Source: Falsiroseomonas tokyonensis (GTDB lineage: Bacteria > Pseudomonadota > Alphaproteobacteria > Acetobacterales > Acetobacteraceae). From it: a stretch of 64,000 nt of DNA. The stretch is taken from contig NZ_JAFNJS010000002.1 in assembly GCF_019024325.1 (NCBI RefSeq), positions 806,118 through 870,117 of the forward strand. The letters are read 5' to 3'. Made by a program: the position numbers and the translations under genes. Within the stretch, counting starts at the first letter, position 1. The number at the start of each line of letters is the position of its first letter. Positions 1 to 64,000 of the stretch are shown here, one piece after another. The notes under the pieces were generated by a model. That model did no database searches. It saw only the letters and a list, made by a program, of their open reading frames with translations, and was not told where the DNA came from.

Positions 1-2
1 AC

Positions 3-1964
3 GATGCCATCGTGGTGCTGGAGAACATCCACCGCCGGATCGAGGAGGGGGAGGCGCCGCTGCTCGCCTCCATCCGCGGGGCGCGGGAGATCGCCTTCGC
101 GGTGATTGCCACCACGCTGGTGCTGATCGCGGTCTTCGTGCCGCTGTCCTTCATGGGCGGCAATACCGGGCGGCTGTTCACCGAATTCGGCTTCGCGCTG
201 GCGGCCTCCGTGCTGTTCTCGGGCCTCATCGCGCTGACGCTGACGCCGATGATGTGTTCCAAGCTGCTGCGCGCGCATGAGGGCGAGAGCCGGCTGGTGC
301 GCTGGACCGAGCCCTTCTTCCTCGGCATGAACTGGGTGCTGCGCACCACGCTGCGCCGCGCCTTGGCCGCGCCGGTGCTGACCATGGGCGCGGTGGCGGC
401 GCTGACCGGCCTGGCCGCGCTGCTGTTCTTCGTCCTGCCCAAGGAATTCGCGCCCACCGAGGATCGCGGCGTCATCATCATCCCCACCACGGGGCCCGAA
501 GGCGCCTCCTTCACCTATACCAATGAGCATGTGGAGCGGGTGGAGCGGGTATTGCGGCCCTATGCGGAGAGTGGCGAGATTTCCTCGCTTTTCGCCACCG
601 TCGGCGGCTTCCAGCGCCCGGCGCAGGCGAACCTGGCCAATATCTTCATGCGCCTGGCCCCCTGGGACCAGCGCGACCGCAAGCAGCAGGTGATCGCGGC
701 GGAGATGATGCCGGGGCTGCTGGCCATTCCCGGGGTGCGCGCCTTCGCGCTGAACCCGCCCTCGCTCGGCCAGCGCGGCTTCCAGCCGCCGGTGCAATTC
801 GTCATCGGCGGGCCGGACTACAACGTGCTGGTGCAATGGCGCGACTCCTTCCTGGAACGCGCCCGGCAGAATCCGCGCCTGCTGAACCTCGACAGCAATT
901 TCCGTGAGACCAAGCCGGAGATCCGCGTCGAAATCGACCGCCGCAAGGCGGCGGAGCTCGGTGTTTCCATCCAGTCCATCGGCCGCACCATCGAGACCAT
1001 GCTGGGCTCGCGCGAGGTCGGCACCTATGTCGAGGCCGGGCAGGAGTACAAGATCCTGCTGCAGGCGCGGGAGGAAGACCGCGCCAGCCCCTATGACCTG
1101 CAGAACATCTTCGTTCGCACGAGCAATGGCGGGCAGCTGGGCCTGATCGCGGGTTCCGGCTCCTCCCAGGGCGGGCTTGTGCCTCTGTCCAATGTGGTGA
1201 CGCTGACCGAGCGCGCCCGGCCGCAGAGCCTGTCGCGGGAGGATCGGGTGCGCGCCATCACCATCAGCGCCTCGCTCGCCCCCGGCTATACGCTGGGCGA
1301 GGCGCTGGGCTTCATGGAAGGCGTGGCGCGGGACGTGCTGCCGCCGGAGGCGCGGATCAGCTATCGCGGCCAGAGCCTGGAGTTCAAGGAAAGCTCCGGC
1401 GCGCTCTATGTCACCTTCGCGCTTGCGCTGCTGGTGGTCTTCCTGGTGCTGGCGGCGCAGTTCGAAAGCTTCATCCACCCCTTCATCATCCTGATGTCGA
1501 CGCCGCTTGCCGTCACCGGCGGTCTCCTGGCGCTGCATGTCATGGGGCTGACGCTGAACATCTTCAGCCAGATCGGCCTGGTGCTGCTGATCGGGCTGAT
1601 GGCGAAGAACGGCATCCTGGTGGTGGAATTCGCCAACCAGCTGCGCGACCGCGGCCTCTCCGTGCATGACGCGGTGATGGAGGCCTCCGTCGCCAGGCTG
1701 CGGCCGATCCTGATGACCTCCATCGCCACCGCCTTCGGCGCCCTGCCGCTGGCCATGGCGACGGGGGCGGGGGCGGAGAGCCGGGAGGCGCTGGGCGTGG
1801 TGATCGTCGGCGGCGTCACCTTCTCCACCATCCTGACGCTCTATGCCGTGCCAGCGCTGTACCTGCTGCTGGCGCCCTTCACCAAGCCGATCGGCGCCAT
1901 CGCCCAGAAGCTGTCGGAGCTGGAGCGGCAGCAGCCCGTGCACCACCCCGCGCCGGCCGAGTAG
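3..1964 (+). CDS. RND efflux transporter permease, 3' part
   Basis: Inner-membrane proton-driven pump of the AcrB/MexB (HAE1) class, working with a periplasmic adaptor and an outer-membrane channel to export drugs or other amphiphiles. The frame is open from the first bases and reads DAIVVLENIHRR, a mid-protein motif after TM4, so the N-terminal third lies outside the window. About 653 residues remain: TM5-6, the large second periplasmic loop (porter and docking domains), and TM7-12, including the AQFESFIHP and MAKNGILVVEFANQ motifs typical of this family. The substrate cannot be inferred. The stop codon lies inside a 28-base tandem repeat. Confidence 0.95.
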   Translation, partial: DAIVVLENIHRRIEEGEAPLLASIRGAREIAFAVIATTLVLIAVFVPLSFMGGNTGRLFTEFGFALAASVLFSGLIALTLTPMMCSKLLRAHEGESRLVRWTEPFFLGMNWVLRTTLRRALAAPVLTMGAVAALTGLAALLFFVLPKEFAPTEDRGVIIIPTTGPEGASFTYTNEHVERVERVLRPYAESGEISSLFATVGGFQRPAQANLANIFMRLAPWDQRDRKQQVIAAEMMPGLLAIPGVRAFALNPPSLGQRGFQPPVQFVIGGPDYNVLVQWRDSFLERARQNPRLLNLDSNFRETKPEIRVEIDRRKAAELGVSIQSIGRTIETMLGSREVGTYVEAGQEYKILLQAREEDRASPYDLQNIFVRTSNGGQLGLIAGSGSSQGGLVPLSNVVTLTERARPQSLSREDRVRAITISASLAPGYTLGEALGFMEGVARDVLPPEARISYRGQSLEFKESSGALYVTFALALLVVFLVLAAQFESFIHPFIILMSTPLAVTGGLLALHVMGLTLNIFSQIGLVLLIGLMAKNGILVVEFANQLRDRGLSVHDAVMEASVARLRPILMTSIATAFGALPLAMATGAGAESREALGVVIVGGVTFSTILTLYAVPALYLLLAPFTKPIGAIAQKLSELERQQPVHHPAPAE

Positions 1965-2032
1965 GGGGCGCCGGCCCGCGCCGGCTGAGTAGTGGGCGCG
2001 AGCCCGCGCCGGGCCAGCGAGGTAGGCGCGGG
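1947..2032 (+). repeat. Three imperfect 28-base tandem repeats
   Basis: Units start at 1947, 1975 and 2003, each beginning CCCGCGCCGG and carrying a version of GAGTAGnGGGCGC. The first unit contains the last codons and stop of the RND gene. The period (28) is not a multiple of three, so expansion had to occur at or after the stop. Confidence 0.7.
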
Positions 2033-2053
2033 CGCCGAGCCGGGCTAAATCCC

Positions 2054-2071
2054 CCCGAAGCAATCTTCGGG
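2054..2071 (+). promoter_or_regulatory. Hairpin just upstream of the ThDP enzyme start
   Basis: A perfect 7-base stem CCCGAAG / CTTCGGG with loop CAAT ends 10 bases before the GTG start at 2082. The right arm abuts the GGGAGAG that is the only plausible ribosome binding site. It could affect translation of the downstream gene, or terminate read-through from the RND gene; there is no T run. Confidence 0.4.
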
Positions 2072-2081
2072 AGAGTTCGGC

Positions 2082-3779
2082 GTGGCGCATGCGGCAGTAC
2101 AGACTTCCAAGGGCATCGAGGCCCGGACGGGTGGCCAGCTTCTGGCGGATGCGCTGGTCGCCAATGGCGCGACCCATGTCTTCGCCGTGCCGGGCGAAAG
2201 CTACCTCGACCTGCTGGATGGCCTCTACAACCAGCGCAACCGCATCGAGCTGGTGACCTGCCGCTTCGAGGCCGGCGCGGTCCATATGGCGGAAGCCCAT
2301 GGCAAGCTGACCGGCAAGGCGGGCGTCGCCGTGGTCACCCGCGGCCCCGGCGCCTGCCACGCCGCCATCGGCGTCCACGTCGCCTTCCAGGACAGCACCC
2401 CGCTGGTGCTGCTGGTCGGCCAGATCCCGATGAACGAGACCGACCGGGAGACCTTCCAGGAGGTCGACTACCGCCGCTTCTTCGGCCCGATCGCCAAGTG
2501 GGTCACGCAGATCGACGAGGCGGCGCGGATTCCCGAACTCATCGCCCATGCCTTCGATGTCGCGACCAGCGGCCGCCCGGGGCCCGTGGTGGTGGCGCTG
2601 TCGGAGGAAATGCAGAAGGACCTGGCCAGCGTGCCGGATATCGGCCCGGGCGCTGTCATGCCGGCCTATCCGGCGCCGGCGGCGCTGGACCGGATGATGG
2701 AGATGCTGAGCCGCGCCGCGCGCCCGTTGGCGATCCTCGGCGGCAGCGGCTGGACGCCGGAGGGCAAGGCCGCGATCCGCGACTTCCTGGTGGGCAACGA
2801 CATCCCCACCGCCGTCTCCTTCCGCCGCATGGGCCTGTTCGACGGCACCTCCGCCCATTATGCGGGCGATCTCGGCGTTGGCGCCGATGCCGGGCTGGTG
2901 GCCAAGGCGCGCGAGGCGGACCTGATCCTCGCCTTCGGCACCCGGCTCGGGGAGCCGGTGAGCCAGGGCTATACGCTGTTCGATTTCGCGGGAAAGCAGC
3001 CGATCATCCAGGTCCACCAGGACCAGGCGGAGATCGGCCGGGTGCATCGCGTGGCGCTCGGCATCACCGCCGACGTCAATGCCTTCGCCGCCGCCGCCAA
3101 GGCCCTGCCGCCCATCGCGCAGCCGCGCTGGGGCGACTGGCGCAAGGCGGTGCGTGCACAGCGTGAGGCGCAGGCCAAGGCGCCGCAGTATGAGGGCCCG
3201 CTGAACCTGGCCGTGGCGCTGCAGGAGCTGGAGAAGGTCCTGCCGGCGGACACGATCTACACCTCGGATGCCGGCAACTTCGCCACCTGGCCGAACCGCT
3301 TCATGCATGTGCGGGAAGGCCAGGATTTCCTCGGCCCGACCAACGGCGCCATGGGCTATGGCATTCCCGCGGCCATCGGCGCGGCCATCACCCATCCGGA
3401 CCGCACCGTGGTCTGCTTCGTGGGCGATGGCGGCGCGCTGATGACCGGGCAGGAGATGGCGACCTGCTTCCACCACAACGCGGCGCCGATCATCCTGGTC
3501 TTCAACAACGGCATGTACGGCACCATCCGCATGTACCAGGAGCGCACCTATCCCGGCCGCGTCTCCGGCACCAAGCTGACCAATCCCGACTTTTCCCGCT
3601 TCATCGAGGCCTTCGGCGGCCATGGCGAGGTGGTCTCGGAGACGGCGGAACTGGTGCCCGCCTTCCAGCGCGCAAAGGCCAGTGGCAAGGCGGCGATCAT
3701 CGAGATCCGCATGAATCCGGAACAGGTGACCAATCGCGCCACCATCGAACAGCTGCGGGCCCAGGCGAAAAAGGCCTGA
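2082..3779 (+). CDS. Thiamine-diphosphate-dependent enzyme, acetolactate synthase large-subunit-like
   Basis: A 565-residue cytoplasmic ThDP enzyme of the acetolactate synthase/benzoylformate decarboxylase superfamily. The N-terminal pyrimidine-binding domain has the catalytic glutamate (RFEAGAVHMAEA, Glu63). A central domain spans about 190-330. The C-terminal domain carries the GDGG...FNNGMYG Mg-ThDP motif. Start is GTG with GGGAGAG upstream. No small regulatory subunit (ilvH) is adjacent, and the gene stands alone, so a biosynthetic ilvB role is unlikely. A catabolic 2-keto-acid or acyl-CoA carboligase or lyase role is more likely; the substrate is not predictable from what is seen. Confidence 0.85.
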   Translation: MAHAAVQTSKGIEARTGGQLLADALVANGATHVFAVPGESYLDLLDGLYNQRNRIELVTCRFEAGAVHMAEAHGKLTGKAGVAVVTRGPGACHAAIGVHVAFQDSTPLVLLVGQIPMNETDRETFQEVDYRRFFGPIAKWVTQIDEAARIPELIAHAFDVATSGRPGPVVVALSEEMQKDLASVPDIGPGAVMPAYPAPAALDRMMEMLSRAARPLAILGGSGWTPEGKAAIRDFLVGNDIPTAVSFRRMGLFDGTSAHYAGDLGVGADAGLVAKAREADLILAFGTRLGEPVSQGYTLFDFAGKQPIIQVHQDQAEIGRVHRVALGITADVNAFAAAAKALPPIAQPRWGDWRKAVRAQREAQAKAPQYEGPLNLAVALQELEKVLPADTIYTSDAGNFATWPNRFMHVREGQDFLGPTNGAMGYGIPAAIGAAITHPDRTVVCFVGDGGALMTGQEMATCFHHNAAPIILVFNNGMYGTIRMYQERTYPGRVSGTKLTNPDFSRFIEAFGGHGEVVSETAELVPAFQRAKASGKAAIIEIRMNPEQVTNRATIEQLRAQAKKA

Positions 3780-3787
3780 GCCGGCGC

Positions 3788-3819
3788 CCGGTGCGGATCG
3801 GTGCCCCGGTCCGCACCGG
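3788..3819. terminator. Bidirectional terminator-like hairpin between convergent genes
   Basis: Perfect 10-base inverted repeat CCGGTGCGGA / TCCGCACCGG with a 12-base loop, lying between the stop of the ThDP gene (3779) and the stop of the minus-strand gene (3834). A short TTGG follows on the plus strand. Position and stability suggest termination for both directions; a poor T tract keeps confidence moderate. Confidence 0.6.
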
Positions 3820-3833
3820 TTGGATCGGCGGCA

Positions 3834-4202
3834 CTACGGAGATCGGAACCGCGCCCCATCGGCGCGGATGAACACGCGCAGCGGCGTGGTGCCGGACCCC
3901 GAGCCATCCTTCGCCCGCCAGCGGCCGTTCTCGCACATCAGCCCGCCCGGTGCGGGTACCGCATCGAACTCGACCTCGTTGCGGAAAACCTGGCCTTCCG
4001 GCGAGATGGCGGCGAAGTCCGTGCGGCAGACCGGCCCCACCACCACGGGGTCGTAGCCATCGATCATCCAGCCCCCGCCGCCGGTGCTTTCGAAGCGGGG
4101 CAGCAGGGGCGGCCAGCTTGCCGGATCCTCGGCCTGCAAGGGGCCGGGGGCCAGCAGGCTGCCGCCAAGCAGGGCCGCGACAAGGGTGAAGGCGCGTCGC
4201 AT
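3834..4202 (-). CDS. Small exported protein of unknown function
   Basis: 122 residues beginning with a clear Sec signal peptide (MRR, then a hydrophobic stretch, cleavage near LQA-ED at about residue 25). The mature part, about 97 residues, has two cysteines (GPVCRTDF and GGLMCENGRW) that could form a disulfide, and is glycine- and proline-rich. No family recognised. It is third in a minus-strand row after gamma-glutamyltransferase and a Bug receptor; a 64-base gap separates it from the receptor, so cotranscription is possible. Confidence 0.65.
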   Translation of the reverse strand: MRRAFTLVAALLGGSLLAPGPLQAEDPASWPPLLPRFESTGGGGWMIDGYDPVVVGPVCRTDFAAISPEGQVFRNEVEFDAVPAPGGLMCENGRWRAKDGSGSGTTPLRVFIRADGARFRSP

Positions 4203-4266
4203 CCGGCATCTCCATGAGGGGCTACACCAAGCACTACGGCGCAGCCCCCCATCCGGATGCAGGCGG

Positions 4267-5235
4267 CTATTCGGGCTGCAGCCCGGTGGAGCGCACCAGT
4301 TCCTGCCACAGGGCGCGCTGGGTCCGCATCAGCGCCAGGAATGCCTCGGGCGTCGAGGGATAGGGCGCATTGCCGTTGGCGGCTAGGCGCTCGATCATCT
4401 GCGGCTTCTTCAGCCCCTCATTGATGGCGGCATTCATGCGCGCGACGATCGGCTCCGGAATTCCCTTCGGGCCCATCACGGCCGAGAAGCTCGGCAGGTC
4501 GTAGTTCGGCACGCCCTGTTCCTGCACGGTGGGGAATTCCGGGGCCAGCGGCCAGCGCGTGGGATTGGTCACCGCCAGCGCGCGGATCTGGCCGGCCCGC
4601 ACCGCGCCGATGACGCCGGAATAGCTGTCGAAGACCACCTGGATATTGCCCGCAATCAGATCCGCCAGCGCCGGCGCGGCGCCACGATAGGGCACATGGG
4701 TCAGCTCCGTCCCGGTGCGCTGCATGAACAGCACGCCCAGCATGTGGTTGGCGCCGCCGGCACCGGCGGAGCCGTAGTTCAGCTTGCCCGGATTGGCCTT
4801 CGCATGGGCCACCAGCTCCTGGATATTGGTCACCGGCAATGCGTTGTTGACGCAGACCATGGCGGTGCCGGTGGCGAAGGTGGCGATGCAGGTGAAGTCC
4901 TCCACCCCCTCATAGCCCGGCGTCTTGAACAGCAGCGGCGCGCCGAGGTGGGAGGAGGGGCTGGCCATCATCACCGTGTAGCCATCGGGCGCGGATTGGG
5001 CGACATGCGCCGTGCCGATGGTGCCGCCGGCGCCGGCGCGGTTGTCCACCACCACCTGCACGCCCAGCCCCTCGGCCAGCGCCTGCGCCTGCAGCCGCCC
5101 GGCAATGTCGCTGGCGCCGCCGGGTGGGTAGGGGACCACCAGGCGAATGGGCCGGGCGGGCCAGGGCGCCTGGGCGAGGGCAGGGGCGGCGAGCAGGCCT
5201 GCGGCGATGGCGGGCAGGTGGCGACGGCGCAGCAT
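4267..5235 (-). CDS. Bug-family (TTT) periplasmic solute-binding protein
   Basis: 322 residues with an N-terminal signal peptide (MLRRRHLP...ALA-QA). The mature start WPARPIRLVVPYPPGG and the DGYTVMMAS loop are hallmarks of Bug/TctC-type periplasmic receptors, which bind carboxylates or amides. The start has GGAG seven bases upstream. No TctA/TctB membrane partners are nearby, so this is an orphan receptor. It lies 64 bases downstream of the gamma-glutamyltransferase gene in the same direction, so a gamma-glutamyl compound or its product is a reasonable ligand guess. Confidence 0.9.
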   Translation of the reverse strand: MLRRRHLPAIAAGLLAAPALAQAPWPARPIRLVVPYPPGGASDIAGRLQAQALAEGLGVQVVVDNRAGAGGTIGTAHVAQSAPDGYTVMMASPSSHLGAPLLFKTPGYEGVEDFTCIATFATGTAMVCVNNALPVTNIQELVAHAKANPGKLNYGSAGAGGANHMLGVLFMQRTGTELTHVPYRGAAPALADLIAGNIQVVFDSYSGVIGAVRAGQIRALAVTNPTRWPLAPEFPTVQEQGVPNYDLPSFSAVMGPKGIPEPIVARMNAAINEGLKKPQMIERLAANGNAPYPSTPEAFLALMRTQRALWQELVRSTGLQPE

Positions 5236-5299
5236 CAGGCGACTCCGGAGGGGAAATGATCCGCCCAGTTGGATGCAACTTCGCCGCGGACCGCAAGCC

Positions 5300-7087
5300 C
5301 TATCGCCCGACGGCGTAGCCCTGCATGCCGCGCGGATTGGCGCCGGCGAAAAGCTGGCCGTCCACCTCCTGCCGCGCGGCGCTGAGGCGCCCCTCGGACC
5401 AGTCGCCGCCGGTATCCACCTGGTGGCCGCGGGCGGTCAGCATGCGGGCGACCTCCGGCGCATAGCGGCCTTCCAGCACCACCTTGCCGGGGCGGGCGAC
5501 GCGCGGCCAGAAGCTGCTGGGCCAGTGTTCCGTGTGGAAGGCGGGCGCATCGATGGCCTGCTGGATGTTCAGGCCGAAATCCACCATGCGGGACAGCATG
5601 ATGGGCTGCCACTGGTCCTGCTGCTCCCCACCCGGCGTGCCGAAGCTCATCCAGGGGCGGCCCTCCTTCAGCACCATGGCCGGGGACAGGGTGGTGCGCG
5701 GCCGCTTGCCCGGCTTCAGCCCGTTCGGCAGGTTCTCGTCCAGCCAGAACATCTGCCCGCGCGTGCCGAGGCAGAAACCCAGCCCCGGCACGGCCGGGGA
5801 GGACTGGAACCAGCCGCCCGACGGCGTGGCGGAGACCATGTTGCCCTGGGCGTCGATGACATCGATGTGGCAGGTATCCGCGCCCGAAACGCCGAGGCGC
5901 GCCACCGTGGGCTCGCCGGCGCCCGGCGCGCGGGTCAGCATCTCGATCCGGCTGGCGGCGTCGTGGTCCACCCAGGGGGTGGCGAGGCCGGGCAGGGTGC
6001 CGGGGCGGAGATCCAGGCTCGCGGCCTCACCCACCAGCTTGCGGCGCTCGGCGGCGTATTCGTCGGACAGCAGGTGGTGGATCGGCACATCGACGAAATC
6101 GGGGTCGCCGTAGAAGGCCTCGCGATCGGCGAAGGCGAGCTTCATGCATTCCACTACGGTATGGACGAACTGCTCGCCCAGCGGGTCCATGGCGCCGATA
6201 TCGAAGCCTTCCAGCAGCGCGAGGGTCTGCAGCATGGCCGGGCCCTGGCTCCAGACGCCGCATTTCAGCACGGTATGGCCGCGATAGTCGCGCCGCAGCG
6301 GGGCCTCCGTGCTGGCGCGCCAGTGGGACATGTCCTGCGCCGTCAGCACGCCCTTGTGGCGCTGGCCGGAGGCATCGAGCAGCGCGTCACGCGCGAAGAA
6401 CTCCCCGATCGCCTCGGCGACGAAGCCGCCATACCAGGCATTCCGCGCCGCCTCGATCTGCGCCACGCGGTCATGGCCCGCCGCCTCTGCCTCCCGCAGC
6501 ACCCGCTCCCATGTCAGCGCCAGGGTGGGGTTGGCGTAGAGGCCGCCGGCGACCGGGCCGCCGTTCTTCAGCCAGATCTCGGCGGAGGTCGGCCATTCGG
6601 ATTCGAACAGCGGCTTCACCGTGTTCAGCGTGGCGACCACGCGGGGCACGTAGTGGATGCCGCGATGGGCGTAGCCGATGGCGTAGGACAGCACGTCGCG
6701 CAGCGACCAGGTGCCGTAGTCGCGCAGCATCAGCGCCCAAGCATCGAAGGCGCCGGGCACCATGGCGGGCAGGAAGCCGGTGCCGGGGATCAGGTCGAGG
6801 CCGAGTTCGCCCTTCACATGGGCGACGGTGAGCCCCGCCGGTGCCACGCCCTGGCCGCAGATCACGCGCTGCGCGCCGGCCTTGGCGTCGTGGATGATGA
6901 TGGGGCAGTCGCCGCCCGGCCCGTTCAGATGCGGCTCCGCCACCTGCAGGGTGAAGCCGGCGGCCACCGCGGCGTCGAAGGCGTTGCCCCCCCTTTCCAG
7001 CACCGCCATGCCGACCTGGGATGCGATCCAGTGGGTGGAAGCGACGACGCCAAAGGTGCCGGCGATTTCGGGGCGCGTTGTGAACAT
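5300..7087 (-). CDS. Gamma-glutamyltransferase family protein
   Basis: 595 residues of the Ntn-hydrolase gamma-glutamyltranspeptidase family, which cleaves gamma-glutamyl amides such as glutathione, or cephalosporin acyl chains. The N-terminal GGNAFDAAVAAGFTLQV and NGPGGDC motifs are present. The autoprocessing threonine is Thr405 in the ADTCHIDVID segment (normally TTH), giving a small subunit of about 190 residues. No signal peptide is visible, so it may be cytoplasmic and specialised, like other GGT-like hydrolases. Start chosen at the ATG at 7087; the frame stays open further upstream but that part does not resemble the family. First gene of a minus-strand group with the Bug receptor. Confidence 0.9.
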   Translation of the reverse strand: MFTTRPEIAGTFGVVASTHWIASQVGMAVLERGGNAFDAAVAAGFTLQVAEPHLNGPGGDCPIIIHDAKAGAQRVICGQGVAPAGLTVAHVKGELGLDLIPGTGFLPAMVPGAFDAWALMLRDYGTWSLRDVLSYAIGYAHRGIHYVPRVVATLNTVKPLFESEWPTSAEIWLKNGGPVAGGLYANPTLALTWERVLREAEAAGHDRVAQIEAARNAWYGGFVAEAIGEFFARDALLDASGQRHKGVLTAQDMSHWRASTEAPLRRDYRGHTVLKCGVWSQGPAMLQTLALLEGFDIGAMDPLGEQFVHTVVECMKLAFADREAFYGDPDFVDVPIHHLLSDEYAAERRKLVGEAASLDLRPGTLPGLATPWVDHDAASRIEMLTRAPGAGEPTVARLGVSGADTCHIDVIDAQGNMVSATPSGGWFQSSPAVPGLGFCLGTRGQMFWLDENLPNGLKPGKRPRTTLSPAMVLKEGRPWMSFGTPGGEQQDQWQPIMLSRMVDFGLNIQQAIDAPAFHTEHWPSSFWPRVARPGKVVLEGRYAPEVARMLTARGHQVDTGGDWSEGRLSAARQEVDGQLFAGANPRGMQGYAVGR

Positions 7088-7172
7088 TGGGGGGAAAATC
7101 CGTCTGGCGGCTTGAGGGCGCCGATAGGCGCAGGCAGAAGCGTCACGGTCAATATTGCGGTGCGCAAAGACG

Positions 7173-7751
7173 ATGCTGGTGCCTGTGGTGGGGCCCTCCG
7201 GGGCGGGCAAGGATACGCTGATGGAGGCGGCGCGCGCGCGGCTGGCGCGCGATGCCCGTTTCATCTTCGCCCGGCGCCACATCACCCGCCCGGCCGATGC
7301 GGGCGGCGAGGCGCATTTCCCGATCAGCCCCGAGGAATTCCGCCGCATGCAGAAGGAAGGCGCCTATGCGCTGTGGTGGGAGGCGCATGGGCTGCTCTAT
7401 GGCATCCCCGCCGCCCTGGAAGTGCCGCTGGCGGCCGGCCGCGTGGTGGTGGCGAACCTGTCCCGCACGGTGCTGGCCGAGGCCGCCGCGCGCTACCCAA
7501 CGCGCATCCTGAACATCACCGCGCCGCCCGCCGTGCTGGCCGCGCGCCTGGCCGCGCGTGGCCGCGAGACCGAGGCCGACATCGCCGCCCGCCTGGCGCG
7601 GGAGGCGGCGCTGCCGCCGGGGCTGGAGGTAGAGACGGTGTTGAACGATGCCAGCGTGGAGGAAGGCGTCGCGCGCGTGTTGGCCGCGCTCAACCGAGCA
7701 GCGGCAGACGCTCGGCCAGCAGGAAGGGCGCAGCCGGCCCCGCCTGGGTGA
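7173..7751 (+). CDS. phnN: Ribose 1,5-bisphosphate phosphokinase
   Basis: 192 residues of the guanylate-kinase-like fold. PhnN makes PRPP from ribose 1,5-bisphosphate, the last step of the carbon-phosphorus lyase pathway. P-loop VVGPSGAGKDT is at residues 5-15; a RHITRP motif follows. Start taken at the ATG, because an in-frame TTG 18 bases upstream only adds RCAKT-like residues. The last ~19 codons run over the 3' end of the convergent DUF1045 gene, a 62-base overlap, adding an Ala/Pro tail not usual for the family. It lies on the opposite strand from the other phn genes, divergent from gamma-glutamyltransferase. Confidence 0.9.
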   Translation: MLVPVVGPSGAGKDTLMEAARARLARDARFIFARRHITRPADAGGEAHFPISPEEFRRMQKEGAYALWWEAHGLLYGIPAALEVPLAAGRVVVANLSRTVLAEAAARYPTRILNITAPPAVLAARLAARGRETEADIAARLAREAALPPGLEVETVLNDASVEEGVARVLAALNRAAADARPAGRAQPAPPG

Positions 7752-8364
7752 ACAGACAAAGCTCCGTCACCCGCCGCGGCTGCGCCGGCACATCGCCGAG
7801 ATGCGCCTCCAGCGCCGGGCGCACCACTGCCATCTCGGCCTCGTTCAGGCGGCGCGAGAGCGTGACGTGGAACCACCACTCGGAAAAGACATAGTGGTAG
7901 CCCCAGCGGTGCAGGTTCTGGCGCTGCGCCTCCGTCATGCGTTCCGGCTTGCGGCGCGCGATTTCCTCCTCCGTCGGCGGCGCACGATGCGCGTCGAGGC
8001 CGGCGACGCAGGCATCGCAGAGCGCCTGCAGATCGTCGGAGCGCTGCGTCTCCAGCAGCGCCAGGAAGCCGTGATGCTCGGCGAGCTGCAGCGGGGGCAG
8101 GGCGAAGGGGCGCGTGCGCAGGGCGAGCGCCATGGCGTCCTCGCGCAGCGCGGCATAGCTGGTGGCGAGGCGGAAAGGCGGCTTCAGCGTGGCATGCAGG
8201 CCATAGCCGCGGGCGTCCCTTGTGAGCTCGGCGATATCCAGGCCGGGCAGGGCGGGCTGCGGGAGGGTGGCACCGGTCTCGGTGTCCCGACCGAGCCAGG
8301 TGGAGCCGAGCTCGTGCAGCGGGTCATCGATGCGCGGCGCCCAGTAGATGCCGACGCGCATCAT
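7690..8364 (-). CDS. DUF1045 phosphonate-metabolism protein, 2H phosphoesterase-like
   Basis: 224 residues, a family found almost only in carbon-phosphorus lyase loci. Two HxT motifs are visible, His57-Ala-Thr59 in GLHATLKPPF and His166-Val-Thr168 in WWFHVTLSRR, spaced 109 residues apart. This is the signature of 2H phosphoesterases, which open or hydrolyse cyclic phosphodiesters. No phnP is present in the window, so it may process the ribosyl 1,2-cyclic phosphate product of C-P lyase; that role is inference. ATG at 8364 is followed by a second ATG. Upstream lie two palindromic repeats separating it from phnM. Confidence 0.85.
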   Translation of the reverse strand: MMRVGIYWAPRIDDPLHELGSTWLGRDTETGATLPQPALPGLDIAELTRDARGYGLHATLKPPFRLATSYAALREDAMALALRTRPFALPPLQLAEHHGFLALLETQRSDDLQALCDACVAGLDAHRAPPTEEEIARRKPERMTEAQRQNLHRWGYHYVFSEWWFHVTLSRRLNEAEMAVVRPALEAHLGDVPAQPRRVTELCLFTQAGPAAPFLLAERLPLLG

Positions 8365-8382
8365 GGCCGCAGCATCCCAAGA

Positions 8383-8424
8383 CTCCCTCTCCCCCCAACG
8401 GGGGGGGAGGGTTGGGGTGGGGGC
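8383..8424 (+). repeat. Dispersed palindromic (REP-like) element, copy 1
   Basis: CTCCCTCTCCCCCC-loop-GGGGGGGGAGGG followed by TTGGGGTGGGGG. Forms a long C/G stem. The same architecture recurs near 8504, 11154, 11208, 30017 and partly 33235. It is inverted relative to the copy at 8504, so the two form a pair flanking about 79 bases. Confidence 0.75.
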
Positions 8425-8503
8425 CGCCATTGCATGATGGGCGCAGTCAGGTGGGCGGGACCGGAACTGTACCGCGCCCGTGGCGAGGTCGTGCCGAAAC
8501 GGC

Positions 8504-8553
8504 ACTCCCCCCCCACCCCGACCCCACCCCCCCAAAGCGGGGGGAGAGGGAGA
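8504..8553 (-). repeat. Dispersed palindromic (REP-like) element, copy 2
   Basis: Inverted counterpart of the copy at 8383. Read on the minus strand it begins CTCCCTCTCCCCCC and ends in GGGGT/GGGGTGGGG blocks. It lies just downstream of the phnM stop, between phnM and the DUF1045 gene, and could act as an mRNA stabiliser or a partial terminator inside the operon. Confidence 0.75.
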
Positions 8554-8563
8554 AGCAGGCCCC

Positions 8564-9703
8564 TCAAGCGATCCGCTCCCCGGCGCGCCACACCTTCCGC
8601 ACCACGGCGTGCCCCTCATGCGGCCGGATCTGCACCAGGTCGGCGCGCAGCCCGGCCTCCAGCCGCCCGCGATCCGTGAAGCCGGCCATCCGTGCGGCGG
8701 TATCCGTGATCATCGCGATCGCGGCCGGCAGCGTCGTGTGGCCCTGGCCGGCGGCGAGCCAGGCGGCCTCGACCATCGCCGGCGGCACATAATCGCTGGC
8801 CAGCACATCCACCGCCTGGTCGTGCATCAGGTCGGAGACCGCCACATTGCCCGAATGGCTGCCGCCGCGGACGATGTTCGGCGCGCCGGCGATCACCTGC
8901 ACGCCCAGCTTCTTCGCCGCCTGCGCGGCCTCCAGCGTCACCGGGAATTCGCTGATGCGGATGCCATCGGCGGCATTGCGGGCGATGCCTTCGGGGCTGT
9001 CATCGTCATGGCTGGCGAGTGGCAGATTGCGATAGGCCACCCGTTCCAGCAGCCAGCGCCGGTTCGGCTCCAGCAGCCGCTCCCGCTGCTCCAGCAGTTC
9101 CGTGATCCGCTTGTCCACCTGCTCGGCCGTCTTGCCGTTACGGATACGCATCTGGCGATAGCGTTCCACGTCCCGGTACTGCCCGACCCCTGGTGAGTGG
9201 TCCATGAAGCTGACCATGCGGACCAGCGGATGGTCGGCCGCCATCTCCACGAGTTCGCGCATATCCGCGGCCGGGATCTCGCAGCGCAAATGCAGAAAAT
9301 GGTCGGATTTCAGCAGGCCGGTGCCGGCCAGCGCGTCCAGGTCCTGCACGCCCTCCACGAAGGTCTGCGTGCGGCCCACATCGAAGCCGAGGTCGCCGAG
9401 GCAGAGCGCGTCCAGCACGGTGGTGACGCCGGCGGCGGCCGTCTGGCTGTCATGCGCCAGCATGGCGGAGCGGGACGGCCAGCGCGCGGTGGCGCGCGGC
9501 TGCACCTGGCGTTCAAGGTTGTCGGTATGCACGTCAACGATGCCGGGGATCAGGTGGTCGCCATCCAGGTCGAGCGCGCCGGGGGCCTGGCTGCGGCCGG
9601 GCTGGATCTCGGCGATGCGGTCGCCGCGGATCACCAGCGTGCCGTGCAGCACCTCCCCCGCCAGGACGAGGTGGGCATTGGTGAGGATCAGTTCGGGGAT
9701 CAT
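8564..9703 (-). CDS. phnM: Alpha-D-ribose 1-methylphosphonate 5-triphosphate diphosphatase
   Basis: 379 residues, amidohydrolase superfamily. Removes pyrophosphate from ribose 1-phosphonate 5-triphosphate to give the substrate of PhnJ. Metal motif VDVHTDNLERQVQPR near residue 55, SHDDD near 250, GAPNIVRGGSHSGN and ASDYVPPAM further on match canonical PhnM. Its ATG overlaps the phnL stop by four bases (ATGA, 9700-9703), so translation is coupled. A second PhnM-type protein is encoded at 15147-16286. Downstream are two palindromic repeats and DUF1045. Confidence 0.95.
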   Translation of the reverse strand: MIPELILTNAHLVLAGEVLHGTLVIRGDRIAEIQPGRSQAPGALDLDGDHLIPGIVDVHTDNLERQVQPRATARWPSRSAMLAHDSQTAAAGVTTVLDALCLGDLGFDVGRTQTFVEGVQDLDALAGTGLLKSDHFLHLRCEIPAADMRELVEMAADHPLVRMVSFMDHSPGVGQYRDVERYRQMRIRNGKTAEQVDKRITELLEQRERLLEPNRRWLLERVAYRNLPLASHDDDSPEGIARNAADGIRISEFPVTLEAAQAAKKLGVQVIAGAPNIVRGGSHSGNVAVSDLMHDQAVDVLASDYVPPAMVEAAWLAAGQGHTTLPAAIAMITDTAARMAGFTDRGRLEAGLRADLVQIRPHEGHAVVRKVWRAGERIA

Positions 9704-10398
9704 GCGGCGTCCTGGATTGGCAAAACTTCGAACAGGCGATCGGCCACCTGCTCGCGGATTTCGGTGTCGTGGAAGATCCCGATCAGCGCCGCGCCGCGGG
9801 CCTTGGCCTCCGCCATCAGGGCCACGACAACCTGGCGGTTCACCGGGTCGAGGCTGGCGGTGGGCTCGTCGAGCAGCAGCACGGGGTAGTCCGCGGCGAA
9901 GCCGCGCGCCAGGTTGATACGCTGCTGTTCGCCGCCGGAGAAGGTGGAGGGCGGCAGGTCGTGCAGGCGGGGCGGCAGGTTCAGGCGGGTGAGGAGTTCC
10001 GTGGCCCGCGTCAGGGCGGCCTCGGCCGGCACGCCGCGGGTGCGCAGGGGCTCCGCCACAATTTCTCGGGCGCCGACGCGGGGGATGACGCGGAGGAACT
10101 GGGAGACATAGCCCAGCGTCTCCCGCCGGATTTCGCGCACCAGAAGCGGGTCGGCGGCCGCCAGGTCGACCAGCTCGCCGCGATGGCGGATCAGGATGCG
10201 GCCCGAGCCGGCACCGTAATTGCCGTAGAGGCAGCGCATCAGCGTGGACTTGCCGGCGCCGGAGGGCCCGGTCAGCGCGACGCATTCGCCGGGCGCCACG
10301 CTGAAATCCACGGCATCGAGCACGGGGATGCGGACATCGCCCTGCAGATGCAGCCGAAAGGCCTTGGACAGGCCCTCCGTGGCCAGGGCGACGCTCAT
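9700..10398 (-). CDS. phnL: C-P lyase complex ABC-type subunit PhnL
   Basis: 232 residues, ATPase of the ABC type in the phosphonate ribosylation step together with PhnG, H and I; it is not a transporter. Walker A GPSGAGKST at residues 44-52, signature FSGGEQQRINLARG, Walker B VLLLDEPTAS and a late His switch (FHDTEI) are all intact. Overlaps phnK by four bases (10395-10398) and phnM by four bases. Confidence 0.95.
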   Translation of the reverse strand: MSVALATEGLSKAFRLHLQGDVRIPVLDAVDFSVAPGECVALTGPSGAGKSTLMRCLYGNYGAGSGRILIRHRGELVDLAAADPLLVREIRRETLGYVSQFLRVIPRVGAREIVAEPLRTRGVPAEAALTRATELLTRLNLPPRLHDLPPSTFSGGEQQRINLARGFAADYPVLLLDEPTASLDPVNRQVVVALMAEAKARGAALIGIFHDTEIREQVADRLFEVLPIQDAA

Positions 10399-11267
10399 GC
10401 CAGCACCGAGGAAACCAGGAGTTGCGTATAGGGGTGCTGCGGGTCGTCCAGCACGCGGTCGGTGAGGCCGCTCTCCACCACCACGCCGTGCCGCATCACC
10501 AGCATCCGATGCGCCAGCAGGCGGGCGGCGGCGATGTCATGCGTCACGATCAGCACGGCGAGGCCGAGGTCGGCGACCAAAGCGCGGATCAGGTCCAGCA
10601 GCCGGGCCTGGACGGAGACATCGAGACCGCCGGTCGGCTCGTCCATGAAAACCAGCTTTGGCAATGTTACCAGGGTGCGGGCGATCTGCAGGCGCTGCTG
10701 CATGCCGCCGGAAAATTTCGCGGGGACCTCGTCCATGCGGGTGGGGTCGATCTCCACGCGGGTCAGCCAGTGGGCCGCCTGGTCGCGGATATTCCCATAG
10801 TGGCGCGCGCCTGTGGCCATCAGCCGCTCGCCGATATTGCCGCCGGCGGAGACGGCCATGCGGAGGCCATCGCGCGGGTTCTGATGCACAAAACCCCATT
10901 CGGTGCGCATCAGGCGGCGGCGCGCGGCCTCGGTCATGCCGAGGACGTCCTGGCCGAGATAGGAGACCTCCCCGGCATCGGGGCGCATGAGGCCGGAGAG
11001 AACCCGGAGGAGGGTGGTCTTGCCGCTGCCGGATTCACCGACGATGGCGACGACCTCGCCGGGGTGGATGTCGATGTCCACGCTATCGAGGGCGGCGATG
11101 CGGCCGAAGCGGAGGGTGAGGTCGCGGGCGGTGAGGAGGGGAGTCTGGGCGGCAAGACCCCCACCCCGACCCTCCCCCGCAAGCAGGGGAGGGGGAAGAT
11201 GGGCGCCTCCCTCTCCCGCTTGCGGGGGAGGGATGGGGTGGGGGGTCTTCGAGGAGCGCTCGTTCAT
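10395..11267 (-). CDS. phnK: C-P lyase complex ABC-type subunit PhnK with repeat-encoded N-terminal insertion
   Basis: 290 residues. PhnK docks on the PhnGHIJ core as an ABC-type ATPase. Walker A GESGSGKTT, signature FSGGMQQRLQIART and Walker B LVFMDEPTGG are intact. The family normally begins close to the PLLTARDLTLRFG segment, which here starts near residue 43. Residues 7-38, rich in Pro and Gly, are encoded by a 96-base inverted pair of palindromic repeats (11154-11249). The start is fixed by the ATGA overlap with the phnJ stop at 11264-11267, and no other ATG lies between it and the domain. So the insertion appears to be translated. Confidence 0.93.
   Translation of the reverse strand: MNERSSKTPHPIPPPQAGEGGAHLPPPLLAGEGRGGGLAAQTPLLTARDLTLRFGRIAALDSVDIDIHPGEVVAIVGESGSGKTTLLRVLSGLMRPDAGEVSYLGQDVLGMTEAARRRLMRTEWGFVHQNPRDGLRMAVSAGGNIGERLMATGARHYGNIRDQAAHWLTRVEIDPTRMDEVPAKFSGGMQQRLQIARTLVTLPKLVFMDEPTGGLDVSVQARLLDLIRALVADLGLAVLIVTHDIAAARLLAHRMLVMRHGVVVESGLTDRVLDDPQHPYTQLLVSSVLA
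11154..11198 (-). repeat. REP-like palindrome copy 3, inside phnK
   Basis: AAGACCCCCACCCCGACC followed by CTCCCCCGCAAGCAGGGGAG. It is an inverted copy of the element at 11208, together spanning exactly 96 bases (32 codons) in frame with phnK. Confidence 0.75.
11208..11249 (+). repeat. REP-like palindrome copy 4, inside phnK
   Basis: TCCCTCTCCCGCTTGCGGGG, then GAGGGATGGGGTGGGGGGTCTT. The outer ends AAGACCCC/GGGGTCTT of copies 3 and 4 are complementary, giving a symmetrical doublet. Confidence 0.75.
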
Positions 11268-12106
11268 TCCGCCGCTTCCTTCACCGCCTGCCGCTCGCTG
11301 CAGAAGTCCGTGTCCGAACAGACAAAAATCCGCCCGCCCACGTCATCCGTCAGCACCTCATCCAGATAGGTATCGCGCGACCCGCACAGCTCGCAGGCAT
11401 GCGGCGCGCGGATCGGCCGGAAGGGGTGGTCGTCGAAGTCCAGGCTTTTGACCGACGTGTACGGCGGCACGGCGTAGATGCGCTTCTCCCGCCCTGCGCC
11501 GAACAGCTGCAGCGCCGGCATCTGGTCCATCTTCGGATTGTCGAAGGCGGGGATCGGAGACGGCGACATCAAGTAACGAGAATTCACCATCACCGGGTAG
11601 CTGTAGCTGGTGGCGATATGGCCGTGGCGGGCAATGTCCTCATACAGCTTCACATGCATCAGCCCGTAATCCGCCATGGCATGCATCCGCCGCGTCTCCG
11701 CGATGCGCGGCTCCAGCCGGCCCAGCGGCTCGGGGATCGGCACCTGGTAGACCAGGATCTGGTCCTCCCGCAGGGGGCGTTCGGGGATGCGGTGGCGGGT
11801 CTGGATGATGGTCGCGGCTTCCGTGCTTTCGGTGGTCGCGACGCCGGCGGTGCGGCGGAAGAAGGCGCGGATGGACACCGCATTGGTGGTGTCGTCGCTG
11901 CCCTGGTCGATCACCTTCAGCACATCGGCCGGGCCGAGCACCGCGGCGGTGACCTGGATGCCGCCCGTGCCCCAGCCATAGGGCAGCGGCATTTCCCGCG
12001 ACCCGAAGGGCACCTGGTGGCCGGGGATGGCGACGGCCTTCAGGATGGCACGGCGGATCATCCGCTTCGTGCTCTCATCGAGATAAGCGAAGTTGTAGCC
12101 GCTCAC
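11264..12106 (-). CDS. phnJ: Alpha-D-ribose 1-methylphosphonate 5-phosphate C-P lyase
   Basis: 280 residues. Radical SAM enzyme that breaks the carbon-phosphorus bond, releasing methane (from methylphosphonate) and ribose cyclic phosphate. The C-terminal cluster motif is Cys-x2-Cys-x21-Cys followed by x5-Cys (HACELCGSRD ... VCSDTDFC), the same spacing as in the well-studied E. coli PhnJ, where three cysteines hold the 4Fe-4S cluster and the last forms the thiyl radical. GWGTGGIQ and the PPYTSV segment are also conserved. Four-base ATGA overlaps link it to phnI and phnK. Confidence 0.97.
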   Translation of the reverse strand: MSGYNFAYLDESTKRMIRRAILKAVAIPGHQVPFGSREMPLPYGWGTGGIQVTAAVLGPADVLKVIDQGSDDTTNAVSIRAFFRRTAGVATTESTEAATIIQTRHRIPERPLREDQILVYQVPIPEPLGRLEPRIAETRRMHAMADYGLMHVKLYEDIARHGHIATSYSYPVMVNSRYLMSPSPIPAFDNPKMDQMPALQLFGAGREKRIYAVPPYTSVKSLDFDDHPFRPIRAPHACELCGSRDTYLDEVLTDDVGGRIFVCSDTDFCSERQAVKEAAE

Positions 12107-13173
12107 TTGGCTGCCTCCACGCTCGCCCGCATGGTCCGGACGTTCTCAAGCTCCGACTGGAAGTCGACGTAGTGCGGCAGCTTCAGATGCTCGACGAAGC
12201 CGGTCGCCTCGACATTGTCGCAATGCGACAGGACGAATTCCTGCTGCTGCGCCGGGGCATCGGAGGCCTCGCCGAGTTCCGCCGCGCGCAGCGACCGGTC
12301 GACCAGCGCCATGGACATGGCCTTGCGCTCGCCATGGCCGAAGACGAGGCCATAGCCGCGGGTGAACTGCGGCGGCTCCGTGCGGCTGCCCTTGAACTGG
12401 TTCACCATCTGGCATTCGGTGACGGTGATGTCGCCGAGGTCGATCTCGAAGCCGAGCTCCGGCGGCGTGAAGCCGACCGCCACCTCGCCCATGCGGATCT
12501 CGCCGACGAAGGGATGGTTGCCGCCATAGCCGCGCTGGGTGGAGTAGCCGAGGGAGAGCAGAAAGCCTTCGTCGCCGCGCGCCAGCGCCTGCAGCCGCAG
12601 GGCGCGGTCGGCGGGGAAGGAGAGCGGTTCGCGCGTCAGGTCGCCCGGCTCGTCCTCGGACGCCGCCTCACGCTGCATCAGCCCCTCGCGGGCCAGCATT
12701 TCGGTGACGCGCGGCGTGGGTTCGCGGCTCGCTTCCGCCTCGGGCGCGCCGCTGGGCACATGGCCCCCGGCCGCCAGGGCAAAGTCGAGGAGGCGATGCG
12801 TATAGTCGAAGGTCGGCCCCAGAACCTGGCCGCCCGGCAGATCCTTGTAGGCGGCGCTGATGCGGCGTTGGATCGCCATGGTGTTGGTATCCAGCGGCAC
12901 GCTGGCGCCGAAGCGGGGCAGGGTGGTGCGATAGGCGCGCAGCAGGAAGGCGGCCTCGATGAGATCGCCGCGGGACTGCTTCACCGCCAGTGCGGCGAGG
13001 CCCCGGTCGTGGCAGGACCCCTCCGCCATCACCCGGTCCACGGCGAGGCCCAGCTGCGCCTGCACCTGGTCCGCCGTCAGTTCCGGCAGGGAAGGGTCGC
13101 CGCGACGGGTCTCGTCGAGCCAGGCATGGGCGGCGCCGATCGCCCGCTCACCGCCCTTGGTCGCGACATACAT
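12103..13173 (-). CDS. phnI: C-P lyase core subunit PhnI
   Basis: 356 residues. With PhnG and PhnH plus PhnL it attaches the alkyl phosphonate to ribose of ATP, releasing adenine. The N-terminus MYVATKGGERAI and the YSTQRGYGGNHPF and VNQFKGSRTEPPQFTRGYGL segments are diagnostic of PhnI. Start is the ATG at 13173, three bases after the phnH stop; the stop overlaps phnJ by ATGA. Confidence 0.97.
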   Translation of the reverse strand: MYVATKGGERAIGAAHAWLDETRRGDPSLPELTADQVQAQLGLAVDRVMAEGSCHDRGLAALAVKQSRGDLIEAAFLLRAYRTTLPRFGASVPLDTNTMAIQRRISAAYKDLPGGQVLGPTFDYTHRLLDFALAAGGHVPSGAPEAEASREPTPRVTEMLAREGLMQREAASEDEPGDLTREPLSFPADRALRLQALARGDEGFLLSLGYSTQRGYGGNHPFVGEIRMGEVAVGFTPPELGFEIDLGDITVTECQMVNQFKGSRTEPPQFTRGYGLVFGHGERKAMSMALVDRSLRAAELGEASDAPAQQQEFVLSHCDNVEATGFVEHLKLPHYVDFQSELENVRTMRASVEAAK

Positions 13174-13176
13174 GGC

Positions 13177-13791
13177 TCAGCCTTCCTCGATCGCGACGCT
13201 GCGCGGCAGGGCGGCGATGGCGTCGCCTGCGCAGAGGATCACATCCACCCCGCAGGGCGTCCGCGCCCGGTTCGCCGTCCAATCCGCCAAGAAGCCTGGC
13301 GGGGCGCCGCCCACATGCAGCCGGTGTTCGTCGCGGATGCCCGGACCGGTCAGCCGCCAGCCGCGTCCTTCGGTCAGCGAAGCCACCTCCAGGATCAGCG
13401 TGGCGCCGCGCTCCGGCTCCTCCTCCGTCCCCGGATCCAGCGCCGGCAGTGCGGCCTCCCGGTCCAGCACGAACTGCGCCGCGCCCGCGGTGACCAGCGG
13501 CGCACCGCAATGGAAGCGCACCCAGGCCGCCGCCTCGGGGCCGGCCCTGAGGCAAAGCCGCGTCTCGGCATCCACCAGGGTCAGCAGCACGGCCGCGGCG
13601 GCCGGGGACAGGCCCGGCGGCAATTCCGGCAGGTCGGGCACGCGCTGCACCTGACCGGGGCGGCTCATCGCCTGCAGAACGGCGCGGAAGCTGGCCTGGG
13701 CGTCCAGCACGGGGTCGGCGAAGCCGGGGAAGGTCGTGCCAGAGGCGCGCGGAGAGGTCGTGCCGGAGGCGCGCGGAGAGGGGCTGGTCAT
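13177..13791 (-). CDS. phnH: C-P lyase core subunit PhnH
   Basis: 204 residues. Structural subunit of the PhnGHIJ core. The GFADPVLDAQASFRAVLQAMSRPG segment near the N-terminus is typical, as is FLADWTANRARTPCGVDVILC near the C-terminus. The ATG at 13791 overlaps the phnG stop (ATGA), which settles the start. Residues about 5-20 contain a duplicated PRASGTT unit from a perfect-period 24-base tandem repeat, a small lineage-specific extension ahead of the domain. Confidence 0.93.
   Translation of the reverse strand: MTSPSPRASGTTSPRASGTTFPGFADPVLDAQASFRAVLQAMSRPGQVQRVPDLPELPPGLSPAAAAVLLTLVDAETRLCLRAGPEAAAWVRFHCGAPLVTAGAAQFVLDREAALPALDPGTEEEPERGATLILEVASLTEGRGWRLTGPGIRDEHRLHVGGAPPGFLADWTANRARTPCGVDVILCAGDAIAALPRSVAIEEG
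13732..13779 (-). repeat. 24-base tandem duplication in the start of phnH
   Basis: Two copies (13732-13755 and 13756-13779) differing at one position (GCCAGAGG versus GCCGGAGG), in frame. They give the repeated RASGTT peptide near the N-terminus of PhnH. Confidence 0.8.
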
Positions 13792-14255
13792 CGCATCTGG
13801 GTCATGGTGAAGAACTCCACGCGGGTGGCCGCGGCCTTCCGCGCCTGGGCTTCGCGGCGCGCCGCCTGGGCGCGCTCCAGCGGGGCGATCACCGCCGCCT
13901 CCAGCCCCGGCGCGCGGGCCGGGTCCTGCATCAGCGCATCGACCACGGCGGCGAGCTCCGCCTGGCGGGAATCCCGCCCGGCGACATAGCCATGCCCCAC
14001 CGTGCCATCCGGCAGCCGCACGGCGCATCGGGTGACGGTCATCTCGCCCAGGTTGAAGGGGGCGCCATCCCCGCCGGCGCGGCCGCGCACCATAACCAGC
14101 CCCGTCTCCGGCCCGCGCAGGCGCCGATGCGCCGGCAGGCCGGGCAGATCCTGGAGCCGCGCGGCGATATCCTCGGCCGCGGCCCGCGCCAGGATGGACA
14201 TCCAGCGACGGCGTGCGGGAGGATCGGGAAGGGGGGGTGTCTGGGCTTCGATCAT
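13788..14255 (-). CDS. phnG: C-P lyase core subunit PhnG
   Basis: 155 residues, first gene of the minus-strand phn operon. RRWMSILARA at the N-terminus, and the TVTRCAVRLPDGTVGHGYVAGRD and AELAAVVDALMQDP segments, are PhnG hallmarks. I use the ATG at 14255. An upstream in-frame TTG at 14279 falls inside the operator palindrome and is rejected as a start. The gene is preceded by a promoter/operator shared with phnF. Confidence 0.95.
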   Translation of the reverse strand: MIEAQTPPLPDPPARRRWMSILARAAAEDIAARLQDLPGLPAHRRLRGPETGLVMVRGRAGGDGAPFNLGEMTVTRCAVRLPDGTVGHGYVAGRDSRQAELAAVVDALMQDPARAPGLEAAVIAPLERAQAARREAQARKAAATRVEFFTMTQMR

Positions 14256-14267
14256 GGGGCGCTCTAT

Positions 14268-14279
14268 TTGTCTAGACAA
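14268..14279. promoter_or_regulatory. PhnF-type operator, perfect palindrome between phnG and phnF
   Basis: TTGTCTAGACAA is a perfect 12-base palindrome, 12 bases upstream of the phnG ATG and about 100 bases upstream of phnF. GntR/HutC-family regulators bind palindromes with GT...AC half sites, and a phnF gene is adjacent. It overlaps a candidate phnG -10 (TAGTTG at 14277-14282, minus) and a candidate phnF -35 (TAGACA at 14273-14278, plus), so one dimer could repress both directions. Binding is inferred. Confidence 0.7.
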
Positions 14280-14300
14280 CTAGTCATCCGCCCCGATAAG
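14273..14300 (+). promoter_or_regulatory. Candidate phnF promoter
   Basis: -35 TAGACA (14273-14278), 16-base spacer, -10 GATAAG (14295-14300). The -35 lies within the right half of the palindrome. Confidence 0.4.
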
Positions 14301-14305
14301 GTCAA
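14277..14305 (-). promoter_or_regulatory. Candidate phnG operon promoter
   Basis: On the minus strand, -35 TTGACC (14305-14300), 17-base spacer, weak -10 TAGTTG (14282-14277). The -10 overlaps the palindrome, consistent with repression by PhnF. Confidence 0.4.
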
Positions 14306-14382
14306 GCAAAACTCGCACAAGGCGACCGGGAGGGGTTTGAACTTTCGATGACGAACAAGGCAGCAAGGGGCTTCCCCCAGCG

Positions 14383-15147
14383 ATGACCGACGACACCAAG
14401 CGGCCCGAGACCCTGCCCGCCGGCGGCCTGCTGGCGCGCGGCCAGGGGATCGCGCTGTGGCGGCAGATCGCCCAGCGGCTGGAGCGGGACATCGCCAGCG
14501 GCCTGCATCCCCCCGGCGGCCGCCTGCCGACCGAGGCCGAGCTCGCCGGCCAGTACAACGTCAACCGCCACACCGTGCGCCGCGCGATGGAGGAGCTGGA
14601 AGGCCGCGGCCTGGTCCGCATCGAGCAGGGCCGCGGCAGCTTCGTGGCGGAGGATGTGGTCGACTACAGCCTCGGCCCGCGCACCCGCTTCTCCGAGATC
14701 ATCCGCCGGCAGAACCGCGAACCGGGCGGGCGCATCCTGCGCGTCGCGGAAACCGCGGCGGAGACGGGGCTGGCCGAGCTGCTCGGCATCCGCCGCGGCC
14801 GGCCGGTGATCGTGGTGGAACGCCTGGCCCTGGCCGATGGCCGGCCGCTGGTGCTCGGCACGCACCACTTCCCCGCCGCGCGCTTCGGCCGCCTGCCGGA
14901 GCTGCTGCGCGCCGATCCCTCCATCACCGCCGCCATGGCCGTCTGCGGCGTGCCCGACTACCGCCGCCGCGTCACCCGCATCACCGCCCGCCTGCCGACG
15001 CCGGAGGAGGCGGAGCTGCTGCAGCAATCCCGCAACCGCCCCGTGCTGGTGACCGAGGCGATCAACACCGATCCGGCGGGGGAGGTGGTGGATGTCACAT
15101 TCGGCCGCTACGCCGCCGGCCGTGCCCAGCTTGTCGTGGAGTCCTGA
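14383..15147 (+). CDS. phnF: Phosphonate locus GntR-family (HutC-type) regulator
   Basis: 254 residues. N-terminal winged helix (about 25-90) with LWRQIAQRLERDIASG and NVNRHTVRRAMEELEGRGLV, then a UTRA/HutC ligand domain (about 105-250). Divergent from phnG and adjacent to the palindromic operator, so it most likely represses the phn genes and itself until a phosphonate or phosphate-starvation signal appears. The stop overlaps the start of the second phnM-type gene (TGATG at 15145-15149), so the two are cotranslated. Confidence 0.93.
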   Translation: MTDDTKRPETLPAGGLLARGQGIALWRQIAQRLERDIASGLHPPGGRLPTEAELAGQYNVNRHTVRRAMEELEGRGLVRIEQGRGSFVAEDVVDYSLGPRTRFSEIIRRQNREPGGRILRVAETAAETGLAELLGIRRGRPVIVVERLALADGRPLVLGTHHFPAARFGRLPELLRADPSITAAMAVCGVPDYRRRVTRITARLPTPEEAELLQQSRNRPVLVTEAINTDPAGEVVDVTFGRYAAGRAQLVVES

Positions 15148-16286
15148 TGGTTTGGTCGATCGAGCGCGGCGACGCGCTGCTGGAGGGCGCGCTGCGCCTG
15201 GAACGGGTGGCGATGGCGGAGGGCGTCTTCGCCGCTGACCCGCCCGCGGCCGCGCGCCGCTTCGACGCCAGCGGGCTTTATGTGCTGCCCGGGCTGGTGG
15301 ACATCCACGGCGATGCGCATGAGCGGCAGATGCAGCCGCGGCCCGGCATCGGCTTCCCGCACGGGCTCGGCATGCGCGATTCGGCGGCGCAGCTGCTGGC
15401 CGCCGGCATCACCACCGCCTGCCTCGGCGTGACCCTGTCCTGGGAGCCCGGCCTGCGCGGCATCGCCGCCTGGCGTGCCACCCTGGCGGCGGTGGAGGCG
15501 CTGCGCCCGCAGGGGGGCTGTGACCTCCGCATCCATTGCCGCTACGAGGCCGACAACCTCGACGTGGTCGAGGAGCTGCTGACCGATATGGAAGCCGGCC
15601 GCGTAGCGCTGCTCGCCTTCAACGACCATACGCCCGGCATCGTGAAGCGCCTGCCCGACCCGGCCAAGGCGGCCTCCTACGCCCAGCGCGGCGGCGTTGC
15701 GGTGGCCGAGATCACCCGGCTCGCCGAGGCCGCACTGGCACGGCGCGCCGAGGTTCCGGCCGCCCATGCGCGCCTCGCCGCCGCCGCCCGCGCCAATGGC
15801 ATCCCCATGCTGAGCCATGACGACGCCACCCCCGAGGCCCGGGCGCATTTCCGCGATCTTGGCGCAAAGGTCTGCGAATTCCCGATGTCGGAGGCCGTGG
15901 CCGAGGCCGCCCGCGCGGCCGGTGAGCATGTGGTGATGGGCGCGCCGAATGTGGTGCGCGGCGGCAGCCATATGGGCTGGGGCTCCGCCGCGCCGATGGC
16001 GGAGCAGGGCCACGTGACCATCCTGGCCAGCGACTACTACTGGCCGGCGATGCTGGAGGCCGCCTTCGTCCTGGCCGGCCGCGGCGTGCTGGACCTGCCT
16101 TCCGCCTGGGCGCTGGTTTCCGCCAATCCGGCCGAGGCAGCCGGGCTTGCGGATCGCGGCCGCATCGCGCCCGGGCTGCGCGGCGACCTGGTGCTGGTGG
16201 ATCCCGCCCGGCGCGCGCCCATCGCCACCTTCTGCCAGGGCGAGCTGGCTTGGCTGGCTGCGGAGGCGGCCGGGCGCATCGGCTGA
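15147..16286 (+). CDS. Second PhnM-type diphosphatase (amidohydrolase superfamily)
   Basis: 379 residues, the same length as the operon PhnM. It keeps SHDDATPEA, GAPNVVRGGSHMGWG and ASDYYWPAM. The first metal motif reads VDIHGDAHERQMQPRPGIGFP rather than the usual HTDNLE, so one metal-binding or substrate-contacting position has changed. Its start overlaps the phnF stop by one base. It may be a paralogue with a different phosphonate-nucleotide preference, or the original partner of phnF. Calling it a functional PhnM is probable but not certain. Confidence 0.85.
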   Translation: MVWSIERGDALLEGALRLERVAMAEGVFAADPPAAARRFDASGLYVLPGLVDIHGDAHERQMQPRPGIGFPHGLGMRDSAAQLLAAGITTACLGVTLSWEPGLRGIAAWRATLAAVEALRPQGGCDLRIHCRYEADNLDVVEELLTDMEAGRVALLAFNDHTPGIVKRLPDPAKAASYAQRGGVAVAEITRLAEAALARRAEVPAAHARLAAAARANGIPMLSHDDATPEARAHFRDLGAKVCEFPMSEAVAEAARAAGEHVVMGAPNVVRGGSHMGWGSAAPMAEQGHVTILASDYYWPAMLEAAFVLAGRGVLDLPSAWALVSANPAEAAGLADRGRIAPGLRGDLVLVDPARRAPIATFCQGELAWLAAEAAGRIG

Positions 16287-16362
16287 AGGCCCCGCCTCAC
16301 GCGCTTGCCACTGGAGCGTTCGCCAGGCCATCGGCTACTGCGACCGCAAAGGGAGGTAAGCC

Positions 16363-17265
16363 ATGATGCGTTTCGCATGCCTGCTTCTGGCCGGTCTGCT
16401 GTCACTGGCCGAGGCCCGGGCGCAATCCGACCATCCGCTCCTCGGCCACTACCAGGGCTCGACGCTGCGCGACCGGGAGGAGGAGGCTTTCACCACCTAT
16501 CCCCGCATCATCGGCTTCGAGAGCGGCACGCCGCTGATCGAGATGCGGGAGGGAAGGCTGACCCGCCTGGTCTATGACAACCCGCCCGGCCGCTCGACGC
16601 TGGAGGTGCTGCGCAACTACCTGGCGGCGCTGCAGGCGCGGCCGGGCTTTCGGCTGGACTGGCAATGCGCCGGCCGCGCCGATTGCGGCAGCACCGCGCG
16701 CACCCAGCAGGGGCGCGGCTGGAACGGGGTGAACGGCATGAATGTCGGCGCCGGCGGCGATGTCCGCTACGCCACCGGCCAGATCGAGACGCCGGAACAA
16801 CAGACCTACGTCGCCATCGGCGTCACCCCACGCCAGACCCTGGTGCATGTGCTGGAGGTGGTGCCGATGCAGCAGCGGATGGTGGCGGCCGATGCGGCTG
16901 CGCTGGCGGCGGACCTGGACCGGCGCGGCCGCGCCACGCTGCCCGGCATCTTCTTCGACACCGGCGCGCATGCGCTGCGCCCGGAATCGGAGGCGGCGCT
17001 GATGCAGGTGGTCGCGCTGCTGCGCAGCCAGCCGAGGCTGCGGCTGCGGGTGGAGGGGCATACGGATTCGGAGGGCGATGACGCCTTCAACCTGGCCCTG
17101 TCGCAGCGCAGGGCGGCCGAGGTGCGCCTGGCGCTGATCACGCGCCACGGCATCGACCCCGAAAGGCTGACCTCGGCCGGCTTCGGGGAGGCCCAGCCGG
17201 TGGCCGACAATGCGACGCCGGAGGGCCGTGCCCGCAACCGCCGCGTGGAGCTGGTGCGGCCCTGA
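16363..17265 (+). CDS. OmpA-family outer-membrane/peptidoglycan-binding protein
   Basis: 300 residues. Signal peptide (MMRFACLLLAGLLSLAEARA-QS), an N-terminal region of about 165 residues without a recognised fold, then an OmpA C-terminal peptidoglycan-binding domain (about 195-300) with GIFFDTGAHALRPES, VEGHTDSEGDD and GRARNRRVELV. The strong ribosome binding site GGGAGGT precedes the ATG. The N-terminal segment TYPRIIGFES, with the two cysteines in CAGRADCGS, suggests a small periplasmic domain rather than a beta barrel. Likely anchors the envelope. Stands alone. Confidence 0.9.
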   Translation: MMRFACLLLAGLLSLAEARAQSDHPLLGHYQGSTLRDREEEAFTTYPRIIGFESGTPLIEMREGRLTRLVYDNPPGRSTLEVLRNYLAALQARPGFRLDWQCAGRADCGSTARTQQGRGWNGVNGMNVGAGGDVRYATGQIETPEQQTYVAIGVTPRQTLVHVLEVVPMQQRMVAADAAALAADLDRRGRATLPGIFFDTGAHALRPESEAALMQVVALLRSQPRLRLRVEGHTDSEGDDAFNLALSQRRAAEVRLALITRHGIDPERLTSAGFGEAQPVADNATPEGRARNRRVELVRP

Positions 17266-17286
17266 AATCCGGCCCGGCCGTGACGG

Positions 17287-18273
17287 TCAGCTGTCCAGCG
17301 TCAGGCCCAGCTCCTTGATCAGCGGCGCCCAGATCGCCGTCTCGCTGGCGATCAACGCGGCCAGGTCGGCACCGGTGCCGGGATAGGGTTCCAGGCTGAT
17401 GGAGCGCAGCCGCGCCGCCACCGCCTCCGTCTCCAGCGCCTTCACCAGCTCCGCCTGCAGCCGGGCGACGATGGCATCCGGCGTGCCGGCGGGCACCGCG
17501 ACGCCCTGCCAGGAATAGATATCGGCGCCCGTCAGCCCCTGCTCGGCCAGCGTCGGCACATCGGGCAGCAGGGTCAGGCGCTGCGGCGCGGGGATGCCGA
17601 TGGCGCGCACCCGGCCCGCGGCGATATGCGGCGCGCCGGAGGCATAATCGATGAACATCGCCTGCACCACGCCCGCCACCATGTCCTGCACCGCCGGCGC
17701 GCCGCCCCTGTACGGCACATGGGTGATCTGCACATTGGCGGTGCGGGCGAAACGCTCGGTCGCCAGGTGGGTCGGCGTGCCGACGCCGGGCGAGCCGAAG
17801 TTCAGCCGGCCCGGATTGGCCCGCGCATAGGCCACCAGCTCCGGCCCCGTGCGCACCGGCACATCCGGATGCACCACCAGCACGAAGGGAAAGCGCGCGA
17901 TCGGTGCCACCGGCTTGAAGTCGCGAATGGGGTGGTAGGGCAGGCGGGACGACATGGCCGGCGTGATGACCAGCGCGGTCAGGTCGGCCGAGAGCAGCGT
18001 ATAGCCATCGGGCGCGGATCGCGCCGCGGCCTCGCTGGCCGGGATGGTCGCGCCGCCCGGGCGGTTGTCCACCAGCACCTGCTGGCCGAGCGGCCCGGCG
18101 ATCGCCGCCCCAAGGGTGCGGGCCAGGAAGTCGGAGCCGCCGCCCGGCGCATAGGGCACGATCCAGCGCAGCGGGCGGGACGGCCAGGCAGCCCCGCCTG
18201 GGGCCTGGGCCCATGCCGAGGGCGCGGCGGCCAGGGTGGCGGTGGCTAGGCCCAGGGCGCGCCGCGTGATCAT
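17287..18273 (-). CDS. Bug-family (TTT) periplasmic solute-binding protein
   Basis: 328 residues from the ATG at 18273, which has GGGGA nine bases upstream; an earlier in-frame start would precede the signal peptide. Signal peptide MITRRALGLATATLAAAPSAWA, mature WPSRPLRWIVPYAPGGGSDF, and SAPDGYTLLSAD are classical. No tctAB neighbours and no enzyme gene beside it, so no ligand can be proposed. Confidence 0.9.
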   Translation of the reverse strand: MITRRALGLATATLAAAPSAWAQAPGGAAWPSRPLRWIVPYAPGGGSDFLARTLGAAIAGPLGQQVLVDNRPGGATIPASEAAARSAPDGYTLLSADLTALVITPAMSSRLPYHPIRDFKPVAPIARFPFVLVVHPDVPVRTGPELVAYARANPGRLNFGSPGVGTPTHLATERFARTANVQITHVPYRGGAPAVQDMVAGVVQAMFIDYASGAPHIAAGRVRAIGIPAPQRLTLLPDVPTLAEQGLTGADIYSWQGVAVPAGTPDAIVARLQAELVKALETEAVAARLRSISLEPYPGTGADLAALIASETAIWAPLIKELGLTLDS

Positions 18274-18330
18274 CCTCGAATCCCCTTGGGTGGAATATCC
18301 GGACATTCCGCGCCGAAGCGGGGCGGCTGT

Positions 18331-19260
18331 CTATCCTCCCTCCTCATCCTCCGTCGGCAATTCGCAACGATTGTGGATATGCGTCGCGGCCACCGCCGCA
18401 TGGCCCATGGCGACGACGATCTGGTCCAGGCCGCGCACGATGTCGCCGGCGGCATAGAGGCCCTTCACGCTGGTCTGGTTGTGGCCGTCGACGACCAGCG
18501 CGCCCTTCTCGTCATGCCCGGCGCCGAGCGCGCGGCCGAGGCCGGAGCGGTAGGTCAGGCCGAGGGCGGAATAGAGCACCTCGAAGCGATGCTCCCGCCC
18601 GCCGGCGCGCAGTGCCGCGACGCGACCCTCGGCGATGTCGAGGCCGCTGATCGGATCCTCCACCACCTCGACGCCATCCCGCGCGGCCAGCGCCCGCTGC
18701 TCCTCGTCCAGCCTGGTGCCGAGGGTCAGCAGGGTGACGCGGTCCGAATAGGTGCGGGCGATGAAGCCGGCCTCGCCCAGGCCGCGGGCGCCATGGCCCA
18801 TGACGGCGATGCTGCGGCCGCGCGCCTCGTAGCCGTCGCAGATCGGGCAGTAGCGCACCAGGCCGCGGCGGACCGCATCCGGCAGGTCGGGCAGGTCCGG
18901 CTCCACATCCACCGCGCCGGTGGCCAGCAGCACGCGGCGGGCCGTTACCTCGGTGACGTCGGATCCGCTTTCGATCCGGGCGGTGAAGCCCTGCGGCCCG
19001 CGCTGCAGCGCGGTCACCTCGCCGTGCCGGATGACGATGCCGTAGTGGTCCAGGCTGGCGCGTTGGCGGGCCAGCAGATCCGGCCCGCCGATGCCCTCGG
19101 CGAAGAAAGGGATGTTGTGGCTGGTGGGGATCCAGGCGGCGCGCGGCGCACCGGAATCCACCAGCAGCACGCGGCGCTTGAAGCGCGCGAGGTAGAGGGC
19201 GGCGGTCATCCCGGCGGGGCCGGCGCCCACGATCAGGCAGTCATTCAGATTTTCGGGCAT
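18331..19260 (-). CDS. FAD/NAD(P)-dependent oxidoreductase, thioredoxin-reductase-like
   Basis: 309 residues, the usual length for low-molecular-weight thioredoxin reductases. FAD-binding VGAGPAGM at residues 11-18, redox pair Cys138-Pro-Ile-Cys141 ([13 protein letters not shown]), NADPH-domain start [10 protein letters not shown], and the final [30 protein letters not shown] motif. The CPIC site and the HGAR version of the nucleotide motif differ from standard TrxB (CATC, GGGxSA), so the partner may not be thioredoxin. Start ATG at 19260. It follows the YaiI gene by 49 bases on the same strand. Confidence 0.85.
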
Positions 19261-19309
19261 GCACCTCCAACGCGTGCCGGAGGTGAACGGTCGCGGTTGC
19301 GCAGGCGGA

Positions 19310-19789
19310 TCAGCCCGGCGGCATGGCCTTCGCCCGCCGGATCGCCGCCTGCGCCATGGCATCCAGCGCATTGAGGAAGCGCGACTTGTCGGCGCCCCCC
19401 ATCGGCGGCGGGCCGCCGCCCATGCCGAGTTCCCGCAGATGCTGGGACATGGCGCGGCCGGCGAGCGCGCTGCCGATATTGTTCTCGGTCCAGGGATGGC
19501 CCTTGAAATTCAAGGCGAAGGCGCCCTTGGCCAGGCAGCGGGCGGCGAGCGGAATATCCGCCGTCAGGCAGATATCGGTGAGCGTCGCCTCGTCCGCGAT
19601 CCAGTCATCCGCCTTGTCCGCGCCATCGGTGACGATGACGATCCGCGTGCGCCCGCCCGGCGGCCGGATGGGGCGGGAGCCGTTGGAGATGAAGATGGTC
19701 TCGAAGCCGAGCCGCCCGGCAACTCGGAGAATCTCGTCGCGGACGGGGCAGGCATCGGCGTCGACCAGGAAGCGCGGTTCAGTGATCAC
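19310..19789 (-). CDS. YaiI/YqxD family (DUF188) protein
   Basis: 159 residues. The N-terminal [12 protein letters not shown] motif and the [11 protein letters not shown] acidic motif define this PIN-like conserved family, whose biochemical role is not settled. The GTG start overlaps the stop of the thiY-like gene by four bases (19786-19789), making it the last gene of the TPP-riboswitch operon by position. A link to thiamine is only positional. Confidence 0.85.
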
Positions 19790-20760
19790 CGCGCAGCAGT
19801 AGCACCCGGCAGCTCCACCGCGTAGGTCTCCAGCGCCGGCACGCTGCGGATCATGCGGCGCTCCACCAGGAATCGCGCGAAACGGTCGTAGCGGTTGCGG
19901 TCCAGCGCGCCGGGGCTCAGCGAGAAGCGGTTGGCCGTGCTGGCGAAGGCGCGGCGGTTCAGCTCGTTGTCCAGCTCGCGCCGCGGGCCGGCAATGAACA
20001 TGCGCCAGGATTCCTCGGGGTTGTTCACCAGGAAGTGGGTCGCGGCCTCCGTCGCATCGATGAAGCGGCGCAGCAGCGGGTCCTGGGCGCGGTCGCGATG
20101 GGCGATGTAGATCAGCTCGTCATAGGCCGGCATGCCGTATTGCTCGGGGAAGAAGGCGCGGCCGGGGCGGTTCTCGAGGTCCAGCTGATGCAGCTCGAAA
20201 TTGCGGAAGCCGCCGAGGATGGCATCCACCTGGCCCGACATCAGGGCGGAGGACAGGCCGAAATTGACGTTCACCAGCCGGATATCGGACAGGCGCAGGC
20301 CCACCGTCTCCAGCATCGCGCCCATGGTCACTTCCTCGAAGCCCGCGACGGAATAGCCCACGCGCTTGCCGCGGAGATCGGCAAGACTCCGCACCGGGCC
20401 GTCCCGCAGCACGGTGAGCGTCGAGAGCGGCGTCGCCACCAGCGTGCCGATGCGCATCAGGGGCAGGCCCTGTTCCACCGCCAGATACAGGTTCTTCTGG
20501 TAGTAGACGCCGATATCGCCCCGCCGGGCGCCGATCAGCCGCGGCGGGTCGTTGGGGTCGGCCGGTGCGACGATCCGCACATCCAGCCCCGCGCGGGCGA
20601 AGTCGCCGCGTTCCTGCGCGATGATGATGGGCGCGTGGTCCGGGTTGATGAACCAGTCGAGCAGCACCGTGAGCTGCGCCGGCGCGGGCTGCGCGAGCAC
20701 GGCCCGGGAAGCCATTAGCGGCGCCAGCAGCAGGGCGAGCGCGAGAACAAGCCGCTTCAT
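19786..20760 (-). CDS. ThiY-like periplasmic binding protein (NMT1/THI5 family)
   Basis: 324 residues. Signal peptide MKRLVLALALLLAPLMASRAVLA. The LLDWFINPDHAPIIIAQERGDF and VAPADPNDPPRLI motifs match ThiY, which binds formylaminopyrimidine, a thiamine breakdown product salvaged for HMP. It is third in an ABC operon under a TPP riboswitch, which supports the thiamine-precursor assignment. ATGA overlap with the permease gene at 20757-20760. Confidence 0.88.
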   Translation of the reverse strand: MKRLVLALALLLAPLMASRAVLAQPAPAQLTVLLDWFINPDHAPIIIAQERGDFARAGLDVRIVAPADPNDPPRLIGARRGDIGVYYQKNLYLAVEQGLPLMRIGTLVATPLSTLTVLRDGPVRSLADLRGKRVGYSVAGFEEVTMGAMLETVGLRLSDIRLVNVNFGLSSALMSGQVDAILGGFRNFELHQLDLENRPGRAFFPEQYGMPAYDELIYIAHRDRAQDPLLRRFIDATEAATHFLVNNPEESWRMFIAGPRRELDNELNRRAFASTANRFSLSPGALDRNRYDRFARFLVERRMIRSVPALETYAVELPGATAAR

Positions 20761-21515
20761 GTCGTGACCTTTTCGGTGAGAAGGGAATCGGGCTGCCAGG
20801 GGATCGCCCGGCGCAGCAGCCAGTCGGTGGCGAACCACAAAGCGAGCGCCATCAGCATCAGCACGAAGAGCGCCGCGAACATCACATCCGTCTGGCTGCG
20901 CCCATTGGCATGCAGCATCAGGTAGCCAAGCCCCGCCGAGGCCCCGACCCATTCGCCGACCACCGCGCCGATCGGCGCGACGGCGGCCGCCACGCGCAGG
21001 CCGGAGGCCAGCGAAGGCAGCGCCGCCGGAACCCGCACCCGCCAGAGCGTGGAGAGGCCGCCGGCGCCCATGGTGGTGGCGAGGTCCAGCAGCCCGGGCT
21101 CCGTCCGCCGCAGCCCGTCATAGAAGGCGGTGGCCACCGGGAAGAAGATGATCAGCGTCGCCATGGCCACCTTGCTGGCCATGCCGAAGCCCAGCCACAG
21201 CGTCAGTAGCGGCGCGATGGCGAAGACCGGGATGGCCTGGCTGATCAGCAGCAGCGGCAGCAGCCAGCGCCGCCCCTCCCGCCAGGCCACCAGCACCAGC
21301 GCGGTGGCGATGCCGAGCAGCGCGCCCAGCGCCAGGCCGAGCAGGATCTCGGCGGCGGTGATCAGCGCATGGTCCAGGATGCTCTCCCAGCGATCCGCCA
21401 GCGCGAAGGCGACGCGGCTCGGCGCCGGCAGCAGGAAGGGCGGCACCTCGGTCAGCCAGACGAAGCCCTGCCAGAGCAGCACGAGGCCGAGGGCGGCCAG
21501 GAATCCGCGGATCAT
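20757..21515 (-). CDS. ThiX-like ABC transporter permease
   Basis: 252 residues with about six predicted membrane helices and the EAA-type cytoplasmic loop (ATTMGAGGLSTLWRVRVPAALPSLASG) that contacts the ATPase. BPD_transp_1 family of the SsuC/ThiX type. Translationally coupled by four-base overlaps to the ATPase (21512-21515) and the binding protein, so it is the membrane channel of the putative pyrimidine-precursor importer. Confidence 0.9.
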   Translation of the reverse strand: MIRGFLAALGLVLLWQGFVWLTEVPPFLLPAPSRVAFALADRWESILDHALITAAEILLGLALGALLGIATALVLVAWREGRRWLLPLLLISQAIPVFAIAPLLTLWLGFGMASKVAMATLIIFFPVATAFYDGLRRTEPGLLDLATTMGAGGLSTLWRVRVPAALPSLASGLRVAAAVAPIGAVVGEWVGASAGLGYLMLHANGRSQTDVMFAALFVLMLMALALWFATDWLLRRAIPWQPDSLLTEKVTT

Positions 21516-22258
21516 GCCACCGCCTCCGCCAGGCGTTCGAGCAGCGCGGCCTGGGCCGCGAGCAGCGCCGGGTCGCCGGCCGGGCGAGGGGGCGCGCCTT
21601 CCGGCACCTCCACCGCCACCGGCACCGCCGGGCTGCCGGAGAGGACGAAGATGCGATCCGCCAGGCGCAGCGCCTCCAGCGGGTCATGCGTCACCAGCAG
21701 CACGGTGCGGCCAGCGAGCAGCCGGGCGGAGAGGGACTGCATGCGGTGGCGCGTCGGCGCGTCCACGGCGCTGAAGGGCTCGTCCATCAGCACCAGGGGG
21801 CGGTCTTCCATCAGCGTGCGGGCCAGGGCCACGCGCTGGCGCATGCCGCCCGAAAGCTGCGCCGGGCGTTTCTGCGAGTCCCCGGGGGCCAGGCCGACCT
21901 CGGCCAGCATGGCGCGGGCCCGCGGCAGGTCCGGCGCTTCGCCCCGCAGATGCGCGCCCAGGGTGATATTGCCGAGCACATCCCGCCAGGGCGCCAGCAG
22001 GTCCTGCTGCGCCATATAGGCGACGCGGCCGGCGAGGGGCGCGCCATCCCCGGCCTGCACTGCCCCGCCTGCCGGCACCGTCAGCAGCCCCGCGACCAGC
22101 CGCAGAAGGGTCGACTTGCCCGACCCCGAGGGCCCGAGCAGCGCCGTGGTCCGCCCGCCCGGCACGGCCAGGTCGAGCGCCCCCAGCACGGGCCGCCCGC
22201 CAAGCGACAGGCCATGCGGCAGCAGGATTCGGAATCCGGGTATGGCTAGGCTGGGCAA
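21512..22258 (-). CDS. ThiZ-like ABC transporter ATP-binding protein
   Basis: About 248 residues. Walker A GPSGSGKST, Q-loop MAQQDLLAPW, signature LSGGMRQRVALART, Walker B LVLMDEPFSAVD, and His-loop VTHDPLEAL are intact. First gene after the TPP riboswitch. An in-frame ATG at 22282 exists but lies inside the conserved 3' end of the aptamer, and a GTG at 22264 lies in its P1 stem. I therefore prefer the TTG at 22258, nine bases after the AAGGGA of the aptamer. The exact start remains uncertain. Confidence 0.88.
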   Translation of the reverse strand: MPSLAIPGFRILLPHGLSLGGRPVLGALDLAVPGGRTTALLGPSGSGKSTLLRLVAGLLTVPAGGAVQAGDGAPLAGRVAYMAQQDLLAPWRDVLGNITLGAHLRGEAPDLPRARAMLAEVGLAPGDSQKRPAQLSGGMRQRVALARTLMEDRPLVLMDEPFSAVDAPTRHRMQSLSARLLAGRTVLLVTHDPLEALRLADRIFVLSGSPAVPVAVEVPEGAPPRPAGDPALLAAQAALLERLAEAVA

Positions 22259-22260
22259 GA

Positions 22261-22353
22261 CCACCGTTCCCTTCGCCGGCATGACCCGGATCAGGTTCGT
22301 GGGGTCGCGGGGACTGCCCCGCCTCTCAGCCCCCTATGGGCTCCCCCCGATGA
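22261..22353 (-). promoter_or_regulatory. TPP riboswitch (THI element)
   Basis: On the minus strand the sequence holds the conserved parts in order: GGGGGGAGCC, GGCTGAGAGG, GACCC, CGAACCTGATCCGG, and CATGCCGGCGAAGGGAA. A P1 stem can form between UCAUCG (22353-22348) and CGGUGG (22266-22261). The AAGGGA near the 3' end is the likely ribosome binding site of the ThiZ-like gene, so TPP binding would hide it and stop translation of the importer. Confidence 0.93.
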
Positions 22354-22439
22354 CCTTTCCTGTATGCGGTGCGCGCGGGCGGCTGGCAAGAGCGGGCGAA
22401 TGCCGCGATTCGTCTCCTCCTCCCGCTTCTGTAGCCTGC

Positions 22440-22495
22440 GGAACAACTTTGGGTTCAAACTACAAGTATCGGATTTTAAAAGATAAATTTGACGG
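22440..22495. other. AT-rich promoter island between the thi operon and mntP
   Basis: A conspicuously AT-rich stretch in an otherwise GC-rich window, containing TTGGGTTCAAAC and TTTTAAAAGATAAATTTG. It lies between the divergent riboswitch and mntP, so it very probably holds the promoters for both. On the minus strand TTGAAC (22461-22456) is a possible -35, but a good -10 is not clear. Confidence 0.45.
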
Positions 22496-22523
22496 CCCGT
22501 GGCTCCGGGCCTAGGGGGGCGCC

Positions 22524-23081
22524 ATGTCACCCGCCGCCATCACCCTCCTCGCCCTCGGCATGTCCGTGGATGCCTTCGCCGCCGCGCTCAGCCGTGGGGC
22601 GGTGGGGCCACGCGTGCGGATGGGTGATGCGCTGCGCACCGGCGCGGTCTTCGGCGTGGTGGAAATGGCGACGCCGGTGATCGGCTGGTGCGCCGGCATC
22701 CTGGCGGCGGGGCAGGTCGCGGCCGTCGACCATTGGGTGGCCTTCGCGCTGCTCGGCCTGGTCGGGCTGCATTGCCTCCATGCCGCGCTGAAGCGCGCGC
22801 CGGATGCGCCGCCACCTGGCCGCTCCGCCTGGATGCTGGTGGCGGTGGCGCTGGGCACCAGCATCGATGCCATGGCGGTCGGCGTGTCGCTCGCGGTGCT
22901 GGAGGTGGATATCTGGATCGTGGCGCCCGCCATCGGCCTGGCCACCTTCATCATGGCCACGGGCGGCATGATGGCCGGGCGCCTGCTCGGCAGCCGCTTC
23001 GGGCGGGGGGCGGAGGCGCTTGCGGGGCTGGCGCTGATCGCCCTCGGCACCTCCATCCTGGTCGAGCATCTGGCCGGATAG
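22524..23081 (+). CDS. mntP: Manganese efflux pump MntP
   Basis: 185 residues with six membrane helices in two inverted halves. The conserved Asp motifs [14 protein letters not shown] (helix 1) and [13 protein letters not shown] (helix 4), which form the ion path, are both present. Exports Mn(II) to prevent toxicity. Divergent from the thi operon. I looked for a yybP-ykoY manganese riboswitch in the leader and saw none. Confidence 0.92.
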
Positions 23082-23107
23082 TCCCTGCCGCCCCATCTTG
23101 GCGGCGC

Positions 23108-24235
23108 ATGCGCCCCCTTCTGATCGGCTCCGAAATCTACCGCGGCTCCACCTATGGGCCGAAGCACCCGCTGGCCATTCCGCGCGTCTCCACCATGCTG
23201 GACCTGGTCCATGCGATGGGCTGGGTGGCGCCGGGCCAGTACCAGGACAGCCCGCGCGCCACGCCCGACCAGCTGACGCGCTTCCATACGCCGGACTACA
23301 TCGCCGCGCTGATGCGGGCGGAGGCGAGACAGGCGGTGGATCCGGCGCATCGCGAGCGCCATCGCATCGGCGCCGACGGCAACCCGGTCTACCGCGAAGT
23401 CTTCTCCCGCCCCGCCACCGGCGCCGGCGGGGTGATGCTGGCCGCGCGACTGACCGCGGAGGGCGGTGTGGTGCATGTGCCGGGCGGCGGCACGCATCAC
23501 GGCCAGCCGGATCGCGCGAGTGGCTTCTGCTACCTGAACGACGCCGTGCTGGGGCTGCTGGAATGGCTCGACCAGGGCCTCGACAACATCCTTTACCTCG
23601 ATATCGACGCGCATCACGGCGACGGGGTGGAGGCCGCCTTTGCGGATGATCCGCGCGTCTTCACCGTCTCCATCCATGAGGCCGGGCGCTGGCCGAATTC
23701 CGGGCCGGTCGAGAACCGGGCAGGGGGGCATGCCCGCAACCTGCCGGTGCCGGAGGGCTTCAACGACAGCGAGATGGATTTTCTTCTCCGCCACGCCGTC
23801 CTGCCGATCCTGCGCCAGCGTCGGCCGCAGGCCGTGATGCTGCAATGCGGAGCGGATGCGATCACGGAGGACCCGCTCTCCCGCCTCGCTTTGTCCAATG
23901 CGGCGCACCGGTCCGTGGTGCAGGCGCTGATGGGGCTGGCGCCGCGGCTGATCGTGCTGGGCGGCGGCGGCTACAACCCCTGGTCGGTCGCGCGCTGCTG
24001 GGCCGGGGTCTGGGCCACGCTGAACCGCCTGCCGATCCCGCCCCGCATCCCGGCCGCGGCGGAGGCCGTGCTGCGCGGCCTGGCCTGGACCCGCGCGGCC
24101 GGCCGCAATCCGCCGGAGGCCTGGTTCACCTCCATCGCCGATGCCCCGCGCCCCGGCCCGGTGCGGCCCGAGATCCGCGCCCTGGCGGCACGCACCCTGG
24201 AAGGCCTGCCGGAGCCTGCTAAGGTGCCCGCATGA
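23108..24235 (+). CDS. Histone deacetylase family (AcuC/amidohydrolase-like) protein
   Basis: 375 residues, class of Zn-dependent deacetylases acting on acetyl-lysine, acetylpolyamines or acetoin-pathway proteins. The charge-relay His130-His131 (GGGTHHGQPDRASGF), the zinc ligands in DIDAHHGDG (Asp165/Asp167/His169), a later CGADAI aspartate and GGGGYN tyrosine are all kept, so it should be active. Start ATG at 23108, 27 bases after mntP. The stop overlaps the DUF192 gene by ATGA (24232-24235). Confidence 0.9.
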   Translation: MRPLLIGSEIYRGSTYGPKHPLAIPRVSTMLDLVHAMGWVAPGQYQDSPRATPDQLTRFHTPDYIAALMRAEARQAVDPAHRERHRIGADGNPVYREVFSRPATGAGGVMLAARLTAEGGVVHVPGGGTHHGQPDRASGFCYLNDAVLGLLEWLDQGLDNILYLDIDAHHGDGVEAAFADDPRVFTVSIHEAGRWPNSGPVENRAGGHARNLPVPEGFNDSEMDFLLRHAVLPILRQRRPQAVMLQCGADAITEDPLSRLALSNAAHRSVVQALMGLAPRLIVLGGGGYNPWSVARCWAGVWATLNRLPIPPRIPAAAEAVLRGLAWTRAAGRNPPEAWFTSIADAPRPGPVRPEIRALAARTLEGLPEPAKVPA

Positions 24236-24714
24236 TCACACGCCGCCCCCTGCTCGCCGCCCTCGGCTTCTCGGCCGTCACCCCGGCGCTGGCCCAGCCC
24301 GGCGTGGACCGCCCGCAGCCGAAGCTGCCGACGGAGCCGCTGGTGATCGTCACCCGCAACGGCACTCGTCACACTTTCGCGGTGGAAATGGCGGTCAGCC
24401 CCGACCACCAGATGATCGGCCTGATGTTCCGCCCGAGCGTCGGCGCCGATGAGGGAATGCTGTTTGACTGGGGCCAGCCGCGCGAGAGCAGCATGTGGAT
24501 GCGCAACACGATCGCGCCGCTCGACATGGTCTTCATCGCCGCCGATGGCCGCATCCACCGCATCGCCGAACGCACCGTGCCCTACAGCCTGACCCCGGTG
24601 GACAGCCGCGGCCCGGTGCGCGCCACGCTGGAACTGCAGGCCGGCATCACCGAGAAGCTGGACATCCGCGTCGGCGACCGGGTGCAGCACCGCATCTTCG
24701 GCACCGCCCCCTAA
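24232..24714 (+). CDS. DUF192 exported protein
   Basis: 160 residues. Twin-arginine-like or Sec signal (MITRRPLLAALGFSAVTPALA), then the DUF192 domain (about 35-155) with MIGLMFRPSV, GMLFDWG and the diagnostic SMWMRNTIAPLDMVFI. Function of the family is unknown. Coupled by a four-base overlap to the deacetylase-family gene. Confidence 0.88.
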   Translation: MITRRPLLAALGFSAVTPALAQPGVDRPQPKLPTEPLVIVTRNGTRHTFAVEMAVSPDHQMIGLMFRPSVGADEGMLFDWGQPRESSMWMRNTIAPLDMVFIAADGRIHRIAERTVPYSLTPVDSRGPVRATLELQAGITEKLDIRVGDRVQHRIFGTAP

Positions 24715-24725
24715 CCCTTGCTCCC

Positions 24726-24740
24726 CGGGCCGCAGGCCCG
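24726..24740 (+). terminator. Short hairpin after the DUF192 gene
   Basis: Perfect 6-base stem CGGGCC / GGCCCG with loop GCA, 12 bases after the stop and before tRNA-Pro. No T run, so only a weak terminator candidate. Confidence 0.35.
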
Positions 24741-24755
24741 TAGGTATCCGCCGGA

Positions 24756-24829
24756 CGGGGTGTGGCGCAGCCTGGTAGCGCGCCTGTTTTGGGTACAGGA
24801 GGTCCTCGGTTCGATTCCGGGCACCCCGA
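24756..24829 (+). tRNA. tRNA-Pro (anticodon TGG)
   Basis: Acceptor arms CGGGGTG (24756-24762) and CACCCCG (24822-24828) pair perfectly. Anticodon stem CCTGT/ACAGG encloses loop TTTGGGT, giving anticodon TGG. The T arm has GGTTCGATTCC. The CCA end is not encoded. The TGG anticodon reads CCA, and CCG/CCU through wobble. Confidence 0.97.
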
Positions 24830-24833
24830 TCCT

Positions 24834-25607
24834 TCAGCCCTCCGCCAGGAAGTCCAGCAGCGCCGCGTTGAAGGCCTCGGGCTGTTCCCAATAGGCGGAA
24901 TGGCCGGACTCCGCGATCACCACGCCCCGCGCATTCGGCAGGCGGCGCAGGAATAGGCGCTGGATCGCCGGTGGCGCCCAGAGATCGGCATCGCCGTTCA
25001 CCAGCAGCGTCCGCACCGCCAGGCCGCGCAGCGCCTGCCAGGTCAGGGCATTCGCGGCCGGCTGGCGGAAGCGGCCGCCGGGATGGGCGCGCCGCTCCAG
25101 CGCCAGCCAGCGGGCCACCCCCTCCGGATTCTCCGCCCGGTAGCTCGGCCCGAGCTCCTGGAAGTCGATCGGCAGCTCGGTGAATCCGGGCGGCCGCAGC
25201 CGGGCGCCGAGCGCCAGGTAGTCCTCGTCCACCACGCCCACGATGGTGCAGGCCAGCGTCAGGCTGCGCAGCCGGTCCGGATGGGTCAGGGCGAAATCCG
25301 TGGCCACCAGCCCGCCCGCCGCGGTGCCGACCAGGTGGCAGGGGCCGAGGCCCAGCCGGTCGAGCAGCCCGAGAAGGTCCCCGCTGCCCGTCCCCGGCGC
25401 ATCCTTCGGTCCGGTTTCCGAGCCGGCATGGCCCCGCCGGGAATAGGCGATGACCCGATAGCCGGCGCCGCGCAGCGCCGGCAGCTGGTGCTCCCAGATG
25501 TCCTTGCTGCCGCTGGCCGCATGCAGCAGCACCACCGGCGTGCCGTCCCCGCCGGTGTCCCAATAGGCCAAGCGCAGATCGGGCAGCGCGACCTCGCCCT
25601 CGATCAT
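24834..25607 (-). CDS. Alpha/beta-hydrolase-fold protein lacking the nucleophile serine
   Basis: 257 residues with a normal hydrolase core: oxyanion region LLHAASGSKD, a VIAYSRRGHAGS strand, acid in LLVNGDADLW and His in IAESGHSAYWEQPE. The nucleophile elbow reads HLVGTAAGGLVA, so the usual GxSxG is G94-T-A96-A-G98, with alanine in place of serine. It is either not a classical hydrolase or uses another mechanism. ATG at 25607 overlaps the stop of the upstream Bug gene by one base (TGATG); the two are coupled. Confidence 0.88.
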   Translation of the reverse strand: MIEGEVALPDLRLAYWDTGGDGTPVVLLHAASGSKDIWEHQLPALRGAGYRVIAYSRRGHAGSETGPKDAPGTGSGDLLGLLDRLGLGPCHLVGTAAGGLVATDFALTHPDRLRSLTLACTIVGVVDEDYLALGARLRPPGFTELPIDFQELGPSYRAENPEGVARWLALERRAHPGGRFRQPAANALTWQALRGLAVRTLLVNGDADLWAPPAIQRLFLRRLPNARGVVIAESGHSAYWEQPEAFNAALLDFLAEG

Positions 25608-26566
25608 CACTCGGCGACAATGCCGGCGGAGCGGATCACGGCGCCGAACTGCCGGTTGTCCTCCCGCAGATCTTCGGCCAACTCCGCCGGCGCGCGGTAG
25701 CGCGCTTCCACGCCGCCGCGGGCCAGCCGCTCGATGAAGGCGGGCTCGCGCGTCGCCGCTTCGACATGGGTGGCCAGGATATTGACGATCTCAGGTGGGA
25801 TCCCCGCCGGCCCCATCAGCGCCTGCCAGCCGGAGGTGTGGACATTCGGAAACCCCTGCTCGGCCAGAGTCGGCAGATCCGGGAATTGCGGCAGGCGGCG
25901 GTCGCCTACGGCCGCCAGCGGGCGCAGCCGGCCCTGCTGCGCGTGCTGGATCACCACCGTGTCGATCATGAAGTCCACATCCCCGGTCATCATCGCCTGC
26001 ACCGCAGGCGCCGAGCCGCGGAAGGGGATGTGCAGCGCCTCGAACCCCGCCTCGCGGCGGAACATCTCGGTCATGATGTGCAGGGTGGAGCCGATGCCGG
26101 AGGTGCCGTAGTTCAGCCGGCCCGGATGGCGCTTCCCGTAGGCCACCAGCTCCGCCAGCGTCGTCACCGGCAGGCTGTTGCGCACCGCCAGCAGGCGCTG
26201 GGATTCGCTGATATTGGCGATCGGCGTGAAGTTGCTGGAGTCATAGCCGACCTGGCTGAGATGCGGCAGGATCGAGAAGATCGCGTTGCCCGCCAGCAGC
26301 AGCGTGTAGCCATCCGGCGCCGCCACCGCGACCGCACGCGCGCCGATCGCGCCATTGGCGCCGCCCTGGTTCACCGTCACCACCGGCACGCCGAGGCGCG
26401 GCGCCAGCGCATCGGCGATCAGCCGGCCCACCAGGTCGCCGGTGCCGCCGGGCGTATAGGCGATGATCAGCCGCACCGGCCGGTCCGGATAGGCGGCCTG
26501 GGCGGGCGCCAGGGCGGCCAGCAGCAGCCAGCCGGCCGCGGCCATGCGTCGTGTCCAGGCCTTCAT
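25607..26566 (-). CDS. Bug-family (TTT) periplasmic solute-binding protein
   Basis: 319 residues. Signal peptide with AALAPAQA-AYP cleavage, then YPDRPVRLIIAYTPGGTGDL and AAPDGYTLLLAG. Translationally coupled to the alpha/beta-hydrolase-fold gene downstream and divergent from the amidohydrolase gene. It may therefore bind the substrate of this catabolic cluster. Confidence 0.9.
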   Translation of the reverse strand: MKAWTRRMAAAGWLLLAALAPAQAAYPDRPVRLIIAYTPGGTGDLVGRLIADALAPRLGVPVVTVNQGGANGAIGARAVAVAAPDGYTLLLAGNAIFSILPHLSQVGYDSSNFTPIANISESQRLLAVRNSLPVTTLAELVAYGKRHPGRLNYGTSGIGSTLHIMTEMFRREAGFEALHIPFRGSAPAVQAMMTGDVDFMIDTVVIQHAQQGRLRPLAAVGDRRLPQFPDLPTLAEQGFPNVHTSGWQALMGPAGIPPEIVNILATHVEAATREPAFIERLARGGVEARYRAPAELAEDLREDNRQFGAVIRSAGIVAE

Positions 26567-26740
26567 CCTCGTCTCCTCCGCCGGCGCATCCCGGCGCGCC
26601 TTGCCGCCATGCTATCCGCGCGGCGCGGCGGCGGCGGCAGGCAAGTCGGCGCATTTCATCTGCCGGAATGCGCCGCGCCGCCGCGCTTCCCGTCCGCGGC
26701 CGCCCGGGCTTTCATGCGCCGAACCGCCGGAGACCGCGCC

Positions 26741-27937
26741 ATGACCGAAACGCTGCTGACCCATCTCCGCCTGGCCGATGGCAGCCGGACGCGCATCGCC
26801 ATCGCCGGCGGCCGCATCGCGCAGATCCTGCCCGAGGGCGCGCCGGCGCCGGAGGCGGCGGAGGTGATGGACCTCGGCGGGGCGCTGCTGCTGCCCGCCC
26901 TGGTCGATGGCCATATGCATCTGGACAAGACCCTGTTCGGCCTGCCCTGGCAGCCGCATGCCGCGCAGCCCTTCCGGCAGAGCCGCATCGAAACCGACCA
27001 GCGCCTGCTGCCCAGCCTGCCGCTCTCCACCGCGGAACGGGCGGGCGCGCTGATCCGCCGCTGCGTCGCCCATGGCACCGCGCATATCCGCACCCATGCC
27101 GACATCACCCCCGATTTCGGCCTGACCGCGCTGCATGGCGTGCTGGAGGCGAAGGCCGCGCATGCCCATGCGGTGACGGTGCAGGTGGTGGCCTTCCCGC
27201 AGGCCGGCGTGATGCGCCAGGGCGGCGCGCCGATGCTGGACCTGCTCGACTCCGCGATCCGCGAGGGTGCGGACCTGGTCGGCGGCATCGATCCCTGCGA
27301 GGTGGATCGCAACCCCTCCGGCCAGCTGGACGGCCTCTTCGCCATCGCGGCGCGCCGCGGCGTCGGCCTCGACATCCATCTGCACGAGCCGGGCGAGCTC
27401 GGCCTCTACAGTCTGCAGGAGATCTGCGCGCGCGCGAAATCGGCGGGGATGCAGGGGCATGTCACCATCAGCCACGGCTTCTGCCTCGGCCGCATTTCCG
27501 AATCCAAGCAGAAGGCGGCGGCGGCGCTGATGGCGGAGTCGGGCGTGTCCCTCGTCACCCATGGCGCCGGCGGGGCCACCCTGCCGCCCCTGATGCTGCT
27601 GCGGCGGGAGGGCGTGCGCGTCTTCTGCGGCAATGACGATGTGCGCGACACCTGGAGCCCCTATGGCAATGGCGACATGCTGGAGCGCGCCGCGGTGATC
27701 GGCTGGCGCGAGGATCTGCGCACCGACCCGCTGCTGGAGGACCTGTTCGCCATGGTCTCGGCCGAGGGCGCGCTGGCGCTGGGCATCGCGCAGCACGGCA
27801 TTGCGGAAGGCCATCCGGCGAACCTGTTCAGCATCGCGGCGGAGAATGTGCCGGAGGCGATCGGCCAGCATCCGCCGCGCGGGCTGGTCTTCCATGCCGG
27901 GCGCCTGGTCGCGCGCGATGGCGCCTGGGTGGGTTGA
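26741..27937 (+). CDS. Amidohydrolase family protein, cytosine-deaminase-like
   Basis: 398 residues. Metal motif VDGHMHLDKTLFG (His58, His60), a later HLHEPGELGL, TISHGF and the metal Asp region FCGNDDVRDTWSPYGNGDM place it with cytosine deaminase/N-acyl-amino-acid or triazine-type deaminases. Acts on C-N bonds of cyclic or amide substrates in the cytoplasm. Start ATG at 26741. Divergent from a Bug receptor and 31 bases ahead of a D-2-hydroxyacid dehydrogenase gene. Confidence 0.88.
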   Translation: MTETLLTHLRLADGSRTRIAIAGGRIAQILPEGAPAPEAAEVMDLGGALLLPALVDGHMHLDKTLFGLPWQPHAAQPFRQSRIETDQRLLPSLPLSTAERAGALIRRCVAHGTAHIRTHADITPDFGLTALHGVLEAKAAHAHAVTVQVVAFPQAGVMRQGGAPMLDLLDSAIREGADLVGGIDPCEVDRNPSGQLDGLFAIAARRGVGLDIHLHEPGELGLYSLQEICARAKSAGMQGHVTISHGFCLGRISESKQKAAAALMAESGVSLVTHGAGGATLPPLMLLRREGVRVFCGNDDVRDTWSPYGNGDMLERAAVIGWREDLRTDPLLEDLFAMVSAEGALALGIAQHGIAEGHPANLFSIAAENVPEAIGQHPPRGLVFHAGRLVARDGAWVG

Positions 27938-27968
27938 CGCCCAGCGCGGTCCTGCGAGGCTCCGCCGC

Positions 27969-28961
27969 ATGCGCATCCATATCCAGAATCCCCAGGGCGA
28001 GACGCTCTTCCCCGTCACGCCCGCCCAGGTCGCCGCCGCCCTGGCCCGCCACCCCGAGATCGGCTCGCCCGAATTCTCCTATGCCGAGGACGATGCCGGC
28101 TTCGCCGCCGCCATGGCCGAGGCGGAGGTCCTGCTGACCTGGACCCGCGTGGTGAAGGCGCGCTTCCCGGTCGGCGCCCTGCCGGGCATCGCGCCCAGGC
28201 TGAAGGTGATCGCCTGCACCTCCGCCGGGCTCGATGGGCTCTCGCCCTTCACCTGGCTGCCGCCGGAGATCGTGCTGCTGAACAACCGCGGCGCGCATGC
28301 GGCCAAGGCCGGCGAATTCGCGCTGATGTCGCTGCTGATGCTGGCCAACCACATCCCCTTCTTCGGCACGCAGCAGCGGGGCGAGAGCTGGACCAAGCGC
28401 TTCGGATCGACGCTGGCCGGCCGAACGGTCTGCATCCTGGGTCTCGGCAGCATCGGCGGCACGGCGGCCAAGCACGCCAAGGCCTTCGGCATGAAGGTGA
28501 TCGGCGTGCGCAACAGCGCCACGCCGCATGAGCATTGCGACGAGGTGGTTACCACCGCCGGCCTCGACTCCGCGCTCGCGCGCGCCGAATTCCTGCTGCT
28601 GGCCTGCCCGCTGACGCCGGAGACGCGCGGGCTGATCGACCGCCGCCGCATCGGCCTGCTGCCCGCCGGCGCCAAGCTGGTGAACATGGCGCGCGGCGCG
28701 GTCTGGGACCAGGACGCGGTCTGCGATGCGCTGGAGGCCGGCGCGCTGGCCGGCGTGGTGACCGATGTCGCGGTGCCGGAGCCGCTGCCGGCGGGCCACC
28801 GCCTGTGGCGCACGCCGGGCATGCTGGTGGTCCCCCACGTCTCCTCCGACGACCCCGCCACCTACAACGACGACACGCTGGACATCCTGTTCCGCAACCT
28901 GCTCGCCATGCGGGCAGGCCAGCCGGCGCCGAACCGGGTGGAGCCAGAACGGGGCTATTGA
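27969..28961 (+). CDS. D-isomer 2-hydroxyacid dehydrogenase family protein
   Basis: 330 residues. The NAD-binding VCILGLGSIGG motif is at about 153-163. The catalytic Arg lies in LVNMARGAVWDQDAV, the Glu in VPEPLPAGH, and the His in VVPHVSSDD. Reduces 2-keto acids or oxidises D-2-hydroxyacids with NAD(P)H. Follows the amidohydrolase gene closely and precedes another Bug receptor gene, so an operon of three is likely. Confidence 0.9.
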   Translation: MRIHIQNPQGETLFPVTPAQVAAALARHPEIGSPEFSYAEDDAGFAAAMAEAEVLLTWTRVVKARFPVGALPGIAPRLKVIACTSAGLDGLSPFTWLPPEIVLLNNRGAHAAKAGEFALMSLLMLANHIPFFGTQQRGESWTKRFGSTLAGRTVCILGLGSIGGTAAKHAKAFGMKVIGVRNSATPHEHCDEVVTTAGLDSALARAEFLLLACPLTPETRGLIDRRRIGLLPAGAKLVNMARGAVWDQDAVCDALEAGALAGVVTDVAVPEPLPAGHRLWRTPGMLVVPHVSSDDPATYNDDTLDILFRNLLAMRAGQPAPNRVEPERGY

Positions 28962-29017
28962 TGGCGCCGGGCGGCAGGCCGTAGCGTCAGCCTCCGCTGA
29001 ACGAGGATGCCGCCGCC

Positions 29018-29995
29018 ATGAGCCTCACCCGCCGCACGCTTCTGGCCGCCACGGCGCTGGGCGCTGCCACGCCGGCACTTGCCCAGCCCGCCTGGCCGAC
29101 GCGGCCCGTCCGCCTGATCGTCCCGGCGCCGGGCGGCGGCGGCACCGCGGATACGCTGGCGCGCATTTTTGCCCAGGAGCTCGAAAAGCGCCTGCCGCAG
29201 CCGGTGGTGGTGGAGAACAGGGGCGGCGCCGCCGGCAATATCGGCGCCAATGCCGCGGCGCGGTCGGATCCGGATGGGCATGCCATCCTCTGGGGCTGGG
29301 CCGGCACGCTGGCGACCAACCCGGCGATGTACCGGGACATGCCCTTCGACCCGGTCCGGGATTTCACGCCCGTCGTGCTGATCGGCAGCGTGCCCAACAT
29401 CCTCACCGTGAACAACGACGTGCCGGTGCGCGACCTCGCGGCCTTCACGGCCTATGCCAAGGCGCATCCCGGCGGCATCAACCACGGCACCACGGGCAAT
29501 GGCTCCTCCATGCATCTGGCGGCGGAGCTCTTCGCCTCCCGCACCGGGACGCAGCTGACCCATGTGCCCTATGCGGCGCCGGCGGCCGCCACCACGGACC
29601 TGATCGCCGGGCGCATCCAGGCCATGTTCAACCTGGTGACCGGCGCCAAGCCGCTGGTGGAGGCCGGGCGGGTGCGCGCCATCGCGGTGCTGGCGGACAG
29701 CCGCGTGCCGCAACTGCCGGATGTGCCCACGACGGCGGAGCTCGGCATGCCCGGCCTCGCCTTCGGCACCTGGTTCTGCCTGATGCTGCCGAAGGGCGCC
29801 GCGCCCGCGCTGGTCGCGCGCATCAACGCGCTGGCGAATGAGGTCCTGGCCGACCCCGCCGCACGCCAGCGGCTGGAGGCCGCCGGCATGGCCTTCGACG
29901 GTGGCGGCACGCCGGAACGCCTCGCCACCTATCTGCGCGAGGAGATGGTCCGCCACGCGGAGCTGGTGCGGATCTCCGGCGCGCAGATCAACTGA
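29018..29995 (+). CDS. Bug-family (TTT) periplasmic solute-binding protein
   Basis: 325 residues. Twin-arginine-like leader MSLTRRTLLAATALGAATPALA, then WPTRPVRLIVPAPGGGGTADTL; the PDGHAILWG loop replaces the common DGYT. Third gene of the amidohydrolase run; GAGGAT upstream may serve as ribosome binding site. A palindromic repeat follows the stop. Confidence 0.9.
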   Translation: MSLTRRTLLAATALGAATPALAQPAWPTRPVRLIVPAPGGGGTADTLARIFAQELEKRLPQPVVVENRGGAAGNIGANAAARSDPDGHAILWGWAGTLATNPAMYRDMPFDPVRDFTPVVLIGSVPNILTVNNDVPVRDLAAFTAYAKAHPGGINHGTTGNGSSMHLAAELFASRTGTQLTHVPYAAPAAATTDLIAGRIQAMFNLVTGAKPLVEAGRVRAIAVLADSRVPQLPDVPTTAELGMPGLAFGTWFCLMLPKGAAPALVARINALANEVLADPAARQRLEAAGMAFDGGGTPERLATYLREEMVRHAELVRISGAQIN

Positions 29996-30016
29996 TCGGT
30001 GCGGCCGCGCAAAAAA

Positions 30017-30060
30017 GCCCTCTCCCCCCGACGGGGGGAGAGGGTTGGGTGAGGGGGGCC
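30017..30060. repeat. REP-like palindrome copy 5
   Basis: CCCTCTCCCCCCGACGGGGG followed by GAGAGGGTTGGGTGAGGGGGG. Sits between convergent genes (stops at 29995 and 30080) and is the same family as the copies near 8.4 and 11.2 kb. The A-run just before it means the minus strand reads the stem followed by TTTTTT, so it can also terminate the minus-strand gene only if read in that order. More likely it serves the convergent pair generally. Confidence 0.7.
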
Positions 30061-30079
30061 GAGGGCGTTTTGCGCCCTG

Positions 30080-30652
30080 CTACACCCCCCGCGGCAGCAG
30101 CGGATCGCCCAGCGTCAGCATCAGCCGGTTGGCATTGGCGAACATCGCCACCGAATGGATCAGGTCGAGGATCTCGAGGTCGTCCAGCCCCGCCGCGCGC
30201 AGCGGCGCCAGATGCTGGGCGGTGACGGCGCCGGGGTCGCAGGTCAGCGCCTCGGTGAAATCGGCCATCGCCTTGCGGCGCGGATCGGGCTCCGCGGCCC
30301 AGCCCTCATCCAGCAGGCGCTGCATGGCGGGTTCCTCGCCCGTCAGCTCGACGAAGCGCTTGGCATGGACCGAGGTGCAGAAGACGCAGCCATTCACCAT
30401 GGAGACCACGGCGGTGGACAGCTCGCGATCCGCGCGATCGAGCCCGCCCTCGGCGTACATGACGATATTGAATAGCGCGCCGCGCTCGCCCAGCGAGCCC
30501 GGATCATGCGCCAGCGTCAGGAAATAGGTGGAGCGCCGCTGCGCCGGCGGGCAGGCCTCCAACGCCGCGAGCTGTTCGGGGGTGGCGGTCTCGGCCTTCA
30601 CGGGGGCCAGGCGCGGGCGCCAGCCGACGGGCTTCAGGGTGAAGCGGCTCAT
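30080..30652 (-). CDS. Peroxidase-related (AhpD-like) carboxymuconolactone decarboxylase family protein
   Basis: 190 residues of the all-helical AhpD/CMD fold. The redox motif is Cys-Val-Phe-Cys followed by TSVH (NGCVFCTSVHAKR), as in alkylhydroperoxidase D-type proteins that use CxxC plus His. Probably reduces peroxides or disulfides in the cytoplasm. Start ATG at 30652 overlaps the stop of the upstream CMD gene (ATGA at 30649). Confidence 0.88.
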   Translation of the reverse strand: MSRFTLKPVGWRPRLAPVKAETATPEQLAALEACPPAQRRSTYFLTLAHDPGSLGERGALFNIVMYAEGGLDRADRELSTAVVSMVNGCVFCTSVHAKRFVELTGEEPAMQRLLDEGWAAEPDPRRKAMADFTEALTCDPGAVTAQHLAPLRAAGLDDLEILDLIHSVAMFANANRLMLTLGDPLLPRGV

Positions 30653-31098
30653 GCAGCCTTCTCCTGCATCAGGGCGCGCAGCCCGGCCAGCAGCCGCACC
30701 TGGTAGGGCACGAAGGCGATGAGCTGCGTCGCCGCCACGATGTCGCGGGAGGTCAGGCCGAGGGCCACCAGGCCATCGATATCCGCCTTGGAGGTGGATT
30801 CCGGCGCCATGGCCGTCTTCTCGGCATAGGCCAGCAGCGCGTCCAGACGCGGGGAGGGGGTGGGGGAAGGGGCAAGTCCGGCAAAATGCGCCGCCAGCGC
30901 CGCCTCGCCCTCGCGCTCCGCCACATGGCGGGCCAGCGCCGCACGCTCGGCCAGGCTCAGACCGCCCGGATCGGCGGGCAGCAGCAATTCGCGATAGGCG
31001 CCCTCGGCATGGCGCAGGGCTTCCGGGCGCTGGCGACGGAGGCGGCCCAGCGGGCTGTCCGGCGCCAGGCCGAGAATGTCTTCGATCAGGTCAGGCAA
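30649..31098 (-). CDS. CMD-domain protein
   Basis: 149 residues. Helical CMD-like protein of the type that accompanies AhpD-like peroxidases. It has no CxxC and is likely the non-catalytic partner. The LAPSPTPSPRLD stretch (about 78) is encoded by a G-rich segment that looks like a fragment of the dispersed palindromic repeat. Coupled by ATGA to the AhpD-like gene; 16 bases separate its start from the stop of the upstream Bug gene. Confidence 0.8.
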   Translation of the reverse strand: MPDLIEDILGLAPDSPLGRLRRQRPEALRHAEGAYRELLLPADPGGLSLAERAALARHVAEREGEAALAAHFAGLAPSPTPSPRLDALLAYAEKTAMAPESTSKADIDGLVALGLTSRDIVAATQLIAFVPYQVRLLAGLRALMQEKAA

Positions 31099-31114
31099 GT
31101 CGGTCCTCGGGTGG

Positions 31115-32113
31115 CTATTGCACCAGGATGTTGCCCTGCTGGACCACCTGGCGCCAGCGGGCCAGCTCCGCCGTCACCAGCGCGGCATATTCGGCGGAGG
31201 GCACGGGCCGCGGCTGGGTGCCGCGCTCCGCCAGCTGCGCCTGCATGGCGGGGTCGGACAGCGCGGAGCGGGCGGCATCCCCCATCCGCTGCACCACGGC
31301 ATCGGAGGCGCTGCGATGGGTATGCAGGCCGAACCAGGCCTCGGCGGAGAAGCCCACCAGGTTGAACTCCGCCCCCAGCTCCGCCAGCGCCGGGACATCC
31401 GGCAGTTCCGGCAGGCGGACGGCGGAGGTGACGGCCAGGGGCAGGACGGTGCCGGCGCGGATCTGCGGCAGGGCGGTGGGCAGGTTGTCGATGAAGGTAT
31501 CGACCTCGCCGCCCATCACCGCCACCATGCCGGGCCCGGCGCCGCGATAGGGCACGTGCTGCAGCCCGGCGCCGGTCTGCTGGTTGATCAGCTCCCCGGT
31601 CAGATGGGTGGAGGTGCCATTGCCGGCGGAGGCGAAGTTGCGCATCCCGGGCCGCGCCTTGGCATCGCGCAGGAAGGCCCGCACGTCGCCGCCCGGCACC
31701 TTGCCCGGATTGGCGACCCAGACATTCGGCACCGTCACCATCAGCGTCAGGGCGCGGAAATCGGTCTCCGCATTGTAGGTCAGGTTGCGGTAGAGCGCGG
31801 GGGCGATGCCGTGGGAGGCGATCTGCGAGACGAACATCGCATGGTCGTCGCCTTCGCGGGCGAAGCGGCCGGCGGCGGTGGTGCTGCCAGCGCCGGGCTG
31901 GTTCTCCACCACCACGGCGCGGCCTAGCCGGTCGCGCATCGCCTGGGCGACCAGGCGGGCCACCACATCCGTGGTGCCGCCGGGCGGGAAGGGGACGATC
32001 ATGCGCAGGTCGCGATTGGGCCAGGCGGCCTGCGCCAAGGCGGGGGCGGCCAGCGCGGCGGCGCCGGCCGCCAGCAGGCCGCGGCGGCCCAGTTCTGCTT
32101 TTGTCATTCCCAT
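31115..32113 (-). CDS. Bug-family (TTT) periplasmic solute-binding protein
   Basis: About 332 residues. Leader with GRRGLLAAGAAALAAPALA, mature WPNRDLRMIVPFPPGGTTDV. ATGs at 32113 and 32107 both lie after GGGAG; I use 32113. The usual DGYT loop is replaced by EGDDHAMFVS, an unusual feature that may reflect a different ligand. First gene of a run with the two CMD-fold proteins, divergent from the nitrile hydratase fusion. Confidence 0.88.
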   Translation of the reverse strand: MGMTKAELGRRGLLAAGAAALAAPALAQAAWPNRDLRMIVPFPPGGTTDVVARLVAQAMRDRLGRAVVVENQPGAGSTTAAGRFAREGDDHAMFVSQIASHGIAPALYRNLTYNAETDFRALTLMVTVPNVWVANPGKVPGGDVRAFLRDAKARPGMRNFASAGNGTSTHLTGELINQQTGAGLQHVPYRGAGPGMVAVMGGEVDTFIDNLPTALPQIRAGTVLPLAVTSAVRLPELPDVPALAELGAEFNLVGFSAEAWFGLHTHRSASDAVVQRMGDAARSALSDPAMQAQLAERGTQPRPVPSAEYAALVTAELARWRQVVQQGNILVQ

Positions 32114-32223
32114 CGGTCTCCCGGTTGTTTTCCCGACCTTCGCCAATGATCGTCGCCCTGTCGAGGCTTCCGATGCCGCTGGGGTCCGATTAGCGTACCG
32201 GCTGCATTCCAGAGGACCGGCCG

Positions 32224-33222
32224 ATGACCGACCTGCCCCCCAACCATCCGCCCCATGACGCCGGCGGCCGCTTCGACGGCCCCGTGATCCGCGCGGAGCA
32301 CGAGGCCGCGCATTGGGAGAAGGAGGCGGATGCGATCCGCATGCTGCTGTCCGACGCGAAGCGCCGGCTTTTCACCACCGATGAAAGCCGGCGGGTGCAG
32401 GAACAGCTGGACGACGCGACCTATTGGGCCATGCCCTATTACGAGCGCTGGATCCTGGCCTTCTCCAGCCTGATGATTTCGAAGGGCGTGGTGCCGGAGG
32501 CCGAGCTGCTGGCCGAGGAGGCGCGGCTGCGCGAAGCGGAGCTGGATGTGGTGGAGGATCATCACAACCACCATGACGATCACGGCCATGATCACGATCA
32601 TGACCACGACCACGACCATGAGCATCACCCGTATCAGGAAGATCACGACGCGGCGGAGGAACGGCTCTCGCCGCTACGCCTGCGGGGCGTTGCCATGCGC
32701 AACCTGCTGCTGGCCAAGGGCGTGCTGACCGCCGCCGAGATCCGGGAGGAAATCGCGCGCATGGATGCGCGCAGCCCGCATAACGGCGCCGCGATCGTCG
32801 CACGCGCCTGGACCGACCCGGCCTATGCACAGCGACTGGAAGCGGATGCCGTGGCGGCGGCGGCGGAGCTCGGCCTGGATGCGGCGGGCACCAAGCTGGC
32901 CGCGCTGTTCAACACGGCGACGCGGCACCACCTGGTGGTGTGCACGCTGTGCTCCTGCTACCCGCGCAGCATCCTCGGCCGCCCGCCCGCCTGGTACAAA
33001 TCCCGCGCCTATCGCGCGCGCGCGGTGCGTGATCCGCGCGGCATTCTCGCCGAATTCGGCACCAGCCTGCCGCCGCGGGTGGAGCTGCGCGTGCACGACA
33101 GCAATGCGGAGCTGCGCTACCTGGTGGTGCCGCAGCGCCCCGCCGGCACCGAGGGCTGGGATGAGGCCCGGCTGGCGGGGCTGGTGACGCGCGACGGCAT
33201 GATCGGCGTCACCACGCTGTAG
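32224..33222 (+). CDS. Nitrile hydratase/thiocyanate hydrolase-type fusion: beta N-half, His-rich linker, alpha subunit
   Basis: 332 residues. Residues about 30-105 match the N-terminal helical half of nitrile hydratase beta (DATYWAMPYYERWILAFSSL, KGVVPEAEL). Residues 113-135 are a linker with 13 histidines in alternating His-Asp. Residues about 150-332 are a complete alpha subunit, with SPHNGAAIVARAW, the metal claw Cys240-Thr-Leu-Cys243-Ser-Cys245, and GRPPAWYKSRAYRARAVRDP. The CTLCSC form is that of cobalt enzymes. The SH3-like C-terminal half of beta and any activator gene are absent from the window. It is therefore like thiocyanate hydrolase alpha plus gamma fused. Hydrates nitriles, or hydrolyses thiocyanate. 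Confidence 0.85.
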   Translation: MTDLPPNHPPHDAGGRFDGPVIRAEHEAAHWEKEADAIRMLLSDAKRRLFTTDESRRVQEQLDDATYWAMPYYERWILAFSSLMISKGVVPEAELLAEEARLREAELDVVEDHHNHHDDHGHDHDHDHDHDHEHHPYQEDHDAAEERLSPLRLRGVAMRNLLLAKGVLTAAEIREEIARMDARSPHNGAAIVARAWTDPAYAQRLEADAVAAAAELGLDAAGTKLAALFNTATRHHLVVCTLCSCYPRSILGRPPAWYKSRAYRARAVRDPRGILAEFGTSLPPRVELRVHDSNAELRYLVVPQRPAGTEGWDEARLAGLVTRDGMIGVTTL

Positions 33223-33234
33223 GGGGCGGAGGCG

Positions 33235-33271
33235 AAGACCCCCTCTCCCATGAGAGGGGGAGGGGCTTTTC
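33235..33271. terminator. Bidirectional terminator, REP-like palindrome copy 6
   Basis: CCCCCTCTC-CCAT-GAGAGGGGG stem followed by AGGGGCTTTTCT. Lies between the convergent stops at 33222 and 33273. The T run on the plus strand fits intrinsic termination of the nitrile hydratase fusion gene. Sequence resembles the dispersed palindromes elsewhere in the window. Confidence 0.75.
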
Positions 33272-33272
33272 T

Positions 33273-33974
33273 CTACTCCGCCGCGCGCGCCATGCCGAAG
33301 CGCGCGTTCAGCTCGCGCTCGACATAGTCGAGGCTTTCGACATCGGCGAACTTCATGTCGAGGTCGAAGAGATTGGCGCGATGCGCGGAGGGGCTGCGAT
33401 CGCCGCAGGCTTCCTCCACCAGCACGGTGCGGAAATTGTGGCTGAAGGCGTCCATGGCACCGGCCCGCACGCAGCCGCTGGTGGAGACGCCGCAGATGAT
33501 GACGGTGTCCACCTCGTCGTAGCGCAGGAAGGCCTCCAGTGGCGTCGCGAAGAAGCAGGAGGGCTTGTTCTTCATCACGACGCGATCGGCCTCGCGCGGC
33601 GCATAGGCTTCCGGCCATTCATCGGCGCGCGGGTCGCGGCTGTACTGGTGGTCGTTCGCGGTGCCGAGCTTCAGGTTCCACAAGCCGCGATAGCTTGGGT
33701 GCCGGCGGTCGTCGCGGCGGCTGTAGTAGATCGGCAGGTCGAGGCGGCGGAACAGCGCGGTCAGCCGCGTCAGCGCCGCGATCAGCGCCGGATCCTCCCG
33801 CCCGCATTGCGAATAGGCGGGGTCGACGAACATGTAGGTGGTGTCGATGTTCAGCAAAGCGGGGCGGCGGCCGATGCCGATGCGCCGCGCGAAGCCGCCC
33901 TTGCGATAGGTCTCCAGCTCCTCATCCGGCACGAAGCCGCGCCATTTCGCCAGCTTCTCGAGGTCTTCGGTCAT
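33273..33974 (-). CDS. Isochorismatase-family cysteine hydrolase, N-carbamoylsarcosine-amidase-like
   Basis: 233 residues. Catalytic triad Asp44 (LLNIDTTYMFVD), Lys135 (VMKNKPSCFF) and Cys168 (GVSTSGCVRAGAMDA) is complete. The C-terminal length and the DAFSHNFRTVLVEEACGDRS segment favour amidases that release ammonia from N-carbamoyl or nicotinamide-type substrates. Convergent with the nitrile hydratase fusion, so the pair could act on a nitrile, then an amide, but they are not in one operon. Confidence 0.88.
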   Translation of the reverse strand: MTEDLEKLAKWRGFVPDEELETYRKGGFARRIGIGRRPALLNIDTTYMFVDPAYSQCGREDPALIAALTRLTALFRRLDLPIYYSRRDDRRHPSYRGLWNLKLGTANDHQYSRDPRADEWPEAYAPREADRVVMKNKPSCFFATPLEAFLRYDEVDTVIICGVSTSGCVRAGAMDAFSHNFRTVLVEEACGDRSPSAHRANLFDLDMKFADVESLDYVERELNARFGMARAAE

Positions 33975-34036
33975 GCTTGGGTCCTCCTGGGGGGAGGGTC
34001 GCGAGGGAGGCGCGCGGGGTCAAGCCGCGGCGGCCT

Positions 34037-34351
34037 TCAGCTTGCCAGCTTCAGGGTCACGATGCCGCCGACGATCAGCGCGATGCCGGCCAGGCGTCCC
34101 GCCGTGGCGGGCTCGCCCAGCAGCCAGATGCCGAGGATCGCGGTACCCACCGCGCCGATGCCGGTCCAGATGGCATAGGCGGTGCCGATCGGCAGCGACT
34201 TCAGCGCCAACGCCAGCAGCCAGAAGCTGGCCGCCATGGCGGCGATGGTCAGCACGGAGGGCCAGAGCCGGCTGAACCCCTGGGTATGCTTCAGCCCCAT
34301 GGCCCAGCCGATTTCCAGCAATCCGGCACCCACCAGGTAGACCCAGGCCAT
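34037..34351 (-). CDS. gdx: SMR-family guanidinium exporter (SugE/Gdx type)
   Basis: 104 residues, four membrane helices, dual-topology dimer. The central Glu13 in [21 protein letters not shown] and the [19 protein letters not shown] segment are those of the SugE/Gdx branch, which exports guanidinium in exchange for protons, rather than of polyaromatic EmrE. ATG at 34351; its GGAGGG ribosome binding site lies inside a hairpin (34358-34375). No guanidine riboswitch was recognised upstream. Confidence 0.9.
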
Positions 34352-34357
34352 CGCCAA

Positions 34358-34375
34358 CCCTCCATGGATGGAGGG
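34358..34375 (-). promoter_or_regulatory. Hairpin enclosing the gdx ribosome binding site
   Basis: CCCTCCATGGATGGAGGG folds with a 7-base stem (CCCTCCA/TGGAGGG) and a four-base loop. On the minus strand the right arm GGAGGG is the Shine-Dalgarno of gdx, six bases from the ATG. It is also just downstream of the stop of the DUF4239 gene (34380). Confidence 0.5.
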
Positions 34376-34379
34376 CTAG

Positions 34380-35276
34380 TTAGGGCCTGGGCGGCTGCGG
34401 GTCATCCCCGGCCAGGCGCGCGGCGCCCGGGCTGGGCGGCGGCTGCGCCACCATCAGGCCCCGACGCACCGCGGCCGCGACCTCCGCCCGATGCGTCGCG
34501 CCCTGGATCAGGGTGCGGTAGGGCGCGGGGGAGACCGAGAGGGTGCCGCGGAAGGGCTGGTCCATCAGGAAGACGAAGGCGATCAGCGCCGCGACGCCGG
34601 CGGCCTGGATGCCCAGCATGGCCAGCACATGGCCCTTCGGCGGATACAGCGCCCCGGTGGCCAGCAGCAGCAGCATCAGCAGGCGGATCAGCATCCAGAA
34701 GGCGCTTGGCAGGCCATCCGCCGCATGGCGCAGCCGTTCCTCCCGCGCCGTGTCCAGGTCATCCGCCTGCTGCAGCAGGTCCTGCGCCATCACGTCGGAA
34801 AGGCCGGCGGCGGCGGCGGCATAGGCGGCATGCTCCACCGCCTCGGCCAGGCGCTGGGTTTCCGGATGCCGGCCGTGATCGGCCATGGTCGGGAATTCCT
34901 GCTCCGCGATGCTGCGCAGATAGGCCAGCAGCCCGGCATGCAGCGCGGCGCCGGGCGGGCCGATCCGATCCGCCAGCCGCGCCATGCCGCCGATCGCCGA
35001 GACCTCCACCGAGACCACGCGCTGCGCCTCGGCCAGCTGGGTGCGGGCCTGGATGGCGCAGAAGGCGAGGGTGAGCGTCAGGGCGGAGACCACGGCGGCG
35101 GTGGTGCGCATCGCCATGTCGATATGCGCCTTGTCCTCCGGCAGCGGCAGGCGCGGCGCCACAAGGCGGCAGGTCAGCACCGCCAGCAGGGCGGCGCCCA
35201 GCATGTAGATGGCATAGACCGCGACATCCGGCAGGTCGTAGAGCAGCAGTGGCGGGGCGACGAGGGGCGGTTGCAA
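34380..35276 (-). CDS. DUF4239 membrane protein
   Basis: 298 residues. Four predicted membrane helices (about 20-42, 58-80, 200-220, 222-245) with a long helical loop between the second and third. The end MDQPFRGTLSVSPAPYRTLIQG is diagnostic of DUF4239, related to bestrophin-like proteins. Function is unknown. Followed 28 bases later by gdx on the same strand. Confidence 0.82.
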   Translation of the reverse strand: MQPPLVAPPLLLYDLPDVAVYAIYMLGAALLAVLTCRLVAPRLPLPEDKAHIDMAMRTTAAVVSALTLTLAFCAIQARTQLAEAQRVVSVEVSAIGGMARLADRIGPPGAALHAGLLAYLRSIAEQEFPTMADHGRHPETQRLAEAVEHAAYAAAAAGLSDVMAQDLLQQADDLDTAREERLRHAADGLPSAFWMLIRLLMLLLLATGALYPPKGHVLAMLGIQAAGVAALIAFVFLMDQPFRGTLSVSPAPYRTLIQGATHRAEVAAAVRRGLMVAQPPPSPGAARLAGDDPQPPRP

Positions 35277-35436
35277 GGCGGCCTCCGGGGCGGGGCCGCA
35301 GTATCGGCGGGCGGTGCTTGACCGGGCGTTAGCGGAAGCCGGGCATGCTGGTCCTCGCCACCCCGGCGACAGGCGGCGCGCTTTTGTGTAAGGAAGCGCG
35401 CCGAGACCCTAGCCTTCCGAGGAAGACCGCAGCCTC

Positions 35437-35763
35437 ATGTCGCGCGACAGCCAGATTGCCCGCATCCACCGCCAGCCGAAATCCGCCATGCAATCCGGCC
35501 GCGCCGGCGCCGGCGCCTGGCTGCTGGAATTCGCCCCCGGCGAGCCGAAGCAGCTGGACCCGATGACGGGCTGGCCGGGCTCCGGCGATACCCGGGCCCA
35601 GGTGAAGCTGCGCTTCCCGACGGCCGAGGCGGCCATCGCCTATGCCGAAAGCCGCGGCTGGCGGTATGAGGTGGCGCAGCCGCCGACGGTCCGCGCCGAT
35701 ATCAAGCCGAAGGCCTATGCGGACAATTTCAAGTTCGGCCGCGGCGAGAATTGGTCCCACTGA
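35437..35763 (+). CDS. NADH dehydrogenase accessory subunit, NDUFS4-like (ETC complex I subunit)
   Basis: 108 residues, close to the 18-kDa mitochondrial subunit NDUFS4 family in alphaproteobacteria. Conserved pieces are ARIHRQPKSAMQSGRA, WLLEFAPGEP, LRFPTAEAAIAYAESRGW and ADNFKFGRGENWSH. Works at the peripheral arm of respiratory complex I. Stands alone, 10 bases ahead of tRNA-Arg; the other nuo genes are elsewhere. Its presence supports an alphaproteobacterial origin. Confidence 0.93.
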   Translation: MSRDSQIARIHRQPKSAMQSGRAGAGAWLLEFAPGEPKQLDPMTGWPGSGDTRAQVKLRFPTAEAAIAYAESRGWRYEVAQPPTVRADIKPKAYADNFKFGRGENWSH

Positions 35764-35773
35764 CCCCGGCTTC

Positions 35774-35850
35774 GCACCCGTAGCTCAGCTGGATAGAGCA
35801 TCGGATTTCTACTCCGTTGGTCGGGGGTTCGAATCCCTCCGGGTGCGCCA
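35774..35850 (+). tRNA. tRNA-Arg (anticodon TCT)
   Basis: Acceptor arms GCACCCG and CGGGTGC pair perfectly, discriminator G, and CCA is encoded (35848-35850). The D arm is AGCTCAGCTGGATAGAGC, the anticodon loop TTTCTAC gives TCT, and the T arm is GGGGTTCGAATCCC. The outermost anticodon-stem pair is T-T. Reads AGA/AGG. Confidence 0.96.
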
Positions 35851-35939
35851 TTTCCGCCTGTACCGCGCCGGCCCTCGCATTGCGGCCTGGCATCCGCTCT
35901 GATGTACTTCCAATACAATCCGGTCCCGTGCCAAAATTA

Positions 35940-35963
35940 GGATATCCCGCGAAGTGGATATCC
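35940..35963 (+). terminator. Hairpin after tRNA-Arg
   Basis: Two copies of the palindrome GGATATCC separated by CGCGAAGT can pair as an 8-base stem, followed by TTT. It lies 90 bases after tRNA-Arg and before the H-NS-like gene. The intervening bases 35851-35939 hold nothing recognised. Confidence 0.5.
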
Positions 35964-35973
35964 TTTCAGCCGG

Positions 35974-35979
35974 TATAAT
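35974..35979 (+). promoter_or_regulatory. Candidate -10 box for the H-NS-like gene
   Basis: A perfect TATAAT (35974-35979) about 78 bases upstream of the ATG. The -35 region at the usual distance is not a good match and falls in the preceding hairpin, so the promoter may depend on an activator or on the -10 alone. Confidence 0.45.
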
Positions 35980-36056
35980 CCCCGCCACCCGCATTGCAGG
36001 CGAATCTTGCGAAACGCGGCAAATCGGCGTAGCGCAGTTCTGCTAGCTGAATTGGG

Positions 36057-36425
36057 ATGCAGGACATGGCTGAAAAATCTCCGATCAATCTCGACAGCCT
36101 GAGCGTGGCGGAACTCACCGCCCTTATCGCGGCCGCCGAGGCCAAGCGGCAGGAGAAGCTGGAAGGCGCCAAGGCGGCGCTGATGGAAGAATTCGCGCAG
36201 AAGGCGGCCGCATTGGGGATCGATGTCGGTGAGCTTTATGGCCGCGGCCCCCAGGAACCCTCCGCCTCCACCGGCCGCCGCAAGCCACGCAAGGATGCCG
36301 GACAGCCGGTGCCGGTCAAATACCGCTCGCCCAAGGGCGAGACCTGGTCCGGCCGCGGCCGCAGGCCCGGCTGGCTGACCGAGGCGCTGTCCCGCGGCAA
36401 GTCCGTCGAGGATTTCCGGGCCTGA
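36057..36425 (+). CDS. H-NS-like nucleoid-associated protein
   Basis: 122 residues. N-terminal helical oligomerisation region (about 10-55), linker rich in Ser/Gly/Arg/Lys, and C-terminal H-NS DNA-binding motif VKYRSPKGETWSGRGRRPGWLTEAL. Binds AT-rich DNA and silences acquired genes, as HvrA/Bv3F-type alphaproteobacterial relatives do. Two ATGs (36057 and 36066) are possible; neither has a well-spaced ribosome binding site. It stands alone with its own probable promoter. Confidence 0.9.
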   Translation: MQDMAEKSPINLDSLSVAELTALIAAAEAKRQEKLEGAKAALMEEFAQKAAALGIDVGELYGRGPQEPSASTGRRKPRKDAGQPVPVKYRSPKGETWSGRGRRPGWLTEALSRGKSVEDFRA

Positions 36426-36486
36426 TCGGCCGGCCCGCCCCGCAAGGGGCGGGCCATCCTCAGCATGGTTGCGCGGCGGCTGGCCC

Positions 36487-36987
36487 ATGGCAGTGGCATT
36501 GCGGTTCGAACGCTTTCTCTGGGCCCTTCCGGTCGCCTATGCGATCCATATTCCCGAGGAATTCCTGGCGGGATTCCCGGCATGGATGACCCTGCACATG
36601 CAGGCCCGGATGGACGACCGTGGCTTCCTGCTGAACAATCTCCTCTTCATGTGCATTCTGCTGGGGCTCTCCGCCTGGGCCTCCCGCAGCCGCTCCGCGA
36701 TTTCCGCCTTTCTCTTCATGAGCTGGGCCAGCGGAAATCTTTTCTGGAATTTTATCTTCCATCTGGTCACCACCCTGATGGCGGACAGCTATTCCCCGGG
36801 GCTGGTCAGCGCCACGCTGCTTTATTATCCGATTGCCATCTGGGTCAGCGTTCTGGGCGTGCGCAGCGGGCGGATCGGCGCGGCGGGATTGGTGGGCGCG
36901 CATTCCCTCGGGGCCGGGTTGATGCTTTTCGTCATCTGGTCCGGCCTCTGGCAGTTCCGGCTGCCCTGGCTCTCCCCCGGCGTCTGA
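36487..36987 (+). CDS. HXXEE-domain membrane protein
   Basis: 166 residues with four predicted membrane helices. The family motif His-Ile-Pro-Glu-Glu (YAIHIPEEFLAGF) is near residue 21, and the later WNFIFHLVTTL segment carries the second conserved His. The function of the family is not known. Start ATG at 36487; an upstream TTG would add only six residues. Confidence 0.8.
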   Translation: MAVALRFERFLWALPVAYAIHIPEEFLAGFPAWMTLHMQARMDDRGFLLNNLLFMCILLGLSAWASRSRSAISAFLFMSWASGNLFWNFIFHLVTTLMADSYSPGLVSATLLYYPIAIWVSVLGVRSGRIGAAGLVGAHSLGAGLMLFVIWSGLWQFRLPWLSPGV

Positions 36988-36991
36988 AAGC

Positions 36992-38002
36992 TCAGTTCTC
37001 CAGCGCCAGCAGCGCGAAGCTGGCGAGCCAATGGGCCCCCATGTAGCTGTCCTCCAGATGCGGCAGGCTGGCAGCCAGATGCGCCTCGGCCGCCGCCCGC
37101 AGCACCTCGGTGCGCGGATCGCCCTCCGGCAGCGTGGCCAGCAGGCGGCGCAGGCACCAGGCGCGGGACAGGTTCAGCCCGTCCAGATGCACGATCCGGC
37201 CATCCTGCCGGTCCGAGACGCGGGCAGGGGTGAAAAGGCTTGCGGGCTGCCGCGCGGCCAGGCGGGGCAGGAAGGCGTCCCGCCAGGGGCCGAAGCGCGC
37301 GGGCCCCAGCAGCCGTGCCATGCAGGCGGCCTCGACCAGGGCCGGGGAGAGGAAATCCTCGCCCGAGGGCTCCCAGGCCTGGCAATCGGTATCGGCGCCG
37401 TACCAGCGCCAGGCGGTGTCCTGCAGCAGGGCCAGCAGCGCCGGGTCCTGCGCCTCGGCCCAATCGGCCGCGAGCAGCAGGGCGAAGGCAGTATTGCCAT
37501 GCACGCCGGCGCGGATCGGGTAGTCCGCGCGCGGCAGGTGGTCGCGGAAGCGCGCGGCGAAGTCCGCCGCCAGCGGTGCCAGCACGGCATGCCAGGGGGT
37601 GCCAACAAGCTCCGCATGCAGCTTCAGCAGCCAGGCCCAGCCATAGGGCCGCTCAAAGCCGCGCGCGGAGGGGCGGGCGAGATAGGCGCGCTCGGCGGCA
37701 GTGTTCTCCGCGGTGAAGGCGGCGTCGAAGCGCGCCCGGATGGCGGGCGCAGCCGGCAGATCGGGAAAAAGCTTCAGCAGCCTGGCCAGCAGCCAATGCG
37801 CATGCACGCAGGAATGCCAGTCGAAGCTGCCATGGAACATGGGATGCAGCAGGGCAGGGCGCAGCAGGTCCATCGGCCCGGTCAGCACATGGTCCAGCTT
37901 CTGCGGCCATTCCTGCCCGACATGACCCAGCGCGATTAGCGCCAGATCCTGCGCCTGAAGCGGTTCCAGCCCAGGATCCGGCATCTGAATTATTTTCCCC
38001 AT
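36992..38002 (-). CDS. DUF2891 family protein
   Basis: 336 residues, soluble, mostly helical. FDWHSCVHAHWLL, YGWAWLLKLHAEL, RAGVHGNTAFAL, GEDFLSPALVEAACMARLL and LEDSYMGAHWLASFALLAL are the repeated helical-hairpin motifs of an (alpha/alpha)6 barrel-like fold, as in sugar isomerases and glycosidases. No enzyme activity can be assigned. Convergent with the HXXEE gene, four bases apart. Confidence 0.82.
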   Translation of the reverse strand: MGKIIQMPDPGLEPLQAQDLALIALGHVGQEWPQKLDHVLTGPMDLLRPALLHPMFHGSFDWHSCVHAHWLLARLLKLFPDLPAAPAIRARFDAAFTAENTAAERAYLARPSARGFERPYGWAWLLKLHAELVGTPWHAVLAPLAADFAARFRDHLPRADYPIRAGVHGNTAFALLLAADWAEAQDPALLALLQDTAWRWYGADTDCQAWEPSGEDFLSPALVEAACMARLLGPARFGPWRDAFLPRLAARQPASLFTPARVSDRQDGRIVHLDGLNLSRAWCLRRLLATLPEGDPRTEVLRAAAEAHLAASLPHLEDSYMGAHWLASFALLALEN

Positions 38003-38184
38003 CCGGCCGCCCGCACGACCGTCTCCGTCTCCATCCGCTCGGGCTGGGGAAAGGCAAGCGGCGCGGCCATGCGAATGGAGCATGCACGATGCCGTGGCAG
38101 CCGGGAACGGGCCGGCGGGCCGTCTGGAATCGGGCTTCGAAATCCCCTTATCGTCCCCATGACGCGACAGGCAGAGAGGACGCC

Positions 38185-38817
38185 ATGACCATCCAGCTCG
38201 GCCAGGTGGCCCCCGATTTCGAAGCCGAGACCACCCAGGGCAGGCTCCGCTTCCATGAATGGCTCGGCAATTCCTGGGGCGTGCTGTTCAGCCACCCGAA
38301 GGATTTCACCCCCGTCTGCACCACGGAGCTCGGCGAGACCGCGCGGCTGAAGCCGGAATTCGACAGGCGCGGCGTGAAGGTCATCGGCCTGTCGGTGGAC
38401 AGCCTGGAACGCCATGCGGGCTGGGATGCGGATATCGAGGCCACGCAGGGCCATGCGGTGAACTTCCCGATGATCGCGGACCCGGAGAAGAAGGTCGCCG
38501 CCCTCTACGGCATGGTGCATCCGGATGCCGATCCCGCCATTACCGTGCGCACCGTCTTCGTCATCGACCCGGCGAAGAAGGTGCGGCTGTTCATGGTCTA
38601 TCCGCCCAGCACCGGCCGCAACTTCGACGAGATCTTGCGGGTGATCGACAGCCTGCAGCTGACCGATGGGAAGAAGGTGGCGACGCCGGTGAACTGGCGG
38701 CCGGGCGACCGCGCCATCATCCCGCCCGCCATCGGCGATGAGCAGGCCAAGACGCTGTTCCCGCAGGGGTGGGAGGCGGAGCGGCCCTATCTCCGCTGGG
38801 TCGAGGTGAAGGCCTGA
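38185..38817 (+). CDS. Peroxiredoxin, Prx6 (1-Cys) type
   Basis: 210 residues. The peroxidatic cysteine lies in SHPKDFTPVCTTELG, with the longer C-terminal domain of the Prx6 class and the GLSVDSLERHAGW and PPSTGRNFDEILRVIDSLQL segments. Reduces H2O2 and alkyl hydroperoxides. It has GAGAGGA before the ATG and is followed six bases later by cysteine synthase, linking peroxide defence with cysteine supply. Confidence 0.93.
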   Translation: MTIQLGQVAPDFEAETTQGRLRFHEWLGNSWGVLFSHPKDFTPVCTTELGETARLKPEFDRRGVKVIGLSVDSLERHAGWDADIEATQGHAVNFPMIADPEKKVAALYGMVHPDADPAITVRTVFVIDPAKKVRLFMVYPPSTGRNFDEILRVIDSLQLTDGKKVATPVNWRPGDRAIIPPAIGDEQAKTLFPQGWEAERPYLRWVEVKA

Positions 38818-38822
38818 CCGCG

Positions 38823-39824
38823 GTGGCCCGCATCGCCGACGGGTTCTGGGGGGCGGTCGGCGAGACGCCGCTGATCCGCCTCAGGCGCGCTTCCGAGGCG
38901 ACGGGCTGCGAGATCCTCGGCAAGGCGGAGTTCATGAACCCGGGCGGCAGCGTGAAGGACCGCGCCGCCCTCGGCATCCTGAAGGCCGCCATGGACCAGG
39001 GCCTGCTGGTGCCCGGCCAGCCCGGCACGATCGTGGAGGGCACGGCCGGCAATACCGGCATCGGCATCGCGCTCGCCGCCAATGCCATGGGCTGGCGCAG
39101 CGTGATCGTGGTGCCGGAGACCCAAAGCCGGGAAAAGCTGGACTACCTCCGCATGATCGGCGCCGACCTGCGCGCGATTCCGGCAAAGCCCTACAGCGAC
39201 CCCGGCAACTACGTGCACTTCTCGAAGCGGCTGGCGGAGGAGCTGGGCGCGGTCTGGGCCAACCAGTTCGACAACCTGGCCAATGCCCGGGCGCATGAGG
39301 CGACCACCGGCCCCGAGATCTGGAACCAGACCGGCGGCCGGATCGACGCCTTCACCTGCGCCTGCGGCACCGGCGGCACGCTGGCGGGCGTGGCCCGCGC
39401 GCTGAAGGCGAAGAAGCCGGGCGTGCGGATCGTGCTGGCCGATCCCGGCGGCTCCGGCCTGCTGGACTGGGTGAAGACCGGCACGCCCAGGGCGGAGGGC
39501 AATTCCATCACCGAGGGCATCGGCCAGGCCGCCCGCGCCCCCGGCAACCTCGCCCAGGCCCGCGACCTGATCGACGACGCCATCCGCATCGAGGATCCCG
39601 AGATGCTGCAGCAGGTCTTCGACCTGCAGGCGCATGAGGGGATTTCGGTCGGTGGCAGCGCCGGGCTGAACGTGGCTGCCGCCATCCGCGTGGCGCGCGA
39701 CCTCGGGCCGGGCCATACCGTGGTGACCATCCTCTGTGACGGCGCCGCGCGCTACCAGTCGAAACTGTTCAACCCTGGCTTCCTGCGTGAGCGTGGCCTG
39801 CCCACGCCACCCTGGCTGGAGTGA
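38823..39824 (+). CDS. cysK: Cysteine synthase A (O-acetylserine sulfhydrylase)
   Basis: 333 residues from a GTG start, five bases after the peroxiredoxin stop. PLP-binding Lys in NPGGSVKDRAAL, TAGNTGIGIALAANAMG phosphate loop, GTGGTLAGVARALK, and the EGISVGGSAGLNVAAA segment identify the fold. Makes cysteine from O-acetylserine and sulfide. It is followed six bases later by cysE, which makes its substrate. Confidence 0.93.
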   Translation: MARIADGFWGAVGETPLIRLRRASEATGCEILGKAEFMNPGGSVKDRAALGILKAAMDQGLLVPGQPGTIVEGTAGNTGIGIALAANAMGWRSVIVVPETQSREKLDYLRMIGADLRAIPAKPYSDPGNYVHFSKRLAEELGAVWANQFDNLANARAHEATTGPEIWNQTGGRIDAFTCACGTGGTLAGVARALKAKKPGVRIVLADPGGSGLLDWVKTGTPRAEGNSITEGIGQAARAPGNLAQARDLIDDAIRIEDPEMLQQVFDLQAHEGISVGGSAGLNVAAAIRVARDLGPGHTVVTILCDGAARYQSKLFNPGFLRERGLPTPPWLE

Positions 39825-39830
39825 CAGGCC

Positions 39831-40505
39831 ATGGCGCTCGAAATCATCGAACTCGCCCGCACCATCCGCGCCCGGGACCCGGCGCGGCCGAGCTGGGTGG
39901 AGGCGATGCTGTCCTATGCGGGGCTGCATGCGGTGCTCTGGCATCGGCTGTCGCATGGGCTGTGGGGCCTCGGCCTGCCCGCGGCCGCGCGCTTCTCCTC
40001 CCACCTGGCGCGCTGGCTGACGGGCATCGAGATCCATCCAGGAGCAAAAATCGGCCGACGGCTGTTCATCGACCACGGCATGGGCGTGGTGATCGGGGAG
40101 ACGGCGGAGATCGGCGACGATGTGCTGATCTATCATGGCGTGACCCTCGGCGGCCTCTCCGGCCAGCCGGGCAAGCGGCATCCGACGCTGGAGGATCACG
40201 TGACGATCGGCGCCGGCGCGCAGGTGCTCGGCCCCATCCGCATCGGCCGCGGCGCGCGGGTCGGCGCCAATGCCGTGGTGGTGGCGCCGGTGGCGCCGGG
40301 CTGCACCGTGGTCGGAATCCCCGCCCGTCCGCCGCGCGGCCAGCCCTGCCAGGACCCCTCGATCGGCTATGGGTTGAGCGCCACGGTGGATGAGGACCCG
40401 GTGGGCGAGCAGCTCGCGGCGCTGCGGGCGGAGCTGGTGGCGGTGCGCGCGGAGGTGGCGGCGCTGCGGGCCGCGCAACGGGAAGGGGAATGCGAGGGGG
40501 TCTGA
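39831..40505 (+). CDS. cysE: Serine O-acetyltransferase
   Basis: 224 residues. N-terminal helical part, then left-handed beta-helix hexapeptide repeats ([43 protein letters not shown] as a whole spans residues 66-108), with catalytic His in FIDHGMG and YHGVTLG. The C-terminus is extended past the usual end by a helical, charged tail (about 195-224). Acetylates serine for cysteine synthesis; forms a complex with CysK, its neighbour. Confidence 0.92.
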
Positions 40506-40527
40506 CCCCGGCTTGACGCGACCGGAT

Positions 40528-40549
40528 GCCGGGCGGAGTTTCGCCCGGC
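40528..40549 (+). terminator. Hairpin between cysE and the enoyl-CoA hydratase gene
   Basis: Perfect 8-base stem GCCGGGCG / CGCCCGGC, loop GAGTTT, 22 bases after the cysE stop. Followed by a purine-rich ribosome binding region (GGGAGCAAGGGG), so it may attenuate rather than terminate. Confidence 0.5.
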
Positions 40550-40570
40550 CAGCAAGGGAGCAAGGGGCGC

Positions 40571-41368
40571 ATGACCGAGGAAAATCCCGTTCTGATCACC
40601 AGGGACGGACCGGTGGTGCGTGCCGTGCTGAACCGCCCGCATCGCCGCAACGCCATGAGCCAGGCGCTGGTCGAGGCGCTGGACGCGCTGCTGGCGGAGC
40701 TGAAGACCGACACCACCGCCCGCGTCCTGGTCCTGTCCGGCGCCGGCGGCCATTTCTGCGCCGGCCTCGACCTGACCGAGGTGGGCGCCGTGGAGACGCC
40801 CGAGGAGAAGCTGGCCCGCCAGCACGCCCGCAACCAGAAGACCGGCGCCCGCTTCAACGCCATCGCCGAACTGCCCCAGGTGGTGATCGCGGCGGTGGAG
40901 GGCGCGGCCTATGCCGGCGGCCTCGGCTTCGTCACCGCGGCCGATATCTGCCTGGCCTCGGCGGATGCGCGCTTCTCCGCGCCCGAGGTGCGGCGCGGCC
41001 TGGTGCCAGCGCAGATCCTGCCCTGGCTGGTGCGCCGCATGGGGCGCAGCGAGGCCGCGCGGCTGTGCCTGCAGGGCCATGTGATGGATGCGGCGGAAGC
41101 GGCGCGCTGCGGCCTGGTGCACCAGGTGCTGGCCGATGCGCAGACGCTGGAACTCGCCGTGCAGGCCACCATCGGCGACATTTTGCAGGGCGCGCCCGGC
41201 GCATTGGCGGAAACCAAGGCGCTGCTGGCGGCCCTCGGCCCCGTCTCGCCGCCCGAATATGCCGAGGCCGGTGCCCAAAGCTTCGCCCGCCGCGCCGCGA
41301 GCCCGGAGGCCGAGGAAGGCATCGCCAGCTTCAAGCAGCGCCGCAAGCCCAGCTGGATGACCGCGTGA
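40571..41368 (+). CDS. Enoyl-CoA hydratase/isomerase family protein
   Basis: 265 residues. Crotonase fold with oxyanion-hole segments SGAGGHFCAGLDLTEV and EGAAYAGGLGFVTAADI, then SAPEVRRGLVPAQI. The position of the first canonical catalytic Glu (about 110-115) reads AELPQVVIAAVEG, and the second is in APEVRRG. Hydrates or isomerises enoyl-CoA. Near the thiolase gene, separated by a 140-base structured leader. Confidence 0.9.
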   Translation: MTEENPVLITRDGPVVRAVLNRPHRRNAMSQALVEALDALLAELKTDTTARVLVLSGAGGHFCAGLDLTEVGAVETPEEKLARQHARNQKTGARFNAIAELPQVVIAAVEGAAYAGGLGFVTAADICLASADARFSAPEVRRGLVPAQILPWLVRRMGRSEAARLCLQGHVMDAAEAARCGLVHQVLADAQTLELAVQATIGDILQGAPGALAETKALLAALGPVSPPEYAEAGAQSFARRAASPEAEEGIASFKQRRKPSWMTA

Positions 41369-41379
41369 CCTTGCCCTCA

Positions 41380-41467
41380 GACGCCGGGCGTCGGCATCCG
41401 CCGACTTGGCTTCGCGGCACGGGCCGCGGCGGCCATTCGGCCGCTTGGCTGATGCGAGACGCATCAG
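41380..41467 (+). other. Structured leader of the thiolase gene with three hairpins
   Basis: Three inverted repeats in a row: GACGC-CGG-GCGTC (41380-41392), GCGGCC-ATTC-GGCCGC (41429-41444) and CTGATGCG-AGA-CGCATCAG (41449-41467). The thiolase ribosome binding site GGGAGGA follows at about 41496. The first may terminate the hydratase transcript; the others look like leader structure. Confidence 0.5.
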
Positions 41468-41508
41468 TCGCCTGTCGCCTGCCATCATAGCATCGGGAGG
41501 AATTCGCC

Positions 41509-42672
41509 ATGACCGCCTGCATCGTCGGCTGGGCCCATACCCCCTTCGGCAAGCTCGAGGACCCGGATATCGAGAGCCTGTTCGGCCGCGTCGCCCGCGC
41601 GGCCATCGAGGATGCGGGGATTTCGGCGGCGGAGGTGGATGGCGCCTTCGTCGGCGTCTTCAATGCCGGTTTCTCCAAGCAGGACTTCTTCGCGAGCCTG
41701 CTGCTGCAGACCATCCCGGAACTGCGCTTCAAGCCGACCACGCGCTACGAGAATGCCTGCGCCACCGGCTCCGCCGCCATCCATGGTGCGCTGGATTTCC
41801 TGGCGGCCAAGCGCGGCCGCTTCGCCCTGGTGGTGGGGGCGGAGAAGATGACGGCGACGCCGGGCGCGCAGGTCGGCGACATCCTGCTCGGCGCCAGCTA
41901 CCGGAAGGATGAGGGTGAGATCCCCGCGGGCTTCGCCGGCGTCTTCGGCCGCATCGCCGAAAGCTACTTCCAGCGCCATGGCGACCAGTCCGACGCGCTG
42001 GCCGCCATTGCCGCGAAGAACCACAAGAACGGCGTCGCCAACCCTTACGCCCAGATGCGCAAGGACCTCGGCTTCGCCTTCTGCCGCGCCGAATCCGAGA
42101 AGAACCCTTTCGTCGCGCCCCCGCTGAAGCGCACGGACTGCTCCCTGGTCAGCGACGGCGCCGCGGCGATGATCCTGACCGATGAGGAAACCGCGAAATC
42201 CATGGCCAAGGCGGTGCGCTTCCGCGCCGCGGTGCAGGCCACCGATCTGATGCCGATCGCCTCCCGCGACGTGATCCGCTTCGAGGGCGCCCGCGCCGCC
42301 TGGGGCCAAGCGCTCGGCCAGGCGGGCCTTTCGCTCGCCGATCTCAGCTTCGTCGAGACGCATGACTGCTTCACGGTGGCGGAGCTGATCGAATACGAGG
42401 CGATGGGCCTGGTGCCGGAAGGGCAGGGCGCCCGCGCCGCGCTGGAGGGCTGGACCACGAAGGAGGGCCGGCTGCCCGTGAACCCCTCCGGCGGGCTGAA
42501 ATCCAAGGGCCATCCCATCGGCGCCACCGGGGTCTCCATGCATGTGCTGGCCGCCATGCAGCTGACCGGCACGGCCGGGGAGATGCAGCTGCCCAGGGCC
42601 GACCGCGCCGGCGTCTTCAACATGGGCGGCGCGGCGGTGGCGAACTACTGCTCGATCCTGGAACGCGCTTGA
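41509..42672 (+). CDS. Thiolase, SCP-x/acetyl-CoA acetyltransferase-like
   Basis: 387 residues. The nucleophile Cys is in RYENACATGSAAIHGAL; the HDCF motif lies in VETHDCFTVAEL and the GHPIGATG motif in NPSGGLKSKGHPIGATGVSMH, all typical of the SCP2-like thiolase branch, which often acts on branched or steroid-like acyl-CoA. Strong ribosome binding site. The stop overlaps the next gene's TTG start. Confidence 0.92.
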   Translation: MTACIVGWAHTPFGKLEDPDIESLFGRVARAAIEDAGISAAEVDGAFVGVFNAGFSKQDFFASLLLQTIPELRFKPTTRYENACATGSAAIHGALDFLAAKRGRFALVVGAEKMTATPGAQVGDILLGASYRKDEGEIPAGFAGVFGRIAESYFQRHGDQSDALAAIAAKNHKNGVANPYAQMRKDLGFAFCRAESEKNPFVAPPLKRTDCSLVSDGAAAMILTDEETAKSMAKAVRFRAAVQATDLMPIASRDVIRFEGARAAWGQALGQAGLSLADLSFVETHDCFTVAELIEYEAMGLVPEGQGARAALEGWTTKEGRLPVNPSGGLKSKGHPIGATGVSMHVLAAMQLTGTAGEMQLPRADRAGVFNMGGAAVANYCSILERA

Positions 42673-43445
42673 GCCAGGCGCCGGCGCCGAGGCGGACCGG
42701 ATCCTTCACCTGCACCTGGTCGGCGGAGATCGAGGACTTCTTCCGCCGGCGCCGGGTCTTCCTCGCCCATCCGCTGAAGGTGGACGGCGTCTTCCAGCAT
42801 GGGGAGACGGTCAGCCTGCCCTATGCCTGGCGGACGGAGGCCTATTCCGCCATGCCGCGGCGCGGCACCGCCAGCCTCGGCGCCTTCAGCTACAGCCACA
42901 GCCCGGGGCTGCAGGCCGGGCGCTATTGCTCGCTCGCCGCCCGCATCGCCGTCAGCGCGGATGAGCACCCGATGCAGCGCGTCTCCACCCATGTCTTCAG
43001 CTATCGCGCCACCTTTCAGGCTTTTGGCGCGGCGGAATTCGGCAAGCACTATCCGCTGCGCCCCTTCGAGGTGATGGGGCCGCCGCCGGTCATCGGCCAT
43101 GATGTCTGGATCGGCCAGGAGGCCCTGCTGAAGCGCGGCATCACCATCGGCCATGGCGCCGTGGTGGGCGCGCGCGCCATCGTCACGCGCGACGTGCCGC
43201 CCTACGCCATCGTCGCGGGCTCCCCCGCCCGCATCAAGCGCTACCGCTTCGGGGAGAAGGTGATCGAGCGCCTGCTGGCGCTCGCCTGGTGGCGCTACCG
43301 CTACACCGATTTCGCCGACCTGGACCCGGAGGATATCGAGGGCTTCGTCGACCAGCTCTCCGCCCGCATCGCCTCCGGCGTGGTGACGGAGCTGCCGGAG
43401 AACTGGATCTTTCCGACCGTCGAGCTGGAGGCCCTCCTGGCCTAG
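42669..43445 (+). CDS. CatB-type (hexapeptide) O-acetyltransferase
   Basis: 258 residues. N-terminal about 70 residues unassigned, then the left-handed beta-helix with [60 protein letters not shown] across 160-205, and an active-site His in DEHP. Resembles xenobiotic or virginiamycin-type acetyltransferases. Starts at a TTG overlapping the thiolase stop (TTGA). The stop TAG shares CTAG with the stop of the convergent chemoreceptor gene. Confidence 0.82.
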
Positions 43446-45484
43446 GCCGCCTCCACACGCCCGATGAAGGTCCCCACCTCCCGCGACAGGGTGGTGGCCT
43501 GGGCGGCCAAAGTTTCGGCGGCGCCCAGCACGTCATTCGCCGCGCGACCGCTGCCGGAGGCGCTTTGGCGCACGGACTGGATGGTGCCGGCGACATCGCG
43601 AGTGGCGCTCGCCGCGGCCTGGATGCTGCGGGCGATTTCCTGCGTCGCCGCGCCCTGTTCCTCCACCGCCGCGGCGATGGCGGCGGCGATCTGGTTCACC
43701 TCCTCGATCACGGCGGAGACGCTGCGGAAGGCCTCCACCACATGCCGCGTGGCGCCCTGGATCTGGCCGATCTGCGCGCCGATCTCCTCCGTCGCCTTGG
43801 CGGTCTCCGAGGCGAGGGTCTTCACCTCGCTCGCCACCACGGCGAAGCCCTTGCCGGATTCGCCGGCGCGCGCTGCCTCGATGGTCGCGTTCAGCGCCAG
43901 CAGGTTGGTCTGGCCGGCGATATTGGAGATCAGGCCCAGCACCTCCCCGATTTTTTGGGCCGTCTCGGCGAGGGAACCCACCAGGCCATCGCTGCGCCGG
44001 GTTTCCTCCACCGCGCGGCTCGTCACCTCGGTGGAGCGCGCCAGCTGGCGGCTGATTTCCTGCACGGAGGTCGCCAACTCCTCCGCCGCGGCGGAGACGG
44101 ATTGCACGTTGGAGTCGGCCAGGTCGGCGCTGCTCGCCACCTGCCGGCTCTGCTCATCCACCTGCCGCGCGCCCTGGCTCATGCCGCGCGCCGTCTGCTC
44201 CAGGGTGGAGGAGGCGTCGGAGACGGTGCGCACCAGCGTGCCGATGGTCTCCTGGAAGCCGCGCACATGGCCGGCGACGCGCAGCGCACGTTCCTCCCGC
44301 GCCTGCCGCTCCGCCTCCTGCTGCTGTTGCAGGCGGCGGCCCTCGGACAGGCTTTCGCGCATCTGCTGGGCGGAGCGGGCGATCAGGCCCAGCGCGTCCT
44401 TCCGGTCCACGCCGGGGATGGCGACCTCGAAGCGGCCCTCGCCCAGGGCATGCAGGCTCTGCCCGATCTCGCCCACGATGCGGGAGACGATGCGCAGGAT
44501 CTGCCGCGTCACCAGCAGCAGGATGGCCAGGATGGCGCCCAGCCCGGCCAGCAGCAGCAGGGCCTGCTGCCAGGCATCCTCCCGCCGTTCGGCCACGGCC
44601 TCCGCCAGTTCCTGCTGGCCGGCGGCGATGAGGCCGGCATAGGCCTCCGCCTGCGCGGCGAAGCCCGCCATCCAGTTGGCGGCCGGGATGCTGGTGCCCT
44701 GGTCCGCCTGCATCGCGGCGCGCTGCGCGAGCAGGGCGGCGCGGGCCGGCGAGGCGTCGAAGGCGGCCAGGCGGGCCAGCAGTTCGGGGGAGGCGAGGCT
44801 GCCCAGCCGCTCCCGATAGATGTCCTGCGTCGCCAGCCCGCGCCGGAACAGGGCGACGGAGGCGGGCGGCGGGGTCGCCATGCCGAGCATCCGCAGGCCC
44901 CCGCCGCGTTCCATCATATTGCCGTTGTGCAGGCTCAGCAGCGCGTGGTTGGCCAGGCCGATCCGCACCAGCTCGCCATCCTGCGTCGCGATGGCAAGCT
45001 GCCCGGCCAGGGCCAGGGCGGTCTCGGAAATGGGCACGAAGAGCGCCGCGGAATCGGTGGGCCCGACCGTCCGGGCCGCCAGGCCACGGCGAAAGGCGGC
45101 AATCCGCGCCTCCTGCCCCAGGATGCCTGCGATCAGCTCCCGCGCCCTGGGCGAGAGGTTTGGCAGCGCCGCGGCCCGCTCCCGCAGCTCGGCCAGCGCG
45201 GCATCGGTTTCCCGCGCCGCCGCGGCATTGGTGGCGATGGCCTCGGGCGTGCCTTGCTGCAGCACAGGCAGGGAGCTCGTCGCCTCGATGGGCAGGCTGG
45301 CCAGCAGGCGGGTGGTGGTGGCGCTCAGCGCCTCCAGCCGCAGCATGCGGCCGGTTTCCTGCCAGACGGCATAGACGCGCTCCGCCTGCGGCAGCGCCAT
45401 GGCGACCACGCTGGCCAGCGCCAGCCCCGCCAGAAGATAGAGCAGCGCGGTCAGGCTCATCCTGCGCATCTGGGTCTCGCTCAT
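43442..45484 (-). CDS. Methyl-accepting chemotaxis protein
   Basis: 680 residues. First membrane helix about 13-35, periplasmic or sensor region about 36-305, second helix about 312-335, HAMP-like region 335-390, and signalling coiled coil to the end. The signal hairpin tip reads [42 protein letters not shown] at positions spanning 500-545. The sensor region is long and alpha-helical, with a nitrate/nitrite-like helical-bundle look. Not linked to che genes here. Start ATG at 45484. Confidence 0.9.
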
Positions 45485-45528
45485 TGCCGTGAGGCCGCAG
45501 GATCGCCGGAAGCCCTTAACCGGGCGTT

Positions 45529-46674
45529 TCAGCCCGGCAGCAGGATGCAGACCGCCGCCTGCGCGGCGATGCCTTCTCCGCGGCCGGGAAAGCCCAGGCG
45601 TTCCGTGGTGGTGGCCTTGACCGAAATGCGGTCCAGCGGCGCGCCGAGCAGGGCGGCCAGCCTTTCGCGCATGGCGGTGGCGTGGGGGGTGATCTTCGGC
45701 CGCTCGCAGATCAGCGTGACATCGGCATTGGCCAGGGTGCCGCCACGGGCGGCGATGCGGCCGGCGGCGTGCCGCAGGAAGTGGGCGCTGTCGGCGTCCT
45801 TGTACTGGTTGTCCGAAGGCGGGAACCAGCGGCCGATATCGCCTTCGGCCAGTGCGCCGTAGATCGCATCGCACAGCGCATGCAGGCCGACATCGGCATC
45901 GGAATGGCCATCCAGCCCCATGGGCCCCGGGATGGTGACGCCACACAGCACCATGGGGCGGCCCTCGACCAGGCGATGCACGTCGAAGCCGGTGCCGATG
46001 CGGGGGATCAGGGGTGTCGTCAGGGCCGCCTCCATCCGGGCCAGGTCTTCCGGCCAGGTGATCTTGATGTTCTGCTCATGCCCCGGCACCAGCGCCACCG
46101 CCAGGCCGGCGGCCTCCAGAAGCTGGGCGTCGTCGGTGGCCTCCGTGGTGCTGGCGCGGTGGGCGGCGAGCAGGGCCGGGTAGCGGAAGGCCTGGGGGGT
46201 CTGGGCGCGGAACAGGCCGGCGCGGGGCACCGTTTCCTCGATCAGTCCCGCGGCACCGCGCTTCAGCGTATCCGTCACCGGCTGGGCTGGGATGGCGCCT
46301 GGGTGATCGGCCAGGGCCGCGCGCAGGGCGGCGATGGTGCCCGGCGGCACCACCGGGCGCGCCGCGTCATGCACCAGGACGATATCCGGCGGGTCGGCGG
46401 CCAGCGCCTCCAGCCCCGCCCGGACGCTGGCCTGGCGGGTGGCGCCGCCGGCCACGGGCGGCAGGCAGGGCAGGCCGTGCAGCATCGCCCGCACCGTCGC
46501 GCGCTGATCCGGCGCGCAGACGGGCAGCAGGGCGTCCACGCCGCCATCCCGCAAAAGCGCCTCCGCCGCATGGCGCAGCACGGGGCGGCCGGCGAGGTCC
46601 GTATACTGCTTCGGCCGGTCGGCACCGAAGCGGCTGCCGCTGCCAGCGGCCATCAGAAGGGCGATGCAGATCAT
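45529..46674 (-). CDS. ispDF: Bifunctional 2-C-methyl-D-erythritol 4-phosphate cytidylyltransferase/2,4-cyclodiphosphate synthase
   Basis: 381 residues. IspD domain 1-215 with [12 protein letters not shown] and RPKQY, and VHDAARPVV. IspF domain 222-381 with GTGFDVHRL (metal Asp, His), [19 protein letters not shown] and [17 protein letters not shown]. Catalyses two non-consecutive steps of the MEP isoprenoid route. The fusion is common in alphaproteobacteria. Divergent from dusB, 141 bases away. Confidence 0.95.
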
Positions 46675-46815
46675 GCGCCCAGGCTAGCCGAGGCCCGCGC
46701 ATCGGCCCAGGCCAAGGCGGGCGGGAAGGGGGCTGCCGGATAAAGTGGCAGAGGCCCTTGGCGCCCTATGCTTCGCATTGCCGAAAGGCGAGGCCAGCCT
46801 TATCTTGCCCAAATC

Positions 46816-47850
46816 ATGAGCATGACCGCAACTTCCACCCTTCCCAGGCTGCGCCCGATCGACCTGGGCGGCGCCATCATCGAGACGCCGGTCATCCTGG
46901 CGCCGATGTCGGGCGTGACCGACCTGCCCTTCCGCCGCCTGGCCCGCGCCCAGGGCACCGGCCTGGTGGTCAGCGAAATGATCGCCTCCAACGCCATGGT
47001 GCGGGAGAACCGGACCACGCTGAAGATGGTGGAGGTGGATGGCGACGGCGCCTCCGTCCAGCTCGCCGGCTGCGACCCCCAGGTGATGGCGGAGGCCGCG
47101 AAGCTGGTGGTGCAGCACGGCGCCAGCATCGTCGACATCAACTTCGGCTGCCCGGTGAAGAAGGTGGCGCTCGGCCAGTCCGCCGGCTCCGCCCTGATGC
47201 GGGACGAGATCGGCGCGGCCCGGATCCTCGAGGCGGTGGTGAAGGCGGTGGATGTCCCCGTCACGCTGAAGATGCGCATGGGCTGGGACCACCAGTCGCT
47301 GAACGCGCCGAAGCTGGCCCGCATCGCCCAGGATTGCGGGATCCGCATGGTGACGGTGCATGGCCGCACACGGCAGATGTTCTACAATGGCACCGCCGAC
47401 TGGGCCTTCGTGGCCCAGGTGAAGGCGGCGGTGGACCTGCCCGTCATTGTCAATGGCGACATCCTGAGCCCGGAGGATGCGGCGGAGGCGCTGCGCCAGT
47501 CCGGCGCCGATGGGGTGATGATCGGCCGCGGCTGCTACGGCCGCCCCTGGCTGCCGCGCCGCGTCGCGACCTATCTGCAGACGGGTGTGCTGGAGCCGGA
47601 GCCGGATATCGCCCTGCAATATGCGACGCTGCTGACGCATTACCACGCCATGCTGGAGCATCACGGCCGCGACCCAGGCATGCGGCTGGCCCGCAAGCAC
47701 ATTTCCTGGTATTCCAAAGGCCTGCATGGTTCGGCGGAGTTCCGGTCTGAGGTCAACCGCACCGATTCGGTCGAGGCGGTGCTGGAGCTGATCGACCGCT
47801 TCTACCTGCCCCTGATGGAACGCGGGGCCGAGGAGCGGCTGGCCGCATGA
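46816..47850 (+). CDS. dusB: tRNA-dihydrouridine synthase B
   Basis: About 344 residues. FMN-dependent TIM barrel reducing uridine in the tRNA D loop. [15 protein letters not shown], the active-site Cys in [25 protein letters not shown] and [10 protein letters not shown] are present. ATGs at 46768, 46816 and 46822 are in frame; 46816 suits the family best. It is the usual gene upstream of ntrB in alphaproteobacteria; overlap ATGA at 47847-47850. Confidence 0.93.
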
Positions 47851-48997
47851 GGTCCACCGCCCTGTCGCGCGCCGCCCGTGCCCTGCGGCTGCCGATGCCG
47901 GCGGCGGCGCCCGCCGTGCCGGATTCCATCGCCGTTCTGGGCGCCCTGCCAATCGCCGCCGTGGTGCTGGATGCGCAGAACCGCTTCCGCTTCGCCAATC
48001 CGGCGGCGGAGCTGTTCTTCCAGCATTCCGCCGCCTCGCTCCGCAGCTATTCGCTGCACGACCTGCTGCCGCCCGACCATCGGCTGTTCGCCATGCTGGC
48101 CCAGGTGCGGGCACATGACGCGCCGGTATCCGACCACGACCTGGCGCTGGAAAGCCCCCGCCTGCGGCGCCTGGGCGTAGCCGCGCAGGGCGCGCCGCTG
48201 CCCGAGATGCCGGGCGGGGTGGTGCTGACGCTGCAGGACGGTTCCACGGCCCAGATGTTGGACCGGCAGCTGAATTTCCGCGGCGCCGCGCGCAGCGCCT
48301 CCGCCATGGCGGCGATGCTGGCGCATGAAGTGAAGAACCCGCTTTCGGGCATCCGCGGCGCCGCCCAGCTGCTGGAACAGGGCGCTAGCGAGGGCGACCG
48401 GGAGCTTTGCCAGCTGATCCAGGACGAGGCGGATCGCATCCGCCACCTGGTGGAGCGGATGGACATGTTCTCCGACCGCCCGGTGGAGCAGGCGGAGGTG
48501 AATATCCATGAGGTGCTGGACCATGTGCGCCGCATCGCGCTGTCCGGCTTCGCGGCGCATCTGAAGATCCACCAGGACTACGATCCCTCCCTGCCGCCGG
48601 TCTGGGGCAACCGGGACCTGCTGATCCAGATTCTGCTGAACCTGGTGAAGAACGCGGCGGAAGCCGTTGATTCGCGGGACGGGGAGATCTGGCTGGGCAC
48701 CGGCTATCACCATGGCGTCCGCATCGCCGTGCCGGGCAGCCAGGAACGGGTCGACCTGCCGCTGCAGGTGGTGGTGCGGGACAATGGGCCGGGGATTCCG
48801 GACGCCGTCCGCGCCACCCTCTTCGAGCCTTTCGTCACCACCAAGCGGGGCGGGCAGGGGCTGGGCCTCGCTTTGGTCGCCAAGCTGGTGGCCGACCAGG
48901 GCGCGCTGATCGAATGCGATTCGCGGCCGGGCCGCACCGCCTTCCGCCTGTCCCTGCCCGTGCCGCCCCCAACCCCCCGCCGATCCGGAGTTGCCGC

Positions 48998-49001
<4 letters not shown>
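47847..49001 (+). CDS. ntrB: Nitrogen regulation sensor kinase NtrB
   Basis: 384 residues, cytoplasmic. PAS domain about 27-135, phosphoacceptor His160 in [21 protein letters not shown], then the HATPase domain with N-box [10 protein letters not shown] and G1 [21 protein letters not shown]. Senses nitrogen status through PII and controls NtrC. The stop overlaps the ntrC start (ATGA at 48998-49001). Confidence 0.95.
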
Positions 49002-50458
<1,457 letters not shown>

Positions 50459-50519
50459 CCGCCTACCGCCCGGGGGCACCCTTCGCCTTCGGGGCCGGCT
50501 CGGGCATACTGGGCCGGGC

Positions 50520-52796
50520 ATGAGCGCCACCTTCACCAGACGCCTGAGCGATATCCTGCTCGGCCGGGCCACCACGCTCGGCCTGGCGGTGACGGCCGTG
50601 CTGCTGGGCGTTGCCACCTTCGTGCTGCTGGCCGGCGGCAGCCCCTTCGGGCCAACCAGCCCGGGGCAGATCGTCGCCGTGGTGCTCTGCAATGCCGGCG
50701 TGCTGCTGCTGCTGGCGGGCTCGCTCGCCTCTCGCCTCGTGCGGGTCTGGGCGGAGCGGCGGCGCGGCTCGGCCGGCGCCCGGCTGCATGTGCGGCTGGT
50801 GCTGCTGTTCGGCGGCGTCGCCGTGGTGCCGGCGCTGATCGTCGCCGCCTTCGCCGCCATCTTCTTCAACCTCGGCATCCAGGCCTGGTTCAGCGACCGG
50901 GTGCGATCCACTCTCGAAGCCTCGCTCGTCGCCTCCCGCGCCTGGATGGACCAGCACCGGGACGAGATCCGGGTGGATGCCCTGGCCATGGCAGCGGACC
51001 TGAACCGCGCCGCCCAGGTCTTCCTGCCGGACAATATGCCGGCCTTCGAGCGGCTGCTGGCGACGCAGACCTCGATCCGCGGCCTGACCGAGGCGGTGGT
51101 CTTCGAACCCACCCTCGGCCGCGTCATGGCCGCCGCCGGCTTCACCCCCGGCGCGATGATCGAGCCGCCGCCGGGCTGGGCGCTGGAACAGGTCCGCCAG
51201 GGCGAGGTCGCGGTGGTGCCGGGCGAATCGGATGCGCGGGTGCGGGCGGTGACCAGCCTCGATATCCCGCCCGGCCTGCTGCTGCTGATCGGCCGGCCGC
51301 TGGACGGCAGCGTGCTGGACCATATGCGGACCACGGAGCTGGCCTTCCAGGAATACGACCAGCTCGACCGCAACCGCGGCAGCCTGCAGATCACTTTTGC
51401 CATGATCTTCGCCTGCGCGGCCCTGCTGGTGCTGCTGGCGGCGGTGCTGGTGGGGCTGGTCTTCGCCAATCAGATGGCCCGGCCGATCTCCCGCCTGATC
51501 ACGGCGGCGGAGCGAGTGAGGGCCGGCGACCTGGCCACAAGGGTGGAGGAGGGGACGCAGGATGACGAACTCGCCAGCCTTTCCCGCGCCTTCAACCGCA
51601 TGACCAGCCAGCTATCGGCCCAGCGCGGCGAGCTGATGGAGGCCTATCGCCAGATCGACGAGCGCCGCCGCTTCACCGAAACCGTGCTGTCCGGCGTCTC
51701 CGCCGGCGTGGTCGGGCTGGATGCGGAAGGACGGATCAACCTGCCCAACCGCACGGCGAGCGAGCTGCTGGGGGTGGACCTCGATGCCGCCATCGGCCTG
51801 CCGCTGGCCGGCGTCGCCCCGGAATTCGCGGCCCTGGTGGCGGAAGCGCGCGGCCAGCCGGACCGGGTCCGCACGGCCGAAATCCCGATCGGCCCGCCAT
51901 CCCATCGCCGCAGCCTGATCGCCCGCATCGGCGCCGAGGGCCAGCCCGGCCGCGTCGCCGGCTTCGTGCTGACCTTCGACGACATCACAGAGCTGCAATC
52001 CGCCCAGCGCAAGGCCGCCTGGGCCGATGTGGCGCGGCGCATCGCGCATGAGATCAAGAATCCGCTGACCCCCATCATGCTCTCGGCGGAGCGCCTGAAG
52101 CGCAAATACCTCAAGGAGATCGGCAGCGATCCCGAGACCTTCCGGACGTTGACCGACACCATCGTGCGCCAGGTCGGTGATATCGGCCGCATGGTGGATG
52201 AATTCTCCGCCTTCGCCCGCATGCCCCAGCCGGTGATCCGCCCGGACCGGCTGGACCAGGTGGTGCGGGAGGCGCTGGTGCTGCAGCAGGGCGCGCATCC
52301 CGATATCCGCTACGAGACGACCATCCCGGAAGACCTGCCGCCCCTGCCCATGGACCGGCGACTGATCGGCCAGGCGCTGACCAACCTGCTGCAGAACGCC
52401 GCGGATGCCGTGGCCTCCGCCCATCGGGAGGAAGGCGAGCCGGGCCGGATCACGCTCCGGGTCGAGCCGAGGGAGGAAGGTTTCGCGGTGGTGGTCGAGG
52501 ATAACGGCATCGGCCTGCCCGATGGCGAGGAGCGCGCGCGGCTGACGGAGCCCTATGTGACGCACAAGGCGAAAGGGACGGGCCTCGGCCTTGCCATTGT
52601 GAAGAAGATCATGGAGGACCATGGCGGGCGGCTCGAGCTTGAGGACCGGTCCGAGGGTCCGGGCGCGCGGGCGCTGCTGATTCTTCCTCGGGTTGCGCCG
52701 AGCGATTCGAAGGACTCGGGGCCGCTTCAGGTACAAGTGCGCGAGGAAACGCCCGTCATGGGCGCATCTGCGGGGCGCGGCGATGGGGCAGGCTGA
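50520..52796 (+). CDS. ntrY: Nitrogen regulation membrane sensor kinase NtrY
   Basis: 758 residues. Several membrane helices in the first 110 and at 295-320, HAMP (about 320-372), PAS (about 385-490), phosphoacceptor His in RRIAHEIKNPLTPIMLSAERL, and HATPase with NLLQNAADAV and KGTGLGLAIVKKI. Partner of NtrX in sensing nitrogen, redox or envelope signals. Ends two bases before ntrX. Confidence 0.95.
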   Translation: MSATFTRRLSDILLGRATTLGLAVTAVLLGVATFVLLAGGSPFGPTSPGQIVAVVLCNAGVLLLLAGSLASRLVRVWAERRRGSAGARLHVRLVLLFGGVAVVPALIVAAFAAIFFNLGIQAWFSDRVRSTLEASLVASRAWMDQHRDEIRVDALAMAADLNRAAQVFLPDNMPAFERLLATQTSIRGLTEAVVFEPTLGRVMAAAGFTPGAMIEPPPGWALEQVRQGEVAVVPGESDARVRAVTSLDIPPGLLLLIGRPLDGSVLDHMRTTELAFQEYDQLDRNRGSLQITFAMIFACAALLVLLAAVLVGLVFANQMARPISRLITAAERVRAGDLATRVEEGTQDDELASLSRAFNRMTSQLSAQRGELMEAYRQIDERRRFTETVLSGVSAGVVGLDAEGRINLPNRTASELLGVDLDAAIGLPLAGVAPEFAALVAEARGQPDRVRTAEIPIGPPSHRRSLIARIGAEGQPGRVAGFVLTFDDITELQSAQRKAAWADVARRIAHEIKNPLTPIMLSAERLKRKYLKEIGSDPETFRTLTDTIVRQVGDIGRMVDEFSAFARMPQPVIRPDRLDQVVREALVLQQGAHPDIRYETTIPEDLPPLPMDRRLIGQALTNLLQNAADAVASAHREEGEPGRITLRVEPREEGFAVVVEDNGIGLPDGEERARLTEPYVTHKAKGTGLGLAIVKKIMEDHGGRLELEDRSEGPGARALLILPRVAPSDSKDSGPLQVQVREETPVMGASAGRGDGAG

Positions 52797-52798
52797 CC

Positions 52799-54211
52799 AT
52801 GGCGCATGAAATCCTGATCGTCGACGATGAGCCGGACATCCGCGCCCTGATCGAGGGCATCCTGTCGGATGAGGGCTATGAGACGCGGCAGGCAGCGAAT
52901 TCGGACCAGGCGATCGCCGCCTTCAAGGCGCGGCGGCCGTCGCTGGTGGTGCTCGACATCTGGCTGCAGAATTCGCGACTCGATGGCCTTGGCATCCTGG
53001 CGGCGCTGCATGGGGAGGAACCGCGGGTTCCCTGCGTGATGATCTCCGGCCATGGCACCATCGAGACCGCGGTGCAGGCGATCCAGAACGGCGCCTACGA
53101 CTTCATCGAGAAGCCCTTCAAGTCCGACCGGCTGCTGCTGGTGATCTCCCGCGCGCTGGAGGCGTCCCGCCTGCAGCGGGAGAATAGCGAGCTGCGGCTG
53201 CGGGCGGGGGCAGAGGCGGAGCTGGTCGGTGTTTCCGGCCCCATGACCCAGCTGCGCCAGGCGATCGACCGGGTGGCGCCCACCGGGTCCCGCGTGCTGA
53301 TCAGCGGGCCGGCGGGGGCGGGGAAGGAGGTGGCGGCCCGCATGCTGCATGCCCGGTCCCGCCGCGCCGATGGGCCCTTCGTCGCGCTGAACTGCGCCAC
53401 CCTGGCGCCCGGGCGCTTCGAGGAGGAGCTGTTCGGCGTCGAAGCCGGCAGCGACCCCACCGCCCAGCCGCGCCGCGCCGGCGTGCTGGAACGCGCCCAT
53501 GGCGGCACGCTGCTGCTGGACGAGGTGGCGGACATGCCGCTGGAAACCCAGGGCAAGATCGTCCGGGCTTTGCAGGAGCAGGGCTTTGTCCGGATCGGCG
53601 GTGCGCAGCGGGTGACCGTCGATGTGCGGGTGATCGCCACCACCAACCGGGACCTGCAGGCCGAAATCGCCGGCGGGCGGTTCCGGGAGGATCTGTACTA
53701 CCGGCTCGCCGTGGTGCCCCTGAAGATCCCGCCGCTGCGGGAGCGGCGGGAGGATATTCCCGCGCTCGCCCGCCACTTCATGGCCCGCTCCGGCGAGACC
53801 AGCGGCATGGCGCCGCGCGAGCTGTCCGAGGATTCGCTGGCGGCCATGCAGGCCTATGAATGGCCCGGCAATGTCCGCGAATTGCGCAACCTGATCGACT
53901 GGCTGCTGATCATGGCCCCGGGCGATGCGCGGGAGCCGATCCGGCCGGACATGCTGCCGCCCCAGGTGGGTGCCTCGGCGCCCGCGGTGCTGAAGCTGGA
54001 CCGCAGCTCCGAGATCATGACCCTACCGCTGCGGGAAGCTCGTGAACTGTTCGAGCGGCAATACCTCGAAGCCCAGCTGCTGCGCTTCGGCGGCAATATC
54101 AGCCGCACGGCCGCCTTCGTGGGGATGGAACGCAGCGCGTTGCATCGCAAGCTGAAATTCCTGGGGGTCCATGCCGAGGACCGCGCCCCGGCCGCGGCCG
54201 CCGGGGGCTAG
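52799..54211 (+). CDS. ntrX: Nitrogen regulation response regulator NtrX
   Basis: 470 residues. Receiver with Asp53 (VVLDIWLQNSR), AAA-like domain with Walker A GPAGAGKE, and C-terminal Fis-type DNA-binding domain (ISRTAAFVGMERSALHRKLKFLG). The segment where NtrC has GAFTGA reads LFGVEAGSDPTAQPRRAG, so the sigma-54 contact loop is missing; this is known for alphaproteobacterial NtrX and implies sigma-54-independent action. Confidence 0.95.
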   Translation: MAHEILIVDDEPDIRALIEGILSDEGYETRQAANSDQAIAAFKARRPSLVVLDIWLQNSRLDGLGILAALHGEEPRVPCVMISGHGTIETAVQAIQNGAYDFIEKPFKSDRLLLVISRALEASRLQRENSELRLRAGAEAELVGVSGPMTQLRQAIDRVAPTGSRVLISGPAGAGKEVAARMLHARSRRADGPFVALNCATLAPGRFEEELFGVEAGSDPTAQPRRAGVLERAHGGTLLLDEVADMPLETQGKIVRALQEQGFVRIGGAQRVTVDVRVIATTNRDLQAEIAGGRFREDLYYRLAVVPLKIPPLRERREDIPALARHFMARSGETSGMAPRELSEDSLAAMQAYEWPGNVRELRNLIDWLLIMAPGDAREPIRPDMLPPQVGASAPAVLKLDRSSEIMTLPLREARELFERQYLEAQLLRFGGNISRTAAFVGMERSALHRKLKFLGVHAEDRAPAAAAGG

Positions 54212-54249
54212 CCACACGCAACGAGATCACAAGATTATCGCAGCCTGCA

Positions 54250-54271
54250 GCCTGGGCCACTTCGCCCAGGC
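54250..54271 (+). terminator. Hairpin after ntrX
   Basis: Perfect 8-base stem GCCTGGGC / GCCCAGGC, loop CACTTC, 38 bases after the ntrX stop, followed by TTAGTG. Likely ends or attenuates the dusB-ntrX transcript before the aminotransferase gene. Confidence 0.6.
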
Positions 54272-54367
54272 TTAGTGCCCGAACGGGCGCCGCGGCCCCT
54301 GCCGCGAAAGCCAAGCGGCCGGGTCGGGGCACTGCCCCGACGCGCCGGCGTTTGAGGGAAAGCAAAG

Positions 54368-55240
54368 ATGTCGAAGATCGCCTATGTGAACGGTCGCTAC
54401 CTGCCGCAGTCCGAAGCCTCGGTGAATATCGAGGATCGCGGCTACCAGTTCGGCGATGGCATCTACGAGGTCGTCCATCTGCATGACGGCCGCTATGTGG
54501 ATGAGGATCTGCACCTGGCCCGGCTGGAACGCTCGCTGGGCGAGATCCATCTGGCCATGCCGATGTCCCGCGCCGCGCTGTCCATGGTGCTGCGGGAGGT
54601 GGCGCAGCGGAACCGGGTGCGGGAGGGGCTGCTTTACATGCAGGTCACGCGGGGCGTGTCCCGCCGCGACCATGCCTTCCCGGCGAAGCCCGTGCCGCCG
54701 GCCCTGGTGGTGACCATCCGCCGGGTGCCGCCCTATCCCACCGATGTCGACAAGTGGCAGGCCGCCTGCATCACAATGCCCGACCTGCGCTGGGCGCGGC
54801 GGGACATCAAGTCCGTGAACCTGCTGCCGAATTGCCTGGCCCGGCAAAAGGCGCGGGAGCAGGGCGCCATCGAGGCGATCCTGTATGACGAAGCCACCGG
54901 CATGGTGACGGAGGGGGCAGCGACCACCTTCTGGATCGTCGACGAGAATGGCGCCATCCGCACCCGCTTCCTCGACCACGTCATCCTGCCCGGCTGCACC
55001 CGCGCCGCGCTGATGGCGGAGCTGCGGACGCTGGGCATGGCCTATGACGAGCGCGAATTCTCGATCGACGAGATGCGGCGGGCGAGGGAGGCCTTCATCA
55101 CCTCCGCCACCTCCTTCGTGAAGCCGATCACGAAGATCGACGGCCAGCCGGTGGGGGATGGCAAGGTCGGGCCGGTGGTGCGGCGGCTGTTCGACATCTT
55201 TGCCCGCCATGTGAAGGGCGACGTGAAGAACGCGGCGTGA
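54368..55240 (+). CDS. D-amino-acid transaminase (class IV PLP aminotransferase)
   Basis: 290 residues. Fold-type IV: EDRGYQFGDGIYEVV near the start, Lys148 in RRDIKSVNLLPN as the Schiff-base lysine, and EGAATTFWIV. Interconverts D-amino acids and 2-keto acids, giving D-Glu/D-Ala for peptidoglycan. It sits between ntrX and hfq as in many alphaproteobacteria. GTGA overlap with the HAD gene. Confidence 0.92.
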   Translation: MSKIAYVNGRYLPQSEASVNIEDRGYQFGDGIYEVVHLHDGRYVDEDLHLARLERSLGEIHLAMPMSRAALSMVLREVAQRNRVREGLLYMQVTRGVSRRDHAFPAKPVPPALVVTIRRVPPYPTDVDKWQAACITMPDLRWARRDIKSVNLLPNCLARQKAREQGAIEAILYDEATGMVTEGAATTFWIVDENGAIRTRFLDHVILPGCTRAALMAELRTLGMAYDEREFSIDEMRRAREAFITSATSFVKPITKIDGQPVGDGKVGPVVRRLFDIFARHVKGDVKNAA

Positions 55241-55905
55241 CCCCGCCCGCCTGCATCCTCTGGGATTGGGACAACACCCTGGTCGACGGCTGGGCCGCCA
55301 TCCAGCATGGGCTGAACGCGACCTTTGCCGAATTCGGCATGCCGGCCTGGGACCGGCAGACGGTGCTGGCCAATGTCCGCGGCTCCCTGCGGGATACCTT
55401 TCCGGGCATGTTCGGCGCGGAGTGGGAACGGGCGCGGGATGTCTTCTACACCGCCGTCCGGTCCTGCCACCTGGAGGTGCTGAACCCCATGCCCGGCGCC
55501 GCCGAGGCCATCGCGGCCGCCGGCGCGCTGGGACCTCAGGGCGTCGTCTCCAACAAGCAGGGGCCGCTGCTGCGGGCGGAGGCCGCGCATCTCGGCTGGG
55601 CCGGCCATTTCGCCGCGCTGGTCGGCGCGGGTGATGCCAGCGCGGACAAGCCCGCCGCCGCGCCGCTGCTGATGGCGCTCGAATCCTGCGGCATCCAGCC
55701 GGGCCCGGCGGTGTGGTATATCGGGGATACCATCCTGGACATGGATGCGGCGCGGGCCGCCGGCTGCACCGCGGTGCTGCTCGGCCATGCCCCGCATGAC
55801 GGCGGGGTGGCGGCGGCGCGGCCCGATCTCGTATTCGATGACGGCCATGCGCTCGCGGCAGAGTTGCAGCACCTTGCCAGGGCAGGGGTTGGCGAGGGAG
55901 ATTAG
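55237..55905 (+). CDS. HAD-family hydrolase (phosphatase-like)
   Basis: 222 residues. Motif I DWDNTLVDG (first Asp nucleophile), motif II VVSNKQG, Lys in ASADKPAAAP and motif III WYIGDTILDMDAARAAG. Acts on a phosphorylated metabolite, possibly like phosphoglycolate phosphatase. GTG start overlaps the aminotransferase stop. Confidence 0.88.
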   Translation: MTPPACILWDWDNTLVDGWAAIQHGLNATFAEFGMPAWDRQTVLANVRGSLRDTFPGMFGAEWERARDVFYTAVRSCHLEVLNPMPGAAEAIAAAGALGPQGVVSNKQGPLLRAEAAHLGWAGHFAALVGAGDASADKPAAAPLLMALESCGIQPGPAVWYIGDTILDMDAARAAGCTAVLLGHAPHDGGVAAARPDLVFDDGHALAAELQHLARAGVGEGD

Positions 55906-56043
55906 CGGCGTCCGCGCCGCTGGTTCACCCCGGTTGCCGGATGACGTCGCCGGTCGGCTGATGGTGGTCCAATGCCACCTGTCGCCCGGTGCGCCGCCTG
56001 CATCGGGCCGTCCAACGGCCAAGAAGAAGAAGGAACCCTCCCC

Positions 56044-56385
56044 ATGGCCGAAAAATCCCAGAACGTGCAGGACGTGTTCCTGAACCACGTCCGAAAATCC
56101 AAGACCCCGGTGACGATCTTCCTGGTCAATGGCGTCAAGCTGCAGGGCATCATCACCTGGTTCGACAACTTCTCCGTGCTGCTGCGCCGCGACGGGCATA
56201 CCCAGCTGGTCTACAAGCACGCCATCAGCACCGTGATGCCGGGCGCGCCGATCATGCTGTTCGATGCGACGGCCGCCGGGGCCGGCGCCGCGCCGCCCGC
56301 GCAATCCGCCGAGGGTGCGGCGCCCGTTCGTGAAAGCCGGCTGACGCTGGGCCGCGAGGTGAATCCTGTCGGATCGCGCGATTAA
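56044..56385 (+). CDS. hfq: RNA chaperone Hfq
   Basis: 113 residues. Sm1 motif ([20 protein letters not shown]) and Sm2 motif YKHAIST are conserved; forms a hexameric ring that pairs small RNAs with mRNAs. An Ala/Pro-rich C-terminal tail of about 40 residues extends past the core. GAAGGAA precedes the ATG. Directly upstream of hflX as in many bacteria. Confidence 0.95.
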
Positions 56386-56425
56386 GGCCGGGGACCCCAG
56401 GTCCCAGGACACCGGCGGCGGCCCC

Positions 56426-57712
56426 GTGAAGGCCGCCGTCATCCTGCCCTATGACCGCACGCTGCGCGGCGGCGCGGCGCATGGCGAATCCGGCGCCAAT
56501 CGCGCGGCGGAGGCGAAGCTGGCCGAGGCGGTGGGGCTCACCGCCTCCATCGGCCTGACCATCGTCCATTCCGCCATCTTCCCGCTGCGCATGACCCGGC
56601 CCTCCACCCTGCTGGGGGAAGGCCAGGTCGAGATGGTGCATGAGGAATGCGAGCGCCACGGCGTGACGGTGGTGGTGGTGGATGCCGCCCTGTCTCCGGT
56701 GCAGCAGCGCAACCTGGAACGCGCCTGGGGCGCCAAGGTCATCGACCGTACCGGCCTGATCCTGGAGATCTTTGGCGAGCGCGCCCGCACGCGGGAGGGT
56801 TCGCTGCAGGTGGAGCTCGCCCATCTGTCCTACCAGCGCACCCGTCTGGTGCGGTCCTGGACCCACCTCGAGCGTCAGCGCGGCGGCTTCGGCTTCCTCG
56901 GCGGCCCGGGCGAATCGCAGATCGAGATCGACCGGCGGCTGATCGACGAACGCATCGTGCGCCTGAAGAAGGAGCTGGAGCAGGTGCGCCGCACCCGCGG
57001 CCTGCACCGCTCCGCCCGCGCCCGCGTGCCCTACCCGGTGGTGGCGCTGGTGGGCTACACCAATGCCGGCAAGTCCACCCTGTTCAACGCCCTGACAGGC
57101 GCCGGCGTCTTCGCCCAGGACCAGCTTTTCGCGACCCTCGATCCCACCATGCGGGCGATCAAGCTGCCCTCCGGCCGCACCGTCATCCTCTCCGACACGG
57201 TGGGCTTCATCTCCGACCTGCCGACCCAGCTGGTGGAAGCCTTCCGGGCGACGCTGGAGGAGGTGGCGGCGGCCGATATCATCCTGCATGTCCGCGATGC
57301 CGCCCACCCGGACAGCGCCGCCCAGCGCGCCGATGTGCTCGGCGTGCTGGCCGAGATGGCCGAGGGCGAGGACGCCACCATGGATGAGGGCTGGCCGGCC
57401 CGCGTCATCGAGGTGCTGAACAAGGCCGACCTGATGGGCGGCGTGGACGCCGTCCCCGAAATCCCCGGCGCCATCGCCGTCTCCGCACTGACCGGCGACG
57501 GGCTGGATGCGCTGCGGGAGGCGCTGGACGCGCGGATGACGGCCGGGATGGAAACCGCGGACTACCGCCTGGCGCCCGCGGATGGCGCCAGCCTCGCCTG
57601 GCTCTATGAGCATGGCGAGGTTCTGGCGCGCGAGGATACGGAGGAGACGATCCGCGTCTCCGTCCGCCTGACCCCCGCCGATCGGGCACGTTTCGAACAA
57701 CGGGGGCCGTGA
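56426..57712 (+). CDS. hflX: Ribosome-associated GTPase HflX
   Basis: 428 residues from a GTG start. N-terminal HflX domain ([12 protein letters not shown]), [22 protein letters not shown] linker helix, G1 [10 protein letters not shown]3 DTVGFI, G4 NKAD and G5 SALTGDG. Splits stalled ribosomes under stress. The stop TGA overlaps the next ATG (57710-57714). Confidence 0.95.
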
Positions 57713-58542
57713 TGCGCTTCGATACCAGGGCAGCGCGCGACGTCGCCGTGCTGCTGCGCGACGCGACGAAGAAGGAAATCCTGCCCCGCTTCCGGCGCCT
57801 GGCCGCGGGCGATATCCGCACCAAGTCCAGCCCGCTGGACCTGGTGACGGAAGCCGACGAGGCCGCCGAACGCATGATCGAGGCCGCGCTCCGCGCCCGC
57901 TTCCCCGGCTGCGTGGTGGTGGGGGAGGAGGCGACGGCGGCCGATGCCTCGCTGCTGGCGAAGCTGGCCGATGCGGACCTCGCCTTCGTGGTGGACCCGG
58001 TGGACGGCACCGCAAATTTCGCCGCCGGCATGCCGCTCTTCGGCTGCATGGCCGCGGCCTTCGTGAAGGGCGAGGTGGTGGGCGGCTGGATCCACGATCC
58101 GCTGGGCGACGACACCGCGGTGGCGCTGCGCGGGGAGGGCGCCTGGTTCGAGGATGCCGAGGGCCATCGCTTCGCGGATCTCCGCGTCGCCGCGCCGGTG
58201 CCGATGGGGCGCATGATCGGCGCCGTCTCCTGGGGTTTTCTCAAGGAACCGCAGCGCAGCCAGGTGGCCTCTCGCCTGCCCAAGCTCGCGGGCATCGTGA
58301 ACTACCGCTGCGCGGCGCATGAATACCGGCTGGCCGCCAGCGGGCACGCGCATCTGCTGTTCTACAACAAGCTGATGCCCTGGGATCACGCGCCCGGCTG
58401 GCTGCTGCACCGGGAGGCCGGTGGCTATGCCGCCCGCTTCGACGGCAGCGACTACCGCGCCAGCGAGCATGTCACCGGCGGGCTGATCTGCGCCCCCGAC
58501 AAGGCCTCCTGGCAGGAAGCGCGGGACGCGCTGCTTGGCTGA
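57712..58542 (+). CDS. Inositol-monophosphatase family protein
   Basis: 276 residues. Li-sensitive Mg phosphatase fold: metal motifs GEEA (residues 72-75), [17 protein letters not shown] and [15 protein letters not shown] are kept. Likely dephosphorylates inositol phosphate, histidinol phosphate or a related sugar phosphate. Overlaps hflX by one base (TGATG) and greB by eight. Confidence 0.9.
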
Positions 58543-59062
58543 GGAGGAGGACGAGGGCGAGGACGGCCCGCCCGGCCTGCCCCCCGGCACGCCCTTCTAC
58601 ATGACCCCCGCAGGCCATGACGCCCTGCGCGCGGAGCTCCGCAAGCTCTGGGACGAGGAACGGCCCAAGGTGGTGGAGGTGGTGAGCTGGGCCGCCGGCC
58701 TCGGCGACCGGTCGGAGAATGCGGACTACCAATACGGCAAGCGCCGCTTGCGCCAGATCGACAGCCGCGTGCGCTTCCTCCGCAAGCGGCTGGAACGGGT
58801 GCAGGTGGTCGATCCGGCGGCGCAGGCGCGGCGGGACCAGGTCTTCTTCGGTGCCACCGTCACCTATGCCCGGGCCTCCGACGATGCCGAGGTGACCATC
58901 ACCATCGTCGGCGTGGATGAGGCCAACAGCGCCGCCGGCCGCATCTCCTGGGTCGCACCGGTGGCCCGCGCGCTGCTGGGCGCGCGGGTGGGCGATACGC
59001 GCAGGCTGCGCACCCCGGCGGGGGCGGAGGAGATCGAGGTGGTGGCGATCGCCTATCCCTGA
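58535..59062 (+). CDS. greB: Transcription elongation factor GreB
   Basis: 175 residues from a TTG start overlapping the previous gene. N-terminal acidic tail [10 protein letters not shown], coiled coil with TPAGHDALRAELRKLW and the tip motif GDRSENADYQYGKRRLRQID carrying the catalytic Asp/Glu pair, then the FKBP-like C-terminal domain. Rescues backtracked RNA polymerase. GreB rather than GreA by the KRRLRQID and SWAAGLGDRSE segments. Confidence 0.93.
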   Translation: MAEEEDEGEDGPPGLPPGTPFYMTPAGHDALRAELRKLWDEERPKVVEVVSWAAGLGDRSENADYQYGKRRLRQIDSRVRFLRKRLERVQVVDPAAQARRDQVFFGATVTYARASDDAEVTITIVGVDEANSAAGRISWVAPVARALLGARVGDTRRLRTPAGAEEIEVVAIAYP

Positions 59063-59063
59063 G

Positions 59064-59357
59064 CTAGCGGCTGCGCGTCCAGCTTCGCGAATAGGCGCGC
59101 CCGCCGAGGCCGCTCGCGCTGCGGGTGCCGCTCCATTGGCCCGGTGCCATGCGCGTGACCTGGCGCTGGCGCGCGGCCGCCTGGCCCTGCGGCCCCGTCA
59201 CGCTGCCGCTGCGGCTGCAGGTGCCGTCCGCGCAACCGGTAGACCGGCTGCCGGTCCAGGTCCCATTCGGCGTGGTCACGCTGCCCGACTGCTCCCAGGC
59301 GCCGGCGGCGGGTGCCGCCAGCATCGCCGTGGCGGCGAGCAGCAGGATGCGGCGCAT
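59064..59357 (-). CDS. Small exported Ser/Gly/Arg-rich protein
   Basis: 97 residues. Signal peptide MRRILLLAATAMLAAPAAGA, mature about 78 residues. Degenerate internal repeats SGSVTTPNGTWTGSRS and SGSVTGPQGQ alternate with TRMAPGQWSGTRSASG, and there is one Cys-x4-Cys pair. High Ser and Arg content suggests a beta-rich, cell-surface or nucleic-acid-binding role. No family recognised. Last of three exported genes on the minus strand. Confidence 0.65.
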   Translation of the reverse strand: MRRILLLAATAMLAAPAAGAWEQSGSVTTPNGTWTGSRSTGCADGTCSRSGSVTGPQGQAAARQRQVTRMAPGQWSGTRSASGLGGRAYSRSWTRSR

Positions 59358-59362
59358 CGCGC

Positions 59363-59596
59363 TCACCGGCTCGGCAGCCGCGACAGCGCATCGCGGCAGG
59401 GCTGGGACAGCTGGGCGGAGTGCTGGCGCAGGCAGGCCAGGATGCGGCCCTCGCCGCGCGGCGTATTGGCGCAATGGGCCTGGTAGTCGGCGCCGCAGGC
59501 CTGCATCAGCGCGCGCTGCTGCGGCCCCTGCTGGGCGGCGGCGGGCAGGACGGGGGCGGTGAGGAGCAGCGTGGCCAGGATCAGCTTGCGGGACAT
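59363..59596 (-). CDS. Cysteine-rich repeat family exported protein
   Basis: 77 residues. Signal peptide ending PAAA-QQ, then a single cysteine-rich repeat (LMQACGADYQAHC, GEGRILACLRQH, QPCRDAL) of the Golgi-apparatus-protein type found widely in alphaproteobacteria. Four cysteines likely form two disulfides in the periplasm. Function unknown. Five bases from the next gene, so one transcript is likely. Confidence 0.78.
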   Translation of the reverse strand: MSRKLILATLLLTAPVLPAAAQQGPQQRALMQACGADYQAHCANTPRGEGRILACLRQHSAQLSQPCRDALSRLPSR

Positions 59597-59612
59597 CTCG
59601 GTTTCCTTTTGA

Positions 59613-59864
59613 TCAGGTGCGCATGGGCGCCGGGGGTGGCAGGACCGGCGGCCCGTCCTCGGCTGGCGGCAAAGCGGGAGGCGCGCAGGCGAGAGGCTCC
59701 GCCCCGCCCAGCAGCCGCCAGGATGTCCCGCGCATGCGCCAGGCGAGCCCGGACTCCAGGTCGAGCGTCAGGCATTCCACGCTCTGTCCGCTGCAACCGG
59801 CCAGCGGCAGAAGGGCCGCGAGCCAGAGGCGCCGGGGCAGGGCATGACGGGTCGTGCGGGTCAT
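59613..59864 (-). CDS. Small lipoprotein
   Basis: 83 residues. Lipoprotein signal with lipobox LAGC-S at about 21-24. The mature part holds LTLDLESGLAWRMRGTSWRLLGG and ends in a proline-rich tail PPVLPPPAP. No family known. The ATG lies only five bases from the end of a bipartite motif shared with the sigma gene, so the mRNA may be leaderless. First of three exported genes. Confidence 0.6.
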   Translation of the reverse strand: MTRTTRHALPRRLWLAALLPLAGCSGQSVECLTLDLESGLAWRMRGTSWRLLGGAEPLACAPPALPPAEDGPPVLPPPAPMRT

Positions 59865-59869
59865 CGGGG

Positions 59870-59963
59870 CTGATACGGCGCGGCCCGCCAGAATCGCCGC
59901 GCCGCGGCGCCGAAAATTCTCGCGCCTGGGCAGCGACGATTCCCGGCGCAGCCGCCGTATCAG
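59870..59963. promoter_or_regulatory. Mirrored bipartite motif between the lipoprotein and sigma genes
   Basis: CGATTC, ten bases, then CGCCGTATCAG occurs twice, pointing outward: on the plus strand 59937-59963 and on the minus strand 59896-59870. Box sequences are identical in both. They fit divergent ECF-type promoters (-35/-10) read by the adjacent sigma factor, or its operator. Confidence 0.6.
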
Positions 59964-60025
59964 TCCCAGAACGGCTCGCGCCAGGGTGGCGCGGCTGCGA
60001 AGGTGGGGCCGATGGGAACGGCAGG

Positions 60026-60601
60026 ATGGGCGTGACCGCGGAATGGGTCTCCGCGCCGGCGGTTCCGGAGGCCGGCGAGGCGGCGCTGATGGCCCGCGTC
60101 GCGGCGGGGGAGGAAGCCGCCTTCCGCCTGCTCGCCGAGCGCCATGCGCCACCCCTGCTGCGCTTCGCCGACCGCATGCTGCGAAACCGCGCGGAGGCGG
60201 AGGAGGTTGTGCAGGAGGTGCTCTGGCGGCTCTGGCGGCAGGCCGGGCGCTTCGATGCGGAGCGCGGCCGGCTGGCCACCTGGCTGCATGCCATCGCCTG
60301 GCGTCTCTGCCTGGACCGGCTGCGCCGGCGCGGCGCCGACTTGCCGCTGGACGCCGCGGCGGAGGCGCGCGATGCCGCGCCCTCGCCGCTGGACCTCGCC
60401 AGCCGGCAGGCGGAGATGGCGGCGCTGGCCGTTCATCTCGCCGCCCTGCCGGAACGGCAGCGCGCCGCGCTGACGCTGTTCTACCACCAGGAAATGGAGG
60501 GTCCGGAGGCCGCTGCCGTGCTGCGGCTGGACCTGCGGGCCTTCTGGTCGCTGCTGCGCCGGGGCCGGGCGGCGCTGCGCGCCCGCATGCGGGGAGACTG
60601 A
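60026..60601 (+). CDS. ECF-type RNA polymerase sigma factor
   Basis: 191 residues. Sigma region 2 about 35-100 (AFRLLAERHAPPLLRFADRMLRNRAEAEEVVQEVLWRLWR spans 33-72), region 4 about 130-188 (LPERQRAALTLFYHQEMEGPEAAAVL). Missing sigma regions 1 and 3, as in ECF sigmas. ATG at 60026 has GGCAGG upstream. It is followed two bases later by a membrane protein and then a periplasmic sensor, so it is probably controlled by an envelope signal. Confidence 0.9.
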   Translation: MGVTAEWVSAPAVPEAGEAALMARVAAGEEAAFRLLAERHAPPLLRFADRMLRNRAEAEEVVQEVLWRLWRQAGRFDAERGRLATWLHAIAWRLCLDRLRRRGADLPLDAAAEARDAAPSPLDLASRQAEMAALAVHLAALPERQRAALTLFYHQEMEGPEAAAVLRLDLRAFWSLLRRGRAALRARMRGD

Positions 60602-60603
60602 CC

Positions 60604-61053
60604 ATGGATATCCAGGATTTTCGGCAATTGCTCGACACCCATGGGGCCGACCCGGCGCGCTGGCCGCAGGCGATGCGGGCTGCCGCACTGACGTTGCGCG
60701 ATCGCAACCCGCAGGCCCAGGCCGCCTGGCGGGAGGCTTCGCGGCTGGAGGCGCTGCTGCGCACCCGCCCGGCGGAGACGGCCGAGGACCGGCTGCGCGC
60801 AGCACGGGTGGTGGCCGCCAGCATGGCCCGCATCCGCGCCGAAGCCGCGGCGCGGGAGGCGAGCCTTGCCGCGCGCCTCTGGCAGGAATGGCGCTGGCTG
60901 TTTGCCCGGCCGGTCGGGGTGGGGCTGGCAGGCGTGATGCTGGCCGGCTGGTTCGCCGGCCAGGGCCTTCTGCCGCTGCCGCCGCGCGGCGATCCGGTGC
61001 TGGAACTGCTGCTGACCGAACCGCTCGCGCTGTTTGAGGAGGATGTCTCGTGA
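60604..61053 (+). CDS. Single-span membrane protein, putative anti-sigma factor
   Basis: 149 residues. Cytoplasmic helical part (about 1-95), one membrane helix (about 100-118), then a short periplasmic tail of about 30 residues. Position between the sigma and the periplasmic sensor genes, and topology, match anti-sigma factors, though no ZAS motif (HxxxCxxC) is present. GTGA overlap with the next gene. Confidence 0.7.
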   Translation: MDIQDFRQLLDTHGADPARWPQAMRAAALTLRDRNPQAQAAWREASRLEALLRTRPAETAEDRLRAARVVAASMARIRAEAAAREASLAARLWQEWRWLFARPVGVGLAGVMLAGWFAGQGLLPLPPRGDPVLELLLTEPLALFEEDVS

Positions 61054-61496
61054 CCGGCCTCTCCCGCCTGCGCCTGGCGCTGCTCGCCTCGCTCGGGCTC
61101 AACCTGTTTGCCGGCGGCTATCTGGCGGCGCAGGCCTGGCGCCAAGCGGCGCCGGTCGAGGTCGCGGGGCTGGCGCTGGAGCTCAGCGACCGTCCGCTGC
61201 GCCGCCTGATGGACGCGCTGCCGGAAGCCGATGCGTCCCAGCTGCGCCAGGCCTTCGTGCCCCGCCGCCAGGCCGTGCTGGCGCGCTTCCAGGCGCAGCG
61301 GGATGCGCTGGCCGCGGTGCGAAGGGAGCTGCTGCGCGATCTGGTGGACCCGGCCGCGCTCGCTTCCGCCATCGCCGTGGTGCAGCAGGGGCGCGCGGAT
61401 CTGGCCGCGGAACTGGCCGCTCTGCTGCAGGAGGTGGCGCCGCGGATGTCGCCGGAGGGCCGCCGCGTGCTTGCCGAATTCCGCCTGGCGCGCTGA
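61050..61496 (+). CDS. Periplasmic heavy-metal-sensor (CnrR/CpxP-like) family protein
   Basis: 148 residues. N-terminal anchor helix, then a four-helix-bundle pattern (ELSDRPLRRLMDALPEADASQLRQAF, RRQAVLARFQAQRDALAAVRRELL, ALASAIAVVQQGRADLAAELAALLQEVAPRMSPEGR parts at 46-140), with no Cys and few His, so metal binding is not obvious. Resembles Spy/CnrX-type regulators of ECF anti-sigma factors. GTG start overlaps the previous stop. Confidence 0.78.
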   Translation: MTGLSRLRLALLASLGLNLFAGGYLAAQAWRQAAPVEVAGLALELSDRPLRRLMDALPEADASQLRQAFVPRRQAVLARFQAQRDALAAVRRELLRDLVDPAALASAIAVVQQGRADLAAELAALLQEVAPRMSPEGRRVLAEFRLAR

Positions 61497-61594
61497 TGCG
61501 ATTTGCGGATGGCGATCATCCCGGGCGATGATTCGCGCCCGGGATGCCGCCGGTCCATCTGGTGCATCGACCACCTCCAGGGGGAGACCGCGCC

Positions 61595-62539
61595 ATGTCC
61601 AGCATCGCCGACCCGACCAACCCGCTGCCGCCGGGCCTCGAGACCGTCATCCTGCCGCGCAGCCATGATATCGGCGGCTTCGAGGTGCGCCGCGCCCTGC
61701 CGGCGAAGGAACGCCAGATGGTCGGGCCCTTCATCTTCTTCGACCAGATGGGGCCGGGCGAGTTCCTGACCGGCACCGGCGTGGATGTCCGCCCGCATCC
61801 GCATATCGGCCTGTCCACCGTCACCTATCTGTTCGAGGGCGAGATCTTGCACCGGGACAGCCTGGGCACCGAATTGCCGATCGCGCCCGGCGACGTGAAC
61901 TGGATGACGGCCGGGCAGGGCATCGTGCATTCCGAACGCACCGCCGCCGCGCGCCGCGCGGCGCCGCATCGCCTGTCCGGCATCCAGTCCTGGGTGGCGC
62001 TGCCCAAGGCGCATGAGGAGACGGCGCCGGCCTTCATGCATCACGGCAGCGCCGAGCTGCCACGGCTGGATGCGGAGGGGGTCAAGCTGCGCCTGGTGGC
62101 CGGGCAGGGCTGGGGCCTTTCTTCCCCGGTCGCGACGCTGAGCGAGCTGTTCTACGCCGATGCCGTGCTGGCCCCCGGCGCGCAGCTGCCGATGCCGGAC
62201 CAGCAGGAGGAGCGCGGCGCCTATGTCTTCGCCGGCAGCGTCGAGGTAGCTGGCCAGGTCTTCGAAGCCGGCCGCATGCTGGTCTTCCGCGCCGGCGACC
62301 GGATGTCGCTGCGCGCGGGGCCGGAGGGCGCGCGGCTGCTGCTGCTGGGCGGGGCCACCATGGATGGCCCGCGCTACCTGTTCTGGAACTTCGTCAGCTC
62401 CTCCCGCGACCGGATCGAGCAGGCCAAGGCGGATTGGGAGCGTGACCGCTTCAACATGCCGGTGCCGGGCGAGACGGAATGGATCCCGCTGCCGGAGCGG
62501 AAGGTGGTCCGGGCCGGGGAGCGGTCGCCGACCAGCTGA
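61595..62539 (+). CDS. Pirin-family protein
   Basis: 314 residues, bicupin. The Fe ligands His68, His70 (RPHPHIGLSTVTYLFEG), His112 and Glu114 (GQGIVHSERT) are all present. Bacterial pirins may be quercetinases or regulators of pyruvate dehydrogenase. GGGGGAG is well placed before the ATG at 61595. A strong terminator follows. Confidence 0.92.
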   Translation: MSSIADPTNPLPPGLETVILPRSHDIGGFEVRRALPAKERQMVGPFIFFDQMGPGEFLTGTGVDVRPHPHIGLSTVTYLFEGEILHRDSLGTELPIAPGDVNWMTAGQGIVHSERTAAARRAAPHRLSGIQSWVALPKAHEETAPAFMHHGSAELPRLDAEGVKLRLVAGQGWGLSSPVATLSELFYADAVLAPGAQLPMPDQQEERGAYVFAGSVEVAGQVFEAGRMLVFRAGDRMSLRAGPEGARLLLLGGATMDGPRYLFWNFVSSSRDRIEQAKADWERDRFNMPVPGETEWIPLPERKVVRAGERSPTS

Positions 62540-62541
62540 GG

Positions 62542-62600
62542 GCTGGAGCCGTTGCACCGCAAGCGAGGACGGTGGAACGGCTCCAGCTCATTGTTTTATC
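62542..62600 (+). terminator. Rho-independent terminator after the pirin gene
   Basis: GCTGGAGCCGTT / AACGGCTCCAGC (12 bases) plus an inner CACCG/CGGTG (5 bases) around one mismatch, followed by TCATTGTTTTATC. The clearest intrinsic terminator in the window. Confidence 0.85.
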
Positions 62601-62644
62601 GCGTTTTCCGAGTCGCCTTGCGAAGCCGCAAGGCTCGAAAACGC
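62601..62644. terminator. Second long hairpin, end of the TPR-radical SAM gene
   Basis: GCGTTTT/AAAACGC, CGAG/CTCG and CCTTGCG/CGCAAGG stacked with small bulges, loop AAGC. It starts just after the first terminator and lies next to the stop of the minus-strand gene at 62646, so it may end that gene's transcript. Confidence 0.65.
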
Positions 62645-62645
62645 T

Positions 62646-64000
62646 TTAAGCCACGACCGTCTGCGGGTCGCCGTAGCAGAGCCGGCAGCTTTCCCGCTCC
62701 GCATGGCGCCCGGCTGCGAAGAGGTCCAGCACTTCCCGCCGGGCGGGGGAGAGCAGGGTGTCGATCAGGCTGTCCCGCGCCAGGTTGCCGACCGGCTCCC
62801 GCCGCTCGAAGTCCATGCAGCAGATCGTCACCGTGCCGTCGCAATCGACGATCAGGCAGTCCGAAACCTGTTCCGGCCGGCAGCGGATGGGGGAGGCGCC
62901 GAGGCTGATCCGGTCGAAGGTGGTGCGGTCGCGGCTGCAGCGGCTGGCCAGCCCGTCGAAGGCCACGCCATTGGCGCCGCGCTCCAGGAACCAGGCGCGG
63001 ATCGCCGGCAGCTCCGCCAGGTTCAGCCGGCTGACCGGCACGCTGACATAGACCTTGCCGGGGAAGTCCCGGAGGATCGCCTCGATCTTCGGCAGCACGC
63101 GTTCCAGGCGCAGCGGTGCCATCAGCTCCGCATAGACCTCCGGCACCAGGGATTCGAGGTGCACGGCGATCTGGGTGACGCTGTCGAACAGCGCCTTGTG
63201 CCGCCGCGGGTTGTAGGCGGCGCCATTGGTATTGACCGAGACCAGCGCTTCCGGGAACAGCGCCCGCACCAGCCGGGCGCGCTCCACGACCAGGGGATCG
63301 ACCAGCCCATCGCCCCAGAGCCCGAGCGAGATCTGGCCGCGGATGGAGAAGTGGTGCTCCGCCATCTGCCGCAGGATGCCTTCGAAGAGCGGCATCGGCA
63401 TCGGGTGGCGCGGCGCCTCCGCCGTTTCCGGCTTGTTGGTCGGACAATGGATGCAGGAGGCATTGCAACTGCCGGTGGTGCCGAAGCAGACGAAGTCGAA
63501 GGCGGCCGGCAGATCCTCCGCCCGCACGCCGCGCTCGGCGGCGATCAGGCGGCGGATGCCGAGGTTCAGCTCGGCGCGCAGATCCCGCATCGCGGCCCAG
63601 GCGCGGGGATTGGCATGCTGCCGCTTCAGGGTGGCATCCAGCCGGGCGAAGGCGGCCTCCAGCTTGCCTTCGTCGCGTTCCAGCAGGGCCAGGACCGTCT
63701 CCGCCTGGGGCAGGTTGGGGGACAGGGAGAGCGCCCGGCGGCAGGCCGCGGCGGCCGCATCCTTCGAGCCCGTCTCATGCAGCCGCTCCGCCAGCCCGGC
63801 GAGCACCACGGCCTCCGACGGCACCTCGGCCAGCGCGGCGAGGTAGTGCGATGCGGCCTCGGCGCGGTCATGGCGGGCGAGGGCGGCCTCCGCCGCATGC
63901 CAGGCCGCGTTGAACTCCAGCCGCGACAGCTCCGCGATCGCGGCGGAGAGTAGCGGATCCGCGCCGGCGCGGTGCAGAGCCGCGCGCAGCAGCGCCAAGC
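62646..64000 (-). CDS. TPR-radical SAM/SPASM protein, N-terminus beyond the window
   Basis: At least 450 residues, open to the window edge, so its true start is not seen. N-terminal TPR-like helices (about 20-135: HYLAALAEVPSEAVVLAGLAERL, CRRALSLSPNLPQA). Then a radical SAM domain with CNASCIHC (Cys-x3-Cys-x2-Cys), and a SPASM-like cysteine-rich end (SDCLIVDCDGTVTICC, ESCRLCYGDP). Resembles enzymes modifying peptides or lipids. The substrate is unknown. Confidence 0.85.
   Translation of the reverse strand, partial: LALLRAALHRAGADPLLSAAIAELSRLEFNAAWHAAEAALARHDRAEAASHYLAALAEVPSEAVVLAGLAERLHETGSKDAAAAACRRALSLSPNLPQAETVLALLERDEGKLEAAFARLDATLKRQHANPRAWAAMRDLRAELNLGIRRLIAAERGVRAEDLPAAFDFVCFGTTGSCNASCIHCPTNKPETAEAPRHPMPMPLFEGILRQMAEHHFSIRGQISLGLWGDGLVDPLVVERARLVRALFPEALVSVNTNGAAYNPRRHKALFDSVTQIAVHLESLVPEVYAELMAPLRLERVLPKIEAILRDFPGKVYVSVPVSRLNLAELPAIRAWFLERGANGVAFDGLASRCSRDRTTFDRISLGASPIRCRPEQVSDCLIVDCDGTVTICCMDFERREPVGNLARDSLIDTLLSPARREVLDLFAAGRHAERESCRLCYGDPQTVVA

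Follow-up and report, generated by a model that had tools for sequence, protein, structure and literature searches.

Among the closest described systems is the three-subunit nitrile hydratase (NHase) AnhDEA of Streptomyces canus, in which the N-terminal half of beta (hereafter the N-half), AnhD, is described as a cobalt/swapping chaperone and AnhD2A as the loaded complex (PMC7329996). Tables 2 and 3 of that paper give 0.2–2% of full activity for AnhD plus AnhA without AnhE—the counterpart of the SH3-like C-terminal half of beta, hereafter SH3—though the pair is cobalt-loaded, up to 4.2% for AnhEA without AnhD, and none for AnhA alone. The same source reports that holo-AnhDA activates apo-AnhDEA and cites Nelp 2014 for ToyJ, an alpha subunit of S. 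rimosus reported active and sufficient alone. For fused NHases, alpha(P14K)2 is described as passing cobalt to them in vitro, and even a P. putida enzyme engineered as a beta-alpha fusion is described as requiring P14K (PMC4709657). In Monosiga, metal is reported to be incorporated without need of the (His)17 linker (PMC7193024, citing Yang 2018), and a 2012 survey gave beta-alpha fusions as absent from prokaryotic data (PMC3323583). How cobalt enters NHases and what each half of beta does are still being worked out.

The window—the whole stretch of DNA analyzed, 64,000 nucleotides long—carries a bacterial fusion of an N-half with alpha and no SH3, an arrangement for which open-literature titles and abstracts on NHase and thiocyanate hydrolase (SCNase), with subscription journals mostly outside that coverage, yielded no match. 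Its protein aligns with 32 loci of other genomes at 49–91% identity (alignment A1: 33 rows, the window and the 32 loci, of which L006 and L034 lack starts at contig ends). The metal-binding claw of NHase alpha reads CXLCSC, with Thr at X in the Co-type. The features of the locus are as follows.

31115-32146, divergent from the fused gene: TctC receptor gene, upstream of it
32211..32216, + strand: AGAGGA, probable ribosome-binding site, read from the sequence
32224..33222, + strand: fused gene, ATG start, 332 aa, beta-N half plus His/Asp linker plus alpha
32251..32541, + strand: NHase_beta_N domain, residues 10-106, AnhD/SCNase-beta-like (Pfam 65.4 bits; 2dd4_B, E 1.8e-9)
32389..32391, + strand: Arg56 codon, opposite beta-Arg56 of Fe-type NHase (2ahj_B alignment; invariant in A1)
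32437..32439, + strand: Tyr72 codon, opposite beta-Tyr72 of Fe-type NHase (2ahj_B alignment; invariant in A1)
32560..32628, + strand: His/Asp linker, residues 113-135, 13 His (translation; model pLDDT <50 over 112-143)
32680..33213, + strand: NHase_alpha domain, residues 153-330 (Pfam 252.3 bits; Foldseek to 1ire_A and 3qxe_A)
32941..32958, + strand: CTLCSC claw, residues 240-245, Co-type motif (sequence and A1 alignment)
33273-33974, convergent with the fused gene: isochorismatase-like gene, downstream of it

Both domains lie well above their Pfam cut-offs (21.5 bits for NHase_beta_N; 27.2 bits for NHase_alpha, PF02979), with no further Pfam domain between them, and NHase_beta_C (PF02211) finds no match in the 332-residue protein. 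An earlier note, made from the letters alone, had described one gene joining beta-N to alpha through a His/Asp linker and lacking the SH3-like C-half; the Pfam domains and the 13 His in residues 113–135 bear this out. Its claim of a cobalt-type claw also stands: the alpha half combines 252.3 bits on PF02979 with CTLCSC at residues 240–245. Equivalents of beta-Arg56 and beta-Tyr72 are present in the N-half in all 33 rows of A1. The structure model of the monomer (pLDDT 79.9, pTM 0.74) shows two domains around a low-confidence stretch at 112–143, and Foldseek matches it to Co-type NHase alpha chains and, weakly, to beta N-halves (E about 0.01).

Linker His persist in all 32 loci: the richest 30-residue stretch holds 5 to 13 of them, with L035 and L036 having the fewest. 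The claw is likewise intact throughout, as CTLCSC in 30/32 and as CSLCSC in L035 and L036. Because so many loci elsewhere align and share both traits, the fused gene is no chance product; by these alignments it is a conserved family in Roseomonads. Its N-half and alpha are under purifying selection, with dN/dS against the window of 0.17–0.42 across 10 Roseomonad loci and 0.41–0.58 for the distant L035. With one SH3 query, blastp detected no SH3 near the fused loci L006–L036, L039, and L040, in flanks of up to 6 kb that were shorter or one-sided at contig ends. At L040 (4834-6958), the fused gene lies in two frames, with the break within alpha (a frameshift or an assembly error). No plasmid copy emerged: of 178 matching plasmid records, 0 match the query over 80% of its length at a single place.

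The window gene stands alone. Its five scanned neighbors comprise two TctC receptors, a CMD protein, one protein of no family, and the isochorismatase-like hydrolase, with no amidase directly beside the fusion among them. Relatives differ in this respect: In 4/4 loci examined of one group (G158, G209, G078, and G230), the fusion is followed by a same-strand amidase (PF01425). Amidase genes also lie near the L024 fusion, on the same strand but not adjacent, and near that of L016, on the opposite strand. An amidase after the fusion suits a route from nitrile through amide to acid. Between the window's convergent genes, 33240-33275 reads CCCCTCTCCC-ATGA-GAGGGGGAGGGG and then CTTTTC, a possible shared terminator.

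The earlier note had proposed that the linker might load cobalt itself and so replace the activator. Unfused alphas point elsewhere: 40/60 carry at least 4 His in the tail at their start, 2/60 carry 3, and 18/60 carry 0–1, in a count that takes the most favorable Met start where several are possible and so may run high, and that leaves out fused loci, repeats of own loci, L040, and the contig-end-cut L049 and L096. A His-rich tail is also present on the P. putida alpha (3qxe_A alignment), a tailed type that still needs P14K; the 3qxe strain may differ from the P. putida strain of PMC4709657. Since such a tail is common on unfused alphas and agrees with the linker in position and composition, the fusion linker is most simply that tail, and a new invention replacing the activator was rejected as first choice. 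The linker thus probably does not replace the activator; it may still help gather metal. As a built-in activator, the N-half is the more likely candidate, given that AnhD of S. canus is a cobalt/swapping chaperone. An origin of the linker by chance or slippage was also rejected, because the His/Asp residues are retained even though synonymous sites approach saturation (pN 0.06–0.20 and pS 0.5–1.2 over the 10 Roseomonad loci compared, values to be read with the caution that protein alignment of a repeat favors His on His).

The 18 alphas with 0–1 tail His (17 distinct sequences) are all 18 rows of one Roseomonad three-gene clade: L002, L068, L071, L072, L074, L079–L081, L084, L085, and L102–L109. 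A causal link from fusion to tail loss in the three-gene alpha was unsupported, as G158, G209, G322, and G230 have both fusion and tail. The Neoroseomonas loci L071, L072, L074, and L080 are tail-less, and no fused locus of those genomes stands among the best 80 of 148.

Beyond the fusion, a search of the window's own genome (G000) at E 0.001 finds a single alpha, a single N-half, and a single SH3, all on contig C57 as a three-gene N-SH3-alpha set. NHase_beta_C has its single genomic match there, and only there does the genome hold an SH3 with the Arg equivalent to beta-Arg141, missing from the fusion protein. The search that the earlier note had suggested for a separate beta C-half was therefore positive, in a full set on C57, and placed that gene outside the operon-like context of the fusion. 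The activator/accessory-protein model TIGR03889 had 0 matches over cut-off genome-wide, extending the note's statement that no activator is nearby. The genomic finding that the note had named as counting against its reading—an activator and a C-half together beside the fusion—was thus not seen: The C-half is on C57, and no activator was found. Nor does the window show the AnhDEA-type order of N, C-half, and alpha in one operon; it has the fused N and alpha only. With three-gene sets reading N-SH3-alpha and the fusion N-alpha, loss of the middle gene would be a simple relation between them.

The alpha tree requires at least two changes, with the Roseomonad fusions apart from those of G030 and G031 (L035, L036, L094, and L095), and an AU test of all fusions as one clade gives p 0.0176. 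Both results stand against a single fusion origin, which was rejected, and the tree favors two. It covers the alpha domain only (39 fused, 54 three-gene-type, and 6 two-gene rows, without the fused row of the window itself), and its 35-row Roseomonad fusion clade has support 86/93, unstarred. Of 385 genomes sampled across the class, 141 match at 1e-30, and the full-span matches outside the family among the matches listed are G356, G487, G584, and G539; by coordinates, G356 is the genome of L036 and G487 that of L035. G539 carries at L112 (G539:C14) an adjacent but unfused N-half (5006-5332) and alpha (5336-5992), the latter with a His-rich start and with no SH3 between the two, and has a full three-gene set elsewhere (L113). 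The L112 pair is a possible unfused version, an intermediate of the fusion. G700 and G457, from the weaker class-sample matches, were considered as further unfused SH3-less pairs and rejected as ordinary, each having an SH3 match within the same cluster.

SH3 accompanies the fusion at genome level. PF02211 matches in 32/33 genomes reached through fused loci (one of the 33 being that of L040, with its gene in two frames) and in 14/14 fusion genomes of a 299-genome family sample. Merging by contig coordinates, where 7 of the 14 were already among the 33, gives 40 genomes, and G584 makes 41; SH3 is present in 40/41. The exception, G015, is a draft in which the second alpha ends 1 base from a contig end. 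Because 167/285 family-sample genomes that lack the fusion also have SH3, the excess depends on few lineages; it is suggestive, no proof. Each of the 33 genomes reached through loci has at least one further alpha. G030 (L035/L094) and G031 (L036/L095) each carry two different N-alpha fusions plus a separate alpha, with one SH3 match each.

In one genome, SH3 has outlived its own operon. G078, a single contig 98% complete, has the fusion as its only alpha over cut-off, and its old three-gene operon (L086, C1:201000-209500) survives as an amidase gene (PF01425), a truncated N gene cut after HDTGG, an intact SH3, and an alpha remnant consisting of a diverged 30-residue tail. This SH3 has 101 codons (L086 4157-4459; PF02211 65.6 bits) and starts at GTG, in a GTGA overlap with the shortened upstream frame. 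Compared with G158, identities by codon position are 0.85/0.95/0.62 over 96 codons of SH3, a coding pattern kept, and 0.57/0.80/0.70 over the 30 codons of the alpha remnant, a coding pattern lost; the same alpha stretch in the intact siblings G158 and G209 gives 0.90/0.90/0.63. The dN of the G078 SH3 is 0.110–0.121 vs. 0.044 between intact siblings (2.5–2.75x) at similar dS, and the claw of its fusion reads CMLCSC in place of CTLCSC. Retention of SH3 for the fusion would be the natural reading of these sequences, drawn from one genome and an alpha remnant of 30 codons.

The account we prefer, at about an even chance, is a covalent AnhD–AnhA NHase of Co-type, with the N-half acting as an integral cobalt chaperone and SH3 supplied in trans. 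Its observed basis is the domain anatomy, the retained claw, Arg56, and Tyr72, a locus without SH3, the presence of SH3 in nearly all fusion genomes, and the SH3 that outlived its operon. Function and the SH3 partnership we infer as follows. An AnhD-like N-half and an AnhA-like alpha would form one polypeptide, joined via alpha's His-rich tail. Cobalt would be loaded with help from the covalently held N-half, while the His/Asp stretch would do no more than concentrate metal. The polypeptide would then pair with an SH3 (AnhE-like) subunit from the separate three-gene set, which would supply the Arg opposite beta-Arg141, and the complex would hydrate nitrile to amide, for an amidase to cleave.

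A broader proposal, that SH3 was shed more than once and that one SH3 gene serves two hydratases per cell, we hold tentatively, at slightly under even weight. Against the preferred account stand the few independent lineages covered by the co-occurrence, the many non-fusion genomes with SH3, the faster SH3 evolution and CMLCSC claw of G078, and the window copy's lack of an adjacent amidase.

It is unlikely that the fused beta-N and alpha suffice alone and SH3 is dispensable. The fused loci examined have no adjoining SH3 gene, claw, Arg56, and Tyr72 are retained, and the reported sufficiency of ToyJ offers a precedent, but Table 2 of PMC7329996 shows S. canus AnhDA with almost no activity and AnhA alone with none, SH3 went undetected in just one fusion genome, the draft G015 with its second alpha running off the contig, and the intact G078 SH3 would be left unexplained.

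Less probable again is that the fusion is a covalent copy of AnhD2A, a cobalt-loading factor or metallochaperone for the three-gene enzyme and no catalyst. Activation of apo-AnhDEA by holo-AnhDA and cobalt transfer from alpha(P14K)2 would fit it, as would the further alpha in all 33 genomes reached through loci and the 18 tail-poor alpha rows (17 distinct) of one Roseomonad three-gene clade; yet G078 keeps the fusion without a client alpha over cut-off, an amidase follows the fusion in all four loci examined of one group, and 167 family genomes have SH3 but no fusion. Stoichiometry differs as well, 2:1 in AnhD2A and 1:1 in the fusion, and swapping of alpha is impossible for a fused chain.

Family models place the fusion near NHase and below every cut-off: 238.4 bits on NHase alpha (TIGR01323, cut-off 249.85), 54.3 on NHase beta (TIGR03888, 152.2), and 186.3 on SCNase gamma (TIGR03887, 291.45). 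Its N domain gives 13.6 bits on the accessory-protein (P14K-type) model TIGR03889 (cut-off 46); the domain scores as beta, not as accessory protein. Being nearer NHase than SCNase gamma, with both below equivalog cut-offs, the protein is treated under the working name of an NHase-like new architecture rather than as a filed family member. Among PDB chains the N-half is closest to SCNase beta (2dd4_B), and by sequence SCNase alpha (2dd4_A) is the counterpart of the SH3 half; the earlier note's label of an alpha-gamma-like fusion therefore gives way to beta+gamma-like. An SCNase-like enzyme instead of an NHase is very improbable: The partner set has the same three-way chain split and the N-half the same nearest PDB chain, but the NHase model gives alpha the higher score and the amidase neighbors of some relatives suit nitriles.

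Under the preferred account, the family is a natural separation of N-half and alpha from the C-half, with the proposed chaperone complex (N-half plus alpha) fixed in one chain. It offers a ready test of whether SH3 is needed for catalysis and sharable between enzymes, and an activator-free single-chain enzyme would serve amide production.

Set against S. canus AnhDEA as described in PMC7329996, the system has N-half, C-half, and alpha units in the same order and is likewise Co-type without a separate activator; here, however, a single chain holds N-half and alpha, and the locus lacks the C-half. The fusion thus resembles the AnhD2A complex in a single chain, at 1:1 rather than 2:1. By sequence, the Thiobacillus thioparus SCNase (2dd4) offers the same correspondence—N-half with beta, SH3 with alpha, catalytic part with gamma—whereas here beta and gamma are fused, alpha is absent, and the SCNase model cut-off is missed; that SCNase is also reported to have an activator gene (PMC7193024), while the fusion's genome has none over cut-off. 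Eukaryotic beta-alpha fusions (Monosiga and others; PMC2603476, PMC3323583) are described as likewise placing beta first with a His-rich stretch between, but both Monosiga subunits seem complete, with SH3 kept, whereas the window fusion is without the C-half. The engineered P. putida beta-alpha fusion (PMC4709657), also a single-chain NHase, differs according to its report in being artificial, containing the whole beta, and still needing P14K.
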